The notes beneath the pieces were generated by a model, which was not told where the DNA came from, ran no database searches, and saw only the letters and a list, made by a program, of their open reading frames with translations. Position numbers and translations under genes: made by a program. A stretch of 64,000 nucleotides of DNA from Brachyspira alvinipulli ATCC 51933 (GTDB taxonomy: Bacteria > Spirochaetota > Brachyspiria > Brachyspirales > Brachyspiraceae): NCBI RefSeq assembly GCF_000518245.1, contig NZ_KI912403.1, positions 382,600-446,599 on the forward strand, given 5' to 3'. Positions 1 through 64,000 of this stretch are shown here, piece by piece (the first letter of the stretch is position 1; the number at the start of each line of letters is the position of its first letter).

Positions 1-1776
1 ATAAGACTTAGAGATGAAAATGATAATTTGTATACTAGGTCAAGTTATGGTTTTCCGGATGATTTTGACTATTCTATTTTTGATGATAAAAAATATATAT
101 ATCAATATCTAGATAATAATATTTATTATATAAACAATGCCTCAACACATGAAGACTATAGAAGATTTAAGGGAATAATAAACAGATCTATATTATTTAA
201 TAGTATACCCGTCAAAAGAGGATGTATAGGCTATATAGCCGTCATAGATAAAATACCTGATGCGGTAAATCCATTAGGAGATTTTGATAATAATGATTTG
301 AATTTATTTAACCCGCTTTTCACAAATATATCAAGCAGAATGTCAGAACATTACAATCTTATAGAATTAAGCAAAGCAAATGAAAAAAACACCAAACATA
401 TGTCGCGTTTAAATACATTATACGACATAAGCAACATTTTATTAGAGCGTTCTAAAACTGAAGATATATTATTTTTACTTCTTACAATAGCAACAATAGG
501 AGATGTATTTGCTTTTAATAGGGCATTTGCATTTCTTTATGACAAAGAATTTAATGTATTTAGAGGGCGTATGTGTGTTGCTCCAAAAAATGCAGATGAC
601 GCAGGAATGATATGGAGAAATATGCAAAATATGGATAAGTATGCCCTTAGAGAAAAATTAATGCTTTCATTTGATAAAAGAAGTTTAGAAGATTCATGGG
701 ATTTAAATCAGAAATTTTTAAATACTGTTATACCTAATAATAAAAACTGCAAATTATTTTTTGATGTATTTAATAATAAAAACAATATAAATGTAAAAGA
801 TATAGATAGCAGCAGCGAAGAAATAAATCAAATAAAAAAATATACCGATATATTTGGCGACCATCCATTTGCAATAATACCAATAATGAATTCTATAAAT
901 TGTATTGGAATGGTAGTGGTAGATAATCCATATAATGGAAAACCAATACCTGAAGACGATTTGGACTACCTAAGAATGTTTGGAAGGCAGGCTGCCGTAG
1001 CATTAGAATATTCTTCTCTTTATAATGAAATAGAAAAAAATAATAATGCACTTAAAGCAGCACAAAAAAGTTTATTAGATGTAAAAAGTTTAGCTATAAT
1101 AGGAGAAATGAGTTCATCTATGGCTCATAATTTAAGAAATTTCATAGTTCCTATAGCAGGATTTGCCAACAGACTTGTAAAGGTAAGCAAAGATGAAACT
1201 ATAAAAAATTATGCTCAGATAATTGCAAATGAGGTTGAAAATTTAGAAAATTATCTAAGAAGAAACTTATCATTTGCTAAAAGCATTAATTTAGAATTGG
1301 ATAATATCAATATTGAAGATATGATAAAATATTTAACTATTTTAGCAAAAGAATACATAAAAAAGAGCGGCAAAAATATAAAATTCTATGCTGTGAAAGT
1401 TACAAAAGAAAATATAGTAAAGTGGGATTATGGCAAAATGAATGATGTTATATCCAATCTTATAATTAATGCTATAGATGCTATAAATGACAGCGAAGAA
1501 GATTCTATTATCAGTGTTATATTTAATGATAATGCATATAAAGAATCTATGATAGATATAATAGTTGAAAATACCAATTCATACATAGAACCTGAATTGG
1601 CTGATAAAATATTCACTCCGTTTTTTACAACAAAAAGCCATGGTGTAGGAATAGGTTTAGCAATATCCAAAAGGATAGTAGAAGCACATGGCGGAAGTAT
1701 GATGGTAAAAAGTGTAAATAGCTGTTTTAAGGTAACAACATTTTTTGTTTCTATACCAATAAGTTTAAATAATTAA
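1..1776 (+). CDS. GAF-domain sensor histidine kinase, 5'-truncated by window edge
   Basis: Two-component sensor kinase expected to autophosphorylate on histidine and pass phosphate to a response regulator that is not in this window. The frame is open from base 1; the first possible start inside is a TTG at 28 with no clear ribosome site, so the true start lies upstream. Counting from base 1, a GAF-like sensor region fills roughly residues 140-345 and a weaker one may precede it. A short coiled linker follows, then an NtrB-like H-box (MAHNLRN, His near residue 375), an N-box ([12 protein letters not shown], near 485) and G-boxes ([29 protein letters not shown], 535-570). No transmembrane segment is visible, so the visible part looks cytosolic. 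The family call is secure; the signal sensed is unknown. Confidence 0.9.
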
Positions 1777-1814
1777 TCATCATTTTCCGACAATTATTGG
1801 GGAGAGTTTTTATT

Positions 1815-2618
1815 ATGGCAAAAATAAGCGAAGCTGCTAAAGCAGAATGTACAAGGATGCAAAATAAATATAAAGATTTGCTTGCTGGTACTGAAGAGCT
1901 TTTAGCAAAAGTTGAAAAAGATTTATTATCTATAGAAGATCCGTTTGAAGCATCAAGAAAAAAAATCGATGCTGCCATACTTTATATTAGAGCATCTTCT
2001 TTTATTGCAACAATATGCTATATTGCTATAGAATACATAGAAGTACGTTCTGATAATCAATTAAATGATGGTAGAAGATATATTAATAAAGCAATAATGC
2101 TGTTAGAAGAAGTATTCGGCAATCATACAGATGACTCTTTATCTTTAAATGAAGAAATACATGAATATTTAAAAGATAAATTAACAGATGAATGGAGATA
2201 TAAATTTATTTGTTCATTTGGATATGTTATAGATTATTTCAAATACTGCTATGGAGAAAACTCGAAATGGCTTCAAAACTTTATTGAAATAGAAGGCAGA
2301 TTTGCAATACTAGCAAAAAATATGATAGATTTCAAAAATTACATAAAAGAATTGAGTCCTGAATTAGAAGGATATAAATTCAGAGTAAAAATGATGGAGC
2401 TTGTAAAAACTTTATTAGCTGCCGCTGCTGAACAATACAGAATTAAATACGAATTACAGGATAAAAGATTAGATGATATAAAAATAGCATTAAATATCAT
2501 TGCTTCCCTTAGAAGAATACATGTTTATTTAAATGAAGTAGAAGAATCTGAAGAGAAGAAGAAAATGTATGACCTTTGGAAGAAAAAAATGGATGCCGAT
2601 ATAAAGAAAATGAAATAA
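1815..2618 (+). CDS. conserved-looking hypothetical helical protein
   Basis: I do not recognise a family. The start is the ATG at 1815, because GGGGAGAG at 1799-1806 is a good ribosome site eight bases upstream; a TTG at 1797 in the same frame is unsupported. The 267-residue product has no signal peptide or membrane segment. It is predicted almost entirely helical, with charged Glu/Lys-rich heptad-like stretches and a lysine-rich C-terminus. It lies 38 bases after the kinase on the same strand, so it may be co-transcribed, and it converges with recR with one base between the stop codons. Function unknown; a cytosolic scaffold or partner of the kinase is only a guess. Confidence 0.75.
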   Translation: MAKISEAAKAECTRMQNKYKDLLAGTEELLAKVEKDLLSIEDPFEASRKKIDAAILYIRASSFIATICYIAIEYIEVRSDNQLNDGRRYINKAIMLLEEVFGNHTDDSLSLNEEIHEYLKDKLTDEWRYKFICSFGYVIDYFKYCYGENSKWLQNFIEIEGRFAILAKNMIDFKNYIKELSPELEGYKFRVKMMELVKTLLAAAAEQYRIKYELQDKRLDDIKIALNIIASLRRIHVYLNEVEESEEKKKMYDLWKKKMDADIKKMK

Positions 2619-2619
2619 A

Positions 2620-3225
2620 TTAATCCATTTCTACTCTATCTATTATACTTCTGGCCAAAGACCTTGAATCAGCATTTTCTATGTCGCTGGATAAAGAAAT
2701 TCCATAAGTAATACGTGTAATTTTACCATTAAAATTATTATCTTTTAAAACCTTATGTATATATGATGCTGTTGTATCAGCTTCTAACGAGGCACTAAAT
2801 GCTATCATTATTTCATCAATTATATTGTTATTAATACGTTCTATAAGTTCTTTTATTCTTATATCACTTATACCAATACCTTTAAGAGGTGCTATAAGAC
2901 CTCCTAATACATGATAAACACCATTATATTCCTCTGTTTTTTCTATAGCAAGCATATCCGGATAATTTTCAACAATGCATATTTTTCTATGATCTCTATT
3001 TTCATTTGCACAAATATAACATATATCTTCTTCGCTCAAGCTATAACATTGAGTACATAATTTTATATTATCATGCAATGTTAATAAAGTATTAGCAAAC
3101 TCTTTTAAATACTCTTCATCGCAATCAAACAGATATAATGCAAGACGCATAGCCGTTCTTCCGCCTATACCTGGAAGCCTTGATATTATTTGATTGAGTT
3201 TATCCAAAGATGGAATATTATTCAA
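2620..3225 (-). CDS. recR: recombination mediator RecR
   Basis: RecR acts with RecO/RecF to load RecA on gapped DNA. The 201-residue length is normal. In order: an N-terminal helix-hairpin-helix (LPGIGGRTAMRLAL, 17-30), a four-cysteine zinc finger (Cys57, 60, 69, 72), a Toprim domain from about residue 81 (ICIVEN...) and the C-terminal Walker-B-like stretch around ISLSSDIENADSRSLARSI. In the last element the usual GGD is SSD, a mild divergence. The start is TTG, preceded by AAGGAT. It follows ybaB on the minus strand with a three-base gap, the classic ybaB-recR pairing, here without dnaX in view. Confidence 0.95.
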   Translation of the reverse strand: MNNIPSLDKLNQIISRLPGIGGRTAMRLALYLFDCDEEYLKEFANTLLTLHDNIKLCTQCYSLSEEDICYICANENRDHRKICIVENYPDMLAIEKTEEYNGVYHVLGGLIAPLKGIGISDIRIKELIERINNNIIDEIMIAFSASLEADTTASYIHKVLKDNNFNGKITRITYGISLSSDIENADSRSLARSIIDRVEMD

Positions 3226-3228
3226 ATT

Positions 3229-3660
3229 TTAATCCTTATCATCATCTTTATCATTATTATTATTCATATTGTTCATCATGTCATTCATTTTTGAAATCAT
3301 ATCTGGTGTTATAGAATCTAGAGATATATTGAGTTTACCATCTTTATATTCTACAGAAGTCATTTTACTTATATCACTGAACATTTTATTCATCTCTCCC
3401 CAATTCATATTGAATGGGTTAATATTATCTCTAGCATTTTTATTAATATGCTCAGGCTCATCATCATCATTATGTTTTAATTCTTTTACTTTTGAAACCG
3501 CCTCATTAATACTTGAAGTTATCATTTCTTCCAATAGTTCTTTTTGATCCTTAGTTAATAAGCTTTCATCTATATTTAAACTTAATATATTAAAAGATTT
3601 ATCCATAGTTAAAGAAATCAAATTACCAGCAGAACTATATTTAATAGTATTTTCACTCAT
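3229..3660 (-). CDS. YbaB/EbfC-family nucleoid-associated protein
   Basis: Small DNA-binding protein of the YbaB/EbfC family, normally a dimer that coats DNA and is encoded next to recR, as here. The N-terminal 75 residues carry the family core: a beta strand with SSAGNLISLTMD, then LSLNIDESLL and a long helix EEMITSSINEAVSKVKEL. Unlike the usual ~105-residue protein, this 143-residue version has an acidic, asparagine-rich C-terminal extension ending in a run of Asp/Asn/Lys, likely disordered. The ATG at 3660 is preferred over one at 3675 because GGAG lies just before it. Family assignment rests on the core pattern plus synteny. Confidence 0.8.
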   Translation of the reverse strand: MSENTIKYSSAGNLISLTMDKSFNILSLNIDESLLTKDQKELLEEMITSSINEAVSKVKELKHNDDDEPEHINKNARDNINPFNMNWGEMNKMFSDISKMTSVEYKDGKLNISLDSITPDMISKMNDMMNNMNNNNDKDDDKD

Positions 3661-3735
3661 ATAAAAACTCCACATATTTTTTATTAATAATACATTCTTT
3701 TTAATAATTTATCAATCAAATTTACATTTATATAT

Positions 3736-3763
3736 TTGACTTTTTTGGATGATGTAGTATCAT
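3736..3763 (+). promoter_or_regulatory. sigma70-type promoter for the CsgG-like gene
   Basis: TTGACT at 3736-3741, a 16-base spacer and TATCAT at 3758-3763 lie about 45 bases upstream of the ATG at 3807, giving a short leader. The spacing matches other promoters in this window. Confidence 0.5.
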
Positions 3764-3806
3764 AAATACAAGTTGGTTATGAATTATCTTATATTGGATT
3801 AATTTA

Positions 3807-5264
3807 ATGAAAAAATTTATTTTATTATTTATAATTTTATTTGCCAGTGTCCTATTTCCTCAAGAAATAGGTGAAAAATATCAAAAAGAAAATATAGCTG
3901 TATTTGAAATACAAGACCCATCAGGAGCATATGGTAAAGGCTTAGGTAAAAAATTAACAGCATTAATAGAAAATGCTCTTACTAGAATGGGAAGATTCAA
4001 TGTTGTAGACAGACAAAATTTAGATAAATATTTAAAAGAAATGGAACTTCAATTAACAGGCATAACTGATAAGCAAGTTATTGAAGTAGGAAAAATATAT
4101 GGATATTCTAAGGCTATTATAGGAAAGTTAACATCAGCAAATGTAACTTATGATTATGACAGCTATGAAGGAACAGGTGTCATATATGGTGATGTAGAAT
4201 TAGTATTGCAAATAGTAGATGTTGAAACCACTAAAATATTAACTTCTTCAAGATTAAAAGGTACAAGCTATTACAGCGTTTCAAGCTATCCATCCTATGC
4301 TTTAAGAGAAGCTGCAATTAATGATGCTATTAACGATTTAGTCGGAAAAGTAGAAACTAAAATGAGAAATACATTTAAAATAACAATAAAGATTGCAGAT
4401 ATAAGCGATGGAAATGTTATATTATTGGCAGGAAAAACTCATGGTGTAGATAAAAAAACAAGATTTAAAGTATATTCTCAAAAAGATGACATAGTGCTTC
4501 CATCCGGAACTACAATAAAAGGCGGATATAAATATAAAGGAACTTTGAGAATAAAAGAACTAGGAAGTGAATATTCAATAGCCAAAATTACAAGAGGAAA
4601 TAGTATAGAAATTGGAGACATAGCAAGAGAAACATATATAGGTGATTTTGGAATAGGCATAGCATTAAATTATGCTTCATACAATATAAAACCATTTGAA
4701 AAAACATATCAAAGTCCAATAAAGCCTAATGAGGGAAAATTAAGAATATTATTAAATAAAAATGAATATGCTTTAGGATTGCATTTAAAAATAGGATATA
4801 ACGGAGAATTATTTTCACCTAATTTAAGTGTCGGTATACTTTTCGGTGATTTTCTAAAAAGCAGTTATGGTGTAGATACTAGATTTAATTTTGATATTAA
4901 TATAAATCTTTATAAAGAAGTGCTAAGGCTTGTAATATCTCCATATATAGGAATGGGTATAACATTTACAACTATAGGAGAAATATACGGCGGAAATTAT
5001 TATACAGATAATTACAGTTATTTATTAAACGGCAGTAAAATTGAATCCAGAGATATTATGTTTGGTATAGGAGCGATAGCTTCTTTACAGTATAATATTA
5101 CTGATACTATAGGAGTTAATTTTGGTGTTGGATATAGATTTTATACCGATCCTATTAATTTAGGTGTTTATAGTGATGGAAATGAATTTACTTTGCCAGA
5201 AAAAATTAAGACAGTTAATCTTACAGGTTTAGAATTTACTTTAGGAGCGTATTTTATTTTATAA
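3807..5264 (+). CDS. CsgG-domain envelope protein with C-terminal barrel-like region
   Basis: An N-terminal signal peptide (about residues 1-19, no lipobox cysteine) is followed by a CsgG-like domain at roughly residues 25-190: ENIAVFEIQDPSGAYGKGL, then LTALIENAL, FNVVDRQNLDKYLKE and EVGKIYGYSKAIIGKLT are typical of the curli-secretion CsgG/FlgT-like fold. A middle beta-rich segment (about 195-280) resembles the small C-terminal domain of such proteins. The last ~200 residues alternate aromatic and glycine residues and look like outer-membrane beta strands, ending ...FTLGAYFIL. I infer a periplasmic/outer-membrane protein. No CsgA-like subunits are nearby, so a curli role is not supported. 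The stop overlaps the next start (TAATG). Confidence 0.75.
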   Translation: MKKFILLFIILFASVLFPQEIGEKYQKENIAVFEIQDPSGAYGKGLGKKLTALIENALTRMGRFNVVDRQNLDKYLKEMELQLTGITDKQVIEVGKIYGYSKAIIGKLTSANVTYDYDSYEGTGVIYGDVELVLQIVDVETTKILTSSRLKGTSYYSVSSYPSYALREAAINDAINDLVGKVETKMRNTFKITIKIADISDGNVILLAGKTHGVDKKTRFKVYSQKDDIVLPSGTTIKGGYKYKGTLRIKELGSEYSIAKITRGNSIEIGDIARETYIGDFGIGIALNYASYNIKPFEKTYQSPIKPNEGKLRILLNKNEYALGLHLKIGYNGELFSPNLSVGILFGDFLKSSYGVDTRFNFDININLYKEVLRLVISPYIGMGITFTTIGEIYGGNYYTDNYSYLLNGSKIESRDIMFGIGAIASLQYNITDTIGVNFGVGYRFYTDPINLGVYSDGNEFTLPEKIKTVNLTGLEFTLGAYFIL

Positions 5265-5866
5265 TGTATAGGTTGTTTAATATATTAGTAATTTCAATTT
5301 GTTTATTTTCAAATACAGTTTTTGGGGCATTTTATTTTTCTGATATTACAAAGGAATATGAAACTAATGCCTCACAAGAGCAAAAGGAAGTAATAGAAAC
5401 TCAAGAAGAACTTAAATCTGAATATAATATTGATACAAACAATATGAATTCTTTTTTTATGATGGATGGAAATAATATTATAAGTCAAAGCGGTGTAACA
5501 AGTTCTCCTGTACTACCTGAAGAATCTTTTAAAAGTAATCCGTTTAGATATACAGAAGTCACTTTTATACTTACTGCATTTTTCTCCTATACTTATGCCA
5601 CTTATTTAGTATTCGGATTAGAAAGTTTAGAAAATGCTAATGTAGCACCATCAACCACTGGAAGAAACAGATATAAATCTTTGTGGATATCCCCTACTCT
5701 ATTTGAAATAACGGCAGCTGTTTTCTGCGGTGCCGCTGTAGCTTATGATAGTTACCAAAGAGTATTTGGTAAAAATAAAGATGGATTTAGTTGGCATTTT
5801 ATGCCTTATTATGAACCTGTAACTAAAGACGGCGGATTTTTGTTATCATTAAGTCACCCATTATGA
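5264..5866 (+). CDS. hypothetical exported protein coupled to the CsgG-like gene
   Basis: Unrecognised 200-residue protein. Its ATG shares one base with the upstream stop (TAATG), so translation is probably coupled and the two proteins probably act together. A signal peptide covers residues 1-21 (ISICLFSNTVFGAF). An acidic, glutamine-rich linker follows, then a region with two hydrophobic stretches around residues 100-120 and 142-162 that could be membrane helices. The C-terminus is rich in aromatic and glycine residues. Its last 13 bases overlap the 3' end of the convergent DivIC-like gene. Function unknown. Confidence 0.7.
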   Translation: MYRLFNILVISICLFSNTVFGAFYFSDITKEYETNASQEQKEVIETQEELKSEYNIDTNNMNSFFMMDGNNIISQSGVTSSPVLPEESFKSNPFRYTEVTFILTAFFSYTYATYLVFGLESLENANVAPSTTGRNRYKSLWISPTLFEITAAVFCGAAVAYDSYQRVFGKNKDGFSWHFMPYYEPVTKDGGFLLSLSHPL

Positions 5867-6354
5867 TGAACAGGTTTTTTCCTTCTTATAAGTTTTGGAA
5901 GTAAATTTTTATTTAATAATATTAAATAGAATACAAAGCATAATGCTATTAAAAATGCTAATATTAAAGCACCTCTTATATTTATATAATTATCATTCTC
6001 ACTATTTGAATGAGAATATGACATTGAAGGCTTTTCACTTTCTTCTGTATCATCTTTAATTATTTTTATTATTTTTTCATTTTTAGCTTCATCCAAATAG
6101 CCAAAAGTTTTTGCATAAGAAAGTATATATTCTTTATCGTTTTTTAATCTTTCTATATTATTTGATATTTGGGTTTTTCTTCTATTTAACTCTTCTATCT
6201 TTTCTTTTTTATTGTCTATTAAGACCTTTTTAGAATCTAATGTAAGAAAGCCTTTTGAACTGAAAACAAAAATATATATTGTAAAAAGAATACATGCCAA
6301 TATAAAAAAATAAAAAATTTTGGAACTAATTCTTATATTAAAATACATAAACAT
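5854..6354 (-). CDS. septum formation initiator (FtsB/DivIC-like) protein
   Basis: Bitopic cell-division protein of the FtsB/DivIC type, which scaffolds the FtsL/FtsQ complex at the septum. A membrane helix (about residues 11-30) is followed by a coiled coil (about 40-75) and the family-type end of that coil, NDKEYILSYAKTFGYLDEAK, which matches the usual pattern of E-x-A-R-x-x-x-G followed by charged residues. It differs from canonical ~100-residue members by a Ser-rich linker and a second hydrophobic helix near residues 128-148 with a basic tail. Two ATGs (6354, 6348) are possible. It overlaps the convergent gene by 13 bases. Family call from motif and topology; the extra helix is odd. Confidence 0.65.
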   Translation of the reverse strand: MFMYFNIRISSKIFYFFILACILFTIYIFVFSSKGFLTLDSKKVLIDNKKEKIEELNRRKTQISNNIERLKNDKEYILSYAKTFGYLDEAKNEKIIKIIKDDTEESEKPSMSYSHSNSENDNYINIRGALILAFLIALCFVFYLILLNKNLLPKLIRRKKPVHHNG

Positions 6355-6516
6355 ATAACCTTTTCAAATATGAGTATATTATCGGATGCAATTTCTTAAA
6401 ATTAATATGCCAGCTTATAAAACCATATCGTATATTTATATACTGTATTATTTTATAATAACAATATTTTTTATAAAAACAATTCTAATATATGGATATT
6501 ATTATCAATAAAATAA

Positions 6517-6545
6517 AAAGCCATAATAAAGATCATTATGGCTTT
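6517..6545. terminator. bidirectional intrinsic terminator
   Basis: Perfect 11-bp stem (AAAGCCATAAT / ATTATGGCTTT) with a 7-base loop, flanked by A-run and T-rich sequence, ten bases past the SDR stop codon on the minus strand. Confidence 0.7.
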
Positions 6546-6554
6546 AATTATTAT

Positions 6555-7274
6555 TTAATATATTTGTTTTGTTTTCGCTATTACCAACTCTCTTACACAT
6601 ATATCCTGAGGCATATTATAGGCAAATTCTATACAATTAACTATATCAGTTGCATTTAAGCCATTACCTATGCTTTTTTTCCATTCAATATAATTAGCTT
6701 TTATAGATTCATTCGTTGTATGATCTAAAAGATGAGTTTCAACAACACCAGGAGCTACAACAATCACTCTTACATTTTTATCTGCAACTTCTTCTCTTAT
6801 ACTCTCTGTTATTGCATGTACTGCAAATTTAGTTCCGCAATATATTCCATGATTTTTAAATGTTTTTCTTCCAGCTATTGAACTTATATTTATAATAGTG
6901 CCTTCATTTCTTTTTACCATATCTGGAAGTATAACATTTGTGGTTGTTAATATTCCGTTGATATTAACATCTATCATATTTTTCCATTCTTCATAGCTTT
7001 GCTTATCTATATTACTAAGAAGCATTACACCAGCACAGTTTATAAGCAAATCTGTTTTTCCATATTTATCTTCAGCCATTTTTACAGCTGATTTTACTTC
7101 TTCTAAATTTGTAACATCAACTTTAGCACTAATAGAATTAGACAAATTCAAGTTATCCATAATATCCTTTCTTCTTAACATTAAAAGTGTTGGATATCCA
7201 TTTTGTGAAAATCTTTTTGCTATCTCCATTCCTATTCCAGAACTAGCTCCTGTAATTGCTACTAATTTTTTCAT
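6555..7274 (-). CDS. SDR-family NAD(P)-dependent oxidoreductase
   Basis: Classical short-chain dehydrogenase/reductase of 239 residues. Visible are the Rossmann glycine motif TGASSGIG (8-15), NCAG (79-82), the catalytic serine in ISSIAG (about 131-132) and the YxxxK pair Tyr145/Lys149 (YCGTK). The overall pattern, including a PGVVETHLLDHT segment, resembles the YdfG/serine-dehydrogenase-like group, but the substrate cannot be read from sequence. The ATG at 7274 has AAAGGAG upstream. It is divergent from an HxlR regulator 124 bases away, an arrangement that often means the regulator controls the oxidoreductase in response to a reactive small molecule. Confidence 0.9.
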   Translation of the reverse strand: MKKLVAITGASSGIGMEIAKRFSQNGYPTLLMLRRKDIMDNLNLSNSISAKVDVTNLEEVKSAVKMAEDKYGKTDLLINCAGVMLLSNIDKQSYEEWKNMIDVNINGILTTTNVILPDMVKRNEGTIINISSIAGRKTFKNHGIYCGTKFAVHAITESIREEVADKNVRVIVVAPGVVETHLLDHTTNESIKANYIEWKKSIGNGLNATDIVNCIEFAYNMPQDICVRELVIAKTKQIY

Positions 7275-7350
7275 ATAAAAAACTCCTTTATAAAAAATAA
7301 TTATGGCTTATAATACATTAATAAATTAGTTATACAAGAACGGAAATAAT

Positions 7351-7365
7351 TGTTATTAAGTAACA
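7351..7365. promoter_or_regulatory. candidate HxlR operator between divergent genes
   Basis: Imperfect dyad TGTTATTAAGTAACA (TGTTA/TAACA arms) in the 124-base region shared by the SDR gene and the HxlR regulator. Position and symmetry suit a dimeric winged-helix regulator; binding is inferred. Confidence 0.3.
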
Positions 7366-7398
7366 TTAATTTCACTATAAAAATAATAGGATTCACTT

Positions 7399-7749
7399 AT
7401 GAAAAAAATTAAAGTAGCATCAGAAATAGGAATAACACTTTATATGATAGGAGGAAAATACAAGCCTCTTATACTAAATTATCTTATAGAAAATAAAACA
7501 AAAAGATTTAATGAAATGCTGCGTTATATGAAACCTATATCACAAAGAACATTAACTAATCAGCTTAGAGAGTTAGAAGAAGACGGACTCATTAACAGAA
7601 AAGTATATCCGGAAATACCGCCAAAGGTAGAATATTCTGTTACAAAGAAAGGAAAATCATTATCAAAAATATTAGAAGCTATGTGTGAATGGGGTGAGAA
7701 AAATATCGATGAAAGATTTGAAATAACTAATCCGCAATGTTTAGATTAA
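7399..7749 (+). CDS. HxlR-family winged-helix transcriptional regulator
   Basis: Small DNA-binding regulator of 116 residues, the usual size for HxlR proteins. The family pattern is clear: GGKYKPLILNYLIE (the position of the usual GGKW), RFNEMLRYMKPISQRTLTNQ (recognition helix region), L+ELEEDGLINR, then the wing IPPKVEYSVTKKGKSL and the C-terminal dimerisation helix with MCEWGEKN. It has no membrane or sensor domain; many relatives sense electrophiles or oxidants through a cysteine. Cys is present near the C-terminus only, not at the usual sensing position. It probably controls the divergent SDR gene and itself. Confidence 0.9.
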   Translation: MKKIKVASEIGITLYMIGGKYKPLILNYLIENKTKRFNEMLRYMKPISQRTLTNQLRELEEDGLINRKVYPEIPPKVEYSVTKKGKSLSKILEAMCEWGEKNIDERFEITNPQCLD

Positions 7750-7764
7750 TTTTCACAAAAAATA

Positions 7765-7792
7765 TTGTATTATTTATTTAATAATATATAAT
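7765..7792 (+). promoter_or_regulatory. predicted promoter of the repeat-containing leader ORF
   Basis: TTGTAT (7765-7770), 16-base spacer, TATAAT (7787-7792). The expected transcription start falls at about 7798-7800, on or next to the ATG at 7799, so the leader ORF could be translated as a leaderless message. Confidence 0.4.
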
Positions 7793-7798
7793 GTAAAA

Positions 7799-7900
7799 AT
7801 GAATATTCAATATATTTGTACTAATCTAGGTTTGAATCTACAAGCCAAGCCAAGCCAAGCCAAGCCAAGCCAAGCCAAGCCAAGCCAACTAATACAATAA
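7799..7900 (+). CDS. short leader ORF encoding an AKPSQ pentapeptide repeat
   Basis: A 33-codon ORF starts at ATG 7799 and runs through the CAAGC tandem repeat, which encodes AKPSQ three times, ending at TAA 7898-7900, 25 bases before a terminator hairpin. It has no Shine-Dalgarno, but a promoter -10 seven bases upstream would make it leaderless. With the present nine repeat units the frame closes before the hairpin. With a unit count leaving remainder 2 on division by 3 (8 or 11) the frame stays open through the hairpin and the FkbM ribosome site and ends at TAA 7987-7989, just past the ATG at 7979. I infer a frame-dependent leader rather than a functional peptide. Confidence 0.35.
   Translation: MNIQYICTNLGLNLQAKPSQAKPSQAKPSQLIQ
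7841..7888. repeat. pentanucleotide tandem repeat (CAAGC)9
   Basis: Nine perfect copies of CAAGC (7841-7885) plus a partial CAA. The tract is far richer in G+C than its surroundings and sits between the HxlR regulator and the FkbM methyltransferase gene. Because five is not a multiple of three, each unit gained or lost shifts the frame of the ORF that crosses it. Confidence 0.95.
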
Positions 7901-7925
7901 TCTTTATTTTTAAAAATTACATAAA

Positions 7926-7951
7926 CCTAACAATCAATGTTAGGGTTTTTT
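7926..7951 (+). terminator. intrinsic terminator ahead of the FkbM gene
   Basis: Seven-bp stem CCTAACA / TGTTAGG with a five-base loop, followed by G and six T. It separates the repeat-bearing leader from the FkbM ribosome site (AGGAGG at 7969-7974) and could act as an attenuator for that gene. Confidence 0.7.
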
Positions 7952-7978
7952 ATTTAAAAAATTGTTATAGGAGGAATT

Positions 7979-8047
7979 ATGGATATTAAAACTATTAATA
8001 ATTTTTTATGGTGGGTTCCATTTAAAGAAATAAGAAAATATTTATAA
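7979..8047 (+). pseudogene. 5' end of the FkbM gene cut off by an in-frame TAA
   Basis: ATG 7979 has the strongest ribosome site of this locus (AGGAGG four bases upstream) but only 22 codons (MDIKTINNFLWWVPFKEIRK, then YL) before TAA at 8045-8047. It is in the same frame as the following FkbM reading frame, and the eight codons between the TAA and the TTG at 8072 contain no other stop. From memory, a short WW-x-P-x-K segment often opens surface-glycan enzymes of Brachyspira. I therefore read this as the true N-terminus separated from its body by one nonsense codon. Alternatives: an independent leader peptide, or a sequencing error. Confidence 0.5.
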
Positions 8048-8071
8048 AATGCCGTTGGGGAAAATATTTCT

Positions 8072-8737
8072 TTGAATAGGAATTATTCATTTTTAAAAAA
8101 AATTATAGAAAAAAACAATAATATAAAATTTAAAAGTCAATTTGATCAAGATCTTTTAGCATATTCATATTTTAATGGTAAAAGAAATGATTTTTTTGTA
8201 GATATAGGTGCTCATAATGGAGAATGGATAAATAATACTTATATTTTTGAACAATTAGGTTGGAATGGTATTTGTGTGGAAGCAGATCCTGATAATTTTG
8301 AACTGTTAAAGAAAAATAGGAAATGCTATACATATAATTTTGCAATTGATAGTGAAAATTCTGATAATATAAAATTTATCAAATCTAAAGTGGATGCTTT
8401 AAATGTTTTAGAGAAACATTGTTCAGAAGAACATGCTAAAAGAATAAAATCTGAAGCCAAAATAGATAATTTAGAATATGTGAATATTAAATCTATTACT
8501 TTTAATGATTTAATGAAAAAGTATCATAGTGAAATAAAGCATATAGATTTTTTATCTATTGATATTGAAGGCGGAGAACTAGATATATTAAAAACTATAG
8601 ATTTTTACACTTATACTTTTGATCTTTTAACTATTGAAAATAATGAAAAAGAAAATGTATTAATTGATTTTATGAAAACGAAAGGATATAAAGTATTAAT
8701 CGATATAGGTTGTGATATATTATTTGTAAAAGAATAA
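8072..8737 (+). CDS. FkbM-family SAM-dependent methyltransferase
   Basis: Methyltransferase of the FkbM type, which O-methylates sugars or polyketides; in host-associated bacteria usually a surface-glycan enzyme. From the TTG at 8072 (221 residues): substrate/SAM entry segment QFDQDLLAYSYF, motif I FVDIGAHNGEW (42-52), acidic motif II GICVEADPDNFELL, and the FkbM signature IDFLSIDIEGGELDIL near residue 165. The TTG has only a poor, distant GGGG upstream. The frame is continuous with a 22-codon segment at 7979 apart from one TAA, so the gene may be broken or reinitiated. Upstream lie a CAAGC repeat and an attenuator-like hairpin. Family call is secure, expression state uncertain. Confidence 0.85.
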   Translation: MNRNYSFLKKIIEKNNNIKFKSQFDQDLLAYSYFNGKRNDFFVDIGAHNGEWINNTYIFEQLGWNGICVEADPDNFELLKKNRKCYTYNFAIDSENSDNIKFIKSKVDALNVLEKHCSEEHAKRIKSEAKIDNLEYVNIKSITFNDLMKKYHSEIKHIDFLSIDIEGGELDILKTIDFYTYTFDLLTIENNEKENVLIDFMKTKGYKVLIDIGCDILFVKE

Positions 8738-8755
8738 TATTTTAATTATTTAATA

Positions 8756-8790
8756 AAAGCCATAATTTTTTCATTTAAAACTATGGCTTT
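8756..8790. terminator. bidirectional intrinsic terminator
   Basis: Stem AAAGCCATA / TATGGCTTT around a 17-base T/A-rich loop, flanked by A and T runs, between the convergent FkbM and purL genes. The stem sequence is close to that of the terminator at 6517. Confidence 0.65.
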
Positions 8791-8813
8791 ATTTCTAATA
8801 ATTGTTTATATTT

Positions 8814-11800
8814 TTACTTAAAATAATTCACACCATTTTCAAATATGCTGTAGATATCTTTTGTGATTATATTTTTGTATAAATTATTTCCGTATCTCTC
8901 ACTATGTCCCATTTTACCAAATACTTTTCCGTCCTCTGAAATTATACCTTCAATGGCATAAACTGAACCATTAGGATTAAATCTAAACTCATTAGTAGGT
9001 TTTGATTCAAAGTTAACATATTGTGTAGCAACTTGTCCTTTTTTGATTAATTCTTTTACTGTATTTTCATCAGCAAAGAATCTTCCTTCACCATGAGAAA
9101 CAGGAACAACTAATTCGCTTCCTACAGGTACATTGTAAAGCCAAGGAGAATTGTTTGATACTACCTTTGTTGTTACCATTTGGGAAATATGTCTTCCTAT
9201 TTTATTGAATGTAAGAGTTGGAGAGTTTTCTGTAATATTTCCTATTTTTCCATAAGGAAGTAAACCTGATTTTATTAATGCTTGGAATCCGTTACATATA
9301 CCCAAAACAAGCCCATCGCGTTCTAATAATTTATGTATAGAATTTTTAATTTTCTCATTTGTAAGTATTGCAGAAATAAATTTTCCAGAACCATCAGGTT
9401 CATCTGCAGCACTGAATCCTCCGGGAATCATAAATATTTGAGAATTATCTATTTTTTTAGACATATCTTCAATAGATTCTTTTATGTATTCTGGTTTAAT
9501 GTTTCTAAATACAAAAATATCAGTATTAGCTCCTGCATCAGAGAATGCCTTTTGAGTATCATATTCGCAGTTAGTACCCAAGAATGCAGCTATTAATACA
9601 TTAGGCTTAGCTATTTTATTTTTGCATATAAATGGTGCTTCTCTTTTGTATTCAGATATCTGGTAAGTTTCTATATCTTCATAAGTTTTATAAGGGAATA
9701 CGGAAGATAATTTATTAAGCCATAATTTTTCTATTTCTTCTAAATCTACAGTTTCACCGCATACTTTTATTTTGTATTCATTGATAGTTTTTCCTATGAG
9801 TACAGCATTTTTATAATTTAATTCTTCTTTAGTTTCTACTATAAATGAAGCAGGCATCAAATTAAAGAAATAAAGCTCATCTTTTATATCAACGCCTATT
9901 CTGTTACCGAAAGACATTTTAGTTAAAGCTTCAGCAATACCTCCGAATTTAATAGTATAAGCTGATAATATTTTTTTATCTTTTATGTTTTGATGCATGA
10001 ATTCAAAATTCTCTTTTATTTCAGCAACATTTGGCATGTAATTTTCTAGCATGTTATGTTTTATTAAGTAAACATAATTATTAACAGATTTGAATTCTGG
10101 AGATATAACATCTTTAGAGTTTACAGTTGATACTGCAAATGATATTAAAGTAGAAGGCACTGATATATTATTGAAAGTACCGCTCATAGAATCTTTTCCG
10201 CCTATAGCAGGTATATCAAATTCAGTCTGAGCATATATTGTACCAAGTAATGCAGAATAAACCTTACCCCATTTTTTTGCATCATTTCCTAATTTCTCAA
10301 AATATTCTTGAAATGATAATCTTATGCTTTTATAATCAACGCCTATAGAAACTAGTTTTGACATTGATTCTATTACAGAATATATTCCTCCGTGAAATTC
10401 TGACCATTTCATTATAGAAAGATTATAACCCCAAGATATAGCGGAAGCAGTATTTATTTCTTTAGCATTATTATCGAATATAGGTATTTTCTGAATGCTT
10501 ACATCGCTTGGAGTCATTTGATACTTTCCGCCGAAAGGCATTAATACAGTTGTCGCTCCTATTGATGAGTCGAACATCTCTATAAGTCCTTTTTGAGAAG
10601 CAACATTCAAATCTTCTGCCATATTAAACCAATGAGATGTTAGAGAACATTCATTCTTAGTATTGAAAGGATTATTTTCAAAATTAATATCTTTAAGTAC
10701 AGCATTAGTTTCCTGTTTAGCTCCGTTAGTGTCTAAAAACTTACGGCTTATATCTACAATCTTTTTGCCTTTCAAATACATTACAAGTCTGTTAGTGTCT
10801 GTTATAACAGCAACTTTTGTAGCTTCAATATTCTCTTCATTAGCAAGTTTTATAAATGTATCTGCATCTTTACTTTCAACAACAACAGCCATTCTCTCCT
10901 GAGATTCTGATATTGCAAGTTCAGTACCATTTAAACCTAAATATTTAACAGGTAAAACATCAAGATTAATATCAATTCCGTCTGATAATTCACCTATAGC
11001 AACGGAAACACCGCCAGCACCGAAGTCATTACATTTTTTTATTAATTTGGTAACTTCCTTATTTCTGAATAATCTCTGTATTTTTCTTTCTTCCGGAGCA
11101 TTACCTTTTTGTACTTCAGCACCGCAAAGTCTTAAAGATGTATCAGTATGGCTTTTTGATGAACCAGTAGCACCACCGCATCCGTCTCTTCCTGTTCTTC
11201 CTCCAAGCACTATAACTATATCGCCTGCTTTTGGCTTTTCTCTTCTTACATAACTCACAGGAACAGCACCTACAACAGCACCTACTTCAAGTCTTTTTGC
11301 CTTATATCCTTCATCATATATTTCATTAACTAAACAAGTTGTAAGCCCTATTTGGTTACCGTAAGAAGAATATCCTGCTGCTGCAGTTGTTGTTATTTTC
11401 TTTTGAGGAAGTTTGCCGGCTAAAGTATCTTCCAATTTTTCTAATGGATTAGCACTTCCTGTAACTCTTATTGCCTGATATACATAGCTTCTTCCAGAAA
11501 GCGGATCTCTTATAGCTCCGCCCAAACAAGTAGAAGCTCCTCCGAAAGGCTCAATCTCTGTAGGGTGATTATGAGTTTCATTTTTAAACATTAATAAATA
11601 TTTTTCTGTTTTACTTTTTCCGTTCTCATCAACAGCATCAACATCTATGTAAATAGAACATGCATTTATCTCATCTGAAATTTCTAAATCTTCAAGTTTT
11701 CCTTTTTTCTTTATATATTTAGCGGATACTGTTGCCATATCCATTAAATTAATATCTCTTTTACTGTCAACATCTTCACCGTAAAGCCCTTTTCTCATAC

Positions 11801-12560
11801 TATAATATCTATTAATAGCATTAAGTATCACTTCTGAAAAGTTGCTTTTATCATTTTCTAATTTTACATCATTTATTTTTGTCATGAATGTTGTATGGCG
11901 GCAATGATCTGACCAATATGTATCAAGAACTTTTATTTCTGTTTCTGTTGGGTTTCTTTTCTCTTCATTTTTGAAATAACTTTGTACGAACTCTATATCC
12001 TTATAAGTCATTGCCAAATCAAGAGTATCTCTATATTTATGAAGTTCATCTATATTTAAATTAATAAAATTTTCTACATATTTAATATCATTAGCTTTTT
12101 GATGAGGTTCTATTTCTAATTTGCTTAAATCTTTTTCTCTACTTTCTACTGAGTTAATATAGAATTTTTTTATTTTTTCTATTGTACTGTCATCTATATT
12201 GCCGTCAAAAATAACAACTTTTCCGCTTACTATAGTTGCATCTTCTATATCATTATAAATAAGCTTCAAACATTGTAATGCTGAATCTGCTCGTTGATCG
12301 AATTGGCCTGGTAAATATTCAACAGAAAAATGTTTTAAACCATCAAAATCTTTTTTTTCAACAATTTTATCAGTAGGAGGTTCTGAAAATATTACTTTAA
12401 TTGAATTATTTAACTGACTTTCTTCAATATTAAAAATATCATAAACATTGAGAAGTCTTACATTGCATTTTATTTTGAAATTCTCTTTTAATTGATTTTC
12501 TAATCTTTTAGCTTCCAAATTAAAGCCGTCTTTTTTTTCGATGAAAATACGATAGTTCAT
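8814..12560 (-). CDS. purL: phosphoribosylformylglycinamidine synthase, single-chain large form
   Basis: Fourth step of purine synthesis: FGAR + Gln + ATP to FGAM. The 1248-residue chain is the fused large PurL type, so separate purQ and purS are not required. In order: a PurS-like N-terminal region (1-150), a linker, the first AIRS-type domain with the ATP/metal motif NETHNHPTEIEPFGGAST and DPLSGRS, a second AIRS-like half with AIGGKDSMSGTF, and a C-terminal class I glutaminase with nucleophile GICNG (Cys near 1088) and GHSERYG (catalytic His/Glu near 1216). The ATG at 12560 is followed by a normal family N-terminus. The upstream 145 bases are A+T-rich with no recognisable purine riboswitch. 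Predicted complete and functional. Confidence 0.97.
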   Translation of the reverse strand: MNYRIFIEKKDGFNLEAKRLENQLKENFKIKCNVRLLNVYDIFNIEESQLNNSIKVIFSEPPTDKIVEKKDFDGLKHFSVEYLPGQFDQRADSALQCLKLIYNDIEDATIVSGKVVIFDGNIDDSTIEKIKKFYINSVESREKDLSKLEIEPHQKANDIKYVENFINLNIDELHKYRDTLDLAMTYKDIEFVQSYFKNEEKRNPTETEIKVLDTYWSDHCRHTTFMTKINDVKLENDKSNFSEVILNAINRYYSMRKGLYGEDVDSKRDINLMDMATVSAKYIKKKGKLEDLEISDEINACSIYIDVDAVDENGKSKTEKYLLMFKNETHNHPTEIEPFGGASTCLGGAIRDPLSGRSYVYQAIRVTGSANPLEKLEDTLAGKLPQKKITTTAAAGYSSYGNQIGLTTCLVNEIYDEGYKAKRLEVGAVVGAVPVSYVRREKPKAGDIVIVLGGRTGRDGCGGATGSSKSHTDTSLRLCGAEVQKGNAPEERKIQRLFRNKEVTKLIKKCNDFGAGGVSVAIGELSDGIDINLDVLPVKYLGLNGTELAISESQERMAVVVESKDADTFIKLANEENIEATKVAVITDTNRLVMYLKGKKIVDISRKFLDTNGAKQETNAVLKDINFENNPFNTKNECSLTSHWFNMAEDLNVASQKGLIEMFDSSIGATTVLMPFGGKYQMTPSDVSIQKIPIFDNNAKEINTASAISWGYNLSIMKWSEFHGGIYSVIESMSKLVSIGVDYKSIRLSFQEYFEKLGNDAKKWGKVYSALLGTIYAQTEFDIPAIGGKDSMSGTFNNISVPSTLISFAVSTVNSKDVISPEFKSVNNYVYLIKHNMLENYMPNVAEIKENFEFMHQNIKDKKILSAYTIKFGGIAEALTKMSFGNRIGVDIKDELYFFNLMPASFIVETKEELNYKNAVLIGKTINEYKIKVCGETVDLEEIEKLWLNKLSSVFPYKTYEDIETYQISEYKREAPFICKNKIAKPNVLIAAFLGTNCEYDTQKAFSDAGANTDIFVFRNIKPEYIKESIEDMSKKIDNSQIFMIPGGFSAADEPDGSGKFISAILTNEKIKNSIHKLLERDGLVLGICNGFQALIKSGLLPYGKIGNITENSPTLTFNKIGRHISQMVTTKVVSNNSPWLYNVPVGSELVVPVSHGEGRFFADENTVKELIKKGQVATQYVNFESKPTNEFRFNPNGSVYAIEGIISEDGKVFGKMGHSERYGNNLYKNIITKDIYSIFENGVNYFK

Positions 12561-12667
12561 TGATATAATTTCCTAATTTAATTTTTTTATATAATGATTA
12601 TATATATAATGATTATTATATCAATAGCATTATAAATTGAATATATATAAATTATTTTAAATAGATT

Positions 12668-12696
12668 TTGACAAAATAAAAAATTTTAAGTATAAT
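12668..12696 (+). promoter_or_regulatory. consensus promoter giving a leaderless mRNA
   Basis: TTGACA (12668-12673), 17-base spacer, TATAAT (12691-12696). Only nine bases separate the -10 box from the ATG at 12706 and there is no Shine-Dalgarno, so transcription should start at or just before the start codon. Confidence 0.65.
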
Positions 12697-12705
12697 ATAT
12701 TCATA

Positions 12706-13794
12706 ATGAAAAATAAAACAAAGATAATATTCATACTTTCTATTATTTTTATAGCTATTATATTAAGAATAATAACTTTTTCTCAAAATTTCATAGAAAA
12801 CTTTTATTCAAGAACAGTATATAAATTCATAGCAGGCAATATAGGTAATCTAACATCATTATTAAATTTTTCACTTGGAGAATATTTATTAATTGTATTT
12901 ATACTTTTAATAATTTTATATATTATTTTAAGTATAAAAAAAATACTTTTTTCCAAAAACAATATAAAAGATAAATTAAAAATATTTGGAAATTTTATTT
13001 ATAGTTTGGTATGCATAGCAATCATTATATATATTATTTTTCTTGTAGTATGGGGATTAAATTATAATAGAGTACCATTAATAGAAAACTATTCATCATA
13101 TAATGATAAACCAATAAATAATGATGATATTTATTCATTAGCTGATAATTTAATAAAAAATATTAATAATTTAAAAGATGAAATGAAATATATTAAAATA
13201 GTTACTAATTATCAAGCTTTAAATAGAATGGTAGAATCTGAATATAATAAAGTATTTGAAGAATTTGATTTTTTATCAATGTCATATTCCAAAACAAAGC
13301 CTATAATGATGTCAAAACTATTTTTGTACTTGCAAATAACAGGCATATACTCCCCATTTACATCAGAAGCAAATGTTAATACACTTATACCTAATATATC
13401 ATTACCTTTTACAATAGCACATGAAATGGCACATAAAATAGGAATAGCTTATGAAGATGAGGCTAATTTTATAGCATATATAGCATGTTCAAAGCACAGC
13501 GATCCTTTCATAAGATATTCTGCCAATTTTGAAGCATTATTATATGTGCTTGGAGAAGTAAAAAGAGATGAAAATTATGCTCATTTAATGTCTAATTTAA
13601 ATAATGAAACTAAAGAAGAAATAAAAAAATATTATGAGTTTTGGCAAAAATATATGGGAAATTTATCAAAAGTGAGTCAAAAAGTTAATGATACATATTT
13701 GAAAGCAAATAATCAAAAAGATGGTGTAAAAAGCTATTCAAGAGTTGTTAAATTATTAGTATTGTATCATAGAAGTATAAATTCACTTACTTAA
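12706..13794 (+). CDS. DUF3810-like membrane protein with HExxH motif
   Basis: A 362-residue protein with three predicted membrane helices near residues 6-24, 58-80 and 97-118, followed by a large soluble domain. That domain holds a zinc-protease-like motif HEMAH (His239, Glu240, His243) with acidic candidates just after it (AYEDEAN), the hallmark of DUF3810 proteins. It is plausibly a membrane-anchored metallopeptidase, but no substrate is known and activity is inferred from the motif alone. A consensus promoter ends nine bases before the ATG and no ribosome site is present, so it is probably translated from a leaderless message. A zinc-ribbon ORF follows 57 bases later. Confidence 0.8.
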   Translation: MKNKTKIIFILSIIFIAIILRIITFSQNFIENFYSRTVYKFIAGNIGNLTSLLNFSLGEYLLIVFILLIILYIILSIKKILFSKNNIKDKLKIFGNFIYSLVCIAIIIYIIFLVVWGLNYNRVPLIENYSSYNDKPINNDDIYSLADNLIKNINNLKDEMKYIKIVTNYQALNRMVESEYNKVFEEFDFLSMSYSKTKPIMMSKLFLYLQITGIYSPFTSEANVNTLIPNISLPFTIAHEMAHKIGIAYEDEANFIAYIACSKHSDPFIRYSANFEALLYVLGEVKRDENYAHLMSNLNNETKEEIKKYYEFWQKYMGNLSKVSQKVNDTYLKANNQKDGVKSYSRVVKLLVLYHRSINSLT

Positions 13795-13851
13795 ATAAAA
13801 ATTATATTTTTACGATAATAAACAATATAATAAATTTAATAAAGGTATTTT

Positions 13852-14028
13852 ATGCGTTTAGATGAACCACCTTATTTTTATAAGTGCAAAAGCTGTAATA
13901 GAAGATTTACTGTAAGAAGAAAAAAAACAACAATATCTATATTATTTTTTAAATTAAATTCTCAAAAATGCCCCTATTGTAAAAGCGGCAGAACAAAAAA
14001 TATTGATGAGATGGTAAAAAATACATAA
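13852..14028 (+). CDS. 58-residue zinc-ribbon protein
   Basis: Small ORF with ATG 13852, AAAGGT ribosome site ahead of it and stop TAA 14026-14028. Two CxxC knuckles (KCKSC at residues 11-15 and KCPYC at 39-43) are separated by a basic and hydrophobic stretch (RRFTVRRKKTTISILFF), typical of a rubredoxin-like zinc ribbon. It is likely a small nucleic-acid- or protein-binding accessory, function unknown. It follows the DUF3810 gene on the same strand and converges with the EamA transporter, three bases separating the stops. Codon use resembles its neighbours. Confidence 0.7.
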   Translation: MRLDEPPYFYKCKSCNRRFTVRRKKTTISILFFKLNSQKCPYCKSGRTKNIDEMVKNT

Positions 14029-14031
14029 TCA

Positions 14032-14922
14032 TCAATTATTCTTTTTATTAGGCATACTAAGTAATATTAAAGCAATTATAGTCAAAATAATACCAAACAC
14101 AGAAAGAATAGTGGGTATTTCATTAAAAAATATTATGCCGAATATTGTTGAAGCTGCAGGCTCACATGATGCTAAAATAGAAGCCTTGCCTGCATCCATA
14201 TGATTTAATGATATTGTATAAAATAAATAAGGCAGTATCAAAACTAATATAGAATGCATAATAATAAATATAGATACAGATATTTTATATTCTTTTATAA
14301 GATATGCAACAGTATTCCAATCAGCAAAAGGCATTGTAACAATCGAAATAAATATAAATGCATATAAAGTTATAGTAAGTGAATTATATCCCCTATTTAT
14401 GGCTTTTCTTGATATTATAGTATAAAGAGCATAAGAAAGAGCACATAGCAATCCACTTACTACCCCCCATAATGATAGTCGTACATCTGAATACAAAACA
14501 TTACTCACAAAAACGCATCCTATAAATGCTAGTATTATAGAAATTATCTTTATTAAAGTAATTTTCTCTTTATAGAACAAATAAGAAAGAAGCACAACAA
14601 ATACAGGAGACAAACTCAGTAAAACAGCTGCTAATGATAATGATAAATATTTTACAGATTCATTAAAAAAAATATTTATTCCGAACATACCTACTATACC
14701 AGCAGATATAAAGATAAATATATCTTTAAGTTTTATTTTTAGTAATTCTTTTTTATATATAAGTATTGAAACAAACATAACAATAACAGCTATAATCATT
14801 TTAGAAGATACTATAGTTATATTATTCATACCTAAATCTATAGATTTTCTTACAAATATTCCAGCTGCTCCCCATAATATTCCTGATAGTATAGGAAATA
14901 TTGGTATAATCCTTTTTAACAT
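14032..14922 (-). CDS. EamA/DMT-family transporter
   Basis: Ten-helix inner-membrane carrier of the drug/metabolite transporter superfamily, built from two EamA repeats. Residues 8-140 and 150-290 each hold five hydrophobic helices. The repeat signatures ILWGAAGIFVRKSIDLG (first half) and GVVSGLLCALSYALYTIISR (second half) are typical, as is the end of repeat two with EP-AS-FGIIFFNEIPT. The 296-residue length is normal. ATG 14922 has AAGGAATAA upstream. Substrate cannot be predicted; relatives export amino acids, nucleosides or sugars. It stands alone between convergent and divergent neighbours. Confidence 0.9.
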   Translation of the reverse strand: MLKRIIPIFPILSGILWGAAGIFVRKSIDLGMNNITIVSSKMIIAVIVMFVSILIYKKELLKIKLKDIFIFISAGIVGMFGINIFFNESVKYLSLSLAAVLLSLSPVFVVLLSYLFYKEKITLIKIISIILAFIGCVFVSNVLYSDVRLSLWGVVSGLLCALSYALYTIISRKAINRGYNSLTITLYAFIFISIVTMPFADWNTVAYLIKEYKISVSIFIIMHSILVLILPYLFYTISLNHMDAGKASILASCEPAASTIFGIIFFNEIPTILSVFGIILTIIALILLSMPNKKNN

Positions 14923-15060
14923 TTTATTCCTTTTATATTTAAGTTTAATGTAGGCGGAATTTTAAATTAAAATAATTATTTGTCAATTAGTAATACTATT
15001 GAATTATTGTATTATTTAGTATATAAGTTACTTATAGATAAATAGGAGAATCTATTATTT

Positions 15061-15555
15061 ATGAATAATGATTTATTAAATAATGATGAATTGCCTGAAA
15101 TGCAAATATATAATAGTAAAAGAAAATTATTTTTTATGGCATTTCTATCTTTGATATTTATTTCTATTTCTATACTTATCTTTATTAACAATAATGGATA
15201 TAAAGAAATAATTATAAGCATTGTAATTTCTATATTTTTTGGTATTTGCTTTTTGGTTTGTATTTTACAATTATTAAAATCAGGAAAACCAATAATTACA
15301 TTAGATAAAAACGGCATAAAATACTATGTTCTATTAAGAAATAAAAACATTTTTATTAAATGGACAGAAATTAAAGAAATATATTTTTCAAAAACATTTA
15401 TATATATTTACTTAAAAGAAGAAAGCAGTTTATTAGAAAATAAAAAAAATAAAAATGAACCTATGGTATTATATATGTCTGAATTAAAAATGAAAAAAGA
15501 TAATGTTATAGCTCTTATTACATATTACTTTGAAATAAATACAGGAATTATATAA
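15061..15555 (+). CDS. two-helix membrane protein, first of a tandem pair (STM3941-like)
   Basis: A 164-residue protein with two adjacent membrane helices (about residues 24-42 and 50-75) and a small C-terminal soluble beta-rich domain with TLDKNGIKYY, then IKWTEIKEIYFS and IYIYLKE. This layout resembles the STM3941 family of uncharacterised proteins, a low-to-moderate-confidence match. Ribosome site GGAG at 15045. The next gene encodes the same layout three bases after the stop, so this is a tandem duplication in one operon. Function unknown. Confidence 0.7.
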   Translation: MNNDLLNNDELPEMQIYNSKRKLFFMAFLSLIFISISILIFINNNGYKEIIISIVISIFFGICFLVCILQLLKSGKPIITLDKNGIKYYVLLRNKNIFIKWTEIKEIYFSKTFIYIYLKEESSLLENKKNKNEPMVLYMSELKMKKDNVIALITYYFEINTGII

Positions 15556-15558
15556 TTT

Positions 15559-16128
15559 ATGAAAGATGTAAATAAATTATTTTCTGACAGTAAATTTTCT
15601 ATTAAAATTTATATAAATAATATAAGATTTTTCTGCATCATGATGATAGGACTTGTTATTACAATACTTTTAATAAGTGTATTATTTACTGAAGCTGATC
15701 AAAATATGAAAGCTGCGATTATATTTGTAATATTTTTCTTTATGTTCGGAGTTATTATATTATCTATCATTTTAATTAAAAGTGTAATTTTTAAAAAAGC
15801 TAGTTTCATTCTTGATAATAAAGGAATATATTATAATAACCTATTAGTAAAAAATTATATATATGTACTTTGGAAAGAAATAAAAGATATGGATATAATA
15901 GGAGGATATCTATTTATATATCTTAAAGACCATCAAAGCTATTATTTAAAAAAATTCAAAGGAAGAGTAATATCAGAAAATCCGCTTTATATACACCTTG
16001 GAGATTTAGATATAAACAATAAATTTTTAAATAGTATGTTTGATTTCTTTTATGATAATTATTCAAATGATGAAGATGATACCAATGAAAATGACGATTA
16101 CAAAAAATTTTACAGAGATTATTATTAA
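15559..16128 (+). CDS. two-helix membrane protein, second of a tandem pair (STM3941-like)
   Basis: Paralogue of the preceding gene, three bases downstream and probably translationally coupled because no strong ribosome site is visible. Two membrane helices (about residues 23-43 and 51-73) precede the shared soluble domain: FILDNKGIYYNN, VLWKEIKDMD and LFIYLKDH line up with the equivalents in the first copy. It differs by an acidic Asp/Asn-rich tail of about 20 residues (DEDDTNENDD). Function unknown; the pair may form a heteromer. Confidence 0.7.
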   Translation: MKDVNKLFSDSKFSIKIYINNIRFFCIMMIGLVITILLISVLFTEADQNMKAAIIFVIFFFMFGVIILSIILIKSVIFKKASFILDNKGIYYNNLLVKNYIYVLWKEIKDMDIIGGYLFIYLKDHQSYYLKKFKGRVISENPLYIHLGDLDINNKFLNSMFDFFYDNYSNDEDDTNENDDYKKFYRDYY

Positions 16129-16187
16129 GTAAAAATCTATTGCAGCTAATAAAAAATTGTTAGCTTTAAATATTGTAACAATAACTT

Positions 16188-16655
16188 TTATTTAAAATGT
16201 CTGTTTAAATCAAGCTCTCTGAAAGTTCTTATCATTTGCATTTCCATTTGTATTCTAAAATTATCATTTACCGCACTATTTATAACATTATTATTTGGAT
16301 TTCTTTGATATATTTGAGACTTTATTCTCGAATTATTAACTCTCATCTGATTTTCAAGCATTCTATATCTTGGAGAATATCTGCCGTCTATAGCTCTTAA
16401 TTTTTCTCTTTCCATATAACTCATATATCCGCTTCCAAAATAATGAAATCTTCCATTTCTATAATATGTTTTAGTGTATCCTGGATTTGCAAATCTTGGT
16501 GTTGTAAGATCATTTTTATACGGATAAACAGGTATTGCAGATCTTCTGTTTGCAGGTACAAAAGGCTTAACATTACCTACTCCTGGTTTAGGAGCATAAT
16601 AATACTGAGAAAATGCTGTAATTGAAAGTATTAAAAATAATGATAATATTTTCAT
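16188..16655 (-). CDS. secreted CpxP/Spy-like small protein
   Basis: A 155-residue exported protein with a signal peptide (1-16, ending AFSQ), a Pro/Tyr/Arg-rich middle, and a helical C-terminus (about 85-150) whose spacing (a helix, a short NPNNNVINSAV turn, then a second helix) matches the C-terminal half of the neighbouring CpxP/Spy/ZraP-like protein at 16771. I infer a periplasmic chaperone or metal-stress protein of that superfamily with a diverged N-terminus. A strong ribosome site (GGAGG) precedes ATG 16655. A terminator separates it from the gene upstream, so it is probably its own unit. Confidence 0.55.
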   Translation of the reverse strand: MKILSLFLILSITAFSQYYYAPKPGVGNVKPFVPANRRSAIPVYPYKNDLTTPRFANPGYTKTYYRNGRFHYFGSGYMSYMEREKLRAIDGRYSPRYRMLENQMRVNNSRIKSQIYQRNPNNNVINSAVNDNFRIQMEMQMIRTFRELDLNRHFK

Positions 16656-16723
16656 AATATAATATCCTCCTAATTATTACTATTATATATATTAAAACAG
16701 TACAAATAATATAAAATAAAATA

Positions 16724-16751
16724 CCCGCATAACATTTTCATATCATGCGGG
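16724..16751 (-). terminator. intrinsic terminator after the CpxP/Spy-like gene
   Basis: Stem CCCGCAT / ATGCGGG with a 14-base loop and a T-rich 3' side when read on the minus strand, 20 bases past the stop at 16771. Confidence 0.7.
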
Positions 16752-16770
16752 AACAATTTTGAGCGATTTT

Positions 16771-17262
16771 TTATTTATTTTTATAAACTTTGTCTGTCTC
16801 TATAAAACATTGAGTTCTCAATTTATCCAAATCAGCTCTAGCTTTAGTTCTAGCATCTATTGCTGTATTAATAACAGTCTGATCTGGATTTTCTTTATAC
16901 ATTTCAGCATTAATTATTTGTGACTGATTGTATATTTCTCTTCTTAATTCATCCATTTGAGGGAAATATTTATCTCTTATAGCCTGAATTTGAGATATTT
17001 GTTCTTGAGTAAGTGCATTATTGTAGTATCCATAACCCCTTCCATATCCATAACCGCATCCGCCTCTCATTCCATGCCCTCTGCCGTAACCATAATCACA
17101 ACCGTGGCCTCTTCCATATCCATGATGTGCTCCTCTGCCATAACCTCTTCCATATCCGTCACCATAACCTCTGCCGTATTGAGCAAATAAAGATATTGAA
17201 GCCAAAGCCATAATTGCTATTGAAATAAAAATAACTGTTTTTTTACTAATTCTGTTTTTCAT
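16771..17262 (-). CDS. Spy/CpxP/ZraP-like periplasmic protein with Gly-Tyr-Arg-His repeats
   Basis: A 163-residue exported protein. After a signal peptide (1-27, ending LFAQ) comes a low-complexity segment (about 28-80) of repeated GYGRG units with interspersed His and Cys, a likely metal-binding region. The C-terminal helical domain starts at LTQEQISQIQAIRDKYFPQM and continues with the ExxxxNP-turn-TAIDARTKARADLDKLR pattern of LTXXQ/ZraP proteins. Such proteins act as periplasmic chaperones or zinc-responsive sensors. The upstream sequence (AAAAAGGAGAAAACA) is almost identical to that of the 17521 copy, showing recent duplication. Metal binding is inferred from composition only. Confidence 0.75.
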   Translation of the reverse strand: MKNRISKKTVIFISIAIMALASISLFAQYGRGYGDGYGRGYGRGAHHGYGRGHGCDYGYGRGHGMRGGCGYGYGRGYGYYNNALTQEQISQIQAIRDKYFPQMDELRREIYNQSQIINAEMYKENPDQTVINTAIDARTKARADLDKLRTQCFIETDKVYKNK

Positions 17263-17299
17263 ATTGTTTTCTCCTTTTTAATTTATTTATATATTTTTA

Positions 17300-17521
17300 T
17301 TATTTTATTAGAATATTGTTATAATAACCATAATAGCAGCCATTATAATTATTATATCTATTTTCATTATTATATCTGTAACCCATATTGTATCCTCTTC
17401 CATTTCCGCAGTATCCAGCACCGCCTCTTCTGCCATAACCTCTTCCATATTGTCCAAATAAAGATACAGAAGCCAATACCATAATTGCTATTGAGACAAA
17501 AATTATTATACCTTTTCTCAT
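17300..17521 (-). pseudogene. truncated copy of the Spy/CpxP-like gene
   Basis: A 73-residue ORF whose signal peptide and GYGRG segment match the neighbour at 16771, but which ends at ...YYGYYNNILIK exactly where the other copy continues into its LTQEQ helical domain. The whole C-terminal domain is missing; the next bases already belong to the leader of the 16771 gene. Ribosome site and start are intact, so a short secreted Gly/Tyr/Asn-rich peptide could still be made. I read it as a deletion remnant of a tandem duplication. Confidence 0.55.
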
Positions 17522-17652
17522 AATGTTTTCTCCTTTTTAATTGTTTTTATTTTGTTTTATTATGCCTTATTAGACGCATACCAATTAAAAAAGTTCCCAA
17601 AAAATTATAAAAAAATTATTTTTTTATTATACTATAGATAAGTATATGAAAT

Positions 17653-18498
17653 TTATTTTATTTTTCTATATAATTTCTTTATTAATCCAATTTTTCCAAA
17701 ACATATATAATAGAATAAAGCTAATATCAAAACAACTGGTATAGCAACTGCTACAAAGCCAACCAAAAAGAATAATATACCAGAGAAAAATTCTTTTAAA
17801 AATGATATTAAATTTAAATATTTGTTATATATATTTGTATTACTCTTGATAGCTTCTTGATTTGAAATATTTAAAGTTACCCTTGAATAATCTATAGATG
17901 ATGTTAATGTTTCTAAATTACCTTTCATAGTTTCTATTTCATAAGTTAAAGTATTAATTCTATCTTCAACTTTTAATATCTCATCAATACTTTTAGCTTC
18001 TCTTAAATAAGTTCTTAATTTCTCTAAAAGTACTTCTCTATTTTTTATTCTATTCTCTGTATCATAATATGTATCTGTAACATCTTGAGTATTAATATTT
18101 TTATTTTCGATATTTTCTGTTTCTTCTAAAAAATTTATAAAATTATACAAATTATCTTTTGGTACTCTTATAGTAAGATAATATCTATTTTTAGAAGATT
18201 CCACTGTATCAAAATAACCATTATATTCTTTAATTTTATTTTCAACAGATTTATAAGTTTTTTCCACATCTCGTGAATTGATTCTTACATCAACAGTTAT
18301 TATTAATTTTCTTTCTATATTAGCAACATTATCAACATTAACACTATCACTTACAGCAGCTTCTTCAAATTGAGGAGCTGGCGCAGATACAGAAGAAGTG
18401 CTCTGTAGAGAAAAATTCACATCAGAAGAACTGCCGCTTTTTCCACCGCATGAAATTATAAATAAACTAACAATAAAAAAATATACAATTTTTTTCAT
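17653..18498 (-). CDS. DUF4349 lipoprotein
   Basis: A 281-residue protein with a lipoprotein signal (SLFIISCGG, Cys at about residue 17), a Ser-rich linker, then a DUF4349 region from about 60: KLIITVDVRINSRDVEKTY, IKEYNGYF, LTIRVPKDNLYNFI, VTDTYYDTENRIKNRE, a long coiled coil (150-200) and IDYSRVTLNISNQ. A C-terminal membrane helix (about 237-262) ends in a basic tail. It would sit at the periplasmic face, anchored by both lipid and helix. It starts 21 bases after mgtE on the same strand, so the two are probably co-transcribed. Role unknown. Confidence 0.85.
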   Translation of the reverse strand: MKKIVYFFIVSLFIISCGGKSGSSSDVNFSLQSTSSVSAPAPQFEEAAVSDSVNVDNVANIERKLIITVDVRINSRDVEKTYKSVENKIKEYNGYFDTVESSKNRYYLTIRVPKDNLYNFINFLEETENIENKNINTQDVTDTYYDTENRIKNREVLLEKLRTYLREAKSIDEILKVEDRINTLTYEIETMKGNLETLTSSIDYSRVTLNISNQEAIKSNTNIYNKYLNLISFLKEFFSGILFFLVGFVAVAIPVVLILALFYYICFGKIGLIKKLYRKIK

Positions 18499-18519
18499 TT
18501 TTAACCCCCAAATTTTATT

Positions 18520-19884
18520 TTAAACAGTAAATTTAGTTAATATAGCAGTGGCTAACAATAAATATATAGCAGTACCGCTAATATCACATATAGAAGTTAC
18601 CAAAGGCACACTACTTGTTGTAGGATCTTTTTTCAATTTTACAAATAAAAATGGAAGACATAAACCAATTAAACTGCCTATAACAACAACTAATATCATA
18701 GATAATGATACAACTAAAGCTATCATCAATCCGCCTCTAAAAACTGCAATTAAGGAAACAGCTAAACTCATAGTAAGTCCAAGTATACTTGAAACAGCTA
18801 TCTCTTTACCAAGCATAAAAAGCCAATCGCTTTTTTTAACATCCCCAACAGATAAACTTCTTATTATTAAAGTAGATGACTGTGCTCCAGCATTACCAGC
18901 ACTATCTATAAGAAGTGGGAGAAAAAATATTAAAGAAACATATTGGCTTATAGTCTCTTCAAATAATCCTATAACATATCCTGATATTATGTTAACAAAC
19001 ACCAATATAAAAAGCCAAGATATTCTTCTTTTATAAAGAATTAAAGGATTAGCTTGTTTTATATTGCTGTCAAAATCATCATCTATACTAATAGCTCCCA
19101 ATTTATGAAAGTCCTCTGTATCCTCCTCTTCAGCTATATCAAATATATCGTCTATTGTAACAATACCTATCAAAGCATTTTTAGAATCAACTACAGGTAT
19201 ATAAAGCAAATCATATTTTCTTCCAACGCGTACAGCTTCTTCTTGGTCAGAATATACTGACAAATATATTATATCCGTATGCATAAGATCTTCTATTTTT
19301 TCTTCTGGTTTAGCAAATAATAAATCTTTTAATAAAATATATCCTAATAAAGTGCCATTTCTGTCAACAACATAAATAACTTCAAAAGTCTCAGAATCCT
19401 TACCATACTTTCTAATATATTCTAAAGTTTGTTTTACAGTATAATCTGGAAGAACATCAATATATTCCGGTGTCATTATACGTCCTATACTGTCTTCAGG
19501 ATATCCTAACAATTGTCTTGTTATATTTAAATCTTTTTCTCCCATAAGGGAAAAAATCTTTTTTGTTATTTCAGCAGGAAGCTCCTCAAAAAGAGAAGTT
19601 CTATCATCCGGACTCATTTCATGTATAAGGTCTTTAATTTCATTATCATTTATTGAAGAAATAATCTTTTCTTGTTCTTCGGTTTCTAATTCAGAAAAAA
19701 CATAAGCTGCCATTTCTCTAGATAAAAGCCTAAAAACAATACTTCTATTTTTATCATTATCTAATATGCGTATTATATCCACAACTTCAGCAGCATGCAT
19801 ACTTGCCAGCAGATATTTAAGTTTATCCCATCTTTGATTCTCTATAATATTAATAATTTCTGTATATTCTTTACTTTCTATCAT
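18520..19884 (-). CDS. mgtE: magnesium transporter MgtE
   Basis: Mg2+ channel of 454 residues. A superhelical N domain (about 1-130; AAEVVDIIRIL, LFEELPAEITKKIFSLM) is followed by two CBS domains (about 135-255; IMTPEYIDVLPDYTV, LLFAKPEEKIEDLM, VPVVDSKNALIGIVTIDDIFD) and five membrane helices (about 285-450) with the family pore region PLLIDSAGNAGAQSSTL. The CBS domains gate the channel by binding Mg2+. There is no strong ribosome site at ATG 19884. No M-box leader is recognisable in the 128 bases shared with divergent pfkA. It heads an operon with the DUF4349 gene. Confidence 0.95.
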   Translation of the reverse strand: MIESKEYTEIINIIENQRWDKLKYLLASMHAAEVVDIIRILDNDKNRSIVFRLLSREMAAYVFSELETEEQEKIISSINDNEIKDLIHEMSPDDRTSLFEELPAEITKKIFSLMGEKDLNITRQLLGYPEDSIGRIMTPEYIDVLPDYTVKQTLEYIRKYGKDSETFEVIYVVDRNGTLLGYILLKDLLFAKPEEKIEDLMHTDIIYLSVYSDQEEAVRVGRKYDLLYIPVVDSKNALIGIVTIDDIFDIAEEEDTEDFHKLGAISIDDDFDSNIKQANPLILYKRRISWLFILVFVNIISGYVIGLFEETISQYVSLIFFLPLLIDSAGNAGAQSSTLIIRSLSVGDVKKSDWLFMLGKEIAVSSILGLTMSLAVSLIAVFRGGLMIALVVSLSMILVVVIGSLIGLCLPFLFVKLKKDPTTSSVPLVTSICDISGTAIYLLLATAILTKFTV

Positions 19885-20012
19885 AATTTTTTATGTTTAT
19901 AGTATATCAATTCTTTCATTATTATTATATAATATGTGCATTATATAATTTAATAAAAAAAAATCAAACAAGGTATTTTTATATTATTAAAATGTAAAGG
20001 AGTTATTTTAAT

Positions 20013-20993
20013 ATGGCTGATATCAAAAAAATTGGTGTATTAACAAGCGGCGGAGATGCTTCTGGAATGAATCCTACTATAAGAAGCGTTGTAAGAACTG
20101 CTATAGCTAATGGATTGGAAGTAATGGGAATTAGAGAAGGTTATCAAGGACTTATGTATAATGATTTATATCAAATGACACCAGGAAGTGTTGGAGGAAT
20201 TATAAATCATGGAGGAACTATATTATTTTCTGCAAGATCTCCAGAATTTCAAACAGAAGAAGGAATGAAAAAAGCAGCAGATAATATGAAATATCATGGA
20301 ATAGATGCTTTGATAGTTATTGGAGGAGATGGTACATATAAAGGAGCTTTAGATTTTACTAATCATCATCCTGAATATCCTGTTGTTGCTATACCTGGTA
20401 CTATTGATAATGATATATTTGGAACAGACTATACAATAGGATATGATACTGCTGTTAATGTTGCTATGGATGCTATAGATAAATTGAGAGATACTGCTAC
20501 TAGTCATGGAAGATGTTTTGTTGTTGAAGTTATGGGAAGACATGCTGGATATATTGCTTTAGAAGTTGGTATTGCATCTGGTGCTGAAGATATATTGATA
20601 CCGGAAACACCTACTGATATGGATAGAATAGTAGAAGAATTACAGCTTGCTAAGAAAAGAGGTAAAAAATCTTCTATTATTGTAGTTGCTGAAGGAGATG
20701 AATCAGGCGGCGCTATGGAAACAGCTAAACAAATAGAAGGAAAAACAGGCTTTGATACTAGAGTAACAATATTAGGACACATGCAAAGAGGCGGCTCTCC
20801 TACTTCAAGAGAACGTTTAATGGCTGCAAGATTCGGGTATATTGCTGTAAAAGCATTATTAGAAGGTAAAAAAAATGTTGCTGTAGGAGTTTGGAAAGGA
20901 GAATATACTTATACTCCTTTAGCTGATGCTGTTAAAAAAGTTCCTAAGATAGATCCTATAGATTTAGCTTTATGCAGAACTCTTGCTATATAA
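20013..20993 (+). CDS. pfkA: 6-phosphofructokinase
   Basis: Glycolytic kinase converting fructose-6-phosphate to fructose-1,6-bisphosphate. At 326 residues it is the short bacterial ATP-type size. Visible are the nucleotide loop TSGGDASGMN (11-20), IGGDGTYKGA, the catalytic segment IPGTIDNDIFGTDYTIGYDT, substrate-binding VEVMGRHAGYIAL and LGHMQRGGSPTSRER. The Gly in the GGDGT loop favours ATP over pyrophosphate. AAAGGAG precedes ATG 20013. It is followed 28 bases later by a glycosyltransferase-like gene, possibly co-transcribed. Confidence 0.95.
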   Translation: MADIKKIGVLTSGGDASGMNPTIRSVVRTAIANGLEVMGIREGYQGLMYNDLYQMTPGSVGGIINHGGTILFSARSPEFQTEEGMKKAADNMKYHGIDALIVIGGDGTYKGALDFTNHHPEYPVVAIPGTIDNDIFGTDYTIGYDTAVNVAMDAIDKLRDTATSHGRCFVVEVMGRHAGYIALEVGIASGAEDILIPETPTDMDRIVEELQLAKKRGKKSSIIVVAEGDESGGAMETAKQIEGKTGFDTRVTILGHMQRGGSPTSRERLMAARFGYIAVKALLEGKKNVAVGVWKGEYTYTPLADAVKKVPKIDPIDLALCRTLAI

Positions 20994-21020
20994 TTTAATT
21001 TATGATTGAGGCTATAGACT

Positions 21021-21770
21021 ATGATAGATAATAAATCCATTTTAGGTGTTAGAGTAGATAATTTTCATGTGAGTTTTGAAGAAATTTTGGAATATCTTAA
21101 ATATGGTAAAAATGTACTTATAACTAGTTTGGATGTCCATCAATTACTTAAAGTACGTTCTAATAAAAAATTAAAAGAAATTATAAAAGATGCTTCATTA
21201 GTAATTGCTGCTCATCCATCTATAGCCAAAGCATATAAATTTATTCATAAAGAAGAATTAACGTATATAAAAGATTTTATTTTATTTTCTAAAGTAATGG
21301 ATTATATAGAGCAAAAAAAGATGTCTATGTTTTTATTTGGAGATGAAGAAAAATATTTCTTTACTATTTCAGAAAAAATAAAAAAAATATATCCTGGAAT
21401 TTATATGCTTGGAAACTTTCAGAATACTAAAGATAAAGATGAATTAGAAAAAGCTTTTATAGGATTTAAAAAAATAGAACCTGATGTTTTTTTGATACAT
21501 ATGAATTTAAAAAAATCTTTATATTGGTTTAATAATAATAAAGACAACCTAGAAATGAAATTCTGTATACCAATAAAAAGGCCATTAGACAGTTTTGCAG
21601 GTAAGATAAAACCTCCAAGTATGGATATATTAAATTCTAATAAAGAAGAAAAATTCTATCTCAAAAAAAATATATTTAGAATATTTTTATATATAAATTA
21701 CTTACGTTTTTGGACATTAGTTCTATTTGAAAAAATAACTACAAAAAAACCTAAAAATAATACAGATTAA
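21021..21770 (+). CDS. divergent WecG/TagA/CpsF-like protein
   Basis: A 249-residue protein with the length and outline of GT26 glycosyltransferases, which add a sugar or ManNAc(A) to lipid-linked glycan precursors: LGVRVDNFHVSFEEIL at the N-terminus, SMFLFGDEEKYFFTISEKIK (the usual FLLGG region), KKIYPGIYMLGNFQ, IEPDVFLIHM and the RPLDSFAGKIKPPSM end. The motifs usually needed are altered: the PDG-x-G loop reads AAHPSIAKA, and the APKQE motif is MNLKKSL. It may be inactive, changed in specificity, or a binding protein. Ribosome site GAGG precedes ATG 21021. A broken methyltransferase follows eight bases later. Confidence 0.65.
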   Translation: MIDNKSILGVRVDNFHVSFEEILEYLKYGKNVLITSLDVHQLLKVRSNKKLKEIIKDASLVIAAHPSIAKAYKFIHKEELTYIKDFILFSKVMDYIEQKKMSMFLFGDEEKYFFTISEKIKKIYPGIYMLGNFQNTKDKDELEKAFIGFKKIEPDVFLIHMNLKKSLYWFNNNKDNLEMKFCIPIKRPLDSFAGKIKPPSMDILNSNKEEKFYLKKNIFRIFLYINYLRFWTLVLFEKITTKKPKNNTD

Positions 21771-21778
21771 CATTATAA

Positions 21779-22538
21779 ATGGAATACTCAAAAATTAACT
21801 CTGAGACTATAGATAAATGGGTAGAAATGGGATGGCAATGGGGAATTCCAATAACACATGAAGTATTTGCAGATGCAAAAAACGGCAAATGGGAAATGCT
21901 TTTAACACCTACAAAACCAGTTCCAAAAGAATGGTTTCCAAATTTAAAAAATAAAAAGATTCTAGGATTAGCTTCTGGAGGAGGTCAGCAAATGCCAATT
22001 TTTGCTGCTCTTGAAGCTGTATGCACATTAATGGATTATTCTCAAAAACAAATTGATTAGTGATTTATTGGTTGCCAAAAGAGAAAACTATAAAATTGAA
22101 ACTGTAAAAGCTGATATGACAAAAACATTTCCTTTTTCAAATGAAACTTTTGATTTAATATTTCATCCTGTATCAAATTGCTATATAGAAGATGTTATGC
22201 ATGTATGGAAAGAATGTTTTAGAGTCCTTAAAAAAGGCGGTATACTTATGTCTGGTTTGGATAATGGTATAAATTTTTTATTTGAAGAAAATTCAGAAAA
22301 TGAAAAAGAAATAAAATACAAACTTCCATTTAATCCTTTAAAGGACAATAATTTATTAAATAATGCAATTAAAAATAATGACGGTATACAATTTTCACAT
22401 ACTATAGAGGAACAAATTAGAGGCCAGTTAAAAGTAGGTTTTAAACTTGAAGATATTTATGAAGATACTAATGGATATGGTATACTACATGAATATAATA
22501 TTCCTACTTTTTGGGCTACTCTATCTGTAAAACAATAA
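21779..22538 (+). pseudogene. class I SAM methyltransferase split by a one-base insertion
   Basis: Two overlapping reading frames form one methyltransferase. Frame one (21779-22060) holds the N-terminal helix MGWQWGIPITHEVF and SAM motif I KILGLASGGGQQMPIFAAL, then stops at TAG just after MDYSQKQID. Frame two resumes at once with SDLLVAKRENYKIETVKAD, FPFSNETFDLIFHPVSNCYI, CFRVLKKGGILMSG and the C-terminus. Deleting one T in GATTAGTGAT (around 22056-22065) restores a continuous ~250-residue protein. I read it as a recent frameshift; a sequencing error is the main alternative. Substrate unknown. Confidence 0.8.
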
Positions 22539-22547
22539 ACTTTTTAT

Positions 22548-23588
22548 CTAATTAATTGTAAGCAGAGTTTCTTGTAAAGCCTGCATATATTCTCTTGCTC
22601 TTGATGCATTAGGATTAGCTGGATATTCCGAAATAAATGCATCTAAAGCTTTATAAGAATCAGAATATCTTCCAACCTTAAAGTATGATAAACCAATATA
22701 AAGTAATGCTTCCGCATCTAATGTATATACATTGTTTAATCTAACTCTATTATAATAATCCAAAGCCTTATTATAATTTTTTTCATTATAATATGATTGA
22801 GCTATTCTAAATAATGCTTCCTCTTCATATTCTGTTCTAGGAAACAATTCTGAAATTTTTATATAATACATTCTGGCTTTAGTATAATTTGTATTGATAA
22901 AATATCTATGTGCCATTGCTGGAACCTGAATTAAATATGTTCTGACAACCTCATCATAGTATATACTTGTTTTATTATATCTAAGAAACTCTTCATAAAT
23001 TTCAAATGCCCTATCATACTCATTCATATTAAAATAAACTCTTGCTCTTCCTAATACAGCAAGTTCTCCGTCAGCTCTTAAAAAATAGCTTAATGCTTCG
23101 CCATATTTTTTTTGTAAAAACAACTGATATCCATATTGAGTATTCATTTTTGATGATAAATCTTTATCTGAAACTTTTAAATTTTCCTGCAATTTAGATA
23201 TGATATATGAATCAGCATTATTCTCTAGTCTTGATATATCAGCATAAGCCAAAATTGCATTAGTAGAATAATATATAAAATTGGGATTATTAATTATATC
23301 AGTAAGTCGTTCTTTTGCCAAAGTGTATTTCTTCAATTTTTTTAATGAATCAGCAACCATAAAATATGATTCTGCTATATTATTTATAGGTCTTGATTTA
23401 CTATCTATGGATAAATATTCATTTAAACTATTAATAGTATCCTGATAATTTTCTATTTCGTAGCTTCTTTTACCTTTTTGAAAATATCTTTCTGGCGAAG
23501 ACAGAGCAGAAATTTTTGTAATAAACACCCCTCCCAATATTGCCACTATGGTTATGACAGATGCTAAAACTGCTGCATAAGTTTTCAT
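22548..23588 (-). CDS. membrane-anchored tetratricopeptide-repeat protein
   Basis: A 346-residue protein with one N-terminal hydrophobic helix (about 5-24) acting as signal anchor, then TPR units throughout: RYFQKGKRSYEIENYQDTIN, PINNIAESYFMVADSL, AYADISRLENN, YNEKNYNKALDYYNRV and YIGLSYFKVGRYSDSYKALD, ending with an extra helix. TPR proteins of this layout usually scaffold periplasmic or envelope complexes; BamD/CpoB-type proteins share the pattern but no specific match is claimed. ATG 23588 has GCGGGG upstream, and it starts 20 bases after the FN3-like gene, so the two form an operon. Confidence 0.85.
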   Translation of the reverse strand: MKTYAAVLASVITIVAILGGVFITKISALSSPERYFQKGKRSYEIENYQDTINSLNEYLSIDSKSRPINNIAESYFMVADSLKKLKKYTLAKERLTDIINNPNFIYYSTNAILAYADISRLENNADSYIISKLQENLKVSDKDLSSKMNTQYGYQLFLQKKYGEALSYFLRADGELAVLGRARVYFNMNEYDRAFEIYEEFLRYNKTSIYYDEVVRTYLIQVPAMAHRYFINTNYTKARMYYIKISELFPRTEYEEEALFRIAQSYYNEKNYNKALDYYNRVRLNNVYTLDAEALLYIGLSYFKVGRYSDSYKALDAFISEYPANPNASRAREYMQALQETLLTIN

Positions 23589-23608
23589 AAAATATTTCCC
23601 CGCTCCAA

Positions 23609-24571
23609 TTATAAATCAGTTAAAACCTGATTTATCCAAAAATTAACCTCTTGAGCATTATAAGTCTTTATACGATTAAAAACGTCTAATGCATTCTTTT
23701 TTCTTCTCAAATTCTTATAGCACTTACCAAGAAGCAAATTAATATTATAATATAATGTTCTGCTTACATTCACTTTTGACACAGGTTCCAAAATTGATGC
23801 TGCTGATAAATAATTACCTGCTTTAAATTGTATTACTGCTCTGTCATATTCATTCTTATATTTGCTAACTAAACTAGAATTATTATTATATGTATTACTG
23901 CTTTTAATAACTCCAGAAGTATTATTAACAACATTTGTAGTAGTTATTATATATGTATTTGTTATGTTATACACATTTGTAGTTACCAAAACATTAGTAT
24001 ATTCATAAATTATAGTATTGGTATTATCGATTTTATATTGATTATTAGTAATAGCATCATCAATTTTATACTGACTATTATTAGTAGTATTATCAATTTT
24101 ATATTGATTATTATTAGTATTTACTACTCCATTAAATATTATGGATAATGTATCAACTTTAGGTTTTGAATTATAAAAACTTACATTATCTATATATGAA
24201 ACTACAGCATAATAATAATTAGATGATAATACTGGTCTGTCAACTACAGCATATTTTCTAGAAGTGTTTGTAGCTTTAACATAATCAACCACTTTAGAAT
24301 TTACTAAGGAATATTTACCAATTATAGGACTTTCACTTCTATATACATAATAAATTAAATTGCTGTTATTTATTCCATCCCATTCTATTAAAATTTCACT
24401 ATCATTAGTTGTAGATACTGTAATGTCTATATTATTTACAAATTTTTCAGCACTAGGCAAATTATTAGATGTTTGTGTATATAAAATATTTATAGATAAA
24501 TAAAAAATTATTATACTTACAAAGGCAAATAATATGTATATGCTTTTTTTGTTTTTTATTAATTTATTCAT
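23609..24571 (-). CDS. exported FN3-like protein with Asn-rich repeats and helical tail
   Basis: A 320-residue protein anchored by a helix at residues 10-31. A fibronectin type III-like domain covers about 45-145 (ILIEWDGINNS, YYVYRSESPI, YYYAVVSYIDN). A low-complexity linker (150-230) is rich in Asn/Thr and holds three NQYKIDN-type repeats and repeated TTNV units. The C-terminal 85 residues are TPR-like helices (EYDRAVIQFKAGNYLSAASI, LLLGKCYKNLRRKKNALDVF). It is likely surface-exposed or periplasmic and partners the TPR protein that follows it in the operon. No function recognised. Confidence 0.75.
   Translation of the reverse strand: MNKLIKNKKSIYILFAFVSIIIFYLSINILYTQTSNNLPSAEKFVNNIDITVSTTNDSEILIEWDGINNSNLIYYVYRSESPIIGKYSLVNSKVVDYVKATNTSRKYAVVDRPVLSSNYYYAVVSYIDNVSFYNSKPKVDTLSIIFNGVVNTNNNQYKIDNTTNNSQYKIDDAITNNQYKIDNTNTIIYEYTNVLVTTNVYNITNTYIITTTNVVNNTSGVIKSSNTYNNNSSLVSKYKNEYDRAVIQFKAGNYLSAASILEPVSKVNVSRTLYYNINLLLGKCYKNLRRKKNALDVFNRIKTYNAQEVNFWINQVLTDL
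24020..24115 (-). repeat. in-frame Asn-rich coding repeat
   Basis: Three imperfect copies of a unit encoding NNxQYKIDN (residues about 153-184 of the FN3-like protein). Unit length is a multiple of three, so copy changes would vary linker length without a frameshift. Confidence 0.7.
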
Positions 24572-24668
24572 TACAATTATCCTATATATGCTATTTCAAT
24601 TCTCGGAAATGAAATATATAAAATTTAATTAAGCAATTTAGGATATGTAATTATTAAAAAATTATATT

Positions 24669-25526
24669 TTATATTTTTTCCATTACTATAGCTACTAAAA
24701 AACCCAAACACATAGAAATAACAGTAGCAGCAAGCATTGGTATACTCAAAGCTGTTATATTAGGCCATAAACTCAAAAATGATACTATTATAATTCCAAG
24801 GACAAAACCAAATAATATTGATTTATATTTTTGAAGTAAAATAGTTACTAACTTTGAGATTGTAAATATTCCTATAATAACACCAAAACCTAAAAACATT
24901 AAAGGTATTAAAAGCTGAAGATTGAATGTATCAAAAAATGATGATATAAAATTTGATATATTTTCATATTCTCCTAATATTAATAATAGAAGAGAACCAG
25001 AAATACCAGGTATTACCATAGCAACAGCCGCTGCAATACCACATAAAAATAATTTAATTCCATAAAGTACTGAAAAATCACCAGCATAAGTAGTTGTACC
25101 AACAGGCTTGTTTACATCAAAGTATACAAATATAGCCATTATAAAAGCACCTAATAAAAATGCCACAAAAACTTTTATATTAAATTCTTCTACTGTTTTT
25201 GTTATAAAAGGAAAAGAGCCTAATATTAATCCTACAAAAAATATTCTTGTAGGGATAGGATAATGTATAAATGTATAGTTAATTAATTTTAAAAATAATA
25301 CTATAGAAACTGCAGCACCTAAAGCAATTGGTATTAAAACTTTTAAACTATCTTTTATTTCTTTCCATTGAAGTTTAATCAATGCAGTAGGTAAAATAGA
25401 TATGGAATATGTCAATTTCTCATATATACCAAGTACAAAAGCAATAGTTCCTCCAGATACTCCAGGTATAGCATTTGCCACACCTATAGCCATTCCTTTA
25501 ACGATATAAGATATATATTCTCTCAT
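24669..25526 (-). CDS. DUF368 polytopic membrane protein (polyprenyl-phosphate transporter family)
   Basis: A 285-residue inner-membrane protein with about eight helices and the DUF368 signature near the start, MAIGVANAIPGVSGGTIAF, repeated in inverted style as AAVAMVIPGISGSLLLLILGEY. DUF368 proteins have been linked to recycling of undecaprenyl phosphate (PopT type) together with DedA proteins. By that knowledge this protein would return the lipid carrier used for cell-wall and glycan export. Ribosome site AGAGGG before ATG 25526. It stands apart from ridA, with a terminator between them. Confidence 0.85.
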   Translation of the reverse strand: MREYISYIVKGMAIGVANAIPGVSGGTIAFVLGIYEKLTYSISILPTALIKLQWKEIKDSLKVLIPIALGAAVSIVLFLKLINYTFIHYPIPTRIFFVGLILGSFPFITKTVEEFNIKVFVAFLLGAFIMAIFVYFDVNKPVGTTTYAGDFSVLYGIKLFLCGIAAAVAMVIPGISGSLLLLILGEYENISNFISSFFDTFNLQLLIPLMFLGFGVIIGIFTISKLVTILLQKYKSILFGFVLGIIIVSFLSLWPNITALSIPMLAATVISMCLGFLVAIVMEKI

Positions 25527-25577
25527 GTAACCCTCTTTATATTATATTATGAAAAAATGAAAATATTTGATAAATAA

Positions 25578-25612
25578 AAAACCATGAATAATTATAAATT
25601 AAACATGGTTTT
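25578..25612. terminator. intrinsic terminator after ridA
   Basis: Stem AAAACCATG / CATGGTTTT with an A+T-rich 17-base loop and T-rich flanks on both strands, 22 bases past the ridA stop. Confidence 0.65.
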
Positions 25613-25633
25613 ATATATTTTTATGAATAATAA

Positions 25634-26017
25634 TTATTCAACTACTGCTATAACTTCTACTTCTACTAAAGCATCTTTAGGAAGAGCTTTTACTGCTACA
25701 GTGCTTCTAGCAGGAGGATTTTCTGTAAAATAAGTTGCATATACTTCATTAAAAGCTGCAAAATTAGCCATATCACTCAAAAAACAAGTTGTTTTAATAA
25801 TATTAGACATAGTTAAATTTTGTGATTCTAGCAGCCCTTTAATATTTTCCATTACTCTTTGTGTCTGTTTCTTTATTTCATCTCCTTCAATATTACCGCT
25901 TACAGGATCTAGAGGTATTTGACCAGAAGCAAATATAAAATTTCCGCTTTTCACAGCTTGTGAATATGGTCCTATAGCTTGTGGAGCATTTTGGGTTTTG
26001 ATAATTTTTTTATCCAT
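25634..26017 (-). CDS. ridA: RidA-family enamine/imine deaminase
   Basis: RidA (YjgF/TdcF) hydrolyses reactive 2-aminoacrylate and related enamines, protecting PLP enzymes. The 127-residue length is standard. Family landmarks: PQAIGPYSQAVKSGNFIFAS, GQIPLDP, QTQRVMENIKGLLES, the C-terminal motif PPARSTVAVKALPKDALVEV with the catalytic arginine in ARST, and EVIAVVE. AAGGAG precedes ATG 26017. It is divergent from aroE. Confidence 0.95.
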   Translation of the reverse strand: MDKKIIKTQNAPQAIGPYSQAVKSGNFIFASGQIPLDPVSGNIEGDEIKKQTQRVMENIKGLLESQNLTMSNIIKTTCFLSDMANFAAFNEVYATYFTENPPARSTVAVKALPKDALVEVEVIAVVE

Positions 26018-26131
26018 GTATTTAGTTCTCCTTAATTATATTATTAAAAAATTCTTGCAATTTTATTATGTTAATTATAATAACTTTTTAATAAAATATC
26101 AAGTAATTATCAATTATTTTTATAATAGTAT

Positions 26132-26159
26132 TTGACAATAGTACAAATTATATTATTAT
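26132..26159 (+). promoter_or_regulatory. promoter of aroE-aroD
   Basis: TTGACA (26132-26137), 16-base spacer, TATTAT (26154-26159), followed by a ~30-base leader to ATG 26197. Confidence 0.5.
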
Positions 26160-26196
26160 ATAAGATAATACTAATGAAAATAACAGGGTTAATAAT

Positions 26197-27048
26197 ATGA
26201 AAATAGATGCAAAAACTATATTAACAGGATTATTTGCTTCACCTTCTAAGCACAGCATATCTCCTATAATGCATAATGAGTCTTTTGCAAAACTAAATTT
26301 AAATTATGCATATTTATCTTTTGAAGTAGACAAAAATAATTTAGAAGATGCTGTAAAATCTATAAAAACATTAAATATGAGAGGTGTTAACCTATCAATG
26401 CCTAATAAAAAGGAAGTAATAAAATATTTAGATAAAGTATCAGATGCAGCATATATGACTCAAAGTGTTAATACAATAGTTAATGATAATGGAATTCTAA
26501 CAGGATATAGCACAGACGGAGAAGGATTTATAAGATCATTAGAATCAGAAAATGTATATATAAAAGATAAATGTATTACAATATTAGGTACCGGAGGAGC
26601 CTCTATAGCTATAATATCTCAAGCAGCTTTGTATGGTGTAAAAGAAATATCAGTATTTAAAAGAGATACTAATTGGCATGAACAAAAAAATATAATAGAT
26701 AACATTGCCGACAAAACCAACTGCAATATAAATCTTTACTCTTTAGAGGATAAAAACAGATTAAAAAAAGAAATAGATAAAAGCTATGTTTTGATAAATG
26801 CCACAAGTGTTGGTATGAAAGATGATGTTTCTCTTATAGAAGATAAAACTTTTTTTAGAAATGATTTAGTAGTAAGCGATTGTATATATAATCCTTCAAA
26901 AACAAAATTATTAAAAATAGCTGAAGAAGAAGGATGTAAAATAATAAACGGAATGGGTATGTTATTGTATCAGGGGGCATTAGCTTTTGAACTTTGGACT
27001 AAAGAAAAAATGCCTGTAGAATATATAAAAAATATTATATTTAAATAA
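26197..27048 (+). CDS. aroE: shikimate dehydrogenase
   Basis: Reduces 3-dehydroshikimate to shikimate with NADPH. The 283-residue protein shows the substrate-binding SPSKHSISPIMHNESF, the catalytic Lys/Asp region GVNLSMPNKKEVI (usual NVTxPxK) with later STDGEGF, the Rossmann motif ILGTGGASIAI, and NATSVGM and NGMGMLLYQGALAFELWT. The usual basic NADP-binding clamp after the Rossmann strand reads VFKRDTN, consistent with NADP. It pairs with aroD 31 bases downstream, making an aromatic-amino-acid precursor operon. Confidence 0.95.
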   Translation: MKIDAKTILTGLFASPSKHSISPIMHNESFAKLNLNYAYLSFEVDKNNLEDAVKSIKTLNMRGVNLSMPNKKEVIKYLDKVSDAAYMTQSVNTIVNDNGILTGYSTDGEGFIRSLESENVYIKDKCITILGTGGASIAIISQAALYGVKEISVFKRDTNWHEQKNIIDNIADKTNCNINLYSLEDKNRLKKEIDKSYVLINATSVGMKDDVSLIEDKTFFRNDLVVSDCIYNPSKTKLLKIAEEEGCKIINGMGMLLYQGALAFELWTKEKMPVEYIKNIIFK

Positions 27049-27079
27049 AGATTAAATACACTTAAGAAAGGATAAAAAT

Positions 27080-27799
27080 ATGAGAGTAGGAAAAGGTTCT
27101 CCAAAAATATGTATACCGGTGGTTGAAAAGAATGAAAAAGATATCATCAAATATATTAAAGAAATAAATAAACTTCCTGTTGATATTATAGAATGGAGGG
27201 CTGATTTTTATATAGATAATCTTGATAAATATGATAACATAATTCAGATTTCAAATGACATGAAAAAAGCTGCTAATAAGCCAATATTATTTACATTAAG
27301 ATCATCAAAAGAAGGCGGAAATATAGATATAAAATATAATGTATATAAAAAAATAATAGATATTTATTATTTTATAATAGAAAATAAATGTTTTGATTTA
27401 ATAGATTTAGAACTATTAACGATAAAAGAATATGATATAAAAAAAATAATAAAATTAGCTCATGATAAAAAGATAAAAACAATAATATCAAATCATGATT
27501 TTAATAAAACACCATCCAAAAAAGAAATAGTTTCAAGAATAAATAAAATGATAAAATTAAACTGCGATATTGCAAAAGTTGCATATATGCCTAAAAATAA
27601 AAAAGATGTAGTTACTTTATTAGATGCTTCAAGTGAAATAAAAGATTTTCCTATAATTGCAATATCTATGGGGGAACTTGGAATTATAAGCAGAATATTT
27701 GGTTCTGTTATTACATTTGCATCTGCTAAACGTTCATCTGCACCTGGACAATTAGAGGCTATGAAATTAAAATATATACTAGATACAATTTATAATTAA
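27080..27799 (+). CDS. aroD: type I 3-dehydroquinate dehydratase
   Basis: Schiff-base dehydratase acting just before AroE in the shikimate pathway. The 239-residue protein carries PKICIPVVEKNEKDI, the substrate Glu/Arg in IEWRADFY, ILFTLRSSKEGG, DLIDLEL, the catalytic His in IISNHDFNKTP, the Schiff-base lysine in DIAKVAYMPKN, and IAISMGELGIISRIFGS and SAPGQL at the end. AAAGGAT lies ahead of ATG 27080. Gene order follows pathway logic (aroE, then aroD). Confidence 0.95.
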   Translation: MRVGKGSPKICIPVVEKNEKDIIKYIKEINKLPVDIIEWRADFYIDNLDKYDNIIQISNDMKKAANKPILFTLRSSKEGGNIDIKYNVYKKIIDIYYFIIENKCFDLIDLELLTIKEYDIKKIIKLAHDKKIKTIISNHDFNKTPSKKEIVSRINKMIKLNCDIAKVAYMPKNKKDVVTLLDASSEIKDFPIIAISMGELGIISRIFGSVITFASAKRSSAPGQLEAMKLKYILDTIYN

Positions 27800-27810
27800 A
27801 AAAAATTATA

Positions 27811-27829
27811 TATGACAAAATTTGTCATA
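27811..27829. promoter_or_regulatory. perfect 19-base palindromic operator candidate
   Basis: TATGACAAAATTTGTCATA, two perfect nine-base arms around one central base. It ends nine bases before a TATAAT box (27839-27844), so it overlaps the -35 region of the LRR gene promoter. It is well placed for a dimeric repressor or activator; a Fur/PerR-type 7-1-7 or Crp/Fnr-type site are both conceivable. Confidence 0.5.
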
Positions 27830-27874
27830 GTAAACTCTTATAATGCTAATATATCATAAAAGGAGAATATTTAG

Positions 27875-28831
27875 ATGAAAGATATATCAGCAAATAAAAG
27901 TTTAGAAAAAAATTTAAATAATCTATATGTTTTTTTTAGAAAAAACAATATAAACAGATTGGCAAATTATTCTAAAAAAGAATTATTAAATCTAAAAAAA
28001 TTAGATTTAAGCTGCTGCGGGTTAAAAGATATACCAAATGAAATATCAATACTAAAAAACCTGGAAATTTTAGATATATGCAATAATAATATAAAAGAAA
28101 TACCGGAAACTATATTTAATTTAAATAATTTAAAATATATAGATATTAGCTTTAATAAAATAAAACATTTATCTGATAAAATATCAAATCTACAAAAACT
28201 TGAAGAAATAGATATATGCAATAACATGTTTAAAAAGTTTCCAATAGAAATATTAAATTTAAAAAATTTAAAAAACTTAAATTTATCAGGACATAAATTA
28301 AACAGTATACCTAAAGAAATATTTAAACTTTCAAAACTAGAAGAACTAAATATATCAAATAACAATATTAACGATATACCTAAAGAAATTACAAATTTAG
28401 AAAATCTAAAAGAGCTTTATCTTGATAATAACAAGATAGATAATATACCTAGTCATATAACTAAATTATCAAAATTAACTATTTTATCATTAAAAAACAA
28501 TAATCTTAATGGTAAATTTGATTATATAGGTTCTCTTACCAATTTAAAAGAATTCTACTTTTCAAGTTATGATACTATAACAATACCACGCAATATAAAA
28601 AATGTTAAAGGATTAAAAAAACTATATATAAAAGGAAATATATATTCAATACCAGAAGAAATGTACAGCTTAGAAAATTTGGAATATCTATATTTTAATA
28701 ATGTAGAGGAAATCCCAAAAGAAATTAGCAAATTAAAAAAACTAAAATTATTAAGTATTGACCATAAAACTATTCTGCCTAAAAATATTAATTTACTACT
28801 TCACAATGCAGATATAATAAAAATTTCATAA
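27875..28831 (+). CDS. leucine-rich-repeat protein
   Basis: A 318-residue protein made of about ten 23-residue LRR units of the bacterial Leu/Ile-Pro type (LKKLDLSCCGLKDIPNEISI, then LEILDICNNNIKEIPETIF and similar). There is no signal peptide or membrane segment, so it is probably cytosolic. A cap region covers the first 35 residues, and repeats after residue 220 are more degenerate. LRR proteins mediate protein-protein contacts; no partner is evident. Ribosome site AAGGAG before ATG 27875. A striking palindrome overlaps its promoter, suggesting regulated expression. Confidence 0.85.
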   Translation: MKDISANKSLEKNLNNLYVFFRKNNINRLANYSKKELLNLKKLDLSCCGLKDIPNEISILKNLEILDICNNNIKEIPETIFNLNNLKYIDISFNKIKHLSDKISNLQKLEEIDICNNMFKKFPIEILNLKNLKNLNLSGHKLNSIPKEIFKLSKLEELNISNNNINDIPKEITNLENLKELYLDNNKIDNIPSHITKLSKLTILSLKNNNLNGKFDYIGSLTNLKEFYFSSYDTITIPRNIKNVKGLKKLYIKGNIYSIPEEMYSLENLEYLYFNNVEEIPKEISKLKKLKLLSIDHKTILPKNINLLLHNADIIKIS

Positions 28832-28846
28832 TTCATATTACAACAT

Positions 28847-28886
28847 AAAAGTGTATATCAATATATAAATATTAATATACACTTTT
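28847..28886. terminator. bidirectional intrinsic terminator
   Basis: Stem AAAAGTGTATAT / ATATACACTTTT with a 16-base loop between the convergent LRR and binding-lipoprotein genes; T-rich on both exits. Confidence 0.7.
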
Positions 28887-28909
28887 ATTTTTATGGATAA
28901 ACGGTATGA

Positions 28910-29719
28910 TTATTTCAAAATTATATCCTTTCCAAACCACTTTATAGATATCTTAGCAGCTGTTCCATCATTTTTCATTTCATCTAATATTCTGTTTACC
29001 TCATTTAAAAGTTCGGTATCAGATTTTCTAAATCCTACAGCATATAATCCATCTGTTAAAGGAGTATTTTCAAGAATTATAAAAGGAGATTTTTTTTCAT
29101 TTATATAATATTGAGCAAAAATATCATCTATAATAACAGCATCTAATCTTCCTGATTGTAAATCCAAAAGCAAATTAATATTATCATCATATTTATTTAT
29201 ATTTTTCATTTTAGATATTATAGGATTATTGGCAACTTGTTCATGATTACCGCCGGACTGAATACCAATATTTTTTCCAACTAAATCATCTATAGAATTA
29301 ATTGTTTTATCATCCATTGATTTTACTATAACAAGTTTATTATTTAAATATGGCTTAGAGAAATTAATATATTTCTTTCTCTCTTCATTAATATTTACAC
29401 CATTCCAAAGAACATCAACTTCTCCATTAGTTAAAATAGATGTTGAATTAGACCATTCTATAGGCTTAGTTTCAAGCTCTACTCCAATACGTCTTGCTAC
29501 TTCAAATGCTAAATCGATATCAAAACCAACTATTTCTCTGTTGCTGTCTCTAAATCCCATAGGAGCAAACGTATCATCCAAACCTAAAACAAGTTTGCCT
29601 GCATCTTTTACCTTTTGCAATGAATTATCTGTTTGAGCTATAGTTTGTTCATTATTAGTTTTTGAATTACATCCAATAATTATTAAAACTGTTATAAATA
29701 AAAATATATATTTCTTCAT
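28910..29719 (-). CDS. polar amino-acid ABC transporter substrate-binding lipoprotein, copy 1
   Basis: Extracytoplasmic solute receptor (SBP family 3, His/Gln/Arg/cystine type) of 269 residues. Lipobox IIGCNS places the lipidated Cys near residue 17. The mature start holds LVLGLDDTFAPMGFRDSN and IVGFDIDLAFEVARRIGVEL, then VDVLWNGVNINEERKK, the family signature region, and IGIQSGGNHEQVAN. It is clearly paralogous to the gene at 29931. It has its own promoter at 29833-29860, so the two receptors may be expressed differently and feed the same importer downstream of 31757-32407. Confidence 0.92.
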   Translation of the reverse strand: MKKYIFLFITVLIIIGCNSKTNNEQTIAQTDNSLQKVKDAGKLVLGLDDTFAPMGFRDSNREIVGFDIDLAFEVARRIGVELETKPIEWSNSTSILTNGEVDVLWNGVNINEERKKYINFSKPYLNNKLVIVKSMDDKTINSIDDLVGKNIGIQSGGNHEQVANNPIISKMKNINKYDDNINLLLDLQSGRLDAVIIDDIFAQYYINEKKSPFIILENTPLTDGLYAVGFRKSDTELLNEVNRILDEMKNDGTAAKISIKWFGKDIILK

Positions 29720-29832
29720 AATTTAATCCTTAATACAATAAATCTTTATAAATAGATTTTATTAAATGAGCAATATTATCATAAAAGGCACATTTAATTA
29801 TTTACAGACTCCTAACAAACCAATTACTATAT

Positions 29833-29860
29833 ATTGTATTACTATTAACGAAAATATCAA
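29833..29860 (-). promoter_or_regulatory. promoter of binding protein 1
   Basis: On the minus strand TTGATA (29860-29855), 16-base spacer, TACAAT (29838-29833). Spacer and downstream leader (including a GTTTGTTAGGAGT segment) closely match the promoter at 30941. Confidence 0.6.
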
Positions 29861-29930
29861 TAGTAAATTTAATTTTTTTGTAAAAAAAGTATATATTTAT
29901 TTCAAATATATAGTTTAAAAAAATAATTAA

Positions 29931-30767
29931 TTATTTTAAAACTATATCTTTAGAAAACCATTTTTGAGATATCTCAGCTGCTTTTCCATCAGCTTTCATT
30001 TCATCTAATATTCTGTCAATTTCAGCTAAAAGTTGTCCGTCAGTTTTTCTAACACCTACACCATATAACTCTTCAGTTAAAGGGCTATTATCTACGACAA
30101 CAAAAGGTGCTTTCTTATCGGATATATAATACTGGGCTGCAACTTCATCTATAATAACAGCATCTATTCTTTTTGCCTGTAAATCTAAAAATGCATTAAC
30201 ATTTACATCATATCTGCGTATTTCTTTAGCATCTTTACTTGAAGGATCAGCTGTTAATGCCTCATCATTGCTTCCAACTTGAACACCTAATACTTTACCT
30301 TTCAAATCTTCTTTTGAATTTATTGTATTATCATCAATAGCTTTTACTATAACAAGTCTATTATTAAGATAAGGCTTTGAAAAATTAATCTGCTGTTTTC
30401 TAGCTTCATTGATAGTAACTCCATTCCAAAGAACATCTACATCACCTTTATTTAGGCTTAATATTGAGCTAGACCATTCTATAGGTTTAATTTCAAGCTC
30501 AACCCCCATACGACTAGCTACTTCAGCTGCTAAATCAATATCAAAACCAACTACATGACCATTCTCATCCCTAAAACCCATAGGAGCAAAAGTATCATCC
30601 AAACCTAAAACAAGTTTGCCTGAATCTTTTACTTTTTGCAGTGAATTATCTGCTTGAGCATTTGTCGTATCTGCAGATGCTCCATTACCTTCATTTGCTG
30701 TATTATTAGATCCGCAGCTAATAATCATAATTACTGCAAATAAGAATAAAAATATACGTTTCATCAT
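29931..30767 (-). CDS. polar amino-acid ABC transporter substrate-binding lipoprotein, copy 2
   Basis: SBP family 3 receptor of 278 residues, paralogue of the 28910 gene. Lipobox IISCGS (Cys near 19), a Thr/Asn/Ala linker, then LVLGLDDTFAPMGFRDEN, VVGFDIDLAAEVASRMGVEL, VDVLWNGVTINEARKQ and VLGVQVGSNDEAL. AAGGAG lies before tandem ATGs at 30767. Both copies are nearly identical around the amino-acid-binding loop and differ mainly in the linker and the second lobe, consistent with duplication and some specificity divergence. Substrate is probably a polar amino acid; exact ligand unknown. Confidence 0.92.
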   Translation of the reverse strand: MMKRIFLFLFAVIMIISCGSNNTANEGNGASADTTNAQADNSLQKVKDSGKLVLGLDDTFAPMGFRDENGHVVGFDIDLAAEVASRMGVELEIKPIEWSSSILSLNKGDVDVLWNGVTINEARKQQINFSKPYLNNRLVIVKAIDDNTINSKEDLKGKVLGVQVGSNDEALTADPSSKDAKEIRRYDVNVNAFLDLQAKRIDAVIIDEVAAQYYISDKKAPFVVVDNSPLTEELYGVGVRKTDGQLLAEIDRILDEMKADGKAAEISQKWFSKDIVLK

Positions 30768-30940
30768 AATTTACTCCTTTGATGATAAAAATTAATAAAT
30801 TTATTTTTTATATTTTGATGATTTATAATAAAAATTTAATTGGTGTAATGTTTGTTATAAAGAATTGAATAAAAGATATTATTGAAATGGAATTTGCAAT
30901 TATGCATCTAATAACTCCTGACAAACATTCATTACTAGTT

Positions 30941-30968
30941 ATTGTAATACTATTCATAAAAATGTCAA
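30941..30968 (-). promoter_or_regulatory. promoter of binding protein 2
   Basis: On the minus strand TTGACA (30968-30963), 16-base spacer, TACAAT (30946-30941), with a leader segment GTTTGTCAGGAGT like that of the 29833 promoter. Confidence 0.65.
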
Positions 30969-30990
30969 TAAAAAATATATATTAAATAAA

Positions 30991-31773
30991 CTATTTATGA
31001 AAAATTTTATTCAAAAAATCTTTTATTCTGTCATTATTTTGATTATTAAAAAAATTATCTGATGAATCCATAGCTATTATCTTACCGCCATCCATAAAAG
31101 CTATATTTGTAGAAAGTTCATGTACAAAACTTATTTCATGGCTTACAACAATCATTGTCATTTTTTCTTTAGCAAGTTCTTTTAATACGGCAAGAACCTC
31201 TCCTATAAGTTCAGGGTCTAAAGCAGATGTAGGCTCATCACATAAAAGTACCTCAGGCTTCATAGCTAAAGCCCTTGCAATGGCAACTCTCTGTTTTTGT
31301 CCCCCTGATAACTCGTTTGGATAACTATCTTTTTTATGTTTAAGTCCTACACTATCAAGCAGCTTCAATGCCTCTTCTATAGCTTCATCTTTATTTTTCT
31401 TTTTTACAACAATAGGAGCTTCTATTATGTTTTCTAATGTTGTCTTATGAGGAAATAAATTAAAATGCTGAAATATCATGCCTATCTTTTCTTTACGCTT
31501 CATAAAATCTGCATGAGTAATAAATTCTGCTTTCTCACCTTCTCTCTTACAAAATAAAACCTCATTATCTATATAAACTTCTCCATAATCTGGTTCTTCT
31601 ATCTGTATAATATTTCTTAAGAGAGAACTTTTACCAGCACCAGAAGGACCTATAATAGATAATATATCCCCCTTATTAACTTCAAATGATACACCATTTA
31701 TTGCTGGAGTGTCTTTATAATGTTTTTTTACATTCACAACTTTTAAAATAGTTTCTTTAATTTCTGATGACAT
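30991..31773 (-). CDS. polar amino-acid ABC transporter ATP-binding protein
   Basis: GlnQ/HisP-type ATPase of 260 residues. Walker A GPSGAGKSS, Q-loop GMIFQHFNLFPHKT, signature LSGGQKQRVAIARAL, Walker B EVLLCDEPTSALDPE and the switch His in VVSHEISF are all present. The start is ATG 31773 (MSSEIKET) because GGAGAAG lies just before it; an ATG at 31806 would extend it without support. It overlaps the end of the permease gene by 17 bases, indicating coupled translation. It powers import for the permease and the two receptors at this locus. Confidence 0.95.
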   Translation of the reverse strand: MSSEIKETILKVVNVKKHYKDTPAINGVSFEVNKGDILSIIGPSGAGKSSLLRNIIQIEEPDYGEVYIDNEVLFCKREGEKAEFITHADFMKRKEKIGMIFQHFNLFPHKTTLENIIEAPIVVKKKNKDEAIEEALKLLDSVGLKHKKDSYPNELSGGQKQRVAIARALAMKPEVLLCDEPTSALDPELIGEVLAVLKELAKEKMTMIVVSHEISFVHELSTNIAFMDGGKIIAMDSSDNFFNNQNNDRIKDFLNKIFHK

Positions 31774-32407
31774 ATTTCTTCTCCAATTGTCTGAATACAA
31801 ATACAAGCACAGAAGTAAATAACAAATATATAATAGCTGCTATTAAAAATGGAAGCAATTTGTAATCCCTTGTAAGTATCTGTCTTGCATGAAGCATTAA
31901 ATCTCCTATTCCTAGTACTATAACTAAAGCAGTATCTTTTATTAAGTTTATAGCTTCATTAGATAAAGGAGGAAGTACCCTTCTTACAGCTTGCGGAAGA
32001 ATTATTCTAGTCATAATCTGCCTGTAATTTAAATTAAGAGCAAAAGCCGCTTCATACTGTCCCTTCTCTATACTTTCAATACCTGCTCTAAATATTTCCA
32101 TAAGATAAGCTGAATAATTGAGTACGAATGTAATGGCTGCTGATGTAAATGCTGGGAAAGCTATTGCATTATTAGTCATAAGAGGAAGACCATAATAAAA
32201 GAATATAAGCTGAAGTATTAATGGAGTACCTCTAAATATCCAAGCATATATATCAAAAATATATTTTACAAATTTTGGGGCACTGAATTGTAATGCTGCA
32301 AATAACATTGATAAAGGCAGGGAAAATAATACAGTTACAATATAAAGACATAAAGTTGTGTACGTACCTTTAAGCAGATAAATAGTAGTAGATATTACAT
32401 AATCCAT
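31757..32407 (-). CDS. polar amino-acid ABC transporter permease
   Basis: Integral membrane subunit of the His/Glu/Gln/Arg/opine permease family, about 216 residues with five helices. The family start YLLKGTYTTLCLYIVTVLFS, the RGTPLILQLIFFYYGLP segment and the EAA loop EAAFALNLNYRQIMTRIILP, VRRVLPPLSNEAINLIKDT are clear. The ATG at 32407 is preferred over a TTG at 32419; neither has a strong ribosome site. Only one permease is present, so it probably works as a homodimer. It is first in the operon, ahead of the ATPase. Confidence 0.92.
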   Translation of the reverse strand: MDYVISTTIYLLKGTYTTLCLYIVTVLFSLPLSMLFAALQFSAPKFVKYIFDIYAWIFRGTPLILQLIFFYYGLPLMTNNAIAFPAFTSAAITFVLNYSAYLMEIFRAGIESIEKGQYEAAFALNLNYRQIMTRIILPQAVRRVLPPLSNEAINLIKDTALVIVLGIGDLMLHARQILTRDYKLLPFLIAAIIYLLFTSVLVFVFRQLEKKYVIRN

Positions 32408-32449
32408 AAATACAACCAATAATTATTTTTCATTCATTAATGAGTTATC

Positions 32450-32477
32450 ATTATAATATTATTCACAAAAATATCAA
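32450..32477 (-). promoter_or_regulatory. promoter of the permease-ATPase operon
   Basis: On the minus strand TTGATA (32477-32472), 16-base spacer, TATAAT (32455-32450). The spacer (TTTTTGTGAATAATAT) closely resembles those of the two receptor promoters at 29833 and 30941. Confidence 0.65.
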
Positions 32478-32656
32478 TAATCAATGTAATCTGCTTTGTA
32501 TAAGCAAAAAATAATATAATAAATTTAAATACATATATTTATAAATACTTTATATAAAAGTATAATAATTTCATAAAATAGATTAAATTTAAACTATATT
32601 ACACTTTTATTTATGCTCAAATAACCGTAAAAATACAATTTTTTTCACATTATAAC

Positions 32657-32684
32657 TTGACATCATATTTTTATATAGTATAAT
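32657..32684 (+). promoter_or_regulatory. lexA promoter
   Basis: TTGACA (32657-32662), 16-base spacer, TATAAT (32679-32684). A short dyad TACATGTA at 32694-32701 sits just after the expected transcription start and is a candidate, unproven, LexA site. Confidence 0.65.
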
Positions 32685-32720
32685 AACAAATACTACATGT
32701 AAATATAAAGAGGTATAAAT

Positions 32721-33350
32721 ATGACTGAATTAACAGATAAGCAAAGAGATATATTTAACTTTTTGCAAAGATTCACCAATGAAAATGGATATCCTCCAAC
32801 TGTTAAAGAAATTATGGTTCATTTTAATTTTGCTTCTCCTACTGCAGTAACAACACATTTAACAGCTTTGGAAAAGAAAGGATATGTTAAAAAAACAGGA
32901 AAAAGAGCTAGAGGAAGTGTTCCTATAGACACTTTTAATAAGGGAAATCATAATCTTATAAAGATACCGCTTTTAAGTAATGAAGTAAAGGCAGGACTTT
33001 TAATGGATGTTGCTGATGAATCCGTTGAAGAAACTTATTCTCTTCCTAAATCTATAGTACAGGATGAAAATAATTTTCTTATGAGAGTTGCAGGAGATTC
33101 AATGATAGATGCGCACATTAAAGAAGGAGACATGATTTTAGTTCATCCTACTACAAGTGAACCTGATAACGGAGATATAGTTGTTGCTAAAATTGATGAT
33201 AATGGCAATGAAGAGATAACAGTTAAGAGATTTTTTAGAGAAAAAGACTGTATTAAATTAATGCCTGAAAACAAAGATTATCCGCCTATCATAAAGGAAA
33301 GTGTATCTATAGTTGGTAAAGTTGTGGGGTTAATAAGATTAAAAATATGA
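32721..33350 (+). CDS. lexA: SOS-response repressor LexA
   Basis: Winged-helix repressor that self-cleaves when RecA is activated by DNA damage. The 209-residue protein has an N-terminal DNA-binding domain (LTDKQRDIFNFLQRF, GYPPTVKEIMVHF, recognition helix with SPTAVTTHLTALEKKG), the Ala91-Gly92 cleavage site (EVKAGLL), catalytic Ser127 in GDSM and Lys169 in TVKRFF. AAAGAGG precedes ATG 32721. The recognition helix departs from the common SRTxVxNHLxAL form, so the operator may not be the standard SOS box. Confidence 0.95.
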   Translation: MTELTDKQRDIFNFLQRFTNENGYPPTVKEIMVHFNFASPTAVTTHLTALEKKGYVKKTGKRARGSVPIDTFNKGNHNLIKIPLLSNEVKAGLLMDVADESVEETYSLPKSIVQDENNFLMRVAGDSMIDAHIKEGDMILVHPTTSEPDNGDIVVAKIDDNGNEEITVKRFFREKDCIKLMPENKDYPPIIKESVSIVGKVVGLIRLKI

Positions 33351-33371
33351 TAAATATATATAACAAAAATT

Positions 33372-33395
33372 AAAGGGGATATTGAAATCCCCTTT
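33372..33395. terminator. bidirectional terminator between lexA and yajQ
   Basis: Perfect nine-bp stem AAAGGGGAT / ATCCCCTTT with a six-base loop followed by a T run; serves both convergent genes. Confidence 0.85.
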
Positions 33396-33407
33396 TTATT
33401 TTATCTT

Positions 33408-33905
33408 TTATCTATAATTTGTAAATTGCAAAGGTATAGGATAATCTTTTTCTTTAAGCATAGAAATAACCGCCTGCAAATCATCCTTCTTAGCACCTGA
33501 TACTCTTACTTGCTCATCCTGTATACTTGCTTGAACTTTTAATTTCATATCTTTTATATCTTTTACTATTTGCTTAGCCAAGTCTTTATCTATTCCATGT
33601 ACTATTTCATCAATTTCTCTAACAGAATCTCCAGCAGCTTTTTCTTTTTTCTTCTCTTTCAAACACTTCTGATTTAAACCTCTTTTAATAAACTTTTGAA
33701 AAAGAATATCTTTAACTTGATTCAAAACAAAATCTGCAGGTGCAATTATCGTAATAGTTTTTTCACCTTTATTTAATTCAATCTTAATATTTTGACCTTT
33801 AAAATCGAATCTATTATCTATTTCTTTAGTAGCTACATTTACACAATCATCTATAACCTGCATATCAACTTCAGAAACTATATCGAAACTTGGGTCTTTT
33901 GCCAT
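33408..33905 (-). CDS. YajQ-family (DUF520) nucleotide-binding protein
   Basis: A 165-residue protein of the YajQ family, two ferredoxin-like domains; some relatives bind cyclic di-GMP or other nucleotides. Typical landmarks: start [30 protein letters not shown] (here [14 protein letters not shown]), [43 protein letters not shown] and the end [10 protein letters not shown]. Strong ribosome site before ATG 33905. Converges with lexA. A signalling role is possible but not shown by sequence. Confidence 0.93.
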
Positions 33906-33952
33906 AATAATTCTCCTTTAACATTTTTTTATTTTTTATATTCTTAAAAATA

Positions 33953-35434
33953 TTATTTTTTATTGCTTAACATTTTTTTATATAGTTTAGCATACTCTAA
34001 AGCTGTTTTATGAAGTGAATAATCTTTGCTCATTGCATTGAAAATTAATTTATCCCATATCTCTTTTTTATTATAATATAAATCAAAAGCTAAGTCCATA
34101 GTTTGAACAAAACTTTTTATAGAATATTCATTAAATGAGAAACCTGTAGCCTTATTAACTGTCTTATTGCCATTATAATTTATAACAGTATCCTTTAATC
34201 CGCCTACTGCATGTACTATAGGTAAACTTCCATATTTCATGCTGTATATTTGATTAAGTCCGCATGGTTCAAATCTGCTAGGCATTAAATATAAATCGCT
34301 GCCTGCTGTTAATCTATGTGCTAATGATTCATCAAATGTAAATAACACTTTTATATTCTTTGCTCTTTTTGCTCTATTTGTAAACTCGTATTCAAAATCT
34401 TTAAAATAATTATTCTTAGCAAATAAAAAAATAAAATTTGCTTCATAAGTAGATAATTCAAAAAATGATGAATATATCAAATCAAGTCCCTTTTGAGGAT
34501 CAAATCTTGAAATCATAGTTACAAGAGGATATGATTTATTAATAAAACCTAATTCTTTATATAAAGAATTCCTTATAAGTTTCTTTTTTTCCGGATTATT
34601 TATATCATAATTATTTTTTATATATTTATCTGTTTTAGGGTTCCAAGAATCATCGTATACACCATTAAGAACTCCGTATAGTTTATGAGAAACATCCGTA
34701 AGAAGACTATTCATACCGCATCCAAATTCTTCACCCTGTATCTCTTTAGAATAAGAAGGACTTACCGTTGTAACAATATCTGAAAGTATTATACCAGCCT
34801 TTATAAAACTTACATATCCATAAAATTCAAGTCTGCTATGAACAAAGAATTTCCAAGAAATATTAAGCAATGTATATATATCTGTATTAAAATTACCTTG
34901 ATAAGCCAAATTATGAATAGTAAACATCACCTTTAAATATTTTAACGCATCTTCATCATTATAAACTTCTTTTATATAAAGTGCTGCCAATGCCGTCTGC
35001 CAATCATGAATATGAAGTATATCTGCTTTTAAATTTTCTTTTTCATATAAATATATAATAAGTTTTACAATAGACTTTGAAAATAATATATATCTGCTAG
35101 CATTATCATTGTAATCAATTCCATTTTCTGAATATATGCCGTTTCTTTTAAAGAAATGATCATGCTTTATAAAATAAACATCAACATTACCATTTTCAGG
35201 ATGTTTAATTTTTATTATTTCAACTTCCTCGGTATCTTTTCCATGTTCTATTTTTATTTTAGTCAATATATTTTTCTTATTTACTAAGTTATAATTTTGC
35301 TTATAAAGAGGTATTATTAAAGAAGTATTAATTTTAATAGAATCTAATGCTAAAGGAAGACTTCCTGCAATATCACCTAGCCCTCCTGTCTTTGAAAAAG
35401 GATAGGCCTCACTAGATGCTATAAATATATTCAT
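33953..35434 (-). CDS. glgA: glycogen synthase (ADP-glucose type)
   Basis: GT5 glycosyltransferase extending alpha-1,4-glucan from ADP-glucose. The 493-residue protein starts with MNIFIASSEAYPFSKTGGLGD (KTGGL binds the nucleotide sugar), has HIHDWQTALAALY, TIHNLAYQG, the second-domain start SRFDPQKGLDLI, and the C-terminal GT-B motif SRFEPCGLNQIYSMKYGSLP with both key glutamate/glycine positions and VGGLKDTV. No glgB, glgC or glgP is in the window, so other glycogen genes lie elsewhere. ATG 35434 has GGAAG upstream. Confidence 0.94.
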   Translation of the reverse strand: MNIFIASSEAYPFSKTGGLGDIAGSLPLALDSIKINTSLIIPLYKQNYNLVNKKNILTKIKIEHGKDTEEVEIIKIKHPENGNVDVYFIKHDHFFKRNGIYSENGIDYNDNASRYILFSKSIVKLIIYLYEKENLKADILHIHDWQTALAALYIKEVYNDEDALKYLKVMFTIHNLAYQGNFNTDIYTLLNISWKFFVHSRLEFYGYVSFIKAGIILSDIVTTVSPSYSKEIQGEEFGCGMNSLLTDVSHKLYGVLNGVYDDSWNPKTDKYIKNNYDINNPEKKKLIRNSLYKELGFINKSYPLVTMISRFDPQKGLDLIYSSFFELSTYEANFIFLFAKNNYFKDFEYEFTNRAKRAKNIKVLFTFDESLAHRLTAGSDLYLMPSRFEPCGLNQIYSMKYGSLPIVHAVGGLKDTVINYNGNKTVNKATGFSFNEYSIKSFVQTMDLAFDLYYNKKEIWDKLIFNAMSKDYSLHKTALEYAKLYKKMLSNKK

Positions 35435-35573
35435 AACTTTACTTCCATAAAGATTTTATTATAATATATTTATATACCTTTTAACGTTAAAAATCAAGTT
35501 TAAATAAATTTTAATATTTTAATTATTCTAATTTTAGAATAAAATATAAAAAATATATTTAAGGGCAAGTCTT

Positions 35574-36851
35574 ATGAAAAAAAATAATAAATCCAAAAGA
35601 TCTAAATTAAATAAACAAAAAAGAATAAGACATTATAAAAAAAATAAAAACAATATCAATAATAAAGGATTTATAAATGATGATAATATACAAAAGGCTA
35701 AAGATTTTGCTGGTGAAAATATAGAAAAAGCTAAAGATTTTGCCAATGAAAATATAGAAAAGGCTAAAGATGCAGCAATAAAAAGTTTTGAAAAAGCTAA
35801 AGATTTTACATCAGATAATATAGATAAATTCCAAAAATATTTAGATGAAAAAGATGTTAAAGGAAAAATTAAAAATATAGCTGATACCGGAATAAATACA
35901 ATAAAAGAACATTCAAAAAGAAAATATCCAACTAGAGTCTTAAAATTCTTTCATAGATATTATATGCTTACTTTTATAATATTATTTGTATTATCAATGC
36001 TTATATTCAGAAACATATATTTAAATCATAATATGGAAATAGAAAGAAGATTAAATTATTCTATAACAAATTATTCACCTTCCCTTGAAAATATAATTAT
36101 AGCTAAAGAAGATTATTATACCAATATGTTAATAAGACAAATATCAAGTAATAAAACAGCAACCAATCATATAATATTAAAAAGCTCAAATATTGAAAAT
36201 TTAGAATCTGCATTAAAAAATGTATTTGACAATTACAATAGAAATTTAGAACTGTCAATGAATGAAACTATTAAGTCGTCAAATAATGTAATAAATTTCT
36301 GGTTTGCTTTTTTGACTGTTATAATGATAGTTTTTACTTTAATAAGTATAGTTATAAATAATAATATATTAAAAAAATCAAAACTAAAAATGAAGAAATT
36401 TAATACTTTATATAAAAAACAATTAAAAGTATTAAAGAAAGAAATAAGAAATTTTGAAAATTTAAAAAATAAAAATGAAGAGATAAATAATTTTTATAAT
36501 TTAGGAAATATAGCATTTGATAATAATGAGTATGATGCAGCTATATCCTACTATGATAAAGTTATAGAATTAAGCGGAAATTTTTTTAATGCTTACTATA
36601 ACAGAGCAATATCCTATTATCATACAAATAACTATCAAAAATCTTCTGAAGAATTAATAAAACTATATAGAAATAACAGTATTATAAAAACAAAAACAAT
36701 CAAAGAAATTATAATAAAAAATATTATAGAATTAGCAAATAAAAATATAGAAACAGCCGTAAAATTCTGTAATGATGAAAATATAGATTATAAGTCTTTA
36801 GAAAATGATAAGCAGTCATTATTTAGTAGAATAAAAAATATATTAGGATAA
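35574..36851 (+). CDS. membrane protein with amphipathic KAKDFA repeats and TPR tail
   Basis: A 425-residue protein with no recognised family. The N-terminal 30 residues are very basic. Residues about 38-105 hold several 11-residue amphipathic repeats of the form ENIEKAKDFAN, resembling LEA/apolipoprotein-like helices that lie on membranes. Helix one is at about 128-148; a loop domain follows; helix two is at about 240-262; then a coiled coil (270-305) and TPR units (FYNLGNIAFDNNEYDAAISY, YNRAISYYHTNNYQKSSEEL). The loop would be periplasmic and both ends cytosolic. Ribosome site AAGGG before ATG 35574. Function unknown. Confidence 0.75.
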   Translation: MKKNNKSKRSKLNKQKRIRHYKKNKNNINNKGFINDDNIQKAKDFAGENIEKAKDFANENIEKAKDAAIKSFEKAKDFTSDNIDKFQKYLDEKDVKGKIKNIADTGINTIKEHSKRKYPTRVLKFFHRYYMLTFIILFVLSMLIFRNIYLNHNMEIERRLNYSITNYSPSLENIIIAKEDYYTNMLIRQISSNKTATNHIILKSSNIENLESALKNVFDNYNRNLELSMNETIKSSNNVINFWFAFLTVIMIVFTLISIVINNNILKKSKLKMKKFNTLYKKQLKVLKKEIRNFENLKNKNEEINNFYNLGNIAFDNNEYDAAISYYDKVIELSGNFFNAYYNRAISYYHTNNYQKSSEELIKLYRNNSIIKTKTIKEIIIKNIIELANKNIETAVKFCNDENIDYKSLENDKQSLFSRIKNILG

Positions 36852-36856
36852 ATAAA

Positions 36857-36891
36857 AAGCCAAATAGAAATTATATTATTCTATTTGGCTT
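36857..36891. terminator. bidirectional intrinsic terminator
   Basis: Thirteen-bp stem (AAGCCAAATAGAA / TTCTATTTGGCTT) between the convergent TPR-protein and purB genes, with A- and T-rich flanks. Confidence 0.8.
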
Positions 36892-36912
36892 ATTATTAAT
36901 TTTGAAATATAA

Positions 36913-38205
36913 TTATATTCCAAATCTCTTCATTATAACATCAATATTTCTTAGATAGTATGCATAATCAAAACAATCATCAATTTCCTGATAGCTTAAA
37001 TATTTTGTTATATCTTCATCTTTATGAACATTCTCTCTAAAATCTTCATTATTAAGCCATCTTTTCATTGCATTTCTTTGTACCCATCTGTAAGCATTAT
37101 CTCTGTCAATACCTTTATTAACTAAGCTTATTAATATTCTTTGGCTGAAAATTAAACCGCCTGTTTTCTCAATATTGGCTTTCATAGCCTCTGGATAAAT
37201 TAAAAGCTTATCTACTATATCAATAAATTTATTAATAGCATAATCAACAGCTATTGTAGAATCTGGAAGTATAACACGTTCTACTGATGAATGGCTTATA
37301 TCTCTTTCATGCCAAAGTGTAATATCTTCAAGAGACGCTAATGCATTACCTCTTACTATTCTTGCTAAACCAGATATTCTTTCACAAGTAATTGGGTTTC
37401 TTTTATGAGGCATAGCAGATGAACCTTTTTGTTTTTCACTGAAATATTCTTCTGCTTCTCTTATATCAGTTCTTTGTAAATTTCTAATTTCTGTAGCAAA
37501 TTTCTCTAATGAACTAGCAACTATTGCTAAAGTTGTAAGATACTGTGCATGTCTGTCTCTTTGTATTATTTGAGTAGAAACTCTGTCTGCCTCTATATCT
37601 AACTTTTTACAAACAAGCTCTTCTATTCTAGGATCAATATTACTGTAAGTACCGACTGCTCCTGAAAGTTTACCAACAGAAACCTCTTTTTTTGCTTCCT
37701 CTACCCTTTTAATATTTCTTTCATTCTCATCATACCATAATATAAATTTTAAACCCAATGTCATAGGTTCAGCATGTATACCATGAGTACGTCCTATACA
37801 AGGAGTATATTTATGTTCTTTTGCTCTTCTTAACAATACTTCTGATAATCTTTTTAAATCATCCAATATAATTTCAGCAGATCTTTTCATCATAACAGCC
37901 AATGCAGTATCTTTAACATCACTTGAAGTTAAGCCTTTATGTATATATTGTCCGCCTTCTCCTACATTCTCTTGCACAGCAGTAACAAATGATATGATAT
38001 CATGATTAGTTTCTTTTTCTATTTCTGCAATTCTTTCTACTGTGAAAGTTGCTTTTTCTTTAATATTTTTTACTGCTTCTGCCGGAATCTCTCCTATTTC
38101 GGCCATAGCCTCGCAAGCAGCAATCTCAACATCAAGCATAACCTGAAACTCATTTTGTAAGCTCCAAAGCTCTCCCATCTCTTTTCTTGTATATCTCTTT
38201 ATCAT
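36913..38205 (-). CDS. purB: adenylosuccinate lyase
   Basis: Fumarase/aspartase-superfamily lyase acting twice in purine synthesis (SAICAR to AICAR; adenylosuccinate to AMP). The 430-residue length is normal. Visible are the N-terminal RYTRKEMGELW, the catalytic His region in CIGRTHGIHAEPMT, the SSDVKDTA substrate loop and the flexible signature loop SSAMPHKRNPITCERISG (from about 262) with the catalytic serine. AAGGAAA precedes ATG 38205. It is unlinked to purL here, and no other pur gene is adjacent. Confidence 0.96.
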   Translation of the reverse strand: MIKRYTRKEMGELWSLQNEFQVMLDVEIAACEAMAEIGEIPAEAVKNIKEKATFTVERIAEIEKETNHDIISFVTAVQENVGEGGQYIHKGLTSSDVKDTALAVMMKRSAEIILDDLKRLSEVLLRRAKEHKYTPCIGRTHGIHAEPMTLGLKFILWYDENERNIKRVEEAKKEVSVGKLSGAVGTYSNIDPRIEELVCKKLDIEADRVSTQIIQRDRHAQYLTTLAIVASSLEKFATEIRNLQRTDIREAEEYFSEKQKGSSAMPHKRNPITCERISGLARIVRGNALASLEDITLWHERDISHSSVERVILPDSTIAVDYAINKFIDIVDKLLIYPEAMKANIEKTGGLIFSQRILISLVNKGIDRDNAYRWVQRNAMKRWLNNEDFRENVHKDEDITKYLSYQEIDDCFDYAYYLRNIDVIMKRFGI

Positions 38206-38358
38206 AAATTATTTTCCTTAATATCTATAATTTTGAAATATTATAGATATAATTATCAATTATTTCAATTATTTTTTAATGGCTGTTGTAATTTATATAA
38301 AATGTATTATAATTGTGATAAAAAATCTCATTATTTTAAAAATTGGAGTAATAAAAAG

Positions 38359-39384
38359 ATGAAAATATATGATTTAAGAACCGACACTATTACAAAACCA
38401 AGTGATGAAATGCGTAAAGCTATATATGAAGCAGAATGCGGAGATGATGTTTATATGGAAGACCCTACTGTTAATAAACTTCAAGAAATGTCCGCAGAGA
38501 TTACTGGAAAAGAAAAAGCAATATTTGTTTCAAGCGGAACTATGGGAAACTTAATACCTCTTTTAATATTAAGCTCTATAACAAAGCAAATGCTTTTGGA
38601 AGAAGAATCACATATTATGCATTATGAATTAGGAGGGGCATCTTCTCTTGCTGGTATAATGACAGTAACTACAAAAGCGGAAAGAGGTATATTAACTAAA
38701 AGTATAGTAGAAAAATATTTTGCTGGACATCAGCCATATTATGTATCACCTATAAATGTTGTAGAAGTAGAAAACAGTCATAACAGACATGGAGGTTCAG
38801 TTTATCCTATAGAAGTTTTAAGAGAATTATATGGTTTCACAAAATCAAAGAATGTTCATTTACATATGGATGGTGCAAGAGTATTTAATGCTTCTATAGC
38901 TTCAAAAACAAGTGTAAAAGAAATAGCTTCAAATACAGATTCATTAACTTTTTGTTTATCTAAAGGTTTAGGAGCACCTATGGGAGCTATGCTATGCGGA
39001 ACAAAAGAATTTATAGAAGAAGCAGTAATTATAAGAAAATTAATCGGTGGAGGAATGAGACAAATAGGCTTAATGGCTGCTGCTGGTATATACGCTTTAG
39101 AGCATAATATTGATGCTTTGGAAGAAGATCATATAAAAGCCAAAAAAATAGCAAAAACTGTAGTAGAAGCAGGAATTGGAACTCTTGATTTAGAACATGT
39201 AGAAACAAATATAGTTATAGCAGATACAGAAAAAACTTCAGAATATATTATAGAAAAATTGGAAAAACTTGGAGTAAGAGCTAGTTCATTTGGAGAGTAT
39301 AAAGTAAGATTTGTTACGCATAGAGATATAAGTATGAAAGAAGTAGATGAAGCATGCGAAATAATAAAAAATTTAAAACTATAA
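38359..39384 (+). CDS. low-specificity L-threonine aldolase
   Basis: PLP enzyme splitting L-threonine (and allo-threonine) to glycine and acetaldehyde. The start is ATG 38359 with GGAGT upstream; an upstream in-frame ATG at 38233 would add an unlikely 42-residue extension. The 341-residue protein has MKIYDLRTDTITKPSDEMR, GDDVYMEDPTV, the PLP Asp/Arg region HLHMDGARVFNA (Asp171) and the Schiff-base lysine in CLSKGLGAPMG (Lys202). Family of LtaE/GlyI. It stands alone between purB (divergent) and a chemoreceptor (convergent). Confidence 0.93.
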   Translation: MKIYDLRTDTITKPSDEMRKAIYEAECGDDVYMEDPTVNKLQEMSAEITGKEKAIFVSSGTMGNLIPLLILSSITKQMLLEEESHIMHYELGGASSLAGIMTVTTKAERGILTKSIVEKYFAGHQPYYVSPINVVEVENSHNRHGGSVYPIEVLRELYGFTKSKNVHLHMDGARVFNASIASKTSVKEIASNTDSLTFCLSKGLGAPMGAMLCGTKEFIEEAVIIRKLIGGGMRQIGLMAAAGIYALEHNIDALEEDHIKAKKIAKTVVEAGIGTLDLEHVETNIVIADTEKTSEYIIEKLEKLGVRASSFGEYKVRFVTHRDISMKEVDEACEIIKNLKL

Positions 39385-39395
39385 TTTTAAAATAT

Positions 39396-39423
39396 AAAAG
39401 GAGCTATTCAAATAGCTCCTTTT
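39396..39423. terminator. bidirectional intrinsic terminator
   Basis: Near-perfect inverted repeat (AAAAGGAGCTATT / AATAGCTCCTTTT) with two central bases and T runs on both exits, between the aldolase and chemoreceptor genes. Confidence 0.85.
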
Positions 39424-39434
39424 ATATTTCAATT

Positions 39435-41252
39435 TTACTTAAACTTTTTATCTAATTTAAAATACTCTAGTTCAGAATAAAGATTAGTAGTTCCATCTAC
39501 AACTTCTTTTCCAAGATAAGAACTATTATTAACCAACTCAGCATTTTCCTGAGTAATTACATTTAATTCATTCATGGCAGTATTTATTTGTTTTACACTT
39601 TCTTCTTCAGAAGATGCAGATTCATATATGTCTACCAATATATTAGAAACATCCCTAGCAGAATTCTCTATTTCCAAAAGTATATCTAAAGAACGTTTAA
39701 CAGATTCATCTCCTATTTCTATTTTAGATACGGTTTTTTCTATAATATTTGTTATGTTTCCAGCAGCATCATTAACATTCTGAGCTAAAGATCTAATTTC
39801 AGAAGCAACAACTGCAAATCCTCTGCCCTGCTCTCCTGCACGTGCCGCCTCTACTGCAGCATTAAGTGCTAATATATTAGTTTGAAATGCTATAGACTGT
39901 ATCAATTTTGTAATATTTGATATCTCTTTGCTTGATTCAGAAATTTCATTCATATTATTTGATATTTCATTAACAGCAGAAACACCATTTTGTGTAGACT
40001 CCGCAACTTTAGCACTCATATTCTTAGCATCATAAGAGTTTTTAGATGTATTTGAAATAGTAGAAAACAAATTCTCTATAGAACTTGTAATCTGTTCAAC
40101 AGCTGCTGCCTGAGATGAAGTTCTATCTGATAAATTGTCAATTCCTTTGGATATTTTCTGAGAGGAATTATTGATAAGAGATATATTCTCTTTTAATTCA
40201 GAAACTATATTATACATTATATGCTGCATATCATTAATAGAATTAGCAAGCATTCCATAAATATCTTTTCTTTTTAAGTCTTTTTCTTCAAATTGACTAT
40301 CAAATCTGCCGTCTTGCATAAGTGTCATTATAGTAATTGCTTGATATACATTATTAGATAAAGATATAACTATTCTAGCAACAAGCAAAGCCTCTAAAAC
40401 AATAAGTATAAGAATACATAAAAATAAACTTATCATTAAAAATCTAAATTGAGAGTAAAAAGGCTCAGCACTTCCTTTAAATACCAAAAGCCAAGGAGCA
40501 TTATCAGTTTTTTGAATAGAATACCATTCATTTTTTATTATATCCAAATCTCCAATATGGGAAACTAAATTATTATTAAATCCGGAAAATATAGGATATG
40601 TAAATAAATTATTAGTTTCATTTAATATATAGTCTGCATTATCATGGGTCATAAATACTCCATTATCAGATACTATATAAATTTCTTCATAAAAATTTTT
40701 CTTTAATCCATCACTAATACTATTAATATTAGCAAAGTCTATAGAAAAAACTCCTTTTAAAAAACCATTTGTATACACTGCTTTTGCAAATGTTATAGTA
40801 AGTTTATTAACTGCAAAATCTATATAGGGATCGCTTATCATTATATCATTAGTGGCAACAGAATCCTTATACCAGTCCCTAGATGTTTGATCATAAGTTA
40901 AAGGATAAACTTCTAAAGTATTGATAAATGTTCCTCCATTAGGATATGGAACAGTATCTCCAAAATATACATTTAAATATCCTTCATTTAATTTTTGAAC
41001 ATTAGTTATAAAATTACCAAATTCAATTAAATTAGGACTAGATTTTAAATATGCCTCTACAACATATACTGTATTTTTTAATTCTTCTACATAACTTTCT
41101 GCTTTTGTTTTTACCTCTAATGAAGCAAGATACTTTTCATGTAAAAATCTTGTCTTATATAAAGGTCTATATACAATATAAATAACAACAAATAATACAA
41201 ATAAAAAAATTACAAATGGAGATAAAAATTTAAACATTAATTTGTTTTTCAC
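39435..41252 (-). CDS. methyl-accepting chemotaxis protein, Cache sensor type
   Basis: A 605-residue receptor. Start codon is GTG at 41252 with AAAGG upstream. One N-terminal helix (about 8-28), a periplasmic double-Cache-like region (30-275) with [20 protein letters not shown], the hallmark of dCache ligand pockets, a second helix (about 277-300), a HAMP-like segment and a cytosolic signalling domain with the hairpin tip [18 protein letters not shown] and [18 protein letters not shown]. The ligand is probably an amino acid or small organic acid, inferred from the Cache motif. Spirochaete chemotaxis receptors commonly look like this. Confidence 0.93.
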
Positions 41253-41371
41253 GGGAATAACCTTTATAGAAATTTAATAAAAATGAATATATTTTAAATA
41301 TATACAATTATGATAATAAAGTCAAAATAATATTATATATTTTAATAAAAATAATCAATTAAAAATATAAT

Positions 41372-42268
41372 TTATGGTTTATTTTTAATTATTACTCGTA
41401 CATTTTCACCATAAGACCATATATTGTTGTTATCATCATAACTAATAAAAACTCTATTTGTTAATATTAACACATTAAAAGCAAACATAAAAAATGAAAA
41501 TAGATTAGATATATTAGGAAGACTTCCCTCTAAAATGTTAGCTCTAAGTTTTTCATTAGTCTTTGAAACACGATAATTACTATATTTACATGCTATTATA
41601 TCCAAATCATTTGAGGTTACAAACATTTTTATATTATCCATATTAAAATTTACAGTATGTTCTGTATTAAGATACCTCATAAGCATTTCATAACTGCATT
41701 GATTAGGCATTGGAGAATTTGGAACTTCTATATAAATATATCCATCTTTATTAAGCATGCTTTTTATTTTTAATAATATATCTTTAGGATCTTTAAAATG
41801 CTCTATAACATGGGAAAGTATTATAATATCATATTTTTCATTGCTTTCTAAGAAATTTGCTTTCAAATCTATATTATATTTATTTTTAGCATAAACTCTG
41901 GCATTGTCATTAAGCTCATATCCGAATACATTACAGCCGTTATTTTTAAATATATTTAAAAGCAAACCATCAAAAGCACCTATCTCACATATTTTTTTAT
42001 TTTTAATATCAATATAATCTTTTATAAAATTAAATTGAGACAAACTTCTAGCATAACGCATTTTGCTTTTAGCTGTCTCAAATAATTTATTTTTTATATT
42101 ATTATGATATTCATTTTTATATAATAAATATATCTCTTCATCAGTTGGAGGTTCTATAAAATATAAGGCACAATTACAGCATTGATAAACCTCTTTATCA
42201 TTCTGCCATACATTTTTTATATATCCGATTTTAGTATACTTATCACTGCCGCAAATATTACATACCAT
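41372..42268 (-). CDS. zinc-ribbon class I SAM methyltransferase
   Basis: A 298-residue protein with an N-terminal four-cysteine ribbon (CNICGS and CCNCALYF, residues 3-36), a bridging helix, then a Methyltransf_23-type Rossmann domain: KKICEIGAFDGLLLNIFKNN, VFGYELNDNARVYAKN, YDIIILSHVIEHFKDPKDIL and YIYIEVPNSP. This architecture is typical of sugar C-methyltransferase-like or glycan-modifying proteins. A similar protein lies at 53894. It starts two bases after the nusA stop on the same strand, so it is co-transcribed with rimP-nusA, an unexpected partner. Substrate unknown. Confidence 0.85.
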   Translation of the reverse strand: MVCNICGSDKYTKIGYIKNVWQNDKEVYQCCNCALYFIEPPTDEEIYLLYKNEYHNNIKNKLFETAKSKMRYARSLSQFNFIKDYIDIKNKKICEIGAFDGLLLNIFKNNGCNVFGYELNDNARVYAKNKYNIDLKANFLESNEKYDIIILSHVIEHFKDPKDILLKIKSMLNKDGYIYIEVPNSPMPNQCSYEMLMRYLNTEHTVNFNMDNIKMFVTSNDLDIIACKYSNYRVSKTNEKLRANILEGSLPNISNLFSFFMFAFNVLILTNRVFISYDDNNNIWSYGENVRVIIKNKP

Positions 42269-42270
42269 AA

Positions 42271-43749
42271 TTATTCAAAAGTAAGCTCAATACCACACTT
42301 AGGACATTTAGTCATATCTTCTGTAATGCTAGATCCGCAGTTAGGGCACTCATAAACTTCTATTTCTTCTACAACCTCTTCAGAAGTAGTTTCATATTCA
42401 TCTTCGCCTGCTTCAACTATTTCAACAACATCTTTCATTATAAGCATTAAATTATCAACTATACTCTTATCTATACCTGTTTTTTCTATTATCTCCTCAG
42501 CAGACATATTATACAATTCCTCTATTGAATTGATATTATTCTCTATAAGTATTTTAATAATAGATTCATCAACACCTTGAAGTGAATACAAATTACTTTC
42601 TAACTCAGCAATTTCAACTGTTTCATCGCTGCTGCTTTCCTCTGTGCTTTCTGTAGTATCTGAGAATATTTGATTAAGAGGAACAATATCTTTAAGCAAT
42701 TCTGGATTCTCTTTAATATCACTTTCAGTTTTTATGTCAAAATGATATCCTGTAAGCTGAGAAGCAAGTTTTACATTAAATCCGCTTTTACCAAGTGCAA
42801 GAGAAAGCTGCTCATCTGGTATTATAATCATAGCATCTTTCTTTTCAGGATCTGTAATGATAATTCTAATAGGCTTAGCAGGAGTTATAGCCTCGGCAAT
42901 ATACTCTCTAATATCTTTAGACCATTTAACAACATCTATTTTTTCGCCTTCTATCTCTTTTATTATAGATTGTATACGTATTCCTTTCTGTCCAATACAT
43001 GCTCCTATAGGATCAACTTCCGGCTTGTTAGACACAACAGCTATTTTTATTTTTAATCCTGGCTGTCTTACTATATTTTTTATTTCTACTGTACCATCTG
43101 CTATTTCCGGTATTTCTAATTCAAAAAGTTTTTTAATAAAATCACCTTTTGTTCTAGTCAAGAATATAGTAGGATGACCTGATTTATCATTTTCTACTTT
43201 GTAAATATAGGCTCTTATTCTATCGCCTGCTGTATAATGTTCTTTTGGAGATTGATCTTTTTTTAGAAGCAAACCTTCTGTTTTACCTAAATTTACATAA
43301 ATATTGCCTCTATTTTCTCTTTGGAAATATCCATTTACAAGCTGATTCTCTCTTCTTTTAAATTCATTGAAAATAATATTTTTTTCAAGCTCAGAAATTT
43401 TTTGAAAGAACGTAGTCTTAGCAACCATACTTTCTATTCTTCCGAATGCTTCAACTTGATCAACAAGTATTAAAACCTCATCGCCTAAATTAATATCTTG
43501 GTCTAATTTTTTGGCATCTTCCAATGATATTTCTTTTTTATCATCTCTAACTTCTTCCACAACGTTAGCACCCTTATATACAGTAGGATTATTCTTGCTA
43601 TCAAAATGTATATGGAAATTTATATCATTACCATATTTCTTTTTTAGTGCCAATACCATAGTAGATTCTATCACTTCTTTTAAAAGCTCTATACTAATAT
43701 CTTTCTCTTCAGAAAGCTGCTGTAAATAAGTTCCAACGTTTTCAAACAT
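42271..43749 (-). CDS. nusA: transcription termination/antitermination factor NusA
   Basis: RNA-polymerase-binding elongation factor of 492 residues. N-terminal domain (1-130; LLKEVIESTMVLALKKKYG), S1 domain (about 135-200; RENRGNIYVNLGKTEGLL), two KH domains (200-345; GACIGQKGIRIQSIIKEI with the GxxG loop, and EQLSLALGKSGFNVKLAS), then a helix-hairpin-helix repeat (about 375-440). The last 27 residues form a zinc ribbon (Cys468, 471, 482, 485; CPNC and CPKC), an unusual end for NusA. It lies 46 bases after rimP in the usual rimP-nusA order. Confidence 0.95.
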   Translation of the reverse strand: MFENVGTYLQQLSEEKDISIELLKEVIESTMVLALKKKYGNDINFHIHFDSKNNPTVYKGANVVEEVRDDKKEISLEDAKKLDQDINLGDEVLILVDQVEAFGRIESMVAKTTFFQKISELEKNIIFNEFKRRENQLVNGYFQRENRGNIYVNLGKTEGLLLKKDQSPKEHYTAGDRIRAYIYKVENDKSGHPTIFLTRTKGDFIKKLFELEIPEIADGTVEIKNIVRQPGLKIKIAVVSNKPEVDPIGACIGQKGIRIQSIIKEIEGEKIDVVKWSKDIREYIAEAITPAKPIRIIITDPEKKDAMIIIPDEQLSLALGKSGFNVKLASQLTGYHFDIKTESDIKENPELLKDIVPLNQIFSDTTESTEESSSDETVEIAELESNLYSLQGVDESIIKILIENNINSIEELYNMSAEEIIEKTGIDKSIVDNLMLIMKDVVEIVEAGEDEYETTSEEVVEEIEVYECPNCGSSITEDMTKCPKCGIELTFE

Positions 43750-43795
43750 TTATTATCTCCAATTCTTTATTTATATATTTTTATTGTTAAAAATA

Positions 43796-44356
43796 TTAAC
43801 AATTTAATCTTGCTTTTATAATATCACTTTTTAGTATTTTTATATCTTTTTCATTAACAATATTCTCTTCATCAGTTATACTGACAATAATATAATCATC
43901 CTTAGCTTCTTTTAAAATAGCATAAGCTGTATTAAAACTTTCACCATCTCTATATTTAATTTTTATAGGCATATCTTCAAATAATTCATACCTATCATTA
44001 AACTTCCACCTAAACCCAGCAGAAGAAACTGTAATAGTGTAATCTCCCTCATCATATCCATTTGATTTAATAGCTTCCTGAATTAATCTTGTAGTTTCTA
44101 TACAATGGGTATGAGATACACTTTCTTTCTTTTTATAAATAACTGCATAAACTTTTTTATTATCAGAAATACATCTTACTTTTAAATCCAATAAATATAT
44201 ATTGTTATTTTCTAATTTATTATTTATACAATTAAATAATAATACTTCATCTATTATATTTGTATCTGCTTTTTTAGTTTTTTCCTTTTTCAATTTCTTT
44301 TTCTTTGGCTCTCTGCCGTATTCTTTTTGTTTCTGAGGTCTTCTATCTTTATTCAT
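43796..44356 (-). CDS. rimP: ribosome maturation factor RimP
   Basis: Assembly factor for the 30S subunit. Start ATG 44356 has GTGGGA upstream; a longer reading from ATG 44422 would run through the leader hairpin and lacks a ribosome site. The 186-residue protein has a very basic N-terminal extension (residues 1-30, RRPQKQKEYGREPKKKKLKK) before the two RimP domains: IYLLDLKVRCISDNKKVYAV, CIETTRLIQEAI, GDYTITVSSAGFRW (family S-S-P-G motif, here SSAGF) and the SH3-like C-terminus. It heads the rimP-nusA-methyltransferase operon. Confidence 0.85.
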   Translation of the reverse strand: MNKDRRPQKQKEYGREPKKKKLKKEKTKKADTNIIDEVLLFNCINNKLENNNIYLLDLKVRCISDNKKVYAVIYKKKESVSHTHCIETTRLIQEAIKSNGYDEGDYTITVSSAGFRWKFNDRYELFEDMPIKIKYRDGESFNTAYAILKEAKDDYIIVSITDEENIVNEKDIKILKSDIIKARLNC

Positions 44357-44372
44357 TGTATTTCCCACAAAT

Positions 44373-44413
44373 AAAAAAAGAGTGTCGGTTTCTTTCTGGG
44401 AAAGAAAACCAAC
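44373..44413 (-). terminator. attenuator-like hairpin in the rimP-nusA leader
   Basis: Read on the minus strand, a 13-bp stem (GTTGGTTTTCTTTC with GAAAGAAACCGAC, one bulged T, one G-U pair) and a three-base loop are followed by CACTC and seven T. It lies between the promoter at 44448-44475 and the rimP start at 44356, so it is inside the leader. Confidence 0.65.
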
Positions 44414-44447
44414 GCCCTTCATTACAAATATTTTCGGAAGTAATATT

Positions 44448-44475
44448 ATTGTACCCTACTAATAATTTTTGTCAA
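44448..44475 (-). promoter_or_regulatory. rimP-nusA operon promoter
   Basis: On the minus strand TTGACA (44475-44470), 16-base spacer, TACAAT (44453-44448), giving a leader of about 85 bases that contains the hairpin. Confidence 0.6.
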
Positions 44476-44517
44476 GTATTTAATTAAAATTTATCATTAC
44501 ATATAATACAATTTTTC

Positions 44518-44546
44518 TTGACATTTATAATTTTTTTATATAGTAT
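44518..44546 (+). promoter_or_regulatory. promoter of the cardiolipin synthase gene
   Basis: TTGACA (44518-44523), 17-base spacer, TAGTAT (44541-44546), about 34 bases upstream of ATG 44580. It is divergent from the rimP promoter. Confidence 0.5.
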
Positions 44547-44579
44547 TTAAAAGTATTATAATTCAAATTTGGAATAAAA

Positions 44580-46097
44580 ATGATATTTTATATATTAACA
44601 ATAATATTTTTCTTATATGTGGTATCAATAGCAATAAAAATGCTTCTTGAAAACAGACCGCCCTATTCATTCATAGCTTGGCTCACTGTATTAGTATTTC
44701 TTCCTTATGTAGGAGTTGTATTTTATATATTTCTAGGAATGAATTGGAAAAAATCTAAAAAGAAAATTTCTGCTAAATTACCGGAAGATATGATAAAACA
44801 ATATTTCTCATCTTTGCTTCAGGAACAAATAAAAATACTTGACAATATGCAGGGACATTATGGAAAGCATATTAATTTAGTAAAACTTGCAATAAAAAGC
44901 GGATACTCTCCAATTACAGTACAAAATGAAGTTTATGTATTTGATGAAGGCGAAGAACTTTTTGATGCTATAATTCAGGATTTAAAATTAGCAGAAAAAA
45001 CTATACACATGGAATATTTTATATGGAGAAGCGATGAACTTGGCGAAAGAATTAAAGATGTTCTTATAAAAAAAGCAAATCAAGGTGTTGAGATTAGATT
45101 AATATTTGATGGCGTAGGTTCTTTGATGAGAATAAATAAAAAATATAGGAATGAATTAAAGAAAAACGGAATAAAGTTTTTATATTATCATGATCCTTTT
45201 TCTATATTATGGACTAGATTTGTAAATTATAGAAACCATAGAAAAATAGTCGTAGTAGATGGAATAGTATCATATATGGGAGGAATGAATCTAGGTCAGG
45301 AATACATAGATGGAGGAAAACGATTTGATTCATGGAAAGATGTTCATATGAGAATAGTAGGAGATGCATGCAACCTTATACAAAATGTTTTTGTATGCGA
45401 TTGGTATAATGCCGGAGGAAGAGATTTAGAAGTATTCAATATAAAAGAGAAAAAAAGAAGAAGAATAAAATATGCTAATGAAAATCTAAACGAAGAAAAA
45501 ATATCCATTATTAGAAAAGATTTATTTCCTCAATCAACTACGGATAAATTTTTACCTGTTCAAATTATAACATCAGGTGCAGATTCAAAATGGGACAGCA
45601 TACAAAAAGTGTATTCAAAGATGATAGAAGAAGCAAAAGAAAGTATTTATATAGAAAGTCCTTACTTTGTACCAGATGAAGGTTTTTTGCATACATTAGA
45701 AAATGCTGCTTTATCTGAAGTTAATGTTAATTTAATGATAACAGGAAAACCTGATAAAAGAGTGGCATGGTGGGTGGCACAAACATATTTTGAAACTTTA
45801 CTTAAAGCTGGTGTAAATATTTATCTTTATGAAAAAGGTTTTTTGCATAGCAAATTCTGTACTATAGACGGAAGAATAGTATCATGCGGCACTTGTAATA
45901 TGGATATAAGAAGTTTTTATTTACATTATGAAATGAATGCGGTTATATATGATGTTGATATAGCTAAAAAATTCGAGGATATATTTAAAAAAGATGTTTT
46001 AAATTCGCATAAAATTACATCTGAAGAGTATGCAAAGCAGCCTAAACTGATAAGACTCAGAAATTCTGCTTGCAGAATAATCGCACCTGTTTTATAA
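44580..46097 (+). CDS. cls: cardiolipin synthase
   Basis: Phospholipase-D superfamily enzyme that joins phosphatidylglycerols into cardiolipin at the inner membrane. The 505-residue protein has two N-terminal helices (about 2-22 and 32-52), then two HKD motifs: NHRKIVVVDG near 220 (with YMGGMNLGQEY after it) and LHSKFCTIDG near 422 (with SCGTCNMDIRS). Both active-site histidines and lysines are present, so it should be active. A weak ribosome site (TTTGGA) precedes ATG 44580. It is transcribed alone or with the LRR gene 38 bases downstream. Confidence 0.95.
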   Translation: MIFYILTIIFFLYVVSIAIKMLLENRPPYSFIAWLTVLVFLPYVGVVFYIFLGMNWKKSKKKISAKLPEDMIKQYFSSLLQEQIKILDNMQGHYGKHINLVKLAIKSGYSPITVQNEVYVFDEGEELFDAIIQDLKLAEKTIHMEYFIWRSDELGERIKDVLIKKANQGVEIRLIFDGVGSLMRINKKYRNELKKNGIKFLYYHDPFSILWTRFVNYRNHRKIVVVDGIVSYMGGMNLGQEYIDGGKRFDSWKDVHMRIVGDACNLIQNVFVCDWYNAGGRDLEVFNIKEKKRRRIKYANENLNEEKISIIRKDLFPQSTTDKFLPVQIITSGADSKWDSIQKVYSKMIEEAKESIYIESPYFVPDEGFLHTLENAALSEVNVNLMITGKPDKRVAWWVAQTYFETLLKAGVNIYLYEKGFLHSKFCTIDGRIVSCGTCNMDIRSFYLHYEMNAVIYDVDIAKKFEDIFKKDVLNSHKITSEEYAKQPKLIRLRNSACRIIAPVL

Positions 46098-46135
46098 TTA
46101 GCTATAAAAAATACTAATAATATATAATAAATAAT

Positions 46136-47086
46136 ATGGAAAAAATAAAAATATCTTCACTAGACAATCAATCCATTTTTGATTTACTTCTTTCTGAAAA
46201 AAGCTATATACTATTTGTAGATGAGTCAGGTATATCTAAAGAAAATATTTCAACACTTAATGAAATATTGAGAAACAGAGAAGATTTCTTTTTAAATATA
46301 TCTTCTGATAAAGATGAAAATAACAAAAATAGTATAATGGGTAATGACTTATTAATAGCTTTGCCTGATATAAAAAATCTTATATATCATGCTTCATTAA
46401 AGTTCCCATTAAAAAGCGTTGATATCTTTGCTAGATTAATTAATTTAAAAAGTCTGCATTTATATGGCGATTTACCTAAAGATATGGAATTAAAACCGCT
46501 TGATAATATAGAAAATTTAGAAAGTGTATATATAGAAAATGGGCTTACATTAAGACAAGATGTTTATTTAGCTGCAAGACCTACTATTAAAGAATTAGGT
46601 GCAGGAACTTTTAGAATGGAATCTTTTGATAAAAATCCCAATATAAAAAAATTGGCTATACTTTCTGGAATGTCGCATGAAGAAGAAATGCCTAAAAAAC
46701 TTCCTGAACTTGAAGAACTTTATATAGAAAAGGGTAAAAACATAAGATCATTCAATTTTCTATCATCAATGAAAACATTAAAAAAATTAGAATTAAATAA
46801 TATACAAACACTTAAAGAAATTCCTGATTTAAATGAGTTGGAAGATTTAAAAAATCTTACATTAAGAAATTTAAGAAGCCTTGAAAATATAGATTCTATA
46901 TTAAATCATCCTAGAATAAGAACATTAATTCTAGAAAATATAAAGTGCTTTGATGTAAATATGCTATCTAAAGAAACTATGCCTAGATTAAAATTTGTAT
47001 CTGTAATAACTGATGATAAAAGTATAGACAAAAGAATAAGAAAAGAACTTGATGAAAAAGGATACAAAGATCCGAATGAAAATTAG
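46136..47086 (+). CDS. divergent leucine-rich-repeat protein
   Basis: A 316-residue protein without signal peptide or membrane helix. From about residue 85 the chain shows irregular LRR-type units: LINLKSLHLYGDLPKDM, NLESVYIENG, LPELEELYIEKG, MKTLKKLELNNIQTLKEI, LEDLKNLTLRNLRSLENI and RIRTLILENIKCFDV. Residues 1-80 form an acidic helical cap. No partner is known. The next gene (nitrilase) begins 11 bases before this one ends, so translation is coupled. Function unknown. Confidence 0.7.
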   Translation: MEKIKISSLDNQSIFDLLLSEKSYILFVDESGISKENISTLNEILRNREDFFLNISSDKDENNKNSIMGNDLLIALPDIKNLIYHASLKFPLKSVDIFARLINLKSLHLYGDLPKDMELKPLDNIENLESVYIENGLTLRQDVYLAARPTIKELGAGTFRMESFDKNPNIKKLAILSGMSHEEEMPKKLPELEELYIEKGKNIRSFNFLSSMKTLKKLELNNIQTLKEIPDLNELEDLKNLTLRNLRSLENIDSILNHPRIRTLILENIKCFDVNMLSKETMPRLKFVSVITDDKSIDKRIRKELDEKGYKDPNEN

Positions 47087-47864
47087 TGCATTTCAATTTG
47101 ATGTGCAAAAAGATAAATATACAAATATTGAAATAATAAAAGAAGCTTTAACTAAAGAAAATACAGATCTTCTAGTATTGCCTGAATTATCTTCTAGCGG
47201 ATATCTCTTTGAAAGTAGAGATGAATTAAAAAAGACAGCTGAAAAAATAGAAAATGGCATATTTGTAAATAGCCTATCTGAAATGTCAAAAAAATATGAT
47301 ACTTCTATAATTGCAGGATTTGCAGAAAAGTTTGAGGATAAAATTTATAATTCTGCAGTAATAATAGAAAAAGGAAGTATAAAAGGCGTATACAGAAAAA
47401 TACATTTATCCGATTTTGAAAAGAAATTCTTTGACTCTGGAGATATAAATAACGCTGATTTAATTTTCAATATAAATGGTGTTAATATATCAGTACAAAT
47501 ATGCTTTGATTTATGGTTCAATGAAATATCAAGAAAGCAAATATTAAATGGAAGCAATTTAATATGCGTACTTGCTAATTTTGGTTCAAATACTACTTTT
47601 GAAATAGCTAGAATAAGAGCCATAGAAAATTTAACTCCTCTAGTATTATGCAATCGTATAGGCATAGAAAAAAATTCTATTATAGAAGCATATTTCATAG
47701 GTAAAAGTTTTATATGCGATGAAAAAGGTAATTATCTTACAAATATAGATGAAAAATCAAATTCAAATAAAATGATAACAGAAGAAATAGAAATAAAATC
47801 AAAAAAACAAAATATAATATGTTCTGATTTTATAGAAGAAATTAAACGACACTATACAATTTAA
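47076..47864 (+). CDS. nitrilase-superfamily carbon-nitrogen hydrolase
   Basis: Amidase of the CN-hydrolase fold with a complete Glu-Lys-Cys triad: Glu37 (LPELSSSGY), Lys108 (YRKIHLSDFE) and Cys143 (QICFDLWFNE). The 262-residue length suits the Nit2/omega-amidase or carbamoylputrescine amidase groups; substrate not fixed by sequence. Start ATG 47076 (MKISAFQFD) is chosen because the family begins there; TTG/ATG at 47049-47052 are alternatives. It overlaps the LRR gene by 11 bases. Likely cytosolic. Confidence 0.9.
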   Translation: MKISAFQFDVQKDKYTNIEIIKEALTKENTDLLVLPELSSSGYLFESRDELKKTAEKIENGIFVNSLSEMSKKYDTSIIAGFAEKFEDKIYNSAVIIEKGSIKGVYRKIHLSDFEKKFFDSGDINNADLIFNINGVNISVQICFDLWFNEISRKQILNGSNLICVLANFGSNTTFEIARIRAIENLTPLVLCNRIGIEKNSIIEAYFIGKSFICDEKGNYLTNIDEKSNSNKMITEEIEIKSKKQNIICSDFIEEIKRHYTI

Positions 47865-47870
47865 ATAAAA

Positions 47871-47908
47871 AATAATGAGCCTGATTATAAAATCTCAAGC
47901 TCATTATT
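47871..47908. terminator. bidirectional intrinsic terminator
   Basis: Ten-bp stem AATAATGAGC / GCTCATTATT with an 18-base loop, between the convergent nitrilase and chemoreceptor genes. Confidence 0.65.
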
Positions 47909-47923
47909 TAAAAAACTTTTCTA

Positions 47924-49777
47924 TTATAATTTGAAATAACTTACAACATCTATTAATTTTTGTGCTTCACTGCTTAATGTTATACTAGCCTCTTTTGACT
48001 GCTCTACTAAACTAGCATTTTCTTGAGTACTTGCATCCATTTTTAATACAGCCTGATTAACCTGATCAACTCCGCTCTGTTGTTCCACTGCTTTTGTAGA
48101 GATATCTTTCATTATGTTAGCTGTATTTTCTATTTTATCTTTAATATCTGTAAATATCTCTTGGGATTTTCTTGCTGCTTCTGTTGCCACTCTTATTTTC
48201 TCATCAGAATCTGCTATTAAAGAAGTAATATCTTTAACAGAAGTTTGTGTATTCTGTGCCAAAGTTCTAACCTCAGACGCTACAACGGAGAAACCTCTGC
48301 CCTGCTCTCCAGCACGTGCTGCTTCAACTGATGCATTCAATGCTAATATATTAGTTTGAAAAGCAATATCTTCTATCAATTTTGTTATATTAGTTATTTT
48401 TCTACTTGCCTCATAAACAGCTTCCATACTTTTTGTAGTGCTGTCTATTATAATTCCTGCCTCCTCTACAGATTTTTTTGAATCATTCATCATATTATTT
48501 CCTATAACAGATTTTTCAGCAGAATTCTTTATAGTAGATGCCATTTGCTCCATAGAACTAGCTGTTTCCTCTAATGATGATGACTGTGACTTAGTTCTTA
48601 AAGCTAAATCATTATTTCCGCTTGCTAACTCTTTAGATGTTAATTCTATATTATTAGAAGAGTCTATTATATTACTTACTATAAGTTTTAATTTTTCTAT
48701 AGTATTATTAAATCCATTAGCTATTATTCCAAACTCATGATTTTTATATTTATTAGTCAAAAATTTACTAGGTGCTGATACAGTTAAATCTCCGTTTCCA
48801 AGTCTATTCAAATCATTTGCTATTCTTGATAAAACTCTTGATATATGTTTATTAACATATGCAATCACTATAAATGATGTAATAATAAGAAGTAATATAC
48901 TTAACACTATAGTTATTTTTATTAAAGTATTTTTATTAGCAAAGAACTCGCTGTCAAGCATAGTAACACACATTATCCAATCTATATTTTCAAGTCTTGA
49001 GAAAGCCATTATTTTTTTACCTTCATCTTCATAATGCAAAGCACCTTTTCTTTGTGAAGCTGCTGCAGATAAAGCATTTTTAGAACCTATAGATATGGTA
49101 TTAACTTTTGCAACTTCTTTATGTGCTACTCTTCTTCCATCTTCATTAACTATATATATATTGCCTGTTTTTCCTATAGTTATTTCAGAAAAATATTTTT
49201 GAACAAAAGAATCCCATCTTAATTCAGCATATAAAACTCCTGCAGGTCTTGAATTAGTATCGAATACTCCTGCTAAAACTCCTATAACATAATTTCCTGT
49301 AACTGATGATAAATAAATCTCATCCTCAATGGCATATTTATAATTATGATCCTGAAGCTCTTTCCATATAGTTTTCTGAGTTACAGTATTTAAATGTTCA
49401 TTGGAAGCTGTATCTAGAACTACTTTTCCATTTAGATCTATTAAAGCAAAAGCTGAAAAATGGGATTCCAATTCTTTTAAAAGCTCATTAAATTCACCAT
49501 TTGCTATAGATAAAGTATCCTGATTTGGATTTTCAAAATAATCTAAAAATTCAGATTCTTTTGATATAACAGAAGTTAAATCTGCCTGATCTTCAATCCA
49601 TATAGAAACTAAATCTCTATATCCATCAGCAGTTTCCATAAATCCGCTTATAGCAGTTCTTTCCATAAATATTGCAGAAGCGGATATTATTACTATCATA
49701 AGTACAAAAAGCATTAAGGCTACAGAAGATATGATAGTAAAAGGCATTTTAAATTTCAAAGTTTGTATAAATTTCAT
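47924..49777 (-). CDS. methyl-accepting chemotaxis protein, Cache sensor type
   Basis: A 617-residue receptor with a helix at about 13-36, a periplasmic Cache domain (40-285; [39 protein letters not shown]), a second helix (about 287-310), a HAMP segment with [12 protein letters not shown], and a signalling domain with [20 protein letters not shown] and [20 protein letters not shown]. It differs from the 39435 receptor in sensor type, which here resembles single-Cache/TarH-like receptors. AGGGGT precedes ATG 49777. Ligand unknown. Confidence 0.93.
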
Positions 49778-49972
49778 AAATAACCCCTATATAAAGCTCA
49801 ATTATTATAATAATATTATATTACAAAAAATCAAAAAAGTCTATAGTAATGTAAATATTTTTTACTAAAAACGATAAAAAATATCTATTTTTTTACATAA
49901 TTAGTAAATTTTAAGTAAATATAAAGATGTTATGTAAATAAAATTTATACAAAAATATTTAGAATTTTATCT

Positions 49973-50001
49973 TTGACAAATTTTATATAATTATATATCA
50001 T
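49973..50001 (+). promoter_or_regulatory. galK promoter
   Basis: TTGACA (49973-49978), 17-base spacer, TATCAT (49996-50001), followed by a ~30-base leader to the ATG at 50039. Confidence 0.55.
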
Positions 50002-50038
50002 AATTAATATAATTATTATATATAAATTGAGGGTTAGT

Positions 50039-51322
50039 ATGTACAATATAAGTCAATTAAAAGAACTAATAAAAGAAAAAAATATGGATGAAAAATTTTC
50101 TTCAATATACGGAGGAGATAAAGACAGCATATTAGAAGCATACGACAGATTAAATAACACAATAAAACACTTTGAAAATATAGATAAAAACGATGAGATA
50201 TATTTATTTAGTGCCTCTGGAAGAACAGAATTATCAGGAAATCATACAGATCACAATAACGGATGCGTATTAACCGCTTCAATAAATTTAGACAAATTAG
50301 CAGTTGTTTCAAAAAGAAATGATAATAAAATAGTAGTTTATACAGATTACTCTAACAATCCGGATGTAATAGATGTGAATAATTTAGATATAGATAAAGA
50401 TGAATATGGTAAATCTAATGCTTTAAGCAGAGGAGTATGTGCAGGAATAAAAAATAAAGGATATAATACAGGCGGATGTACAATATCATTAAACAATAAA
50501 GTACTTATTGGAAGCGGACTAAGCAGTTCTGCAAGTTTTGAATCATTAATAGGCGAAATACAAAATGCTTTATATAATGATGATAAAATAAGTAAAATTG
50601 ACATAGCAAAAATTGGACAATATGCTGAAAATGTTTATTTTGGAAAGCCTTGCGGACTTATGGATCAAATGGGTTGTTCTGTTGGCGGTATAATGTCTAT
50701 AGATTTCAAAGACAATGACAACCCTATAATAGAAAAAGTGGAATATGATTTTGAAAAAGAAGGATATGCTCTTATGATAGTAGATGCTAAAGGTGATCAC
50801 AGCGGACTTACAAATGAATATGCTGCAATAAGAGAAGAGATGAATGCTGTTGCAAATTATTTCGGTAAAAAGGTATGCAGAGAAATAAATAAACAAGAAT
50901 TAATAGATAATGCCTCAAAATTAAGATCGGAAATAGGAGACAGAGCAATAATGAGGGCATATCACTTTTTAGAAGAAAATGAAAGAGTAATTAATCAAAT
51001 AAATGCATTAAAAAATAATGACATAAAAACATACATAAAACTTATGAATGAATCAGGACTTTCAAGCTTTATGTATTTACAAAACTGTTATTCTGTTACA
51101 AGTTCAAAAAATATGGGTGTAGCATTGGCTATTGCTTTAACAAAAGATTTCTTAAAAGATGATGGAGCATGCCGCGTTCATGGAGGAGGATTTGCAGGAA
51201 CTATTCAGGCTTTAATACCTATAAATAGAGCTGAAGAATACAAAAAATATATGGACTCAATATTTGGTGAAGGAAGTGCCGCAAAAATAAGAGTAAGACA
51301 ATCTCCAGTTTGTGAAATATAA
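50039..51322 (+). CDS. galK: galactokinase
   Basis: GHMP kinase phosphorylating galactose at C1. The 427-residue protein starts at ATG 50039 with GAGGG ahead. Signature ASGRTELSGNHTDHNNG (usual APGR-x-N-L-I-G-E-H-T-D-Y) carries the galactose-binding residues; the ATP loop is GSGLSSSASFE; motif III is VHGGGFAGTIQALI near the C-terminus. The first 40 residues are an extension found in spirochaete and firmicute homologues. It is the only Leloir gene here, so galactose genes are scattered. A terminator follows. Confidence 0.9.
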   Translation: MYNISQLKELIKEKNMDEKFSSIYGGDKDSILEAYDRLNNTIKHFENIDKNDEIYLFSASGRTELSGNHTDHNNGCVLTASINLDKLAVVSKRNDNKIVVYTDYSNNPDVIDVNNLDIDKDEYGKSNALSRGVCAGIKNKGYNTGGCTISLNNKVLIGSGLSSSASFESLIGEIQNALYNDDKISKIDIAKIGQYAENVYFGKPCGLMDQMGCSVGGIMSIDFKDNDNPIIEKVEYDFEKEGYALMIVDAKGDHSGLTNEYAAIREEMNAVANYFGKKVCREINKQELIDNASKLRSEIGDRAIMRAYHFLEENERVINQINALKNNDIKTYIKLMNESGLSSFMYLQNCYSVTSSKNMGVALAIALTKDFLKDDGACRVHGGGFAGTIQALIPINRAEEYKKYMDSIFGEGSAAKIRVRQSPVCEI

Positions 51323-51345
51323 TATGAAAAATAATACATAAAATA

Positions 51346-51377
51346 AAAGACAAGACTGAAATATTAGTCTTGTCTTT
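51346..51377. terminator. bidirectional intrinsic terminator
   Basis: Twelve-bp stem AAAGACAAGACT / AGTCTTGTCTTT with an eight-base loop and a T run, between convergent galK and the flavodoxin-family gene. Confidence 0.85.
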
Positions 51378-51403
51378 TTATATAATTAATTTTTAACTCA
51401 AAC

Positions 51404-52105
51404 TTAATTATTACTTTTCCAAGGGACTGTACTATTAAGCCATCCCCTTTCATTCCAATAGTTAAAATCGTTTTCCGTAAAGTTTTTCTTTTTATGAAGT
51501 GATTTTATTACCTTAAAAAATATTCTTGTTTTTATAGATGGTTTTACTTTACCATATTCTCTTTTTATCTTTATTGCTGCCAAAGCCATTTTTTTAGAAA
51601 TAGATTCTTTTATATCATATTTTACATTATCCCAAGTAACTTCTCTAACTGCAAATCCATATTTATATATTTTTGCTGCTCCCCAAAAGAAAGCACTGTC
51701 CGCCATATCTTTATTAGTGCTTTTCATACCGCCTCCTGCAGCAGTAGAAATGCATACAACCTGCTTTCTGAACATAGATTCATTAGGTCTATGAACTATC
51801 CATCTATATCCGTAATGATCTAAAAAAGCTTTCATAGCTCCAGTTGCATGATAAACATATACAGGACTTGTCAATATGATAATATCAGAATTATCCATAG
51901 CTTCTGTAATAGGATTAAGAGTTTTATAATGAGGACACAAAGTCTCAGATTTGATAAAACAGTTATTACATCCTACACAAAAAGAATTAAAATCTCTAGG
52001 TAAAAAAAATTCTTTTATTTCTCCATCTAATTTATCGTACAGCATTTTAGCTATATGATAGGTGGATCCTTTATGATTCTGCCCATGTATAACAGTTATT
52101 TTCAT
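51404..52105 (-). CDS. flavodoxin-family NAD(P)H-dependent oxidoreductase
   Basis: A 233-residue FMN-dependent reductase. N-terminal FMN loop HGQNHKGSTYHIAKML (7-22), a cysteine cluster CVGCNNC with a further Cys (SETLCPH), and the flavin-stacking TSPVYVYHATGAMKAFLDHY segment are typical of the NADPH-dependent FMN reductase/iron-sulfur flavoprotein-like group. A C-terminal helical extension (about 170-233) is longer than in standard flavodoxins. It begins 14 bases after the FapA gene, last in a long minus-strand run. Electron acceptor unknown. Confidence 0.9.
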   Translation of the reverse strand: MKITVIHGQNHKGSTYHIAKMLYDKLDGEIKEFFLPRDFNSFCVGCNNCFIKSETLCPHYKTLNPITEAMDNSDIIILTSPVYVYHATGAMKAFLDHYGYRWIVHRPNESMFRKQVVCISTAAGGGMKSTNKDMADSAFFWGAAKIYKYGFAVREVTWDNVKYDIKESISKKMALAAIKIKREYGKVKPSIKTRIFFKVIKSLHKKKNFTENDFNYWNERGWLNSTVPWKSNN

Positions 52106-52119
52106 ATAGATTTTGTCTA

Positions 52120-53856
52120 TTAATCCGCTTTTATATCTCTTGGAAAGTCATATTCTTCTATAGGAAGAAGTTTAGGCGCTTTCTCAGATATATCTCTTAA
52201 TTCTTTAGAGAAAAAGTATTCCGTACCTGAAATCTTTTTAGATATATATTTTCTAACACTTGAAATATAAATAGTAACACCTGGGAAAAAGCCTTCCATT
52301 GAAGTAATGCTGCTATGAGATAATTTTTCAAACTCAGCACTCATTTCATCTCTTCTAGCCTCTAACTGAGATGTTTCTTTAACAAGATTTGTAATTCTCT
52401 TTAATATATCTTTAATACCTTCTCTTTTATTTGGAGGTATTCTTTCTATAAATGCTTTAGGGTTTTTAAAATATTCAGTACCTAAAAGCGATTTAATCTT
52501 GCTGATTTCTTCTCTATTTGTTTTAACAGTTGCAACAATATTCTTAAATTCAGCGTCAGCTTCAGCATCTCTTCCAACAGTGATTGTAGTTTTTGATTCA
52601 CTCATAGAACCTATACTTTTAGCCCATACGCCATTTAAAGCCTTAATATTTCCGCCTATTATAACACCTTTACCCTCTAAAACAATTACTCTATCATTAC
52701 ATGCTATTTCAGCATTAACAAGCTGATTTGATAAAAGGTCACCCTTACATATTATAGTAGCATTTCTAATAAATGAAGAATATATTTTACCATTAACATG
52801 TATAGTGCTGTTAGGACCTCCTATTATCCCTCCTGACACTATCAAATTACCTGCACATTCAATTTGAGCATCCTCTATATTACCGCGTACAAGTATATCA
52901 CCTTCTGTCTTTATAATAAATCCAGGTGCTACATTATCCTTAATAATAAGAGAACCATTAACTTCTATATTTCCTGTAGATAAGTCAACTTTATCTATTT
53001 CAGCAACTGTACTTACAGATAAAGTATTATTATGATTAGTTAATATTCCTCTAATACCGCTTCTTATAACGATACCATCAGAATCAACTGTAACATTTTT
53101 TCCCAATTTATAACAAGGATCTTCATCATAATGAGCTTCCATAACAGTATCATATATGTCAAGCCCATCAATAGCAGGTTTTGCCTCCATAAAATGTGCT
53201 ATTTGTATACCTGACTCTATATTATGTATAAATCCTCTCTCTTTAAAATCTATAGAACCAGATTCAGATTCCTTTCCTGTATCTATAGTAAAATCATAGT
53301 CCAATATAATTTTTTGAACATTGCCGTCTATTGGTTTTCTTCCTTCTACAAATACGCACATAACTCCTTCATTGTATTTCAAATTATGCTCTACAAGTTC
53401 AGCTACTTTATCATAATTTACCATTAATTTAATAGGAATACCTGCTATTAATGATTGTATATCTTCTATAGTTAATTGTTTTTTCAGAATTTTTTGAGGA
53501 GGAAGTACCATTACACCACGCCACTTATCTGCAACATTAATAACTGGTATTATGGAAACAGATTTTAATTCATCATAAAATACATATCCATTAACTGTAC
53601 TTTTATATGAACCAGTCATTTTATCAAATTTTACATTTTTACCAGCTTTAATACCTTCACGTTTAGAAATTGATTTTAATACGGTATCACCAGGATAAAC
53701 ATAATTTCTTAGTAATTCATCATATAAATTTTGATCATTACTATCAACATCAACTATTTGATCATATATCTCTCTTGTATTTACAGTATTATCAAATAAG
53801 AATTCGTAATTACTAGCATCTATTGATAAAGCTGGTTTACCATTTTCATTATTCAT
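52120..53856 (-). CDS. FapA-family (DUF342) polymer-scaffold protein
   Basis: A 578-residue protein of the FapA/DUF342 family. It has an N-terminal mixed domain (1-200), then a right-handed beta-helix built from short V/I-rich strands: SGIRGILTNHNNTLSV, VDLSTGNIEVNGSLIIKDNV, GFIIKTEGDILVRGNIE, NLIVSGGIIGG and KGDLLSNQLVNAEIACNDRV. A coiled coil (about 440-510) and helical tail follow. Such proteins associate with flagellar or surface-assembly systems in several phyla; the role in this organism is not established. AAGGAG precedes ATG 53856. Confidence 0.88.
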   Translation of the reverse strand: MNNENGKPALSIDASNYEFLFDNTVNTREIYDQIVDVDSNDQNLYDELLRNYVYPGDTVLKSISKREGIKAGKNVKFDKMTGSYKSTVNGYVFYDELKSVSIIPVINVADKWRGVMVLPPQKILKKQLTIEDIQSLIAGIPIKLMVNYDKVAELVEHNLKYNEGVMCVFVEGRKPIDGNVQKIILDYDFTIDTGKESESGSIDFKERGFIHNIESGIQIAHFMEAKPAIDGLDIYDTVMEAHYDEDPCYKLGKNVTVDSDGIVIRSGIRGILTNHNNTLSVSTVAEIDKVDLSTGNIEVNGSLIIKDNVAPGFIIKTEGDILVRGNIEDAQIECAGNLIVSGGIIGGPNSTIHVNGKIYSSFIRNATIICKGDLLSNQLVNAEIACNDRVIVLEGKGVIIGGNIKALNGVWAKSIGSMSESKTTITVGRDAEADAEFKNIVATVKTNREEISKIKSLLGTEYFKNPKAFIERIPPNKREGIKDILKRITNLVKETSQLEARRDEMSAEFEKLSHSSITSMEGFFPGVTIYISSVRKYISKKISGTEYFFSKELRDISEKAPKLLPIEEYDFPRDIKAD

Positions 53857-53893
53857 ATATTCTCCTTAAAATCAATTCAAACATTAAAGCTAT

Positions 53894-54691
53894 TTACTTC
53901 TTACATAAAAATAGCATTACATCCCCTCTATTAAATAATTTAACATATTTATCAAAAAAAGCTTTAATAAATTTATTAGGTTTCTTTTCTATGGGTATAG
54001 ATCCCCAAGAGAAATCACTAATTATATTAAAACCAATATTTTTCATATATTGTGATAATGTACTTTTAGAAAATAACCATAAATGCTGAGGCATTACAGC
54101 TCTCCAAGAACCCCCATATTTCTTAGCGAACATTCCTTCTGCATTAGGTGTTGTTATAGCTAAATATCCGCCTCTAGCAAGTATTCTATATATCTCTTTT
54201 AATGTGTCTCCAGGATTTGGAACATGTTCTATAACATGTGAGAAATGAATAAAAGAAAAATAATCACTTTCAAATCCTACATCAAGCAAAGGTTTTTCAT
54301 GCACTGTTATACCATAATTTTTTCTAGCATACTCAGCAGATGATGAGCATATTTCAATACCTTGTGCATTATAACCTTTAGTCTTTAAATAATTTAACAT
54401 CATACCTGTAGCACATCCTATATCAAGTACATTCTTATTAGGCAATTCACTCTCTATTTTCTCAAATCCTATGTCTTTTAAGGCTAATTTCATAAGACCG
54501 AAAAAATTTTCCTGATTAGCTACTTCATATTCAAAATAATTATCGCTGTATATATCATTTATCTCTTCCTGACTCAATATAGGATATTGATATATAAGCC
54601 CGCAATTTAAACATTTATTGTAGCTTACTAAATCAGTTTTTATATAAACTTCTGATTTGTCGCTACCGCAAAATTCACATTTTGATCCCAC
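53894..54691 (-). CDS. zinc-ribbon class I SAM methyltransferase
   Basis: A 265-residue methyltransferase with an N-terminal ribbon (CEFCGS and CLNCGLIYQYP) and a Rossmann domain: NVLDIGCATGMMLNYLKTKG, AQGIEICSSSAEYARKN, FIHFSHVIEHVPNPGDTL and GYLAITTPNAEG. The start is the GTG at 54691 because GGAGAG lies just before it; a TTG at 54706 is inside that ribosome site. It is of the same class as the 41372 protein but separately evolved. Probably modifies a sugar or lipid-linked glycan; substrate unknown. It lies between the PASTA and FapA genes in one run. Confidence 0.85.
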   Translation of the reverse strand: MGSKCEFCGSDKSEVYIKTDLVSYNKCLNCGLIYQYPILSQEEINDIYSDNYFEYEVANQENFFGLMKLALKDIGFEKIESELPNKNVLDIGCATGMMLNYLKTKGYNAQGIEICSSSAEYARKNYGITVHEKPLLDVGFESDYFSFIHFSHVIEHVPNPGDTLKEIYRILARGGYLAITTPNAEGMFAKKYGGSWRAVMPQHLWLFSKSTLSQYMKNIGFNIISDFSWGSIPIEKKPNKFIKAFFDKYVKLFNRGDVMLFLCKK

Positions 54692-54768
54692 TGTATAACT
54701 CTCCAATATTATATTCGGAAAAAAAAGATATTTTCTTTATTTTTTAATAGTAAAAAGCCTATAGTTTA

Positions 54769-55407
54769 TTATTCTTGAGCTGGTTTATTATTAACAGTTA
54801 ATATTATTTCTGTATTCATGCCCACAACATCATCAGGCGAAGGTATTTGAGAAAGTACGACATCATTTTCATACATATCATCGCTTACTTCTACTTTTGG
54901 AAGTATTGTTACATTTGTCATACTATTAATAATATTGTTACTAATAATACTTACTGCCTCTTCATACTTCATACCTGTAACATCCGGCATTTTTATAAGT
55001 GCCTGCTCTGCAACATTAATAACTAAATATACAGTCCTTCCTCTTTTTACTCTAATACCTCCTTTAGGCTCCTGACTTACTACTGTACCTAAAGGGTAAT
55101 TATCAAAGTAATGTGTTTGTACATTCAAATTCATACCCTCTTTTTCAAGAGTATTGAATGCTTGAAATACATCTGCTCCCTGAACATCTGGAAGAACAAA
55201 TGATTCCCCATTGGATTTCACAGTTACAAATACTATCATAGTTACAATGATGCCTTGTAAAACAAAAAGTAAAATAGCAAAAATTATTAATCTTTTGAAT
55301 ACCAAAAAAGATTTAGGATCACTTATAATACCATCAGGTAAAATGATTTTTATGAATTTATTGATATAAAATACAATTTTCTTAAATATTTCTTTTAATT
55401 TATCCAT
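54769..55407 (-). CDS. membrane-anchored PASTA-domain protein
   Basis: A 212-residue protein starting at ATG 55407 with GAGGGTGG upstream. A cytosolic N-terminus (1-36) is followed by one membrane helix (about 38-62) and two periplasmic PASTA domains (about 68-135 and 140-207): FVLPDVQGADVFQAFNTLEK, VVSQEPKGGIRVKRGRTVYL, then MPDVTGMKYEEAVSIISN and VLSQIPSPDDVVGM. PASTA domains bind peptidoglycan fragments. There is no kinase or penicillin-binding domain, so it is an orphan sensor or anchor. It starts 13 bases after fmt. Confidence 0.88.
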   Translation of the reverse strand: MDKLKEIFKKIVFYINKFIKIILPDGIISDPKSFLVFKRLIIFAILLFVLQGIIVTMIVFVTVKSNGESFVLPDVQGADVFQAFNTLEKEGMNLNVQTHYFDNYPLGTVVSQEPKGGIRVKRGRTVYLVINVAEQALIKMPDVTGMKYEEAVSIISNNIINSMTNVTILPKVEVSDDMYENDVVLSQIPSPDDVVGMNTEIILTVNNKPAQE

Positions 55408-55420
55408 ACCACCCTCAATT

Positions 55421-56362
55421 TTAAGTAAAATATTCACCTTTTATTAATTTATTACCACATAAGAACTCTTTCACTGTTTGTCTTTTCTTACCTTCTCTTT
55501 GCAATTCTTTTATAATATAAATGCCGTTAAGAGCTTGAATATATATACCTTCATTATTAAAATCTATTATCTTTCCAAAATCTGAACTGCAACCATCTGA
55601 AGTTTCTCTATATTCACTCTTAAAAACTCTTATGGACATATCTTTGTAAAAGCAATATGCTGTAGGCCATCTTACAAATGCCCTTGTCATATTATGTAAG
55701 CTATATGCCGACTTTGAAAAATCTAATTTGCCATCTTCTTTCTTTATTTTTGTACAATAAGTGGCTAAACTATCATCCTGCTTAACCATATTTGATATAT
55801 ATTTATCAACATCTGTAAAAAATTCTTTTAAAAGATAAACGCCGCTTTCCTTTATTTTATCATATAAATCATTGAACTGCCAATTAGAATCTATAGATAT
55901 TTCATGCTGAAGTATAACATCCCCTTCATCAAGTTTAGCATCCATTTTCTGCAATGTAGTGCCGCTTTTATCAAAACCATAAAGCAATGCATGTTCCACA
56001 GGACTTGCTCCCCTTAATATTGGTAAAAGAGAACCATGTATATTAAGAGGCATTATTTTTGGAAGTGCTAATGTTCTTTTATTTAAAATCTTACCATAGG
56101 CTACTACTATTAAAAAATCAGGAGCTAAGTCTGTAAGTACATTATAAAATTCATCTTTATTTATACTTTCAGGTTGAAAAAGACTAATATTATTTTCTAA
56201 TGCTGTTTCAACTGTTGGAGAGTTAATTATATTCCCCTTTCTGTCTTTTTTTGTATCAATAGGAGCTATAACTCCGCACAAATTAACATTATCCGTATTT
56301 TTTAATTGTAGGATACAATCCGATGTGAAATCCGTAGAACCTGCTATTACAACATTATACAT
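55421..56362 (-). CDS. fmt: methionyl-tRNA formyltransferase
   Basis: Formylates initiator Met-tRNA. The protein (about 313 residues from ATG 56362) holds the N-terminal VVIAGSTDFTSDCILQL, the folate/catalytic stretch PLNIHGSLLPILRGASPVEH with the Asn-His pair, and MDAKLDEGDVILQHEI carrying the catalytic Asp, then a C-terminal tRNA-binding barrel. The ATG at 56386 is an alternative start; neither has a strong ribosome site, and the shorter one matches the usual N-terminus. No def gene is adjacent, although fmt often pairs with it. The 3' end abuts the PASTA gene. Confidence 0.94.
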   Translation of the reverse strand: MYNVVIAGSTDFTSDCILQLKNTDNVNLCGVIAPIDTKKDRKGNIINSPTVETALENNISLFQPESINKDEFYNVLTDLAPDFLIVVAYGKILNKRTLALPKIMPLNIHGSLLPILRGASPVEHALLYGFDKSGTTLQKMDAKLDEGDVILQHEISIDSNWQFNDLYDKIKESGVYLLKEFFTDVDKYISNMVKQDDSLATYCTKIKKEDGKLDFSKSAYSLHNMTRAFVRWPTAYCFYKDMSIRVFKSEYRETSDGCSSDFGKIIDFNNEGIYIQALNGIYIIKELQREGKKRQTVKEFLCGNKLIKGEYFT

Positions 56363-56403
56363 ACTTACATTATATATTTTTATCATTAAAAGTCAAATAT
56401 ATT

Positions 56404-57861
56404 TTAATCCTCTAGCTGTAACTCTATTCCTTTAACTTCAGATAAAAATTGTACAAATAGATTAAATATTATAGGATCTATTTTTATTTTATCTTCTATA
56501 AAATTTTCTTTCATAAACATAACAACTTCTGACGGATCTTCATTTCTGCTTCCACCCATAAAAGTTAAACTGTCATATATATCAACAATTTCTAACATTT
56601 TAGCAGGGAAGTATGCTAAAGCCTCTGCATTAATAATATCATCAGGTTCAAATGTCATCAAGAATTCAACTTTATACTTTGGATCATTGATTTTTTTATT
56701 AATAAAATTCTTCAATATGCCACTACCATAACCATAACATTCATGATGCAATCCGGCAATTAATGAAGATTCATCTTTTTGATTCATTACATATTTAAGA
56801 AAATAATACGCCTTTGATGTATGAAAATCTTTAAAATCCCCATCTTTAATAAACTCATCTGTTGGAACAAAATACATCATATTCAGCATAGTTGTATCAT
56901 GGTAAAATGCTCCTATTGCATAATTTATTATTTCAGAAGAAGTAAATTTTCTTATACCTAATTTAAATACATTTTCTAATTTTTCTATAGTTGTAATAAC
57001 ATTAAAATGCGAAAGTATTCTTTTATATTGTTCTAAATATATATTTTTATAATCCTGTCTTAATTTATTACTTAATCCCTTATTAAAAGCCTTATTATAA
57101 TAATATAAGAATTCTATCATAAGTATACATACTCTATTTCCATGACTCAATATATTGGAATCATTCAGCATATCCAAGTTATCAAAAATATCTCTAAATA
57201 GATATTCTTTTTCCAAATATGAAACTATAGAACTTATTGTATTAATTATTAAATTTCCAGTTTCAGGATTAATATTTTCAGAGCTACTTTTTTTAGAACT
57301 TTTAATATACTTAAGATGTTTTACGAAATCTAATCTTGCAATCATTCCAAGACCAGTTAATAAACGTTCTATATCAATAGCTATTTCATTAGTTACTTTT
57401 GGTGCCTTAGCTTCAAGTTTTAATTCATCCAAATAAGGTTTTAATACATATAATCTATTAGTATCTTTCTCAGTAATAATTCTTTTCAAAAGTATATCAT
57501 TAGCTGATTTCAATTTATCATAAAAAGGCACACAATTTTTATAAATATGATAAAAATATCCATATTCATCATATTTATTTTCATCTACGCCATCAACTAT
57601 TGTATTAGTATTAGTTTCCGGATTACTTAAATTAAAAAACTTACTAGAAAAAGATGATATATAAAATTTGCCATCTTTAAGTAAATTGTTTTCAGCATTA
57701 TTTTCTTCTATTAAAATATCTATTGAATTACCAGGTATGATAATACTTATAGAGTTAGAATTTACGCATGTAATTTCTATATTCTCTTTAATTATCATTT
57801 CTCTCATTTCTACGATCTTATTAAAATTAATCTCATAATATTTATTCATTGATTTAAACAT
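56404..57861 (-). CDS. degenerate HD-GYP-like protein
   Basis: A 485-residue protein without membrane helices. The start is ATG 57861 (GGAG upstream); an in-frame TTG at 57873 is unsupported. The C-terminal half (about 235-470) follows the HD-GYP order: LSHGNRVCILMIEFLYY, an HD pair in IGAFYHDTTM, FHTSKAYYFLKYV, GLHHECYGYGSG and AKMLEIVDIYDSLTFMGGS. The GYP residues are replaced (GSG) and some metal ligands differ, so cyclic-di-GMP hydrolysis is uncertain. The N-terminal half is unknown. It starts 12 bases after the upstream stop. It may be a signalling protein that lost catalysis. Confidence 0.65.
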   Translation of the reverse strand: MFKSMNKYYEINFNKIVEMREMIIKENIEITCVNSNSISIIIPGNSIDILIEENNAENNLLKDGKFYISSFSSKFFNLSNPETNTNTIVDGVDENKYDEYGYFYHIYKNCVPFYDKLKSANDILLKRIITEKDTNRLYVLKPYLDELKLEAKAPKVTNEIAIDIERLLTGLGMIARLDFVKHLKYIKSSKKSSSENINPETGNLIINTISSIVSYLEKEYLFRDIFDNLDMLNDSNILSHGNRVCILMIEFLYYYNKAFNKGLSNKLRQDYKNIYLEQYKRILSHFNVITTIEKLENVFKLGIRKFTSSEIINYAIGAFYHDTTMLNMMYFVPTDEFIKDGDFKDFHTSKAYYFLKYVMNQKDESSLIAGLHHECYGYGSGILKNFINKKINDPKYKVEFLMTFEPDDIINAEALAYFPAKMLEIVDIYDSLTFMGGSRNEDPSEVVMFMKENFIEDKIKIDPIIFNLFVQFLSEVKGIELQLED

Positions 57862-57873
57862 AGTATTCTCCAA

Positions 57874-58488
57874 TTACTTTTCCATCTCTTGTAGAATATC
57901 TTCTATATGCTTAAGCTGCCTGTCTGCTGTTTTATTATAATCAATTTCTCCAAGTGCTATTTTATATGCCTTATCAATTAAGTTATCCATTTCTAATTTA
58001 GCCTTATTTTTCATAACTTTATCAGCAAGTTCTTTAGTAATAGCCCATCTTTCCTTAGCTAAATTATAAAAAAATACAGCATATTCAAAACTTTTCTTTA
58101 TATCCTCATCAAATTGTGAATTATAAAAATAATAGTTTTCTTTATCATAAAGTCCGGCAAGATAAATATAATTCTGAGTAATAAGATAGTTAAACTGCAT
58201 ATGCATCAAATCTTTATATCTAGTATATGCTTCTTCTGTTTCTATAATGGTTAAAGCCCTATTTACAAAATCAAAAGGGGCATTTAAAGCACGTTCAAGA
58301 TAATCTACATTCCTAAGCAGATCATACTCAGCATAATAAGAAGGTAATGCATAAAGTCTGTAATAGTCCTCAGCATATACTATGTAACCATAGTCTTTTT
58401 TTTCTACTATAGTTGATTCTTTCATACCTATTTTAGGATAAAGATTTACACTAATAATTGCAAATATAATTAAAACTATCTTTTTCAT
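57874..58488 (-). CDS. exported hypothetical helical protein
   Basis: A 204-residue protein with a signal peptide (1-17, MKKIVLIIFAIISVNLYPK) and an otherwise helical, Tyr-rich chain: ALPSYYAEYDLLRNVDYLER, TRYKDLMHMQFNYLITQNYI and AVFFYNLAKERWAITKELA, ending in a charged helix. It resembles spirochaete periplasmic proteins of unknown function; I recognise no family. It is directly followed by the HD-GYP-like gene and is the first gene of the run that continues to 51404. Location inferred as periplasm. Confidence 0.7.
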   Translation of the reverse strand: MKKIVLIIFAIISVNLYPKIGMKESTIVEKKDYGYIVYAEDYYRLYALPSYYAEYDLLRNVDYLERALNAPFDFVNRALTIIETEEAYTRYKDLMHMQFNYLITQNYIYLAGLYDKENYYFYNSQFDEDIKKSFEYAVFFYNLAKERWAITKELADKVMKNKAKLEMDNLIDKAYKIALGEIDYNKTADRQLKHIEDILQEMEK

Positions 58489-58616
58489 AATACAAACTTA
58501 TAAATAAAATACTACTATCATTAACGGTATAAATTAAATATTTCTTTATCACTTATTTATAGATCAAAAAATATAGGTAAGTAAAAAATTATTATGTTTT
58601 AGCTGCCAGAATTAAT

Positions 58617-60149
58617 TTACAAATCTTTATTTAGTTTTTCTATTTTCCAATTACTTATATTCATCAAAGTATCTTTTAAACCAAATTCTGCTATTTGCAA
58701 TACTACTAAATCTATATTATTATCGATAAGATATTTTGTATCAAATACATAACGATGTAAAAATATTGTTTCTTTAAATGAAGAAGCTATATAATTAAAC
58801 ATATGATAACCAAAAGAATCTCTTACAAACAATATGTTCATATTATTTGTGGAATCAGATACAGAATGACAGTAATAAGAATCATATCCTGAATAATAAT
58901 GATTATTTGATCCTTCTATTATCTTAAATTTATTTGTAGTATAATTACTTAACACATATACATCTAAACTATTTTCTTTTAATACTGTAACATTATCAAT
59001 ATCAATAATATTATTAGTAATATCAAGTTCTTTCATTAAAGCCAAATAACCTATATATCCAGATATATTATTCCAATGTCCATCTCCTATATAATATAAT
59101 TCATATTTGTTTTTATATTTCAAAATATCTTTTTTAGGATATACTATTTTTAAATCTGTATTTTTTATTAAATAATTAGTTAATTCATCTATAGAATTAG
59201 TCTCTTTAAATTTTATATAATCAGGGATACCTTCATAATAAATAGACTCTTTATTTGGAGCTATAAATAAAACAAAATCTGTACCATTTTTTTTTAATTC
59301 ATCTCTAAAATTTAACAAATTACTTGAAATTAATTCCAATTCAGATTCACTAAATCTAATTTCTCCAGTTCTATATTTAATAGACTCTAGAGAATACAAA
59401 TTACCATCATCACCATAAATTCTATCTTTATCCCTTTTTTCTTTGAGTATATTCCAGTCTATATATTTTCTTAAATTAATAAAATCATTTCTAAATGGTA
59501 AGTAATCATTAAAATATGCCTCATAATTTTTTGGATAATCAATAAAATTTGAATATATATTTGGATATTCTTTAAATTTTCTATTTTCATAATTATTATG
59601 ATCAAACATATCATAAAATGCAAGATATATAAATTTAGGAAATACAGTAAATAAAATAAATAATGATATTACCAATACATATCCAGTTCTGACATCTTTA
59701 GAATATTTTTTATAATAAAACTCTATTTTGGATAAAAATAAAATTAATATAATAATATTTAAAATAATAAAATATTTAAAAAATTTAAATTTTATTTTTA
59801 AAATATATTTAACATTATCTATTTTTTCGTCCTCAGATATTTTTTGAAAACTAATTAAAGTTCCAAATGGAGTACCAGATTCATCTTTCATTTTTACTTC
59901 TTTTACATATTCCGGCAAACTATTAGTAACTAAATAAACTCCATATATATCACTATTTCTAAATACTTTATCATAATAGCTTATTCTAAAACCATATACA
60001 TAATTATTATGATAAGAAATATTATCATTAAAAGATAATTTATCTAAATATCCAACTCTAGGTTTTGCACCTAATACAGATAAAACTATTAAAGAAATTA
60101 TACATAAAGATAATAAAACTAAATAAACTCTTATCAATATTTTTTTCAT
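58617..60149 (-). CDS. AlgJ/AlgX-like SGNH O-acetyltransferase component
   Basis: A 510-residue membrane-anchored protein with helices at about 7-27, 122-143 and 155-178 and a large domain of the AlgX/AlgJ SGNH type: DFVLFIAPNKESIYY, the DxHW-like motif GDGHWNNISGYIGYLALMKE and the nucleophile motif VRDSFGYHMFNYIA. These proteins transfer acetyl groups to exopolysaccharide in the periplasm, with acyl groups supplied by an MBOAT protein. It starts 12 bases after the MBOAT gene, the expected partner. The Asp/His/Ser set is present, so it is predicted active. Glycan target unknown. Confidence 0.85.
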   Translation of the reverse strand: MKKILIRVYLVLLSLCIISLIVLSVLGAKPRVGYLDKLSFNDNISYHNNYVYGFRISYYDKVFRNSDIYGVYLVTNSLPEYVKEVKMKDESGTPFGTLISFQKISEDEKIDNVKYILKIKFKFFKYFIILNIIILILFLSKIEFYYKKYSKDVRTGYVLVISLFILFTVFPKFIYLAFYDMFDHNNYENRKFKEYPNIYSNFIDYPKNYEAYFNDYLPFRNDFINLRKYIDWNILKEKRDKDRIYGDDGNLYSLESIKYRTGEIRFSESELELISSNLLNFRDELKKNGTDFVLFIAPNKESIYYEGIPDYIKFKETNSIDELTNYLIKNTDLKIVYPKKDILKYKNKYELYYIGDGHWNNISGYIGYLALMKELDITNNIIDIDNVTVLKENSLDVYVLSNYTTNKFKIIEGSNNHYYSGYDSYYCHSVSDSTNNMNILFVRDSFGYHMFNYIASSFKETIFLHRYVFDTKYLIDNNIDLVVLQIAEFGLKDTLMNISNWKIEKLNKDL

Positions 60150-60161
60150 AAAGATTCTGCC

Positions 60162-61574
60162 TTAAAATCTGAAATATATAAATGGATTGTAAGTACCATT
60201 AACTAAATACATAATGCAAATGAATAACAGTACGAATTGAATAACACTCTCTAATATATAAACTCTGCTTGAAAATATAGCTTCCTTAAGCTTTGGAAAT
60301 ATGCTCTGTAATAAACCGCAAAATAAAATACCGAATACAAAACAAACTTGTGTCTGAGGATAGAAGAAATATCTAACTGTAAAAATGCTCTCTTGATAAT
60401 TAAACATTACTTTATATAATTCTAAAGCATGTTTCAAATCATTAGCTCTAAATAATACCCAGCCTAATATAAATACTAATATCACATATATATGATTAAT
60501 AAATTTTAATTTATTTCTCTCTAACAGCTTACCTAAAAATATACGCTCTATTATTAAAAATAATCCATGCCACAAGCCCCACAATATAAAATTAAAACTA
60601 GCTCCATGCCATAAACCTGTAGCAAAAAATACAATAAATAAATTTAAATAAGTAAAATATTTACCTTTCCTATTTCCGCCTAATGGTATATATAAATACT
60701 CCTTAAACCAAGTAGATAAGGATATATGCCATCTCCTCCAAAACTCCTGTACTGACTTTGATATATAAGGATAATTAAAATTCTCTAAAAACTTGAATCC
60801 GAACATATGACCTAATCCAATAGCCATATCTGAATAACCTGAAAAATCATAATATATCTGAAGTGTATACAATATAGCAGCAAGCCATACTAAAACTGTA
60901 CTTAATTCACTAACTGGTTGTTTTAATATTTCATCGCAGGATAAGGCAAACATATTCGCTAATATTACCTTTTTAGATAGTCCGTAAATGAATCTTTTTA
61001 TTCCATAGCTGATATTTTCTAAACTTTCATTTCTATTAATTATCTGACTTTCTATATCATGGTACTTTACTATAGGTCCTGCTATCAATTGAGGAAAAAA
61101 CGATATATATAAAGCTAAATTAAATACATTCTTCTGTGCTTTATTTTGCTCTCTGTAAACATCTATTACATAAGATAATGCCTGAAATGTATAAAAAGAT
61201 ATACCTATAGGAAGAACTATATTTTTTAGACTTATTACTTCTTTGCCTGATATTGAATTAATTATTGATATAGCAAAATCTGTATATTTAAAATAACCTA
61301 ATATAACTAAATTAAGGATTATACAAAAAATTAAATATACTTTCTTCTTTCTTTTATTATTATCTTCAATAGCTTTATCAATTAATAATGCAAATACATA
61401 ATTGATGAGAATAGAAGAAAACATTATTAAAGTATAACTAACTCCACCCCAAGCATAAAAGATAATACTTGCTGCTAAAAGAAGAACATTTCTATATTCT
61501 TTTTTAATTAAATAATATAAACAAAATACTACAGGAAGAAAAAGCCATAAGAAAATCATGGAACTAAATAACAT
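60162..61574 (-). CDS. MBOAT-family O-acyltransferase (AlgI-like)
   Basis: A 470-residue, about 11-helix protein of the AlgI/DltB branch, which passes acyl groups across the inner membrane. Landmarks: start MLFSSMIFLWLFLPVVFCLY, GISFYTFQALSYVIDVYRE, SLSTWFKEYLYIPLGGNRKG with the conserved lysine loop, and GLWHGASFNFILWGLWHG containing the catalytic histidine. GGAG is eight bases before ATG 61574. A (GCGGT)10 repeat and a short upstream ORF with its own ribosome site lie between its promoter and its start. Forms an operon with the AlgJ-like gene. Confidence 0.93.
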   Translation of the reverse strand: MLFSSMIFLWLFLPVVFCLYYLIKKEYRNVLLLAASIIFYAWGGVSYTLIMFSSILINYVFALLIDKAIEDNNKRKKKVYLIFCIILNLVILGYFKYTDFAISIINSISGKEVISLKNIVLPIGISFYTFQALSYVIDVYREQNKAQKNVFNLALYISFFPQLIAGPIVKYHDIESQIINRNESLENISYGIKRFIYGLSKKVILANMFALSCDEILKQPVSELSTVLVWLAAILYTLQIYYDFSGYSDMAIGLGHMFGFKFLENFNYPYISKSVQEFWRRWHISLSTWFKEYLYIPLGGNRKGKYFTYLNLFIVFFATGLWHGASFNFILWGLWHGLFLIIERIFLGKLLERNKLKFINHIYVILVFILGWVLFRANDLKHALELYKVMFNYQESIFTVRYFFYPQTQVCFVFGILFCGLLQSIFPKLKEAIFSSRVYILESVIQFVLLFICIMYLVNGTYNPFIYFRF

Positions 61575-61637
61575 ATAAATAGCTCCGTAATTTTATTTCT
61601 AATTGTTTTAAGAGAATAATATAAAAAGTCTGATATA

Positions 61638-61709
61638 CTACATAATTTGTGCGGTGCGGTGCGGTGCGGTGCGGTGCGGTGCGGTGCGGTGCGGTGCGGT
61701 TACCGGCAT
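61638..61709 (-). CDS. short leader ORF through the GCGGT repeat
   Basis: A 23-codon ORF begins at ATG 61709 with GGAG nine bases upstream and reads MPV then TAPHR-type repeats encoded by the pentamer tract, ending at TAG (61640-61638), 63 bases before the MBOAT start. The other two frames after the repeat are open past the MBOAT ATG, ending at TAG 61566-61564 or slightly further on at TGA. So copy-number changes decide whether the leader ORF stops short or overlaps the MBOAT start. Inferred as a frame-switching leader; peptide function not expected. Confidence 0.4.
   Translation of the reverse strand: MPVTAPHRTAPHRTAPHRTAQIM
61651..61700. repeat. pentanucleotide tandem repeat (GCGGT)10
   Basis: Ten perfect copies of GCGGT (ACCGC on the MBOAT sense strand), about 80% G+C in an A+T-rich setting. 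It lies between the predicted MBOAT promoter and start codon, wholly inside a short ORF. Like the CAAGC tract at 7841, each unit change shifts frame. Confidence 0.97.
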
Positions 61710-61742
61710 AGTATTATTCTCCAATATAGTTTTATTTTCGAT

Positions 61743-61771
61743 ATATTATTATAATTTATAATTAATGTCAA
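61743..61771 (-). promoter_or_regulatory. promoter of the MBOAT-AlgJ operon
   Basis: On the minus strand TTGACA (61771-61766), 17-base spacer, TAATAT (61748-61743). The transcript would include the leader ORF, the repeat and then MBOAT. Confidence 0.5.
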
Positions 61772-61780
61772 ATAGAATTA

Positions 61781-63709
61781 TTAATTAGATTGTTGCTTTT
61801 CCTCTGCCTCTTTCAATATTTCAAATATAGCATTATTATTATTATCTTTTGCTATATCTAAAGGATAATCTCCATTATTGTTTCTAACCATAACATCAGC
61901 ACCAGATAATACAATTTCGCTTACTATATCAACACTTCCAGAATTTACTGCCTTATGCAAAGGTGTATCACCATTTTGATTTTGTATATTAAGATTTGGT
62001 TTCTTTTCTAAAATCATTCTTACAATAGGAAGTTTAGAATTTTCAGCAGCAATATGCAAAGCAGTATCTCCATATTTATCAACAGCATTCAAATCTACTT
62101 TTTGAGATAATAATATTCTAGCTATATTTTCAGCTCCGCTTTTTGCTGCTATCATTAATGGAGTATAACTTGATATTCCTGCATAATTTATATCAGCACC
62201 AGCTTCTACTAATATTTGAAGCAAATCAACATTATCATTATTAATAGCATATTCTATTAAACTCTCTCCATCCTTAGTTACAACGGAAAGATTAGCTTTA
62301 TTAGCAATTAATAATTTTGTAAGCTCTGTATCATTATTCATAACAGCAACAGTTAAAGGACTAAGACCATTACTGTCTTCTACATTTATATTTGCTTTAT
62401 TTTCTATCAAAAGATTTATCATATCATTTCTACTTGATTCTATAGGACTATTCATAGCATATAAAAGAGGAGTTTTCTCTTCATAACTTTTAGCATTAAC
62501 ATTGGCTTTGTTTTCTATTAATAGTTTAGCAAGTTCAATATCTCCATTATTTGCTGCATACATTAAAGAAGTCCATCCGTCATTATCTGCAAAGTTAACA
62601 TCTGCTCCATTTGTAAGAAGAACTTTTACAGTATCTATATATGAATTTCCTACAGCTATTATTAATGCATTTTTTCCATTAACGAGTCTATTTAATGTAT
62701 TTTTATTTATATTTGTAATTATTTTTTCCATCACTTTGGCACTGTCTGCAGATTTCTGCTGCATTAATACTAAATCAACAGGAGATGAACTTGTATTATT
62801 AAATTTAGAACCAGCTGCCGCCATTATTATATTTCCATATACATCGCTTTCCCCAGCCTCTTCTATTTTAGCACCTTTAGATATAAAATAATCTACTAAA
62901 GCAGGATTAAGCGATAAAACTGCATTATAAAGTACTGTAGTTCCGTCAGCACTTTTATAATTAATATCCGCTCCATTATCTATTAAATAACGTACTATAC
63001 TCTCATCACTATTGTCAATCGCATAACTTAAAAGTAAAGGCTCTCTTTTCAAATCAAATGAATTATCTAAAAGAAGCTTTATCATAGTTTTATTAGTTTG
63101 AGAAACAGCATAATACATTGGATATCTATTAAAATTATTACCTGTATAAGAACCATATACATTAGCCTTACCTTCTTTTATAAGAAATTCAGCTATTTTT
63201 GTATTATTATTGCTTATAGCCAATATTAGAGGAGTAACTCCTGAATCATCAGCTATTTCTGCATCGGCTTTATTTTCTATTAAAAATTCTACAGCTTTCA
63301 TATTATTATTTTGTACTGCATGAAACAATGGGCTTTGATTATTATTATCTGTTTCATTAACATCAGCCGAATAATTATTAACCATTTCTTTAACAATTCT
63401 ATCGCCATATTTTTTCTTATATATTTCCTCGCTGTATATCTCATAATTTCCAACCATTTTCTCCATATCAGATTTACCCTTTATAAATAAGAATAAACCT
63501 ACAAGCAAACCAGCTCCCACAAGAAGAACAAATACAATAGCGCAAGCTACTACAGCTACTTTAAATATATATTTTTTATTTTCTTCTGCTTCTTTGGATC
63601 TATTTATTTTTTCTATAGCATTTTCATTATTATTAACTGAAATATCATTGCTTGATTCATTATTTATTGAATCGTTATTAAGTTCATTATTATTATCCAT
63701 ATTTTCCAT
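61781..63709 (-). CDS. membrane-anchored ankyrin-repeat protein
   Basis: A 642-residue protein with an Asn/Glu-rich N-terminus (1-45), one membrane helix (about 49-72; VAVVACAIVFVLLVGAGLLV) and then about fifteen ankyrin repeats to the end (NNNQSPLFHAVQNNNMKAVE, SGVTPLILAISNNNTKIAEF, DGWTSLMYAANNGDIELAKL, NGDTPLHKAVNSGSVDIVSE). The repeats would be periplasmic or surface-exposed and mediate protein binding. Several units are near-consensus, suggesting recent internal duplication. AAGGTGCGG precedes ATG 63709. Role unknown; ankyrin proteins are common in host-associated Brachyspira. Confidence 0.85.
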   Translation of the reverse strand: MENMDNNNELNNDSINNESSNDISVNNNENAIEKINRSKEAEENKKYIFKVAVVACAIVFVLLVGAGLLVGLFLFIKGKSDMEKMVGNYEIYSEEIYKKKYGDRIVKEMVNNYSADVNETDNNNQSPLFHAVQNNNMKAVEFLIENKADAEIADDSGVTPLILAISNNNTKIAEFLIKEGKANVYGSYTGNNFNRYPMYYAVSQTNKTMIKLLLDNSFDLKREPLLLSYAIDNSDESIVRYLIDNGADINYKSADGTTVLYNAVLSLNPALVDYFISKGAKIEEAGESDVYGNIIMAAAGSKFNNTSSSPVDLVLMQQKSADSAKVMEKIITNINKNTLNRLVNGKNALIIAVGNSYIDTVKVLLTNGADVNFADNDGWTSLMYAANNGDIELAKLLIENKANVNAKSYEEKTPLLYAMNSPIESSRNDMINLLIENKANINVEDSNGLSPLTVAVMNNDTELTKLLIANKANLSVVTKDGESLIEYAINNDNVDLLQILVEAGADINYAGISSYTPLMIAAKSGAENIARILLSQKVDLNAVDKYGDTALHIAAENSKLPIVRMILEKKPNLNIQNQNGDTPLHKAVNSGSVDIVSEIVLSGADVMVRNNNGDYPLDIAKDNNNNAIFEILKEAEEKQQSN

Positions 63710-63800
63710 AACCGCACCTTAAACAAATTAAATTATGAAGTATAATAACATATTTTTTATAAATTAAAAGCAGTAAAATAAAAAAAATATATACCCCTAT

Positions 63801-64000
63801 CTACTGTAGTACAAAACTTCTAGTTTCTATATAAGGAGTCTCATCAGCAATATATGATTCTATAACAATAATATAATTTCCTTTAGGAAAAGATGTTAAT
63901 TCTTCTTTAGGTATAGTTAATTTGAATACATCATTTTCTAAAACTGCATTATATTCTTTTTCTCCTCCGTTTTGCAGCTGAAGCAACACTTTTACTTTAG
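63801..64000 (-). CDS. C-terminal part of an unidentified beta-rich protein
   Basis: The frame is open to the window edge, so the gene begins beyond base 64000; the GTG at 63989 is not a convincing start. The visible ~65 residues (LQLQNGGEKEYNAVLENDVF, FKLTIPKEELTSFPKGNYII, VIESYIADETPYIETRSFVL) alternate like an Ig-like or FN3-like beta sandwich at the end of a larger, possibly exported protein. I do not recognise the family. The stop is about 90 bases upstream of the ankyrin gene start on the same strand. Confidence 0.6.
   Translation of the reverse strand, partial: KVKVLLQLQNGGEKEYNAVLENDVFKLTIPKEELTSFPKGNYIIVIESYIADETPYIETRSFVLQ

Follow-up and report, generated by a model that had tools for sequence, protein, structure and literature searches.

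A pentamer repeat in a short leader ORF as a putative phase-variable switch of an FkbM-type gene, and related leaders before surface genes of Brachyspira

The DNA analysed here, referred to as the window, is a stretch of 64,000 nucleotides from Brachyspira alvinipulli ATCC 51933 (contig NZ_KI912403.1, positions 382,600 to 446,599). On its forward strand, an FkbM-type gene is preceded by a short leader ORF containing nine exact CAAGC units (7841-7885). A promoter was predicted at 7765-7792 (TTGTAT at 7765-7770, a spacer of 16 and TATAAT at 7787-7792), and the leader begins at ATG 7799-7801, comprising 33 codons in its present frame (7799-7900). The -10 box is present as originally predicted, with six bases between it and the ATG; given this spacing and the missing Shine-Dalgarno sequence, the leader is probably leaderless. 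The array contains no stop codon in any of the three frames and encodes QAKPS repeats. It is followed by a stretch (7886-7989) that holds a terminator-like hairpin with a T run (7926-7951; stem 7926-7944, T run to 7951), the AGGAGG Shine-Dalgarno sequence of the FkbM-type gene (7969-7974) and the ATG of that gene at 7979.

The frame in which this stretch is read depends on the number of units, n. When n is a multiple of three, as at present, the leader stops at 7898-7900, upstream of the hairpin, and when n leaves a remainder of 1 it stops at 7892. With a remainder of 2, the leader stays open across the hairpin, the T run, the AGGAGG and the FkbM ATG and terminates at TAA 7987-7989. The nine units, the leader start, the present stop upstream of the hairpin and the open frame at remainder 2 had all been predicted previously, and our recomputation of the frames agreed with them. 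The repeat lies far beyond chance (100 shuffles of the window gave an expectation of 0 for three consecutive CAAGC units), whereas the frame argument at this single locus does not: a comparable open frame was obtained in 0.51 of shuffles and was also present in 19 of 33 real upstream regions of control genes. Because the open frame at the FkbM locus is unremarkable when taken alone, the case for a switch rests on the related loci described below. The hairpin is weak (-6.5 kcal/mol); shuffling the same stretch 200 times produced a similar one in 0.5% of cases, and the fold of the whole hairpin-bearing stretch was no better than that of 23 of 200 shuffles. A structural role or antiterminator function of the array RNA was rejected and no antiterminator is proposed, because the leader folds no better than its shuffles (z -0.47). 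No matches to Rfam at gathering score were found in the whole window.

Another leader built in this way was identified on the reverse strand at 61638-61709. It starts at ATG 61709-61707, contains (CGCAC)10 at 61649-61698, is closed in its present frame and precedes an MBOAT O-acyltransferase gene (60162-61574, reverse strand). This leader is conserved across the genus, where its arrays have 7 to 21 units, and, unlike the leader at the FkbM locus, the MBOAT leaders carry a Shine-Dalgarno sequence. Also in the window, at 24021-24119 and 35680-35824, are tandem repeats of greater length, 33 and 66 bases, which are probably located inside coding regions.

We propose, with a probability of about three in four, that the repeat count of the leader gates the FkbM-type gene as a phase-variable switch acting in cis. 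The short and probably leaderless ORF would be translated through a pentamer array in which slippage adds or removes units and, since three does not divide five evenly, each unit change would shift the ribosomes into another frame downstream of the array. Two frames would end within 15 bases past the array, while the third (n = 2 mod 3 at this locus) would extend as far as the FkbM start codon. With the leader open, ribosomes would keep the terminator hairpin from forming, allowing transcription to continue, and they would finish beside the FkbM Shine-Dalgarno sequence and start codon, favouring re-initiation. Promoter use, leader translation, termination, coupling and switching in cells are here deduced from the DNA sequence. 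With nine units, the locus is predicted to be OFF.

The FkbM methyltransferase named as target in the original prediction is present as a domain, but the gene is interrupted in the source genome. Its start (7979-8047) extends for 22 codons to an in-frame stop at 8045-8047, and the PF05050 (FkbM) match (E 6e-19) lies in the part downstream of this stop, in the remaining frame at 8048-8737, where a restart at TTG 8072 is possible. Because of the stop at codon 23 the switch may drive nothing intact in this genome, and it may at present control a damaged gene. Intact orthologues are found in two other Brachyspira genomes, G018 (L097, on the same contig as L016) and G004 (L086). In Brachyspira sp. 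G79, the region upstream of the FkbM orthologue consists of N (L015, about 2300-3100), so its leader is not comparable. The comparison of copy number across genomes suggested by the original prediction gave 9 units in the source genome (G000), 15 in G018, where the leader is open through the hairpin, and 2 in G004, where it is closed; this is a comparison between species. Some observations run contrary to the switch plan: the two units of the G004 orthologue are too few to slip readily, the G014 leader (L095) is cut short by a stop codon ahead of the array, and L084 has lost both leader and promoter. These broken or short relatives, together with the closed present frame and the stop at codon 23, are what would be expected if a switch that formerly worked at the FkbM locus were now decaying behind a broken gene, its copy number being without effect today. 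We regard such a remnant as a real possibility with odds of roughly one to two. Against it speak the intact state of the nine perfect units, of hairpin and promoter and of the remaining FkbM frame, and the possible restart at TTG 8072.

A difference in copy number with a change of frame was observed within one genome. G006 contains two duplicated leaders in which 246 bases before and 183 bases after the array are identical, and which differ only in having 11 and 10 units. The frame is thereby flipped, and the model assigns OFF to the 11-unit and ON to the 10-unit leader; an assembly error is a possible source of the difference. Over the arrays of our first set, the model gave 20 ON, 19 OFF and 2 undecided, single states being uncertain because the start codon was picked by rule.

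Arrays of this kind are widespread in the genus. The CAAGC pattern was found as five units in 11 of 26 Brachyspira genomes and as six units in 10 of 26, the six-unit pattern occurring in 0 of the 270 other genomes of the phylum sample, and other pentamers were GTGCG (13/26), GACAA (14/26) and AAGTC (7/26). The source genome contains two CAAGC arrays, one GTGCG array (in the window, at 61649) and four AAGTC arrays, the last of which (L169, L170 and L171) are located in leaders before surface-type genes elsewhere in the genome. In many Brachyspira genomes, arrays of these four unit types stand in front of genes of the glycan, acyltransferase and lipoprotein classes. Pfam searches with ten downstream proteins identified one FkbM methyltransferase, two glycosyltransferases of family 8 and two of family 11, one radical SAM protein, one MBOAT O-acyltransferase and one zinc-ribbon fragment; two had no family, one of which belongs to a large lipoprotein-like family whose search also returned relatives without arrays. 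The array sets comprise the arrays retrieved rather than all those of the genus, most contig-end matches of the CAAGC, GTGCG, GACAA and AAGTC searches being left out; L107, L108, L118 and L126 are contig-end arrays with little or no downstream sequence.

Every one of the 41 arrays of the first set has a frame that either passes the downstream ATG or stays open until no more than 40 bases before it, and one or two other frames stop 3-36 bases after the array. Hairpins with T runs are less general. They are present at the window locus and its relatives L086, L095 and L097, where one frame is open through the same hairpin in the G018, G004 and G014 relatives, and, with other sequences, in the leaders L014, L079, L080, L087 (four), L093 and L112, with a poor one in L114. 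For L095, the first frame scan had taken a downstream ATG inside the hairpin, and the orthologue hairpin scan used a later start. In each hairpin-bearing leader one or more frames run through the 5' arm of the hairpin, and in L093 the open frame terminates within a strong hairpin. At most arrays, including the leaders of MKKNFINK-type lipoproteins and of MBOAT genes, our scan over all loci recognized no hairpin, yet the open frames of these arrays likewise end near the downstream start codon. Translational coupling is therefore probably the general principle, and termination was dropped as such. We infer that ribosome delivery to the start codon is common to the leaders, with termination added at glycan genes. 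Coupling might even act alone, the leader frame deciding only whether ribosomes are delivered to the start codon and the hairpin being minor at the FkbM locus as well. The 41 open frames, most of them at arrays without a hairpin by our scan, would suit this, but at glycan genes (the window, L087, L093, L080 and L079) a hairpin and T run of differing sequence is repeatedly found in the same position, and we consider it rather unlikely.

Direction provided the clearest control. The comparison was restricted to arrays of 4 or more units that are followed, within 330 bases, by an ORF of 100 aa or longer. A frame stays open as far as the downstream start for 55 of 56 of these in the sense direction versus 1 of 24 in the antisense direction, toward the gene on the other side; for distances of at least 100 bases the counts were 26 of 27 and 1 of 24, and Fisher values for this asymmetry overstate the independence of the loci because these partly share ancestry. 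The count omits the FkbM array of the window (22 codons), L085, L088 and L123, all four of which are among the 41 arrays of the first set. A test set of AAGTC and GACAA arrays, one of each having been seen earlier, gave open frames for 20 of 21 arrays in sense and 0 of 7 in antisense, L184 being the sole sense array without one; in L186, L187 and L188 the open frame exceeds 300 bases. A -10-like hexamer 4-10 bases before the ATG of the open leader was present in 47 of 64 arrays (overlapping loci cause a few to be counted twice) versus 151 of 1055 ATGs of the window, and in 34 of the 47 it lies at 6 or 7 bases. A box so near the open leader ATGs points to mostly leaderless leader transcripts in the genus. 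In the aligned frames behind the arrays, gap runs are mostly multiples of three: 9 of 11 in the MBOAT set, and 3, 69, 3, 36 and 27, plus 68 paired with a 1, in the lipoprotein set; those in the window set are 2 and 13 and lie near the gene start. The pentamer arrays are abundant in the genus and the frame statistics of the single locus are weak, as would also hold for neutral microsatellites that expand by chance between genes with meaningless open frames; the sense/antisense asymmetry, the placement of the arrays directly behind a -10 box and ATG and the mostly frame-keeping indels make such an origin very improbable. The same asymmetry and indels, together with the frame open through the hairpin in the orthologues and the duplicated pair, lend comparative support to that part of the original prediction in which copy number sets the leader frame and one frame crosses to the gene start, while the terminator as a common element was not upheld, most arrays having no recognizable hairpin.

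For the genus as a whole, we lean, on somewhat better than even odds, towards heritable frame switches that share one design. In it, a mini-ORF, mostly leaderless, would carry a pentamer array free of stops and built from any of several different units, and no more than one or two frames would extend to the start codon of a surface gene, ribosome delivery to the start codon being the gate and terminators an add-on at glycan genes, so that many repeat counts would set the cell coat. That the same kind of switch recurs ahead of numerous surface genes in related species suggests random on/off control on a wide scale.

In classical repeat phase variation, e.g., in Haemophilus and Neisseria, repeats with a unit that is not a multiple of three slip inside the coding regions of surface glycan genes. 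In Brachyspira, in contrast, the repeat is located in a separate leader ORF, would act in cis and does not contribute to the gene product. In-frame fusion of array and gene is seen at some related loci (L116 and L094), but at the FkbM locus a fusion was excluded by frame at every repeat number, no phase joining the repeat to the gene product, and leader and FkbM gene as one ORF can practically be dismissed. In transcription attenuation of the trp type, the position of the ribosome on a leader ORF controls a terminator; here, the signal would instead be a heritable repeat number, and no alternative antiterminator fold was recognized.

The closest likeness is to the pil1 and pil3 loci of Streptococcus gallolyticus, for which experiments have shown leader-peptide attenuation with GCAGA repeats (Danne et al. 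2014, PMC3894217). There, the short leader stops upstream of the terminator, other frames reach or pass it, and changes in unit number alter the frame; the leader has a ribosome binding site, and the terminator lies about 130 bp before pilA (PMC3894217). Both systems have a pentamer array in a leader ORF with a surface structure or gene downstream. At the FkbM locus, the repeat unit is not a multiple of three and lies wholly within the leader, and the hairpin and T run at 7926-7951 stand between leader and gene, as they do not, by scan, at most related arrays. Furthermore, at this locus and its relatives one repeat class stops before the hairpin and another runs into or past it. A leader ribosome binding site is absent at the FkbM locus and present in MBOAT leaders. 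The Brachyspira leaders would appear to work like the S. gallolyticus system; given the missing ribosome binding site, we do not claim full membership. Compared with the two pilus loci, the Brachyspira system, as deduced here from sequence, is in another phylum, uses several units at many loci, ends its open frame at the gene start codon and mostly has no recognized terminator. Searches of the open-access literature turned up no study of repeat-driven phase variation in Brachyspira, and repeat-in-leader attenuation for S. gallolyticus only. What would be new is the occurrence in another phylum, the genus-wide use, the leaderless starts, the frame ending at the gene start codon (translational coupling) and the mostly missing recognizable terminator.

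If the proposal is correct, gut spirochaetes, including animal pathogens, carry a large and predictable set of surface switches, with a bearing on typing, surface antigens and phage sensitivity, and two distant phyla have each come to place such a repeat in a leader instead of the gene itself. As the state of a locus can be read from its sequence, the model gives a yes/no prediction for each array.

Other repeats were also seen. In L093 (2698-2727), L182 (1334) and L183 (1808), the GACAA array is preceded, at a distance of approximately 200 bases, by a second pentamer array of the AGACC or CAGAC type. This second array lies at the 3' end of the preceding gene or close to it and might perhaps switch a protein tail. 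Another Brachyspira genome contains a 24-copy heptamer array (CTGATTT) between genes (L137, 521-688). L131 and L148, two lipoprotein leaders with the same leader start, contain no array; an A8/A9 run distinguishes them, and this run might itself act as a frame switch.

Follow-up and report, generated by a model that had tools for sequence, protein, structure and literature searches.

Translational coupling through a masked ribosome site is found in the lysis genes of RNA phages and in ribosomal-protein operons, and gene pairs of the AlgI/AlgX type serve the O-acetylation of polysaccharides. Closer to the locus described here is the pil1 leader of S. gallolyticus, which contains GCAGA repeats and for which a frame-dependent hairpin layout has been shown experimentally (PMC3894217). 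The principle of a pentamer repeat within a leader peptide, the frame of which decides whether ribosomes reach a hairpin, is therefore known from that organism.

The current study concerns a locus of Brachyspira alvinipulli ATCC 51933, in which a pentamer array lies within a short leader ORF upstream of the gene for an MBOAT O-acyltransferase (Table 1). It is encoded on the minus strand of the window, by which we mean the whole stretch of 64,000 nucleotides that was analysed. Slippage-mediated phase variation, acting through translational coupling that depends upon the leader frame, is in our view the best explanation of this locus, and we consider it likely to be correct. A sequence-only reading of the window had already placed a promoter here, together with a leader ORF with its own ribosome site and a ten-unit repeat inside that leader. 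The promoter was confirmed, the coordinates of the leader were exact, and the repeat consists of 10.4 perfect copies. It had further claimed that ten units lead to a leader stop 63 nt short of the MBOAT ATG, and that a unit number of remainder 1 on division by three closes the leader while remainders 2 and 0 leave it open. Both claims were reproduced upon recomputation, as one additional unit moves the stop to +16 and two additional units to +8 (all leader stop positions are counted relative to the A of the MBOAT ATG). Since five is not a multiple of three, every unit gained or lost changes the downstream frame of the leader, and the number of units sets, in silico, whether the leader is short and ends upstream or is long and extends to the hairpin discussed below.

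Table 1. Features of the MBOAT locus and of further pentamer arrays in the genome. Positions refer to the window unless a locus handle is given.
Feature	Position	Strand	Remarks
Sigma-70-type promoter, TTGACA-N17-TAATAT	61743..61771	-	-35 box 61771-61766, -10 box 61748-61743; 10 of 12 matches
Shine-Dalgarno of the leader ORF, GGAG	61719..61722	-	read from the sequence
Leader ORF, present frame	61638..61709	-	ATG 61709-61707, TAG 61640-61638; 10 units, predicted OFF
Pentamer array (ACCGC)10.4	61649..61700	-	perfect copies; every frame without a stop; encodes (TAPHR)n
Alternative leader stops within MBOAT	61556..61566	-	12 units: 61566-61564 (+8); 11 units: 61558-61556 (+16)
Stem-loop over the MBOAT Shine-Dalgarno (GGAG 61586-61583), ATG 61574-61572 in the loop	61552..61594	-	predicted fold
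MBOAT O-acyltransferase, AlgI-like, 470 aa	60162..61574	-	PF03062, E 2.1e-32; proposed controlled gene
AlgX-like SGNH protein, probable partner in the same operon	58617..60149	-	12 nt 3' of MBOAT; PF16822, E 8.7e-6
Sister array (CAAGC)9.6 before an FkbM methyltransferase gene	7841..7888	+	in a leader ORF, ATG 42 nt upstream
Stem-loop resembling an intrinsic terminator, 3' of the CAAGC array and 5' of the FkbM gene	7926..7944	+	crossed by one leader frame; the other two end upstream of it
Two tandem GT8 genes, each with its own GTCAA array and a near-identical leader	L182, G000:C3:55958-57861		one frame ends in an ATGA overlap
DXD-glycosyltransferase-like gene with array	L179		under the Pfam cut-off
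Polytopic membrane protein with array	L198
DNA methyltransferase (N6_N4_Mtase and Mrr-like domain), in-frame CAGAC array at its start	L199, G000:C5:9817-9876		now out of frame
FkbM gene with a CAGAC array in its 3' end, followed by a group 1 glycosyltransferase gene	L200, G000:C1:578709-578743

The putatively controlled gene has the features of AlgI-like MBOAT membership, namely an MBOAT domain and an adjoining AlgX/AlgJ-like partner, the PF16822 match of the latter being slightly under the curated cut-off. Its closest named matches come from a Brachyspira MAG (97%), B. pilosicoli (90%) and B. hampsonii (88%). The array, which is separated from the gene by a spacer of 74 nt, is not a product of chance, because four or more tandem GCGGT units occur nowhere else in the 3.42 Mb searched and a reversed-pattern control yielded none. 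Within the window, arrays of period 4-8 are limited to this one and the CAAGC array of the FkbM locus, and an Rfam search returned no match. Tandem Repeats Finder additionally reported a tandem 66-base (2 x 33) repeat at window positions 35680-35824, its copies about 76-80% alike and its unit lengths multiples of three.

It is evident that the array is a constant feature of this gene within the genus. An MBOAT ortholog of 74-100% identity is encoded in 16 of the 26 Brachyspira genomes searched (B. alvinipulli, G000, included), and all 16 have a pentamer array between the leader start and MBOAT, although related sequences inflate such counts. Repeat number, which the sequence-only reading had proposed to survey in related genomes, ranges from 5 to 16.4 units, with the nearest relative having one unit fewer than B. 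alvinipulli. By comparison, no array of period 4-8 was detected in the flanks of the 74 loci from relatives outside Brachyspira, whose proteins are 45-59% identical. Upstream of the array, the remaining 15 species have a promoter-like match of 10-12 of 12 positions, and most orthologs have a similar purine-rich Shine-Dalgarno for the leader, which is weak in G001 and G019. The unit itself is ACCGC in most species, ATCGC in G003, AGCAC in G013, G014 and G015, ACCGA in G017, CAATA in G001 and AACAG in G019. G003 and G005 share 98% identity over the spacer and the 5' end of MBOAT, and yet their units differ (ATCGC versus ACCGC; L013 versus L016) from one end of the array to the other; the array must have been exchanged in its entirety, presumably through contraction followed by re-expansion. 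What persists across species is the position, the period of five and the freedom from stop codons, rather than the sequence of the unit, and this turnover indicates selection for the period and for stop-free units instead of for a given sequence. The stop-freeness of the units is in itself weak evidence, as 57% of pentamers at this base composition are free of stops. A functional leader peptide was also considered and rejected; the encoded sequence changes together with the unit (TAPHR, IASHR, STAQH, TEPNR, QYNTI, NRTEQ), and the sequence of the peptide is therefore unlikely to matter.

Upstream of MBOAT in G011 (comparison L012/L015/L014), the promoter and leader resemble those of G016 (93%), while the spacer resembles that of G013 (92%). 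This mosaic ancestry on either side of the array suggests that leader cassettes were shuffled or that recombination took place at the array. Moreover, contigs end inside or beside ACCGC arrays in G020 (L190, L191; G020:C9 and C216, base 1) and in G018 (L186, L187), and G020 contains a second leader closely resembling the MBOAT leader. The leader cassette is probably present several times in both of these genomes.

When the fate of the leader is computed per species for all three unit remainders, a consistent pattern emerges. The frame in phase with MBOAT is stopped upstream of the gene in 16 of 16 species, which precludes a leader-MBOAT fusion protein; in G015 this stop lies at -18, so near that it could interfere with the hairpin. 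A second frame, with codons beginning just past the A of the MBOAT ATG, can be read as far as the MBOAT start in all 16 and ends at +16, -2, -5 or +43. In the third frame, the leader reaches +8 in six species, B. alvinipulli among them, and is stopped upstream in the other ten. The earlier claim of an overlap in two of the three frames consequently holds for B. alvinipulli and five other species, but a single frame is what all 16 conserve. An upstream ORF that ends at or overlaps the start of the next gene is a feature of translational coupling, and it is present here, with the open frames stopping at +8, +16, -2, -5 or +43. In dinucleotide-shuffled spacers, the conserved frame is open with a probability ranging from 0.003 (G017, with a spacer of 222 nt) to 0.40 per locus. 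The product for ten representatives is 1e-11, a value that is overstated, since several of the spacers are related, but clear in its direction. The array, the open coupling frame and the closed in-phase frame are each found in 16 of 16 species, and the proposal of a frame-toggling leader coupled to the MBOAT start has gained comparative support in this way. Nine species are predicted to be ON-type and seven OFF-type, assignments that rest upon the assembled copy numbers of one assembly per species. The nearest pair, G000 (10.4 units, OFF) and G020 (9.4 units, ON-type), has spacers that are 97% identical and opposite predicted states.

Such coupling would matter because a predicted hairpin hides the MBOAT ribosome site, an element that the sequence-only reading had missed, as it had the terminator of the FkbM locus. 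In the predicted fold, codons 4-7 (SSM and neighbouring residues) sequester the MBOAT Shine-Dalgarno by pairing (GGAGCTA:TAGTTCC), and the start codon lies in the loop. The stem has 14 pairs and a single mismatch (mfe -13.3 kcal/mol, z -3.0; 1 of 200 shuffles as stable). The mean probability that the Shine-Dalgarno is unpaired does not exceed about 0.01 in 15 of 16 species, compared with a median of 0.55 at 36 other gene starts of the window. The exception is G017 (0.37), which has a weak hairpin and an array decayed to five units. When the UTR is shuffled around a fixed Shine-Dalgarno, an equally stable fold is rare (median fraction about 0.01). Within the larger fold of 208 nt, stability is ordinary (z -0.8) and the hairpin is retained in the centroid. 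From these folds, the downstream Shine-Dalgarno at MBOAT is predicted to be occluded in RNA structure. The 3' arm of the stem is coding sequence, and a tendency towards a paired Shine-Dalgarno is seen at unrelated MBOAT starts too (median unpaired 0.32), so the first codons of the protein account for part of the pairing. Across the alignment, 96% of stem positions are paired and no compensatory double changes were found in the stem, the changes at six pairs being one-sided and wobble-keeping; with one-sided changes alone, covariation neither proves nor excludes the stem. A second MBOAT family of the genus (about 41% identical) offers a further comparison, as AAACC arrays are present in five of the copies examined and missing from eight. 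A different ribosome-site hairpin of equal strength occurs in 5 of 5 copies with an array and in 0 of 8 without, the latter having neither hairpin nor GGAG, although these thirteen copies represent two clades and not thirteen independent events. At the other arrays of the genome, masking of the Shine-Dalgarno is absent from most in local folds, and folds in longer context, made without a control, gave a mixed outcome.

Based upon these features, the locus would function as follows. Slippage would alter the number of ACCGC units within the translated leader ORF. In the ON state, leader ribosomes would traverse the stem-loop that hides the MBOAT Shine-Dalgarno and stop at or just past the start codon, and MBOAT would be translated through unmasking of the site and/or reinitiation; this state would be reached via one conserved frame across species and via two frames in B. 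alvinipulli. In the OFF state, ribosomes would stop before the stem, mostly by tens of bases, the stem-loop would stay closed, and MBOAT, and probably its AlgX-like partner as well, would be little translated. With its ten units, the present sequence is predicted to be OFF. We infer both the rate of slippage and the ON/OFF effect, and the output would be a change in the O-acetylation of a surface glycan.

Several other explanations must be weighed against translational coupling. Transcription attenuation as in S. gallolyticus pil1 would mean that ribosomes on the leader keep an intrinsic or Rho-dependent terminator, located between the array and the gene, from acting. The architecture comes close to that of pil1: a pentamer repeat lies in a leader peptide, and the frame sets whether the leader ends before or at a hairpin. 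In the window's FkbM locus a terminator-like stem-loop sits exactly between the frame stops, a terminator-like hairpin is found at the MBOAT locus of G001, and Rho-dependent polarity is compatible with the sequence. However, the interval from array to MBOAT contains no terminator-like site in the window or in 14 of the 15 other orthologs, which makes attenuation the less likely mechanism at this gene, and we judge it unlikely overall. The classical form of phase variation, in which the leader would be the true N-terminus of MBOAT and the repeat would shift its frame, does exist in the genus, at L199 (DNA methyltransferase) and at L185 (membrane protein). At MBOAT, this reading is contradicted by a stop, found in all 16 species, that closes the MBOAT phase past the array and before the gene, leaving it a negligible probability.

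It is also conceivable that the array is a microsatellite of no regulatory consequence, neutral or related to the assembly, given that pentamer arrays are common in this genome and that copy numbers were taken from single assemblies. Such an array would hardly be expected to keep its position in 16 species despite unit turnover, to occur almost solely at glycan genes or a DNA methyltransferase while always being stop-free on the leader strand, or to be accompanied by conserved frames and a conserved hairpin, and we therefore regard neutrality as very unlikely. Repeats that act on promoter spacing or operator distance are known, for instance at nadA of Neisseria (PMC2791445), and the array might similarly tune expression by its length or by the binding of a factor, through DNA or RNA spacing or a protein, irrespective of frame. 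Yet the array starts about 40 nt 3' of the -10 box and leaves promoter spacing unaltered, its unit changes freely between species, which speaks against a binding site, and its lengths of 25-82 nt across the orthologs include no common one. An effect of this kind seems highly improbable to us.

The MBOAT array is one of at least 12 pentamer arrays in the genome, nearly all of which lie at glycan genes, as judged from whole-genome pattern searches covering units with at least two G/C. A search for other pentamer tracts, also advised by the sequence-only reading, accordingly added at least ten to those at MBOAT and at the FkbM gene of the window. Leader-type loci with an array precede three FkbM methyltransferase genes (window 7841, L180, L192), and the genes at L178 and L181 gave no Pfam match. 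At most leader-type loci, one frame extends to the start of the gene, often with an ATGA overlap (+1), and the remaining ones end shortly past the array. The view that the FkbM locus mirrors that of MBOAT is correct as regards the common layout, but the terminator suggests a different downstream element there. This FkbM gene (7841-8737) seems to be broken at its 5' end: the Shine-Dalgarno-preceded ATG at 7980 opens a frame of only 22 codons with likeness to the N-termini of other FkbM proteins, and from about 8072 onwards the FkbM domain is encoded in a different frame. At L200, the array would alter the C-terminus of FkbM, and a strong terminator-like hairpin precedes the group 1 glycosyltransferase. 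The DNA methyltransferase of L199 is a possible phasevarion regulator. In other species, an ACCGC leader array lies before a small lipoprotein-like gene, with a GCTTAT...ATAAGC-TTTTTT terminator-like hairpin between them (L188, G007:C116), and a 555-aa membrane protein similar to polytopic glycosyltransferases has an in-frame ACCGC array at its N-terminus (L185, G012:C415). The genus seems to join one front end, a leader with a pentamer, to at least two back ends, a masked ribosome site and a terminator. Whether these loci constitute a genus-wide phasome, built from a portable module of promoter, leader ORF and swappable, stop-free pentamer array that at MBOAT genes would operate a translational gate with a hidden ribosome site, is a proposal for which we see the chances as evenly balanced.

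Species of Brachyspira cause swine dysentery as well as human and avian intestinal spirochaetosis, and switching of a surface glycan would bear on the antigenic variability of these gut spirochaetes. In the open-access literature searched, there was no description of repeat-based phase variation in Brachyspira, no paper joining Brachyspira with slipped-strand mispairing, and no mention of phase variation or slippage in the Brachyspira genome papers; MLVA work in subscription journals may mention repeats as typing markers. That literature likewise contained no description of SSR phase variation by a leader-frame-gated masked ribosome site. The locus also provides a natural test of whether leader translation gates a masked ribosome site, with 16 variants that share position and period, differ in their units and fall into three predicted states.

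Among known systems, the AlgI/AlgX pairs share with this locus the order of an MBOAT gene followed by an AlgX-like gene (PF03062, PF16822), but control by a repeat-containing leader is no feature of that family. The SSR contingency loci of Neisseria, Haemophilus, Campylobacter and Helicobacter resemble those of Brachyspira in having slippage-prone repeats at surface-glycan genes and at a DNA methyltransferase. They typically switch the frame of the gene itself or the spacing of its promoter, whereas the MBOAT repeat lies in a separate leader ORF and never within the MBOAT frame. In the lysis genes of RNA phages and the ribosomal-protein operons, an upstream ORF similarly overlaps the start of a gene whose Shine-Dalgarno is hidden in RNA structure, but that ORF is fixed, unlike the MBOAT leader, whose end is set by a mutable repeat. 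The greatest likeness is to pil1/pil3 (PMC3894217), where a short leader ORF, preceded by an RBS of its own, also contains a pentanucleotide array, an out-of-frame change in unit number lengthens the leader, ribosomes reach a hairpin before the surface gene, and that gene is switched on. The pil1 hairpin is an intrinsic terminator, whereas the MBOAT stem-loop is predicted to hide the Shine-Dalgarno of the gene, with the long leader ending at or inside the gene start. Since it lacks a terminator, a defining feature of pil1, the MBOAT locus is not counted as a member of the pil1 type, while the FkbM locus of the window, with its terminator-like stem-loop, matches the pil1 layout. The MBOAT locus differs from pil1 as well in that its gene encodes an O-acyltransferase, its host is a spirochaete, and the genome surrounding it contains at least 12 arrays with many different units.
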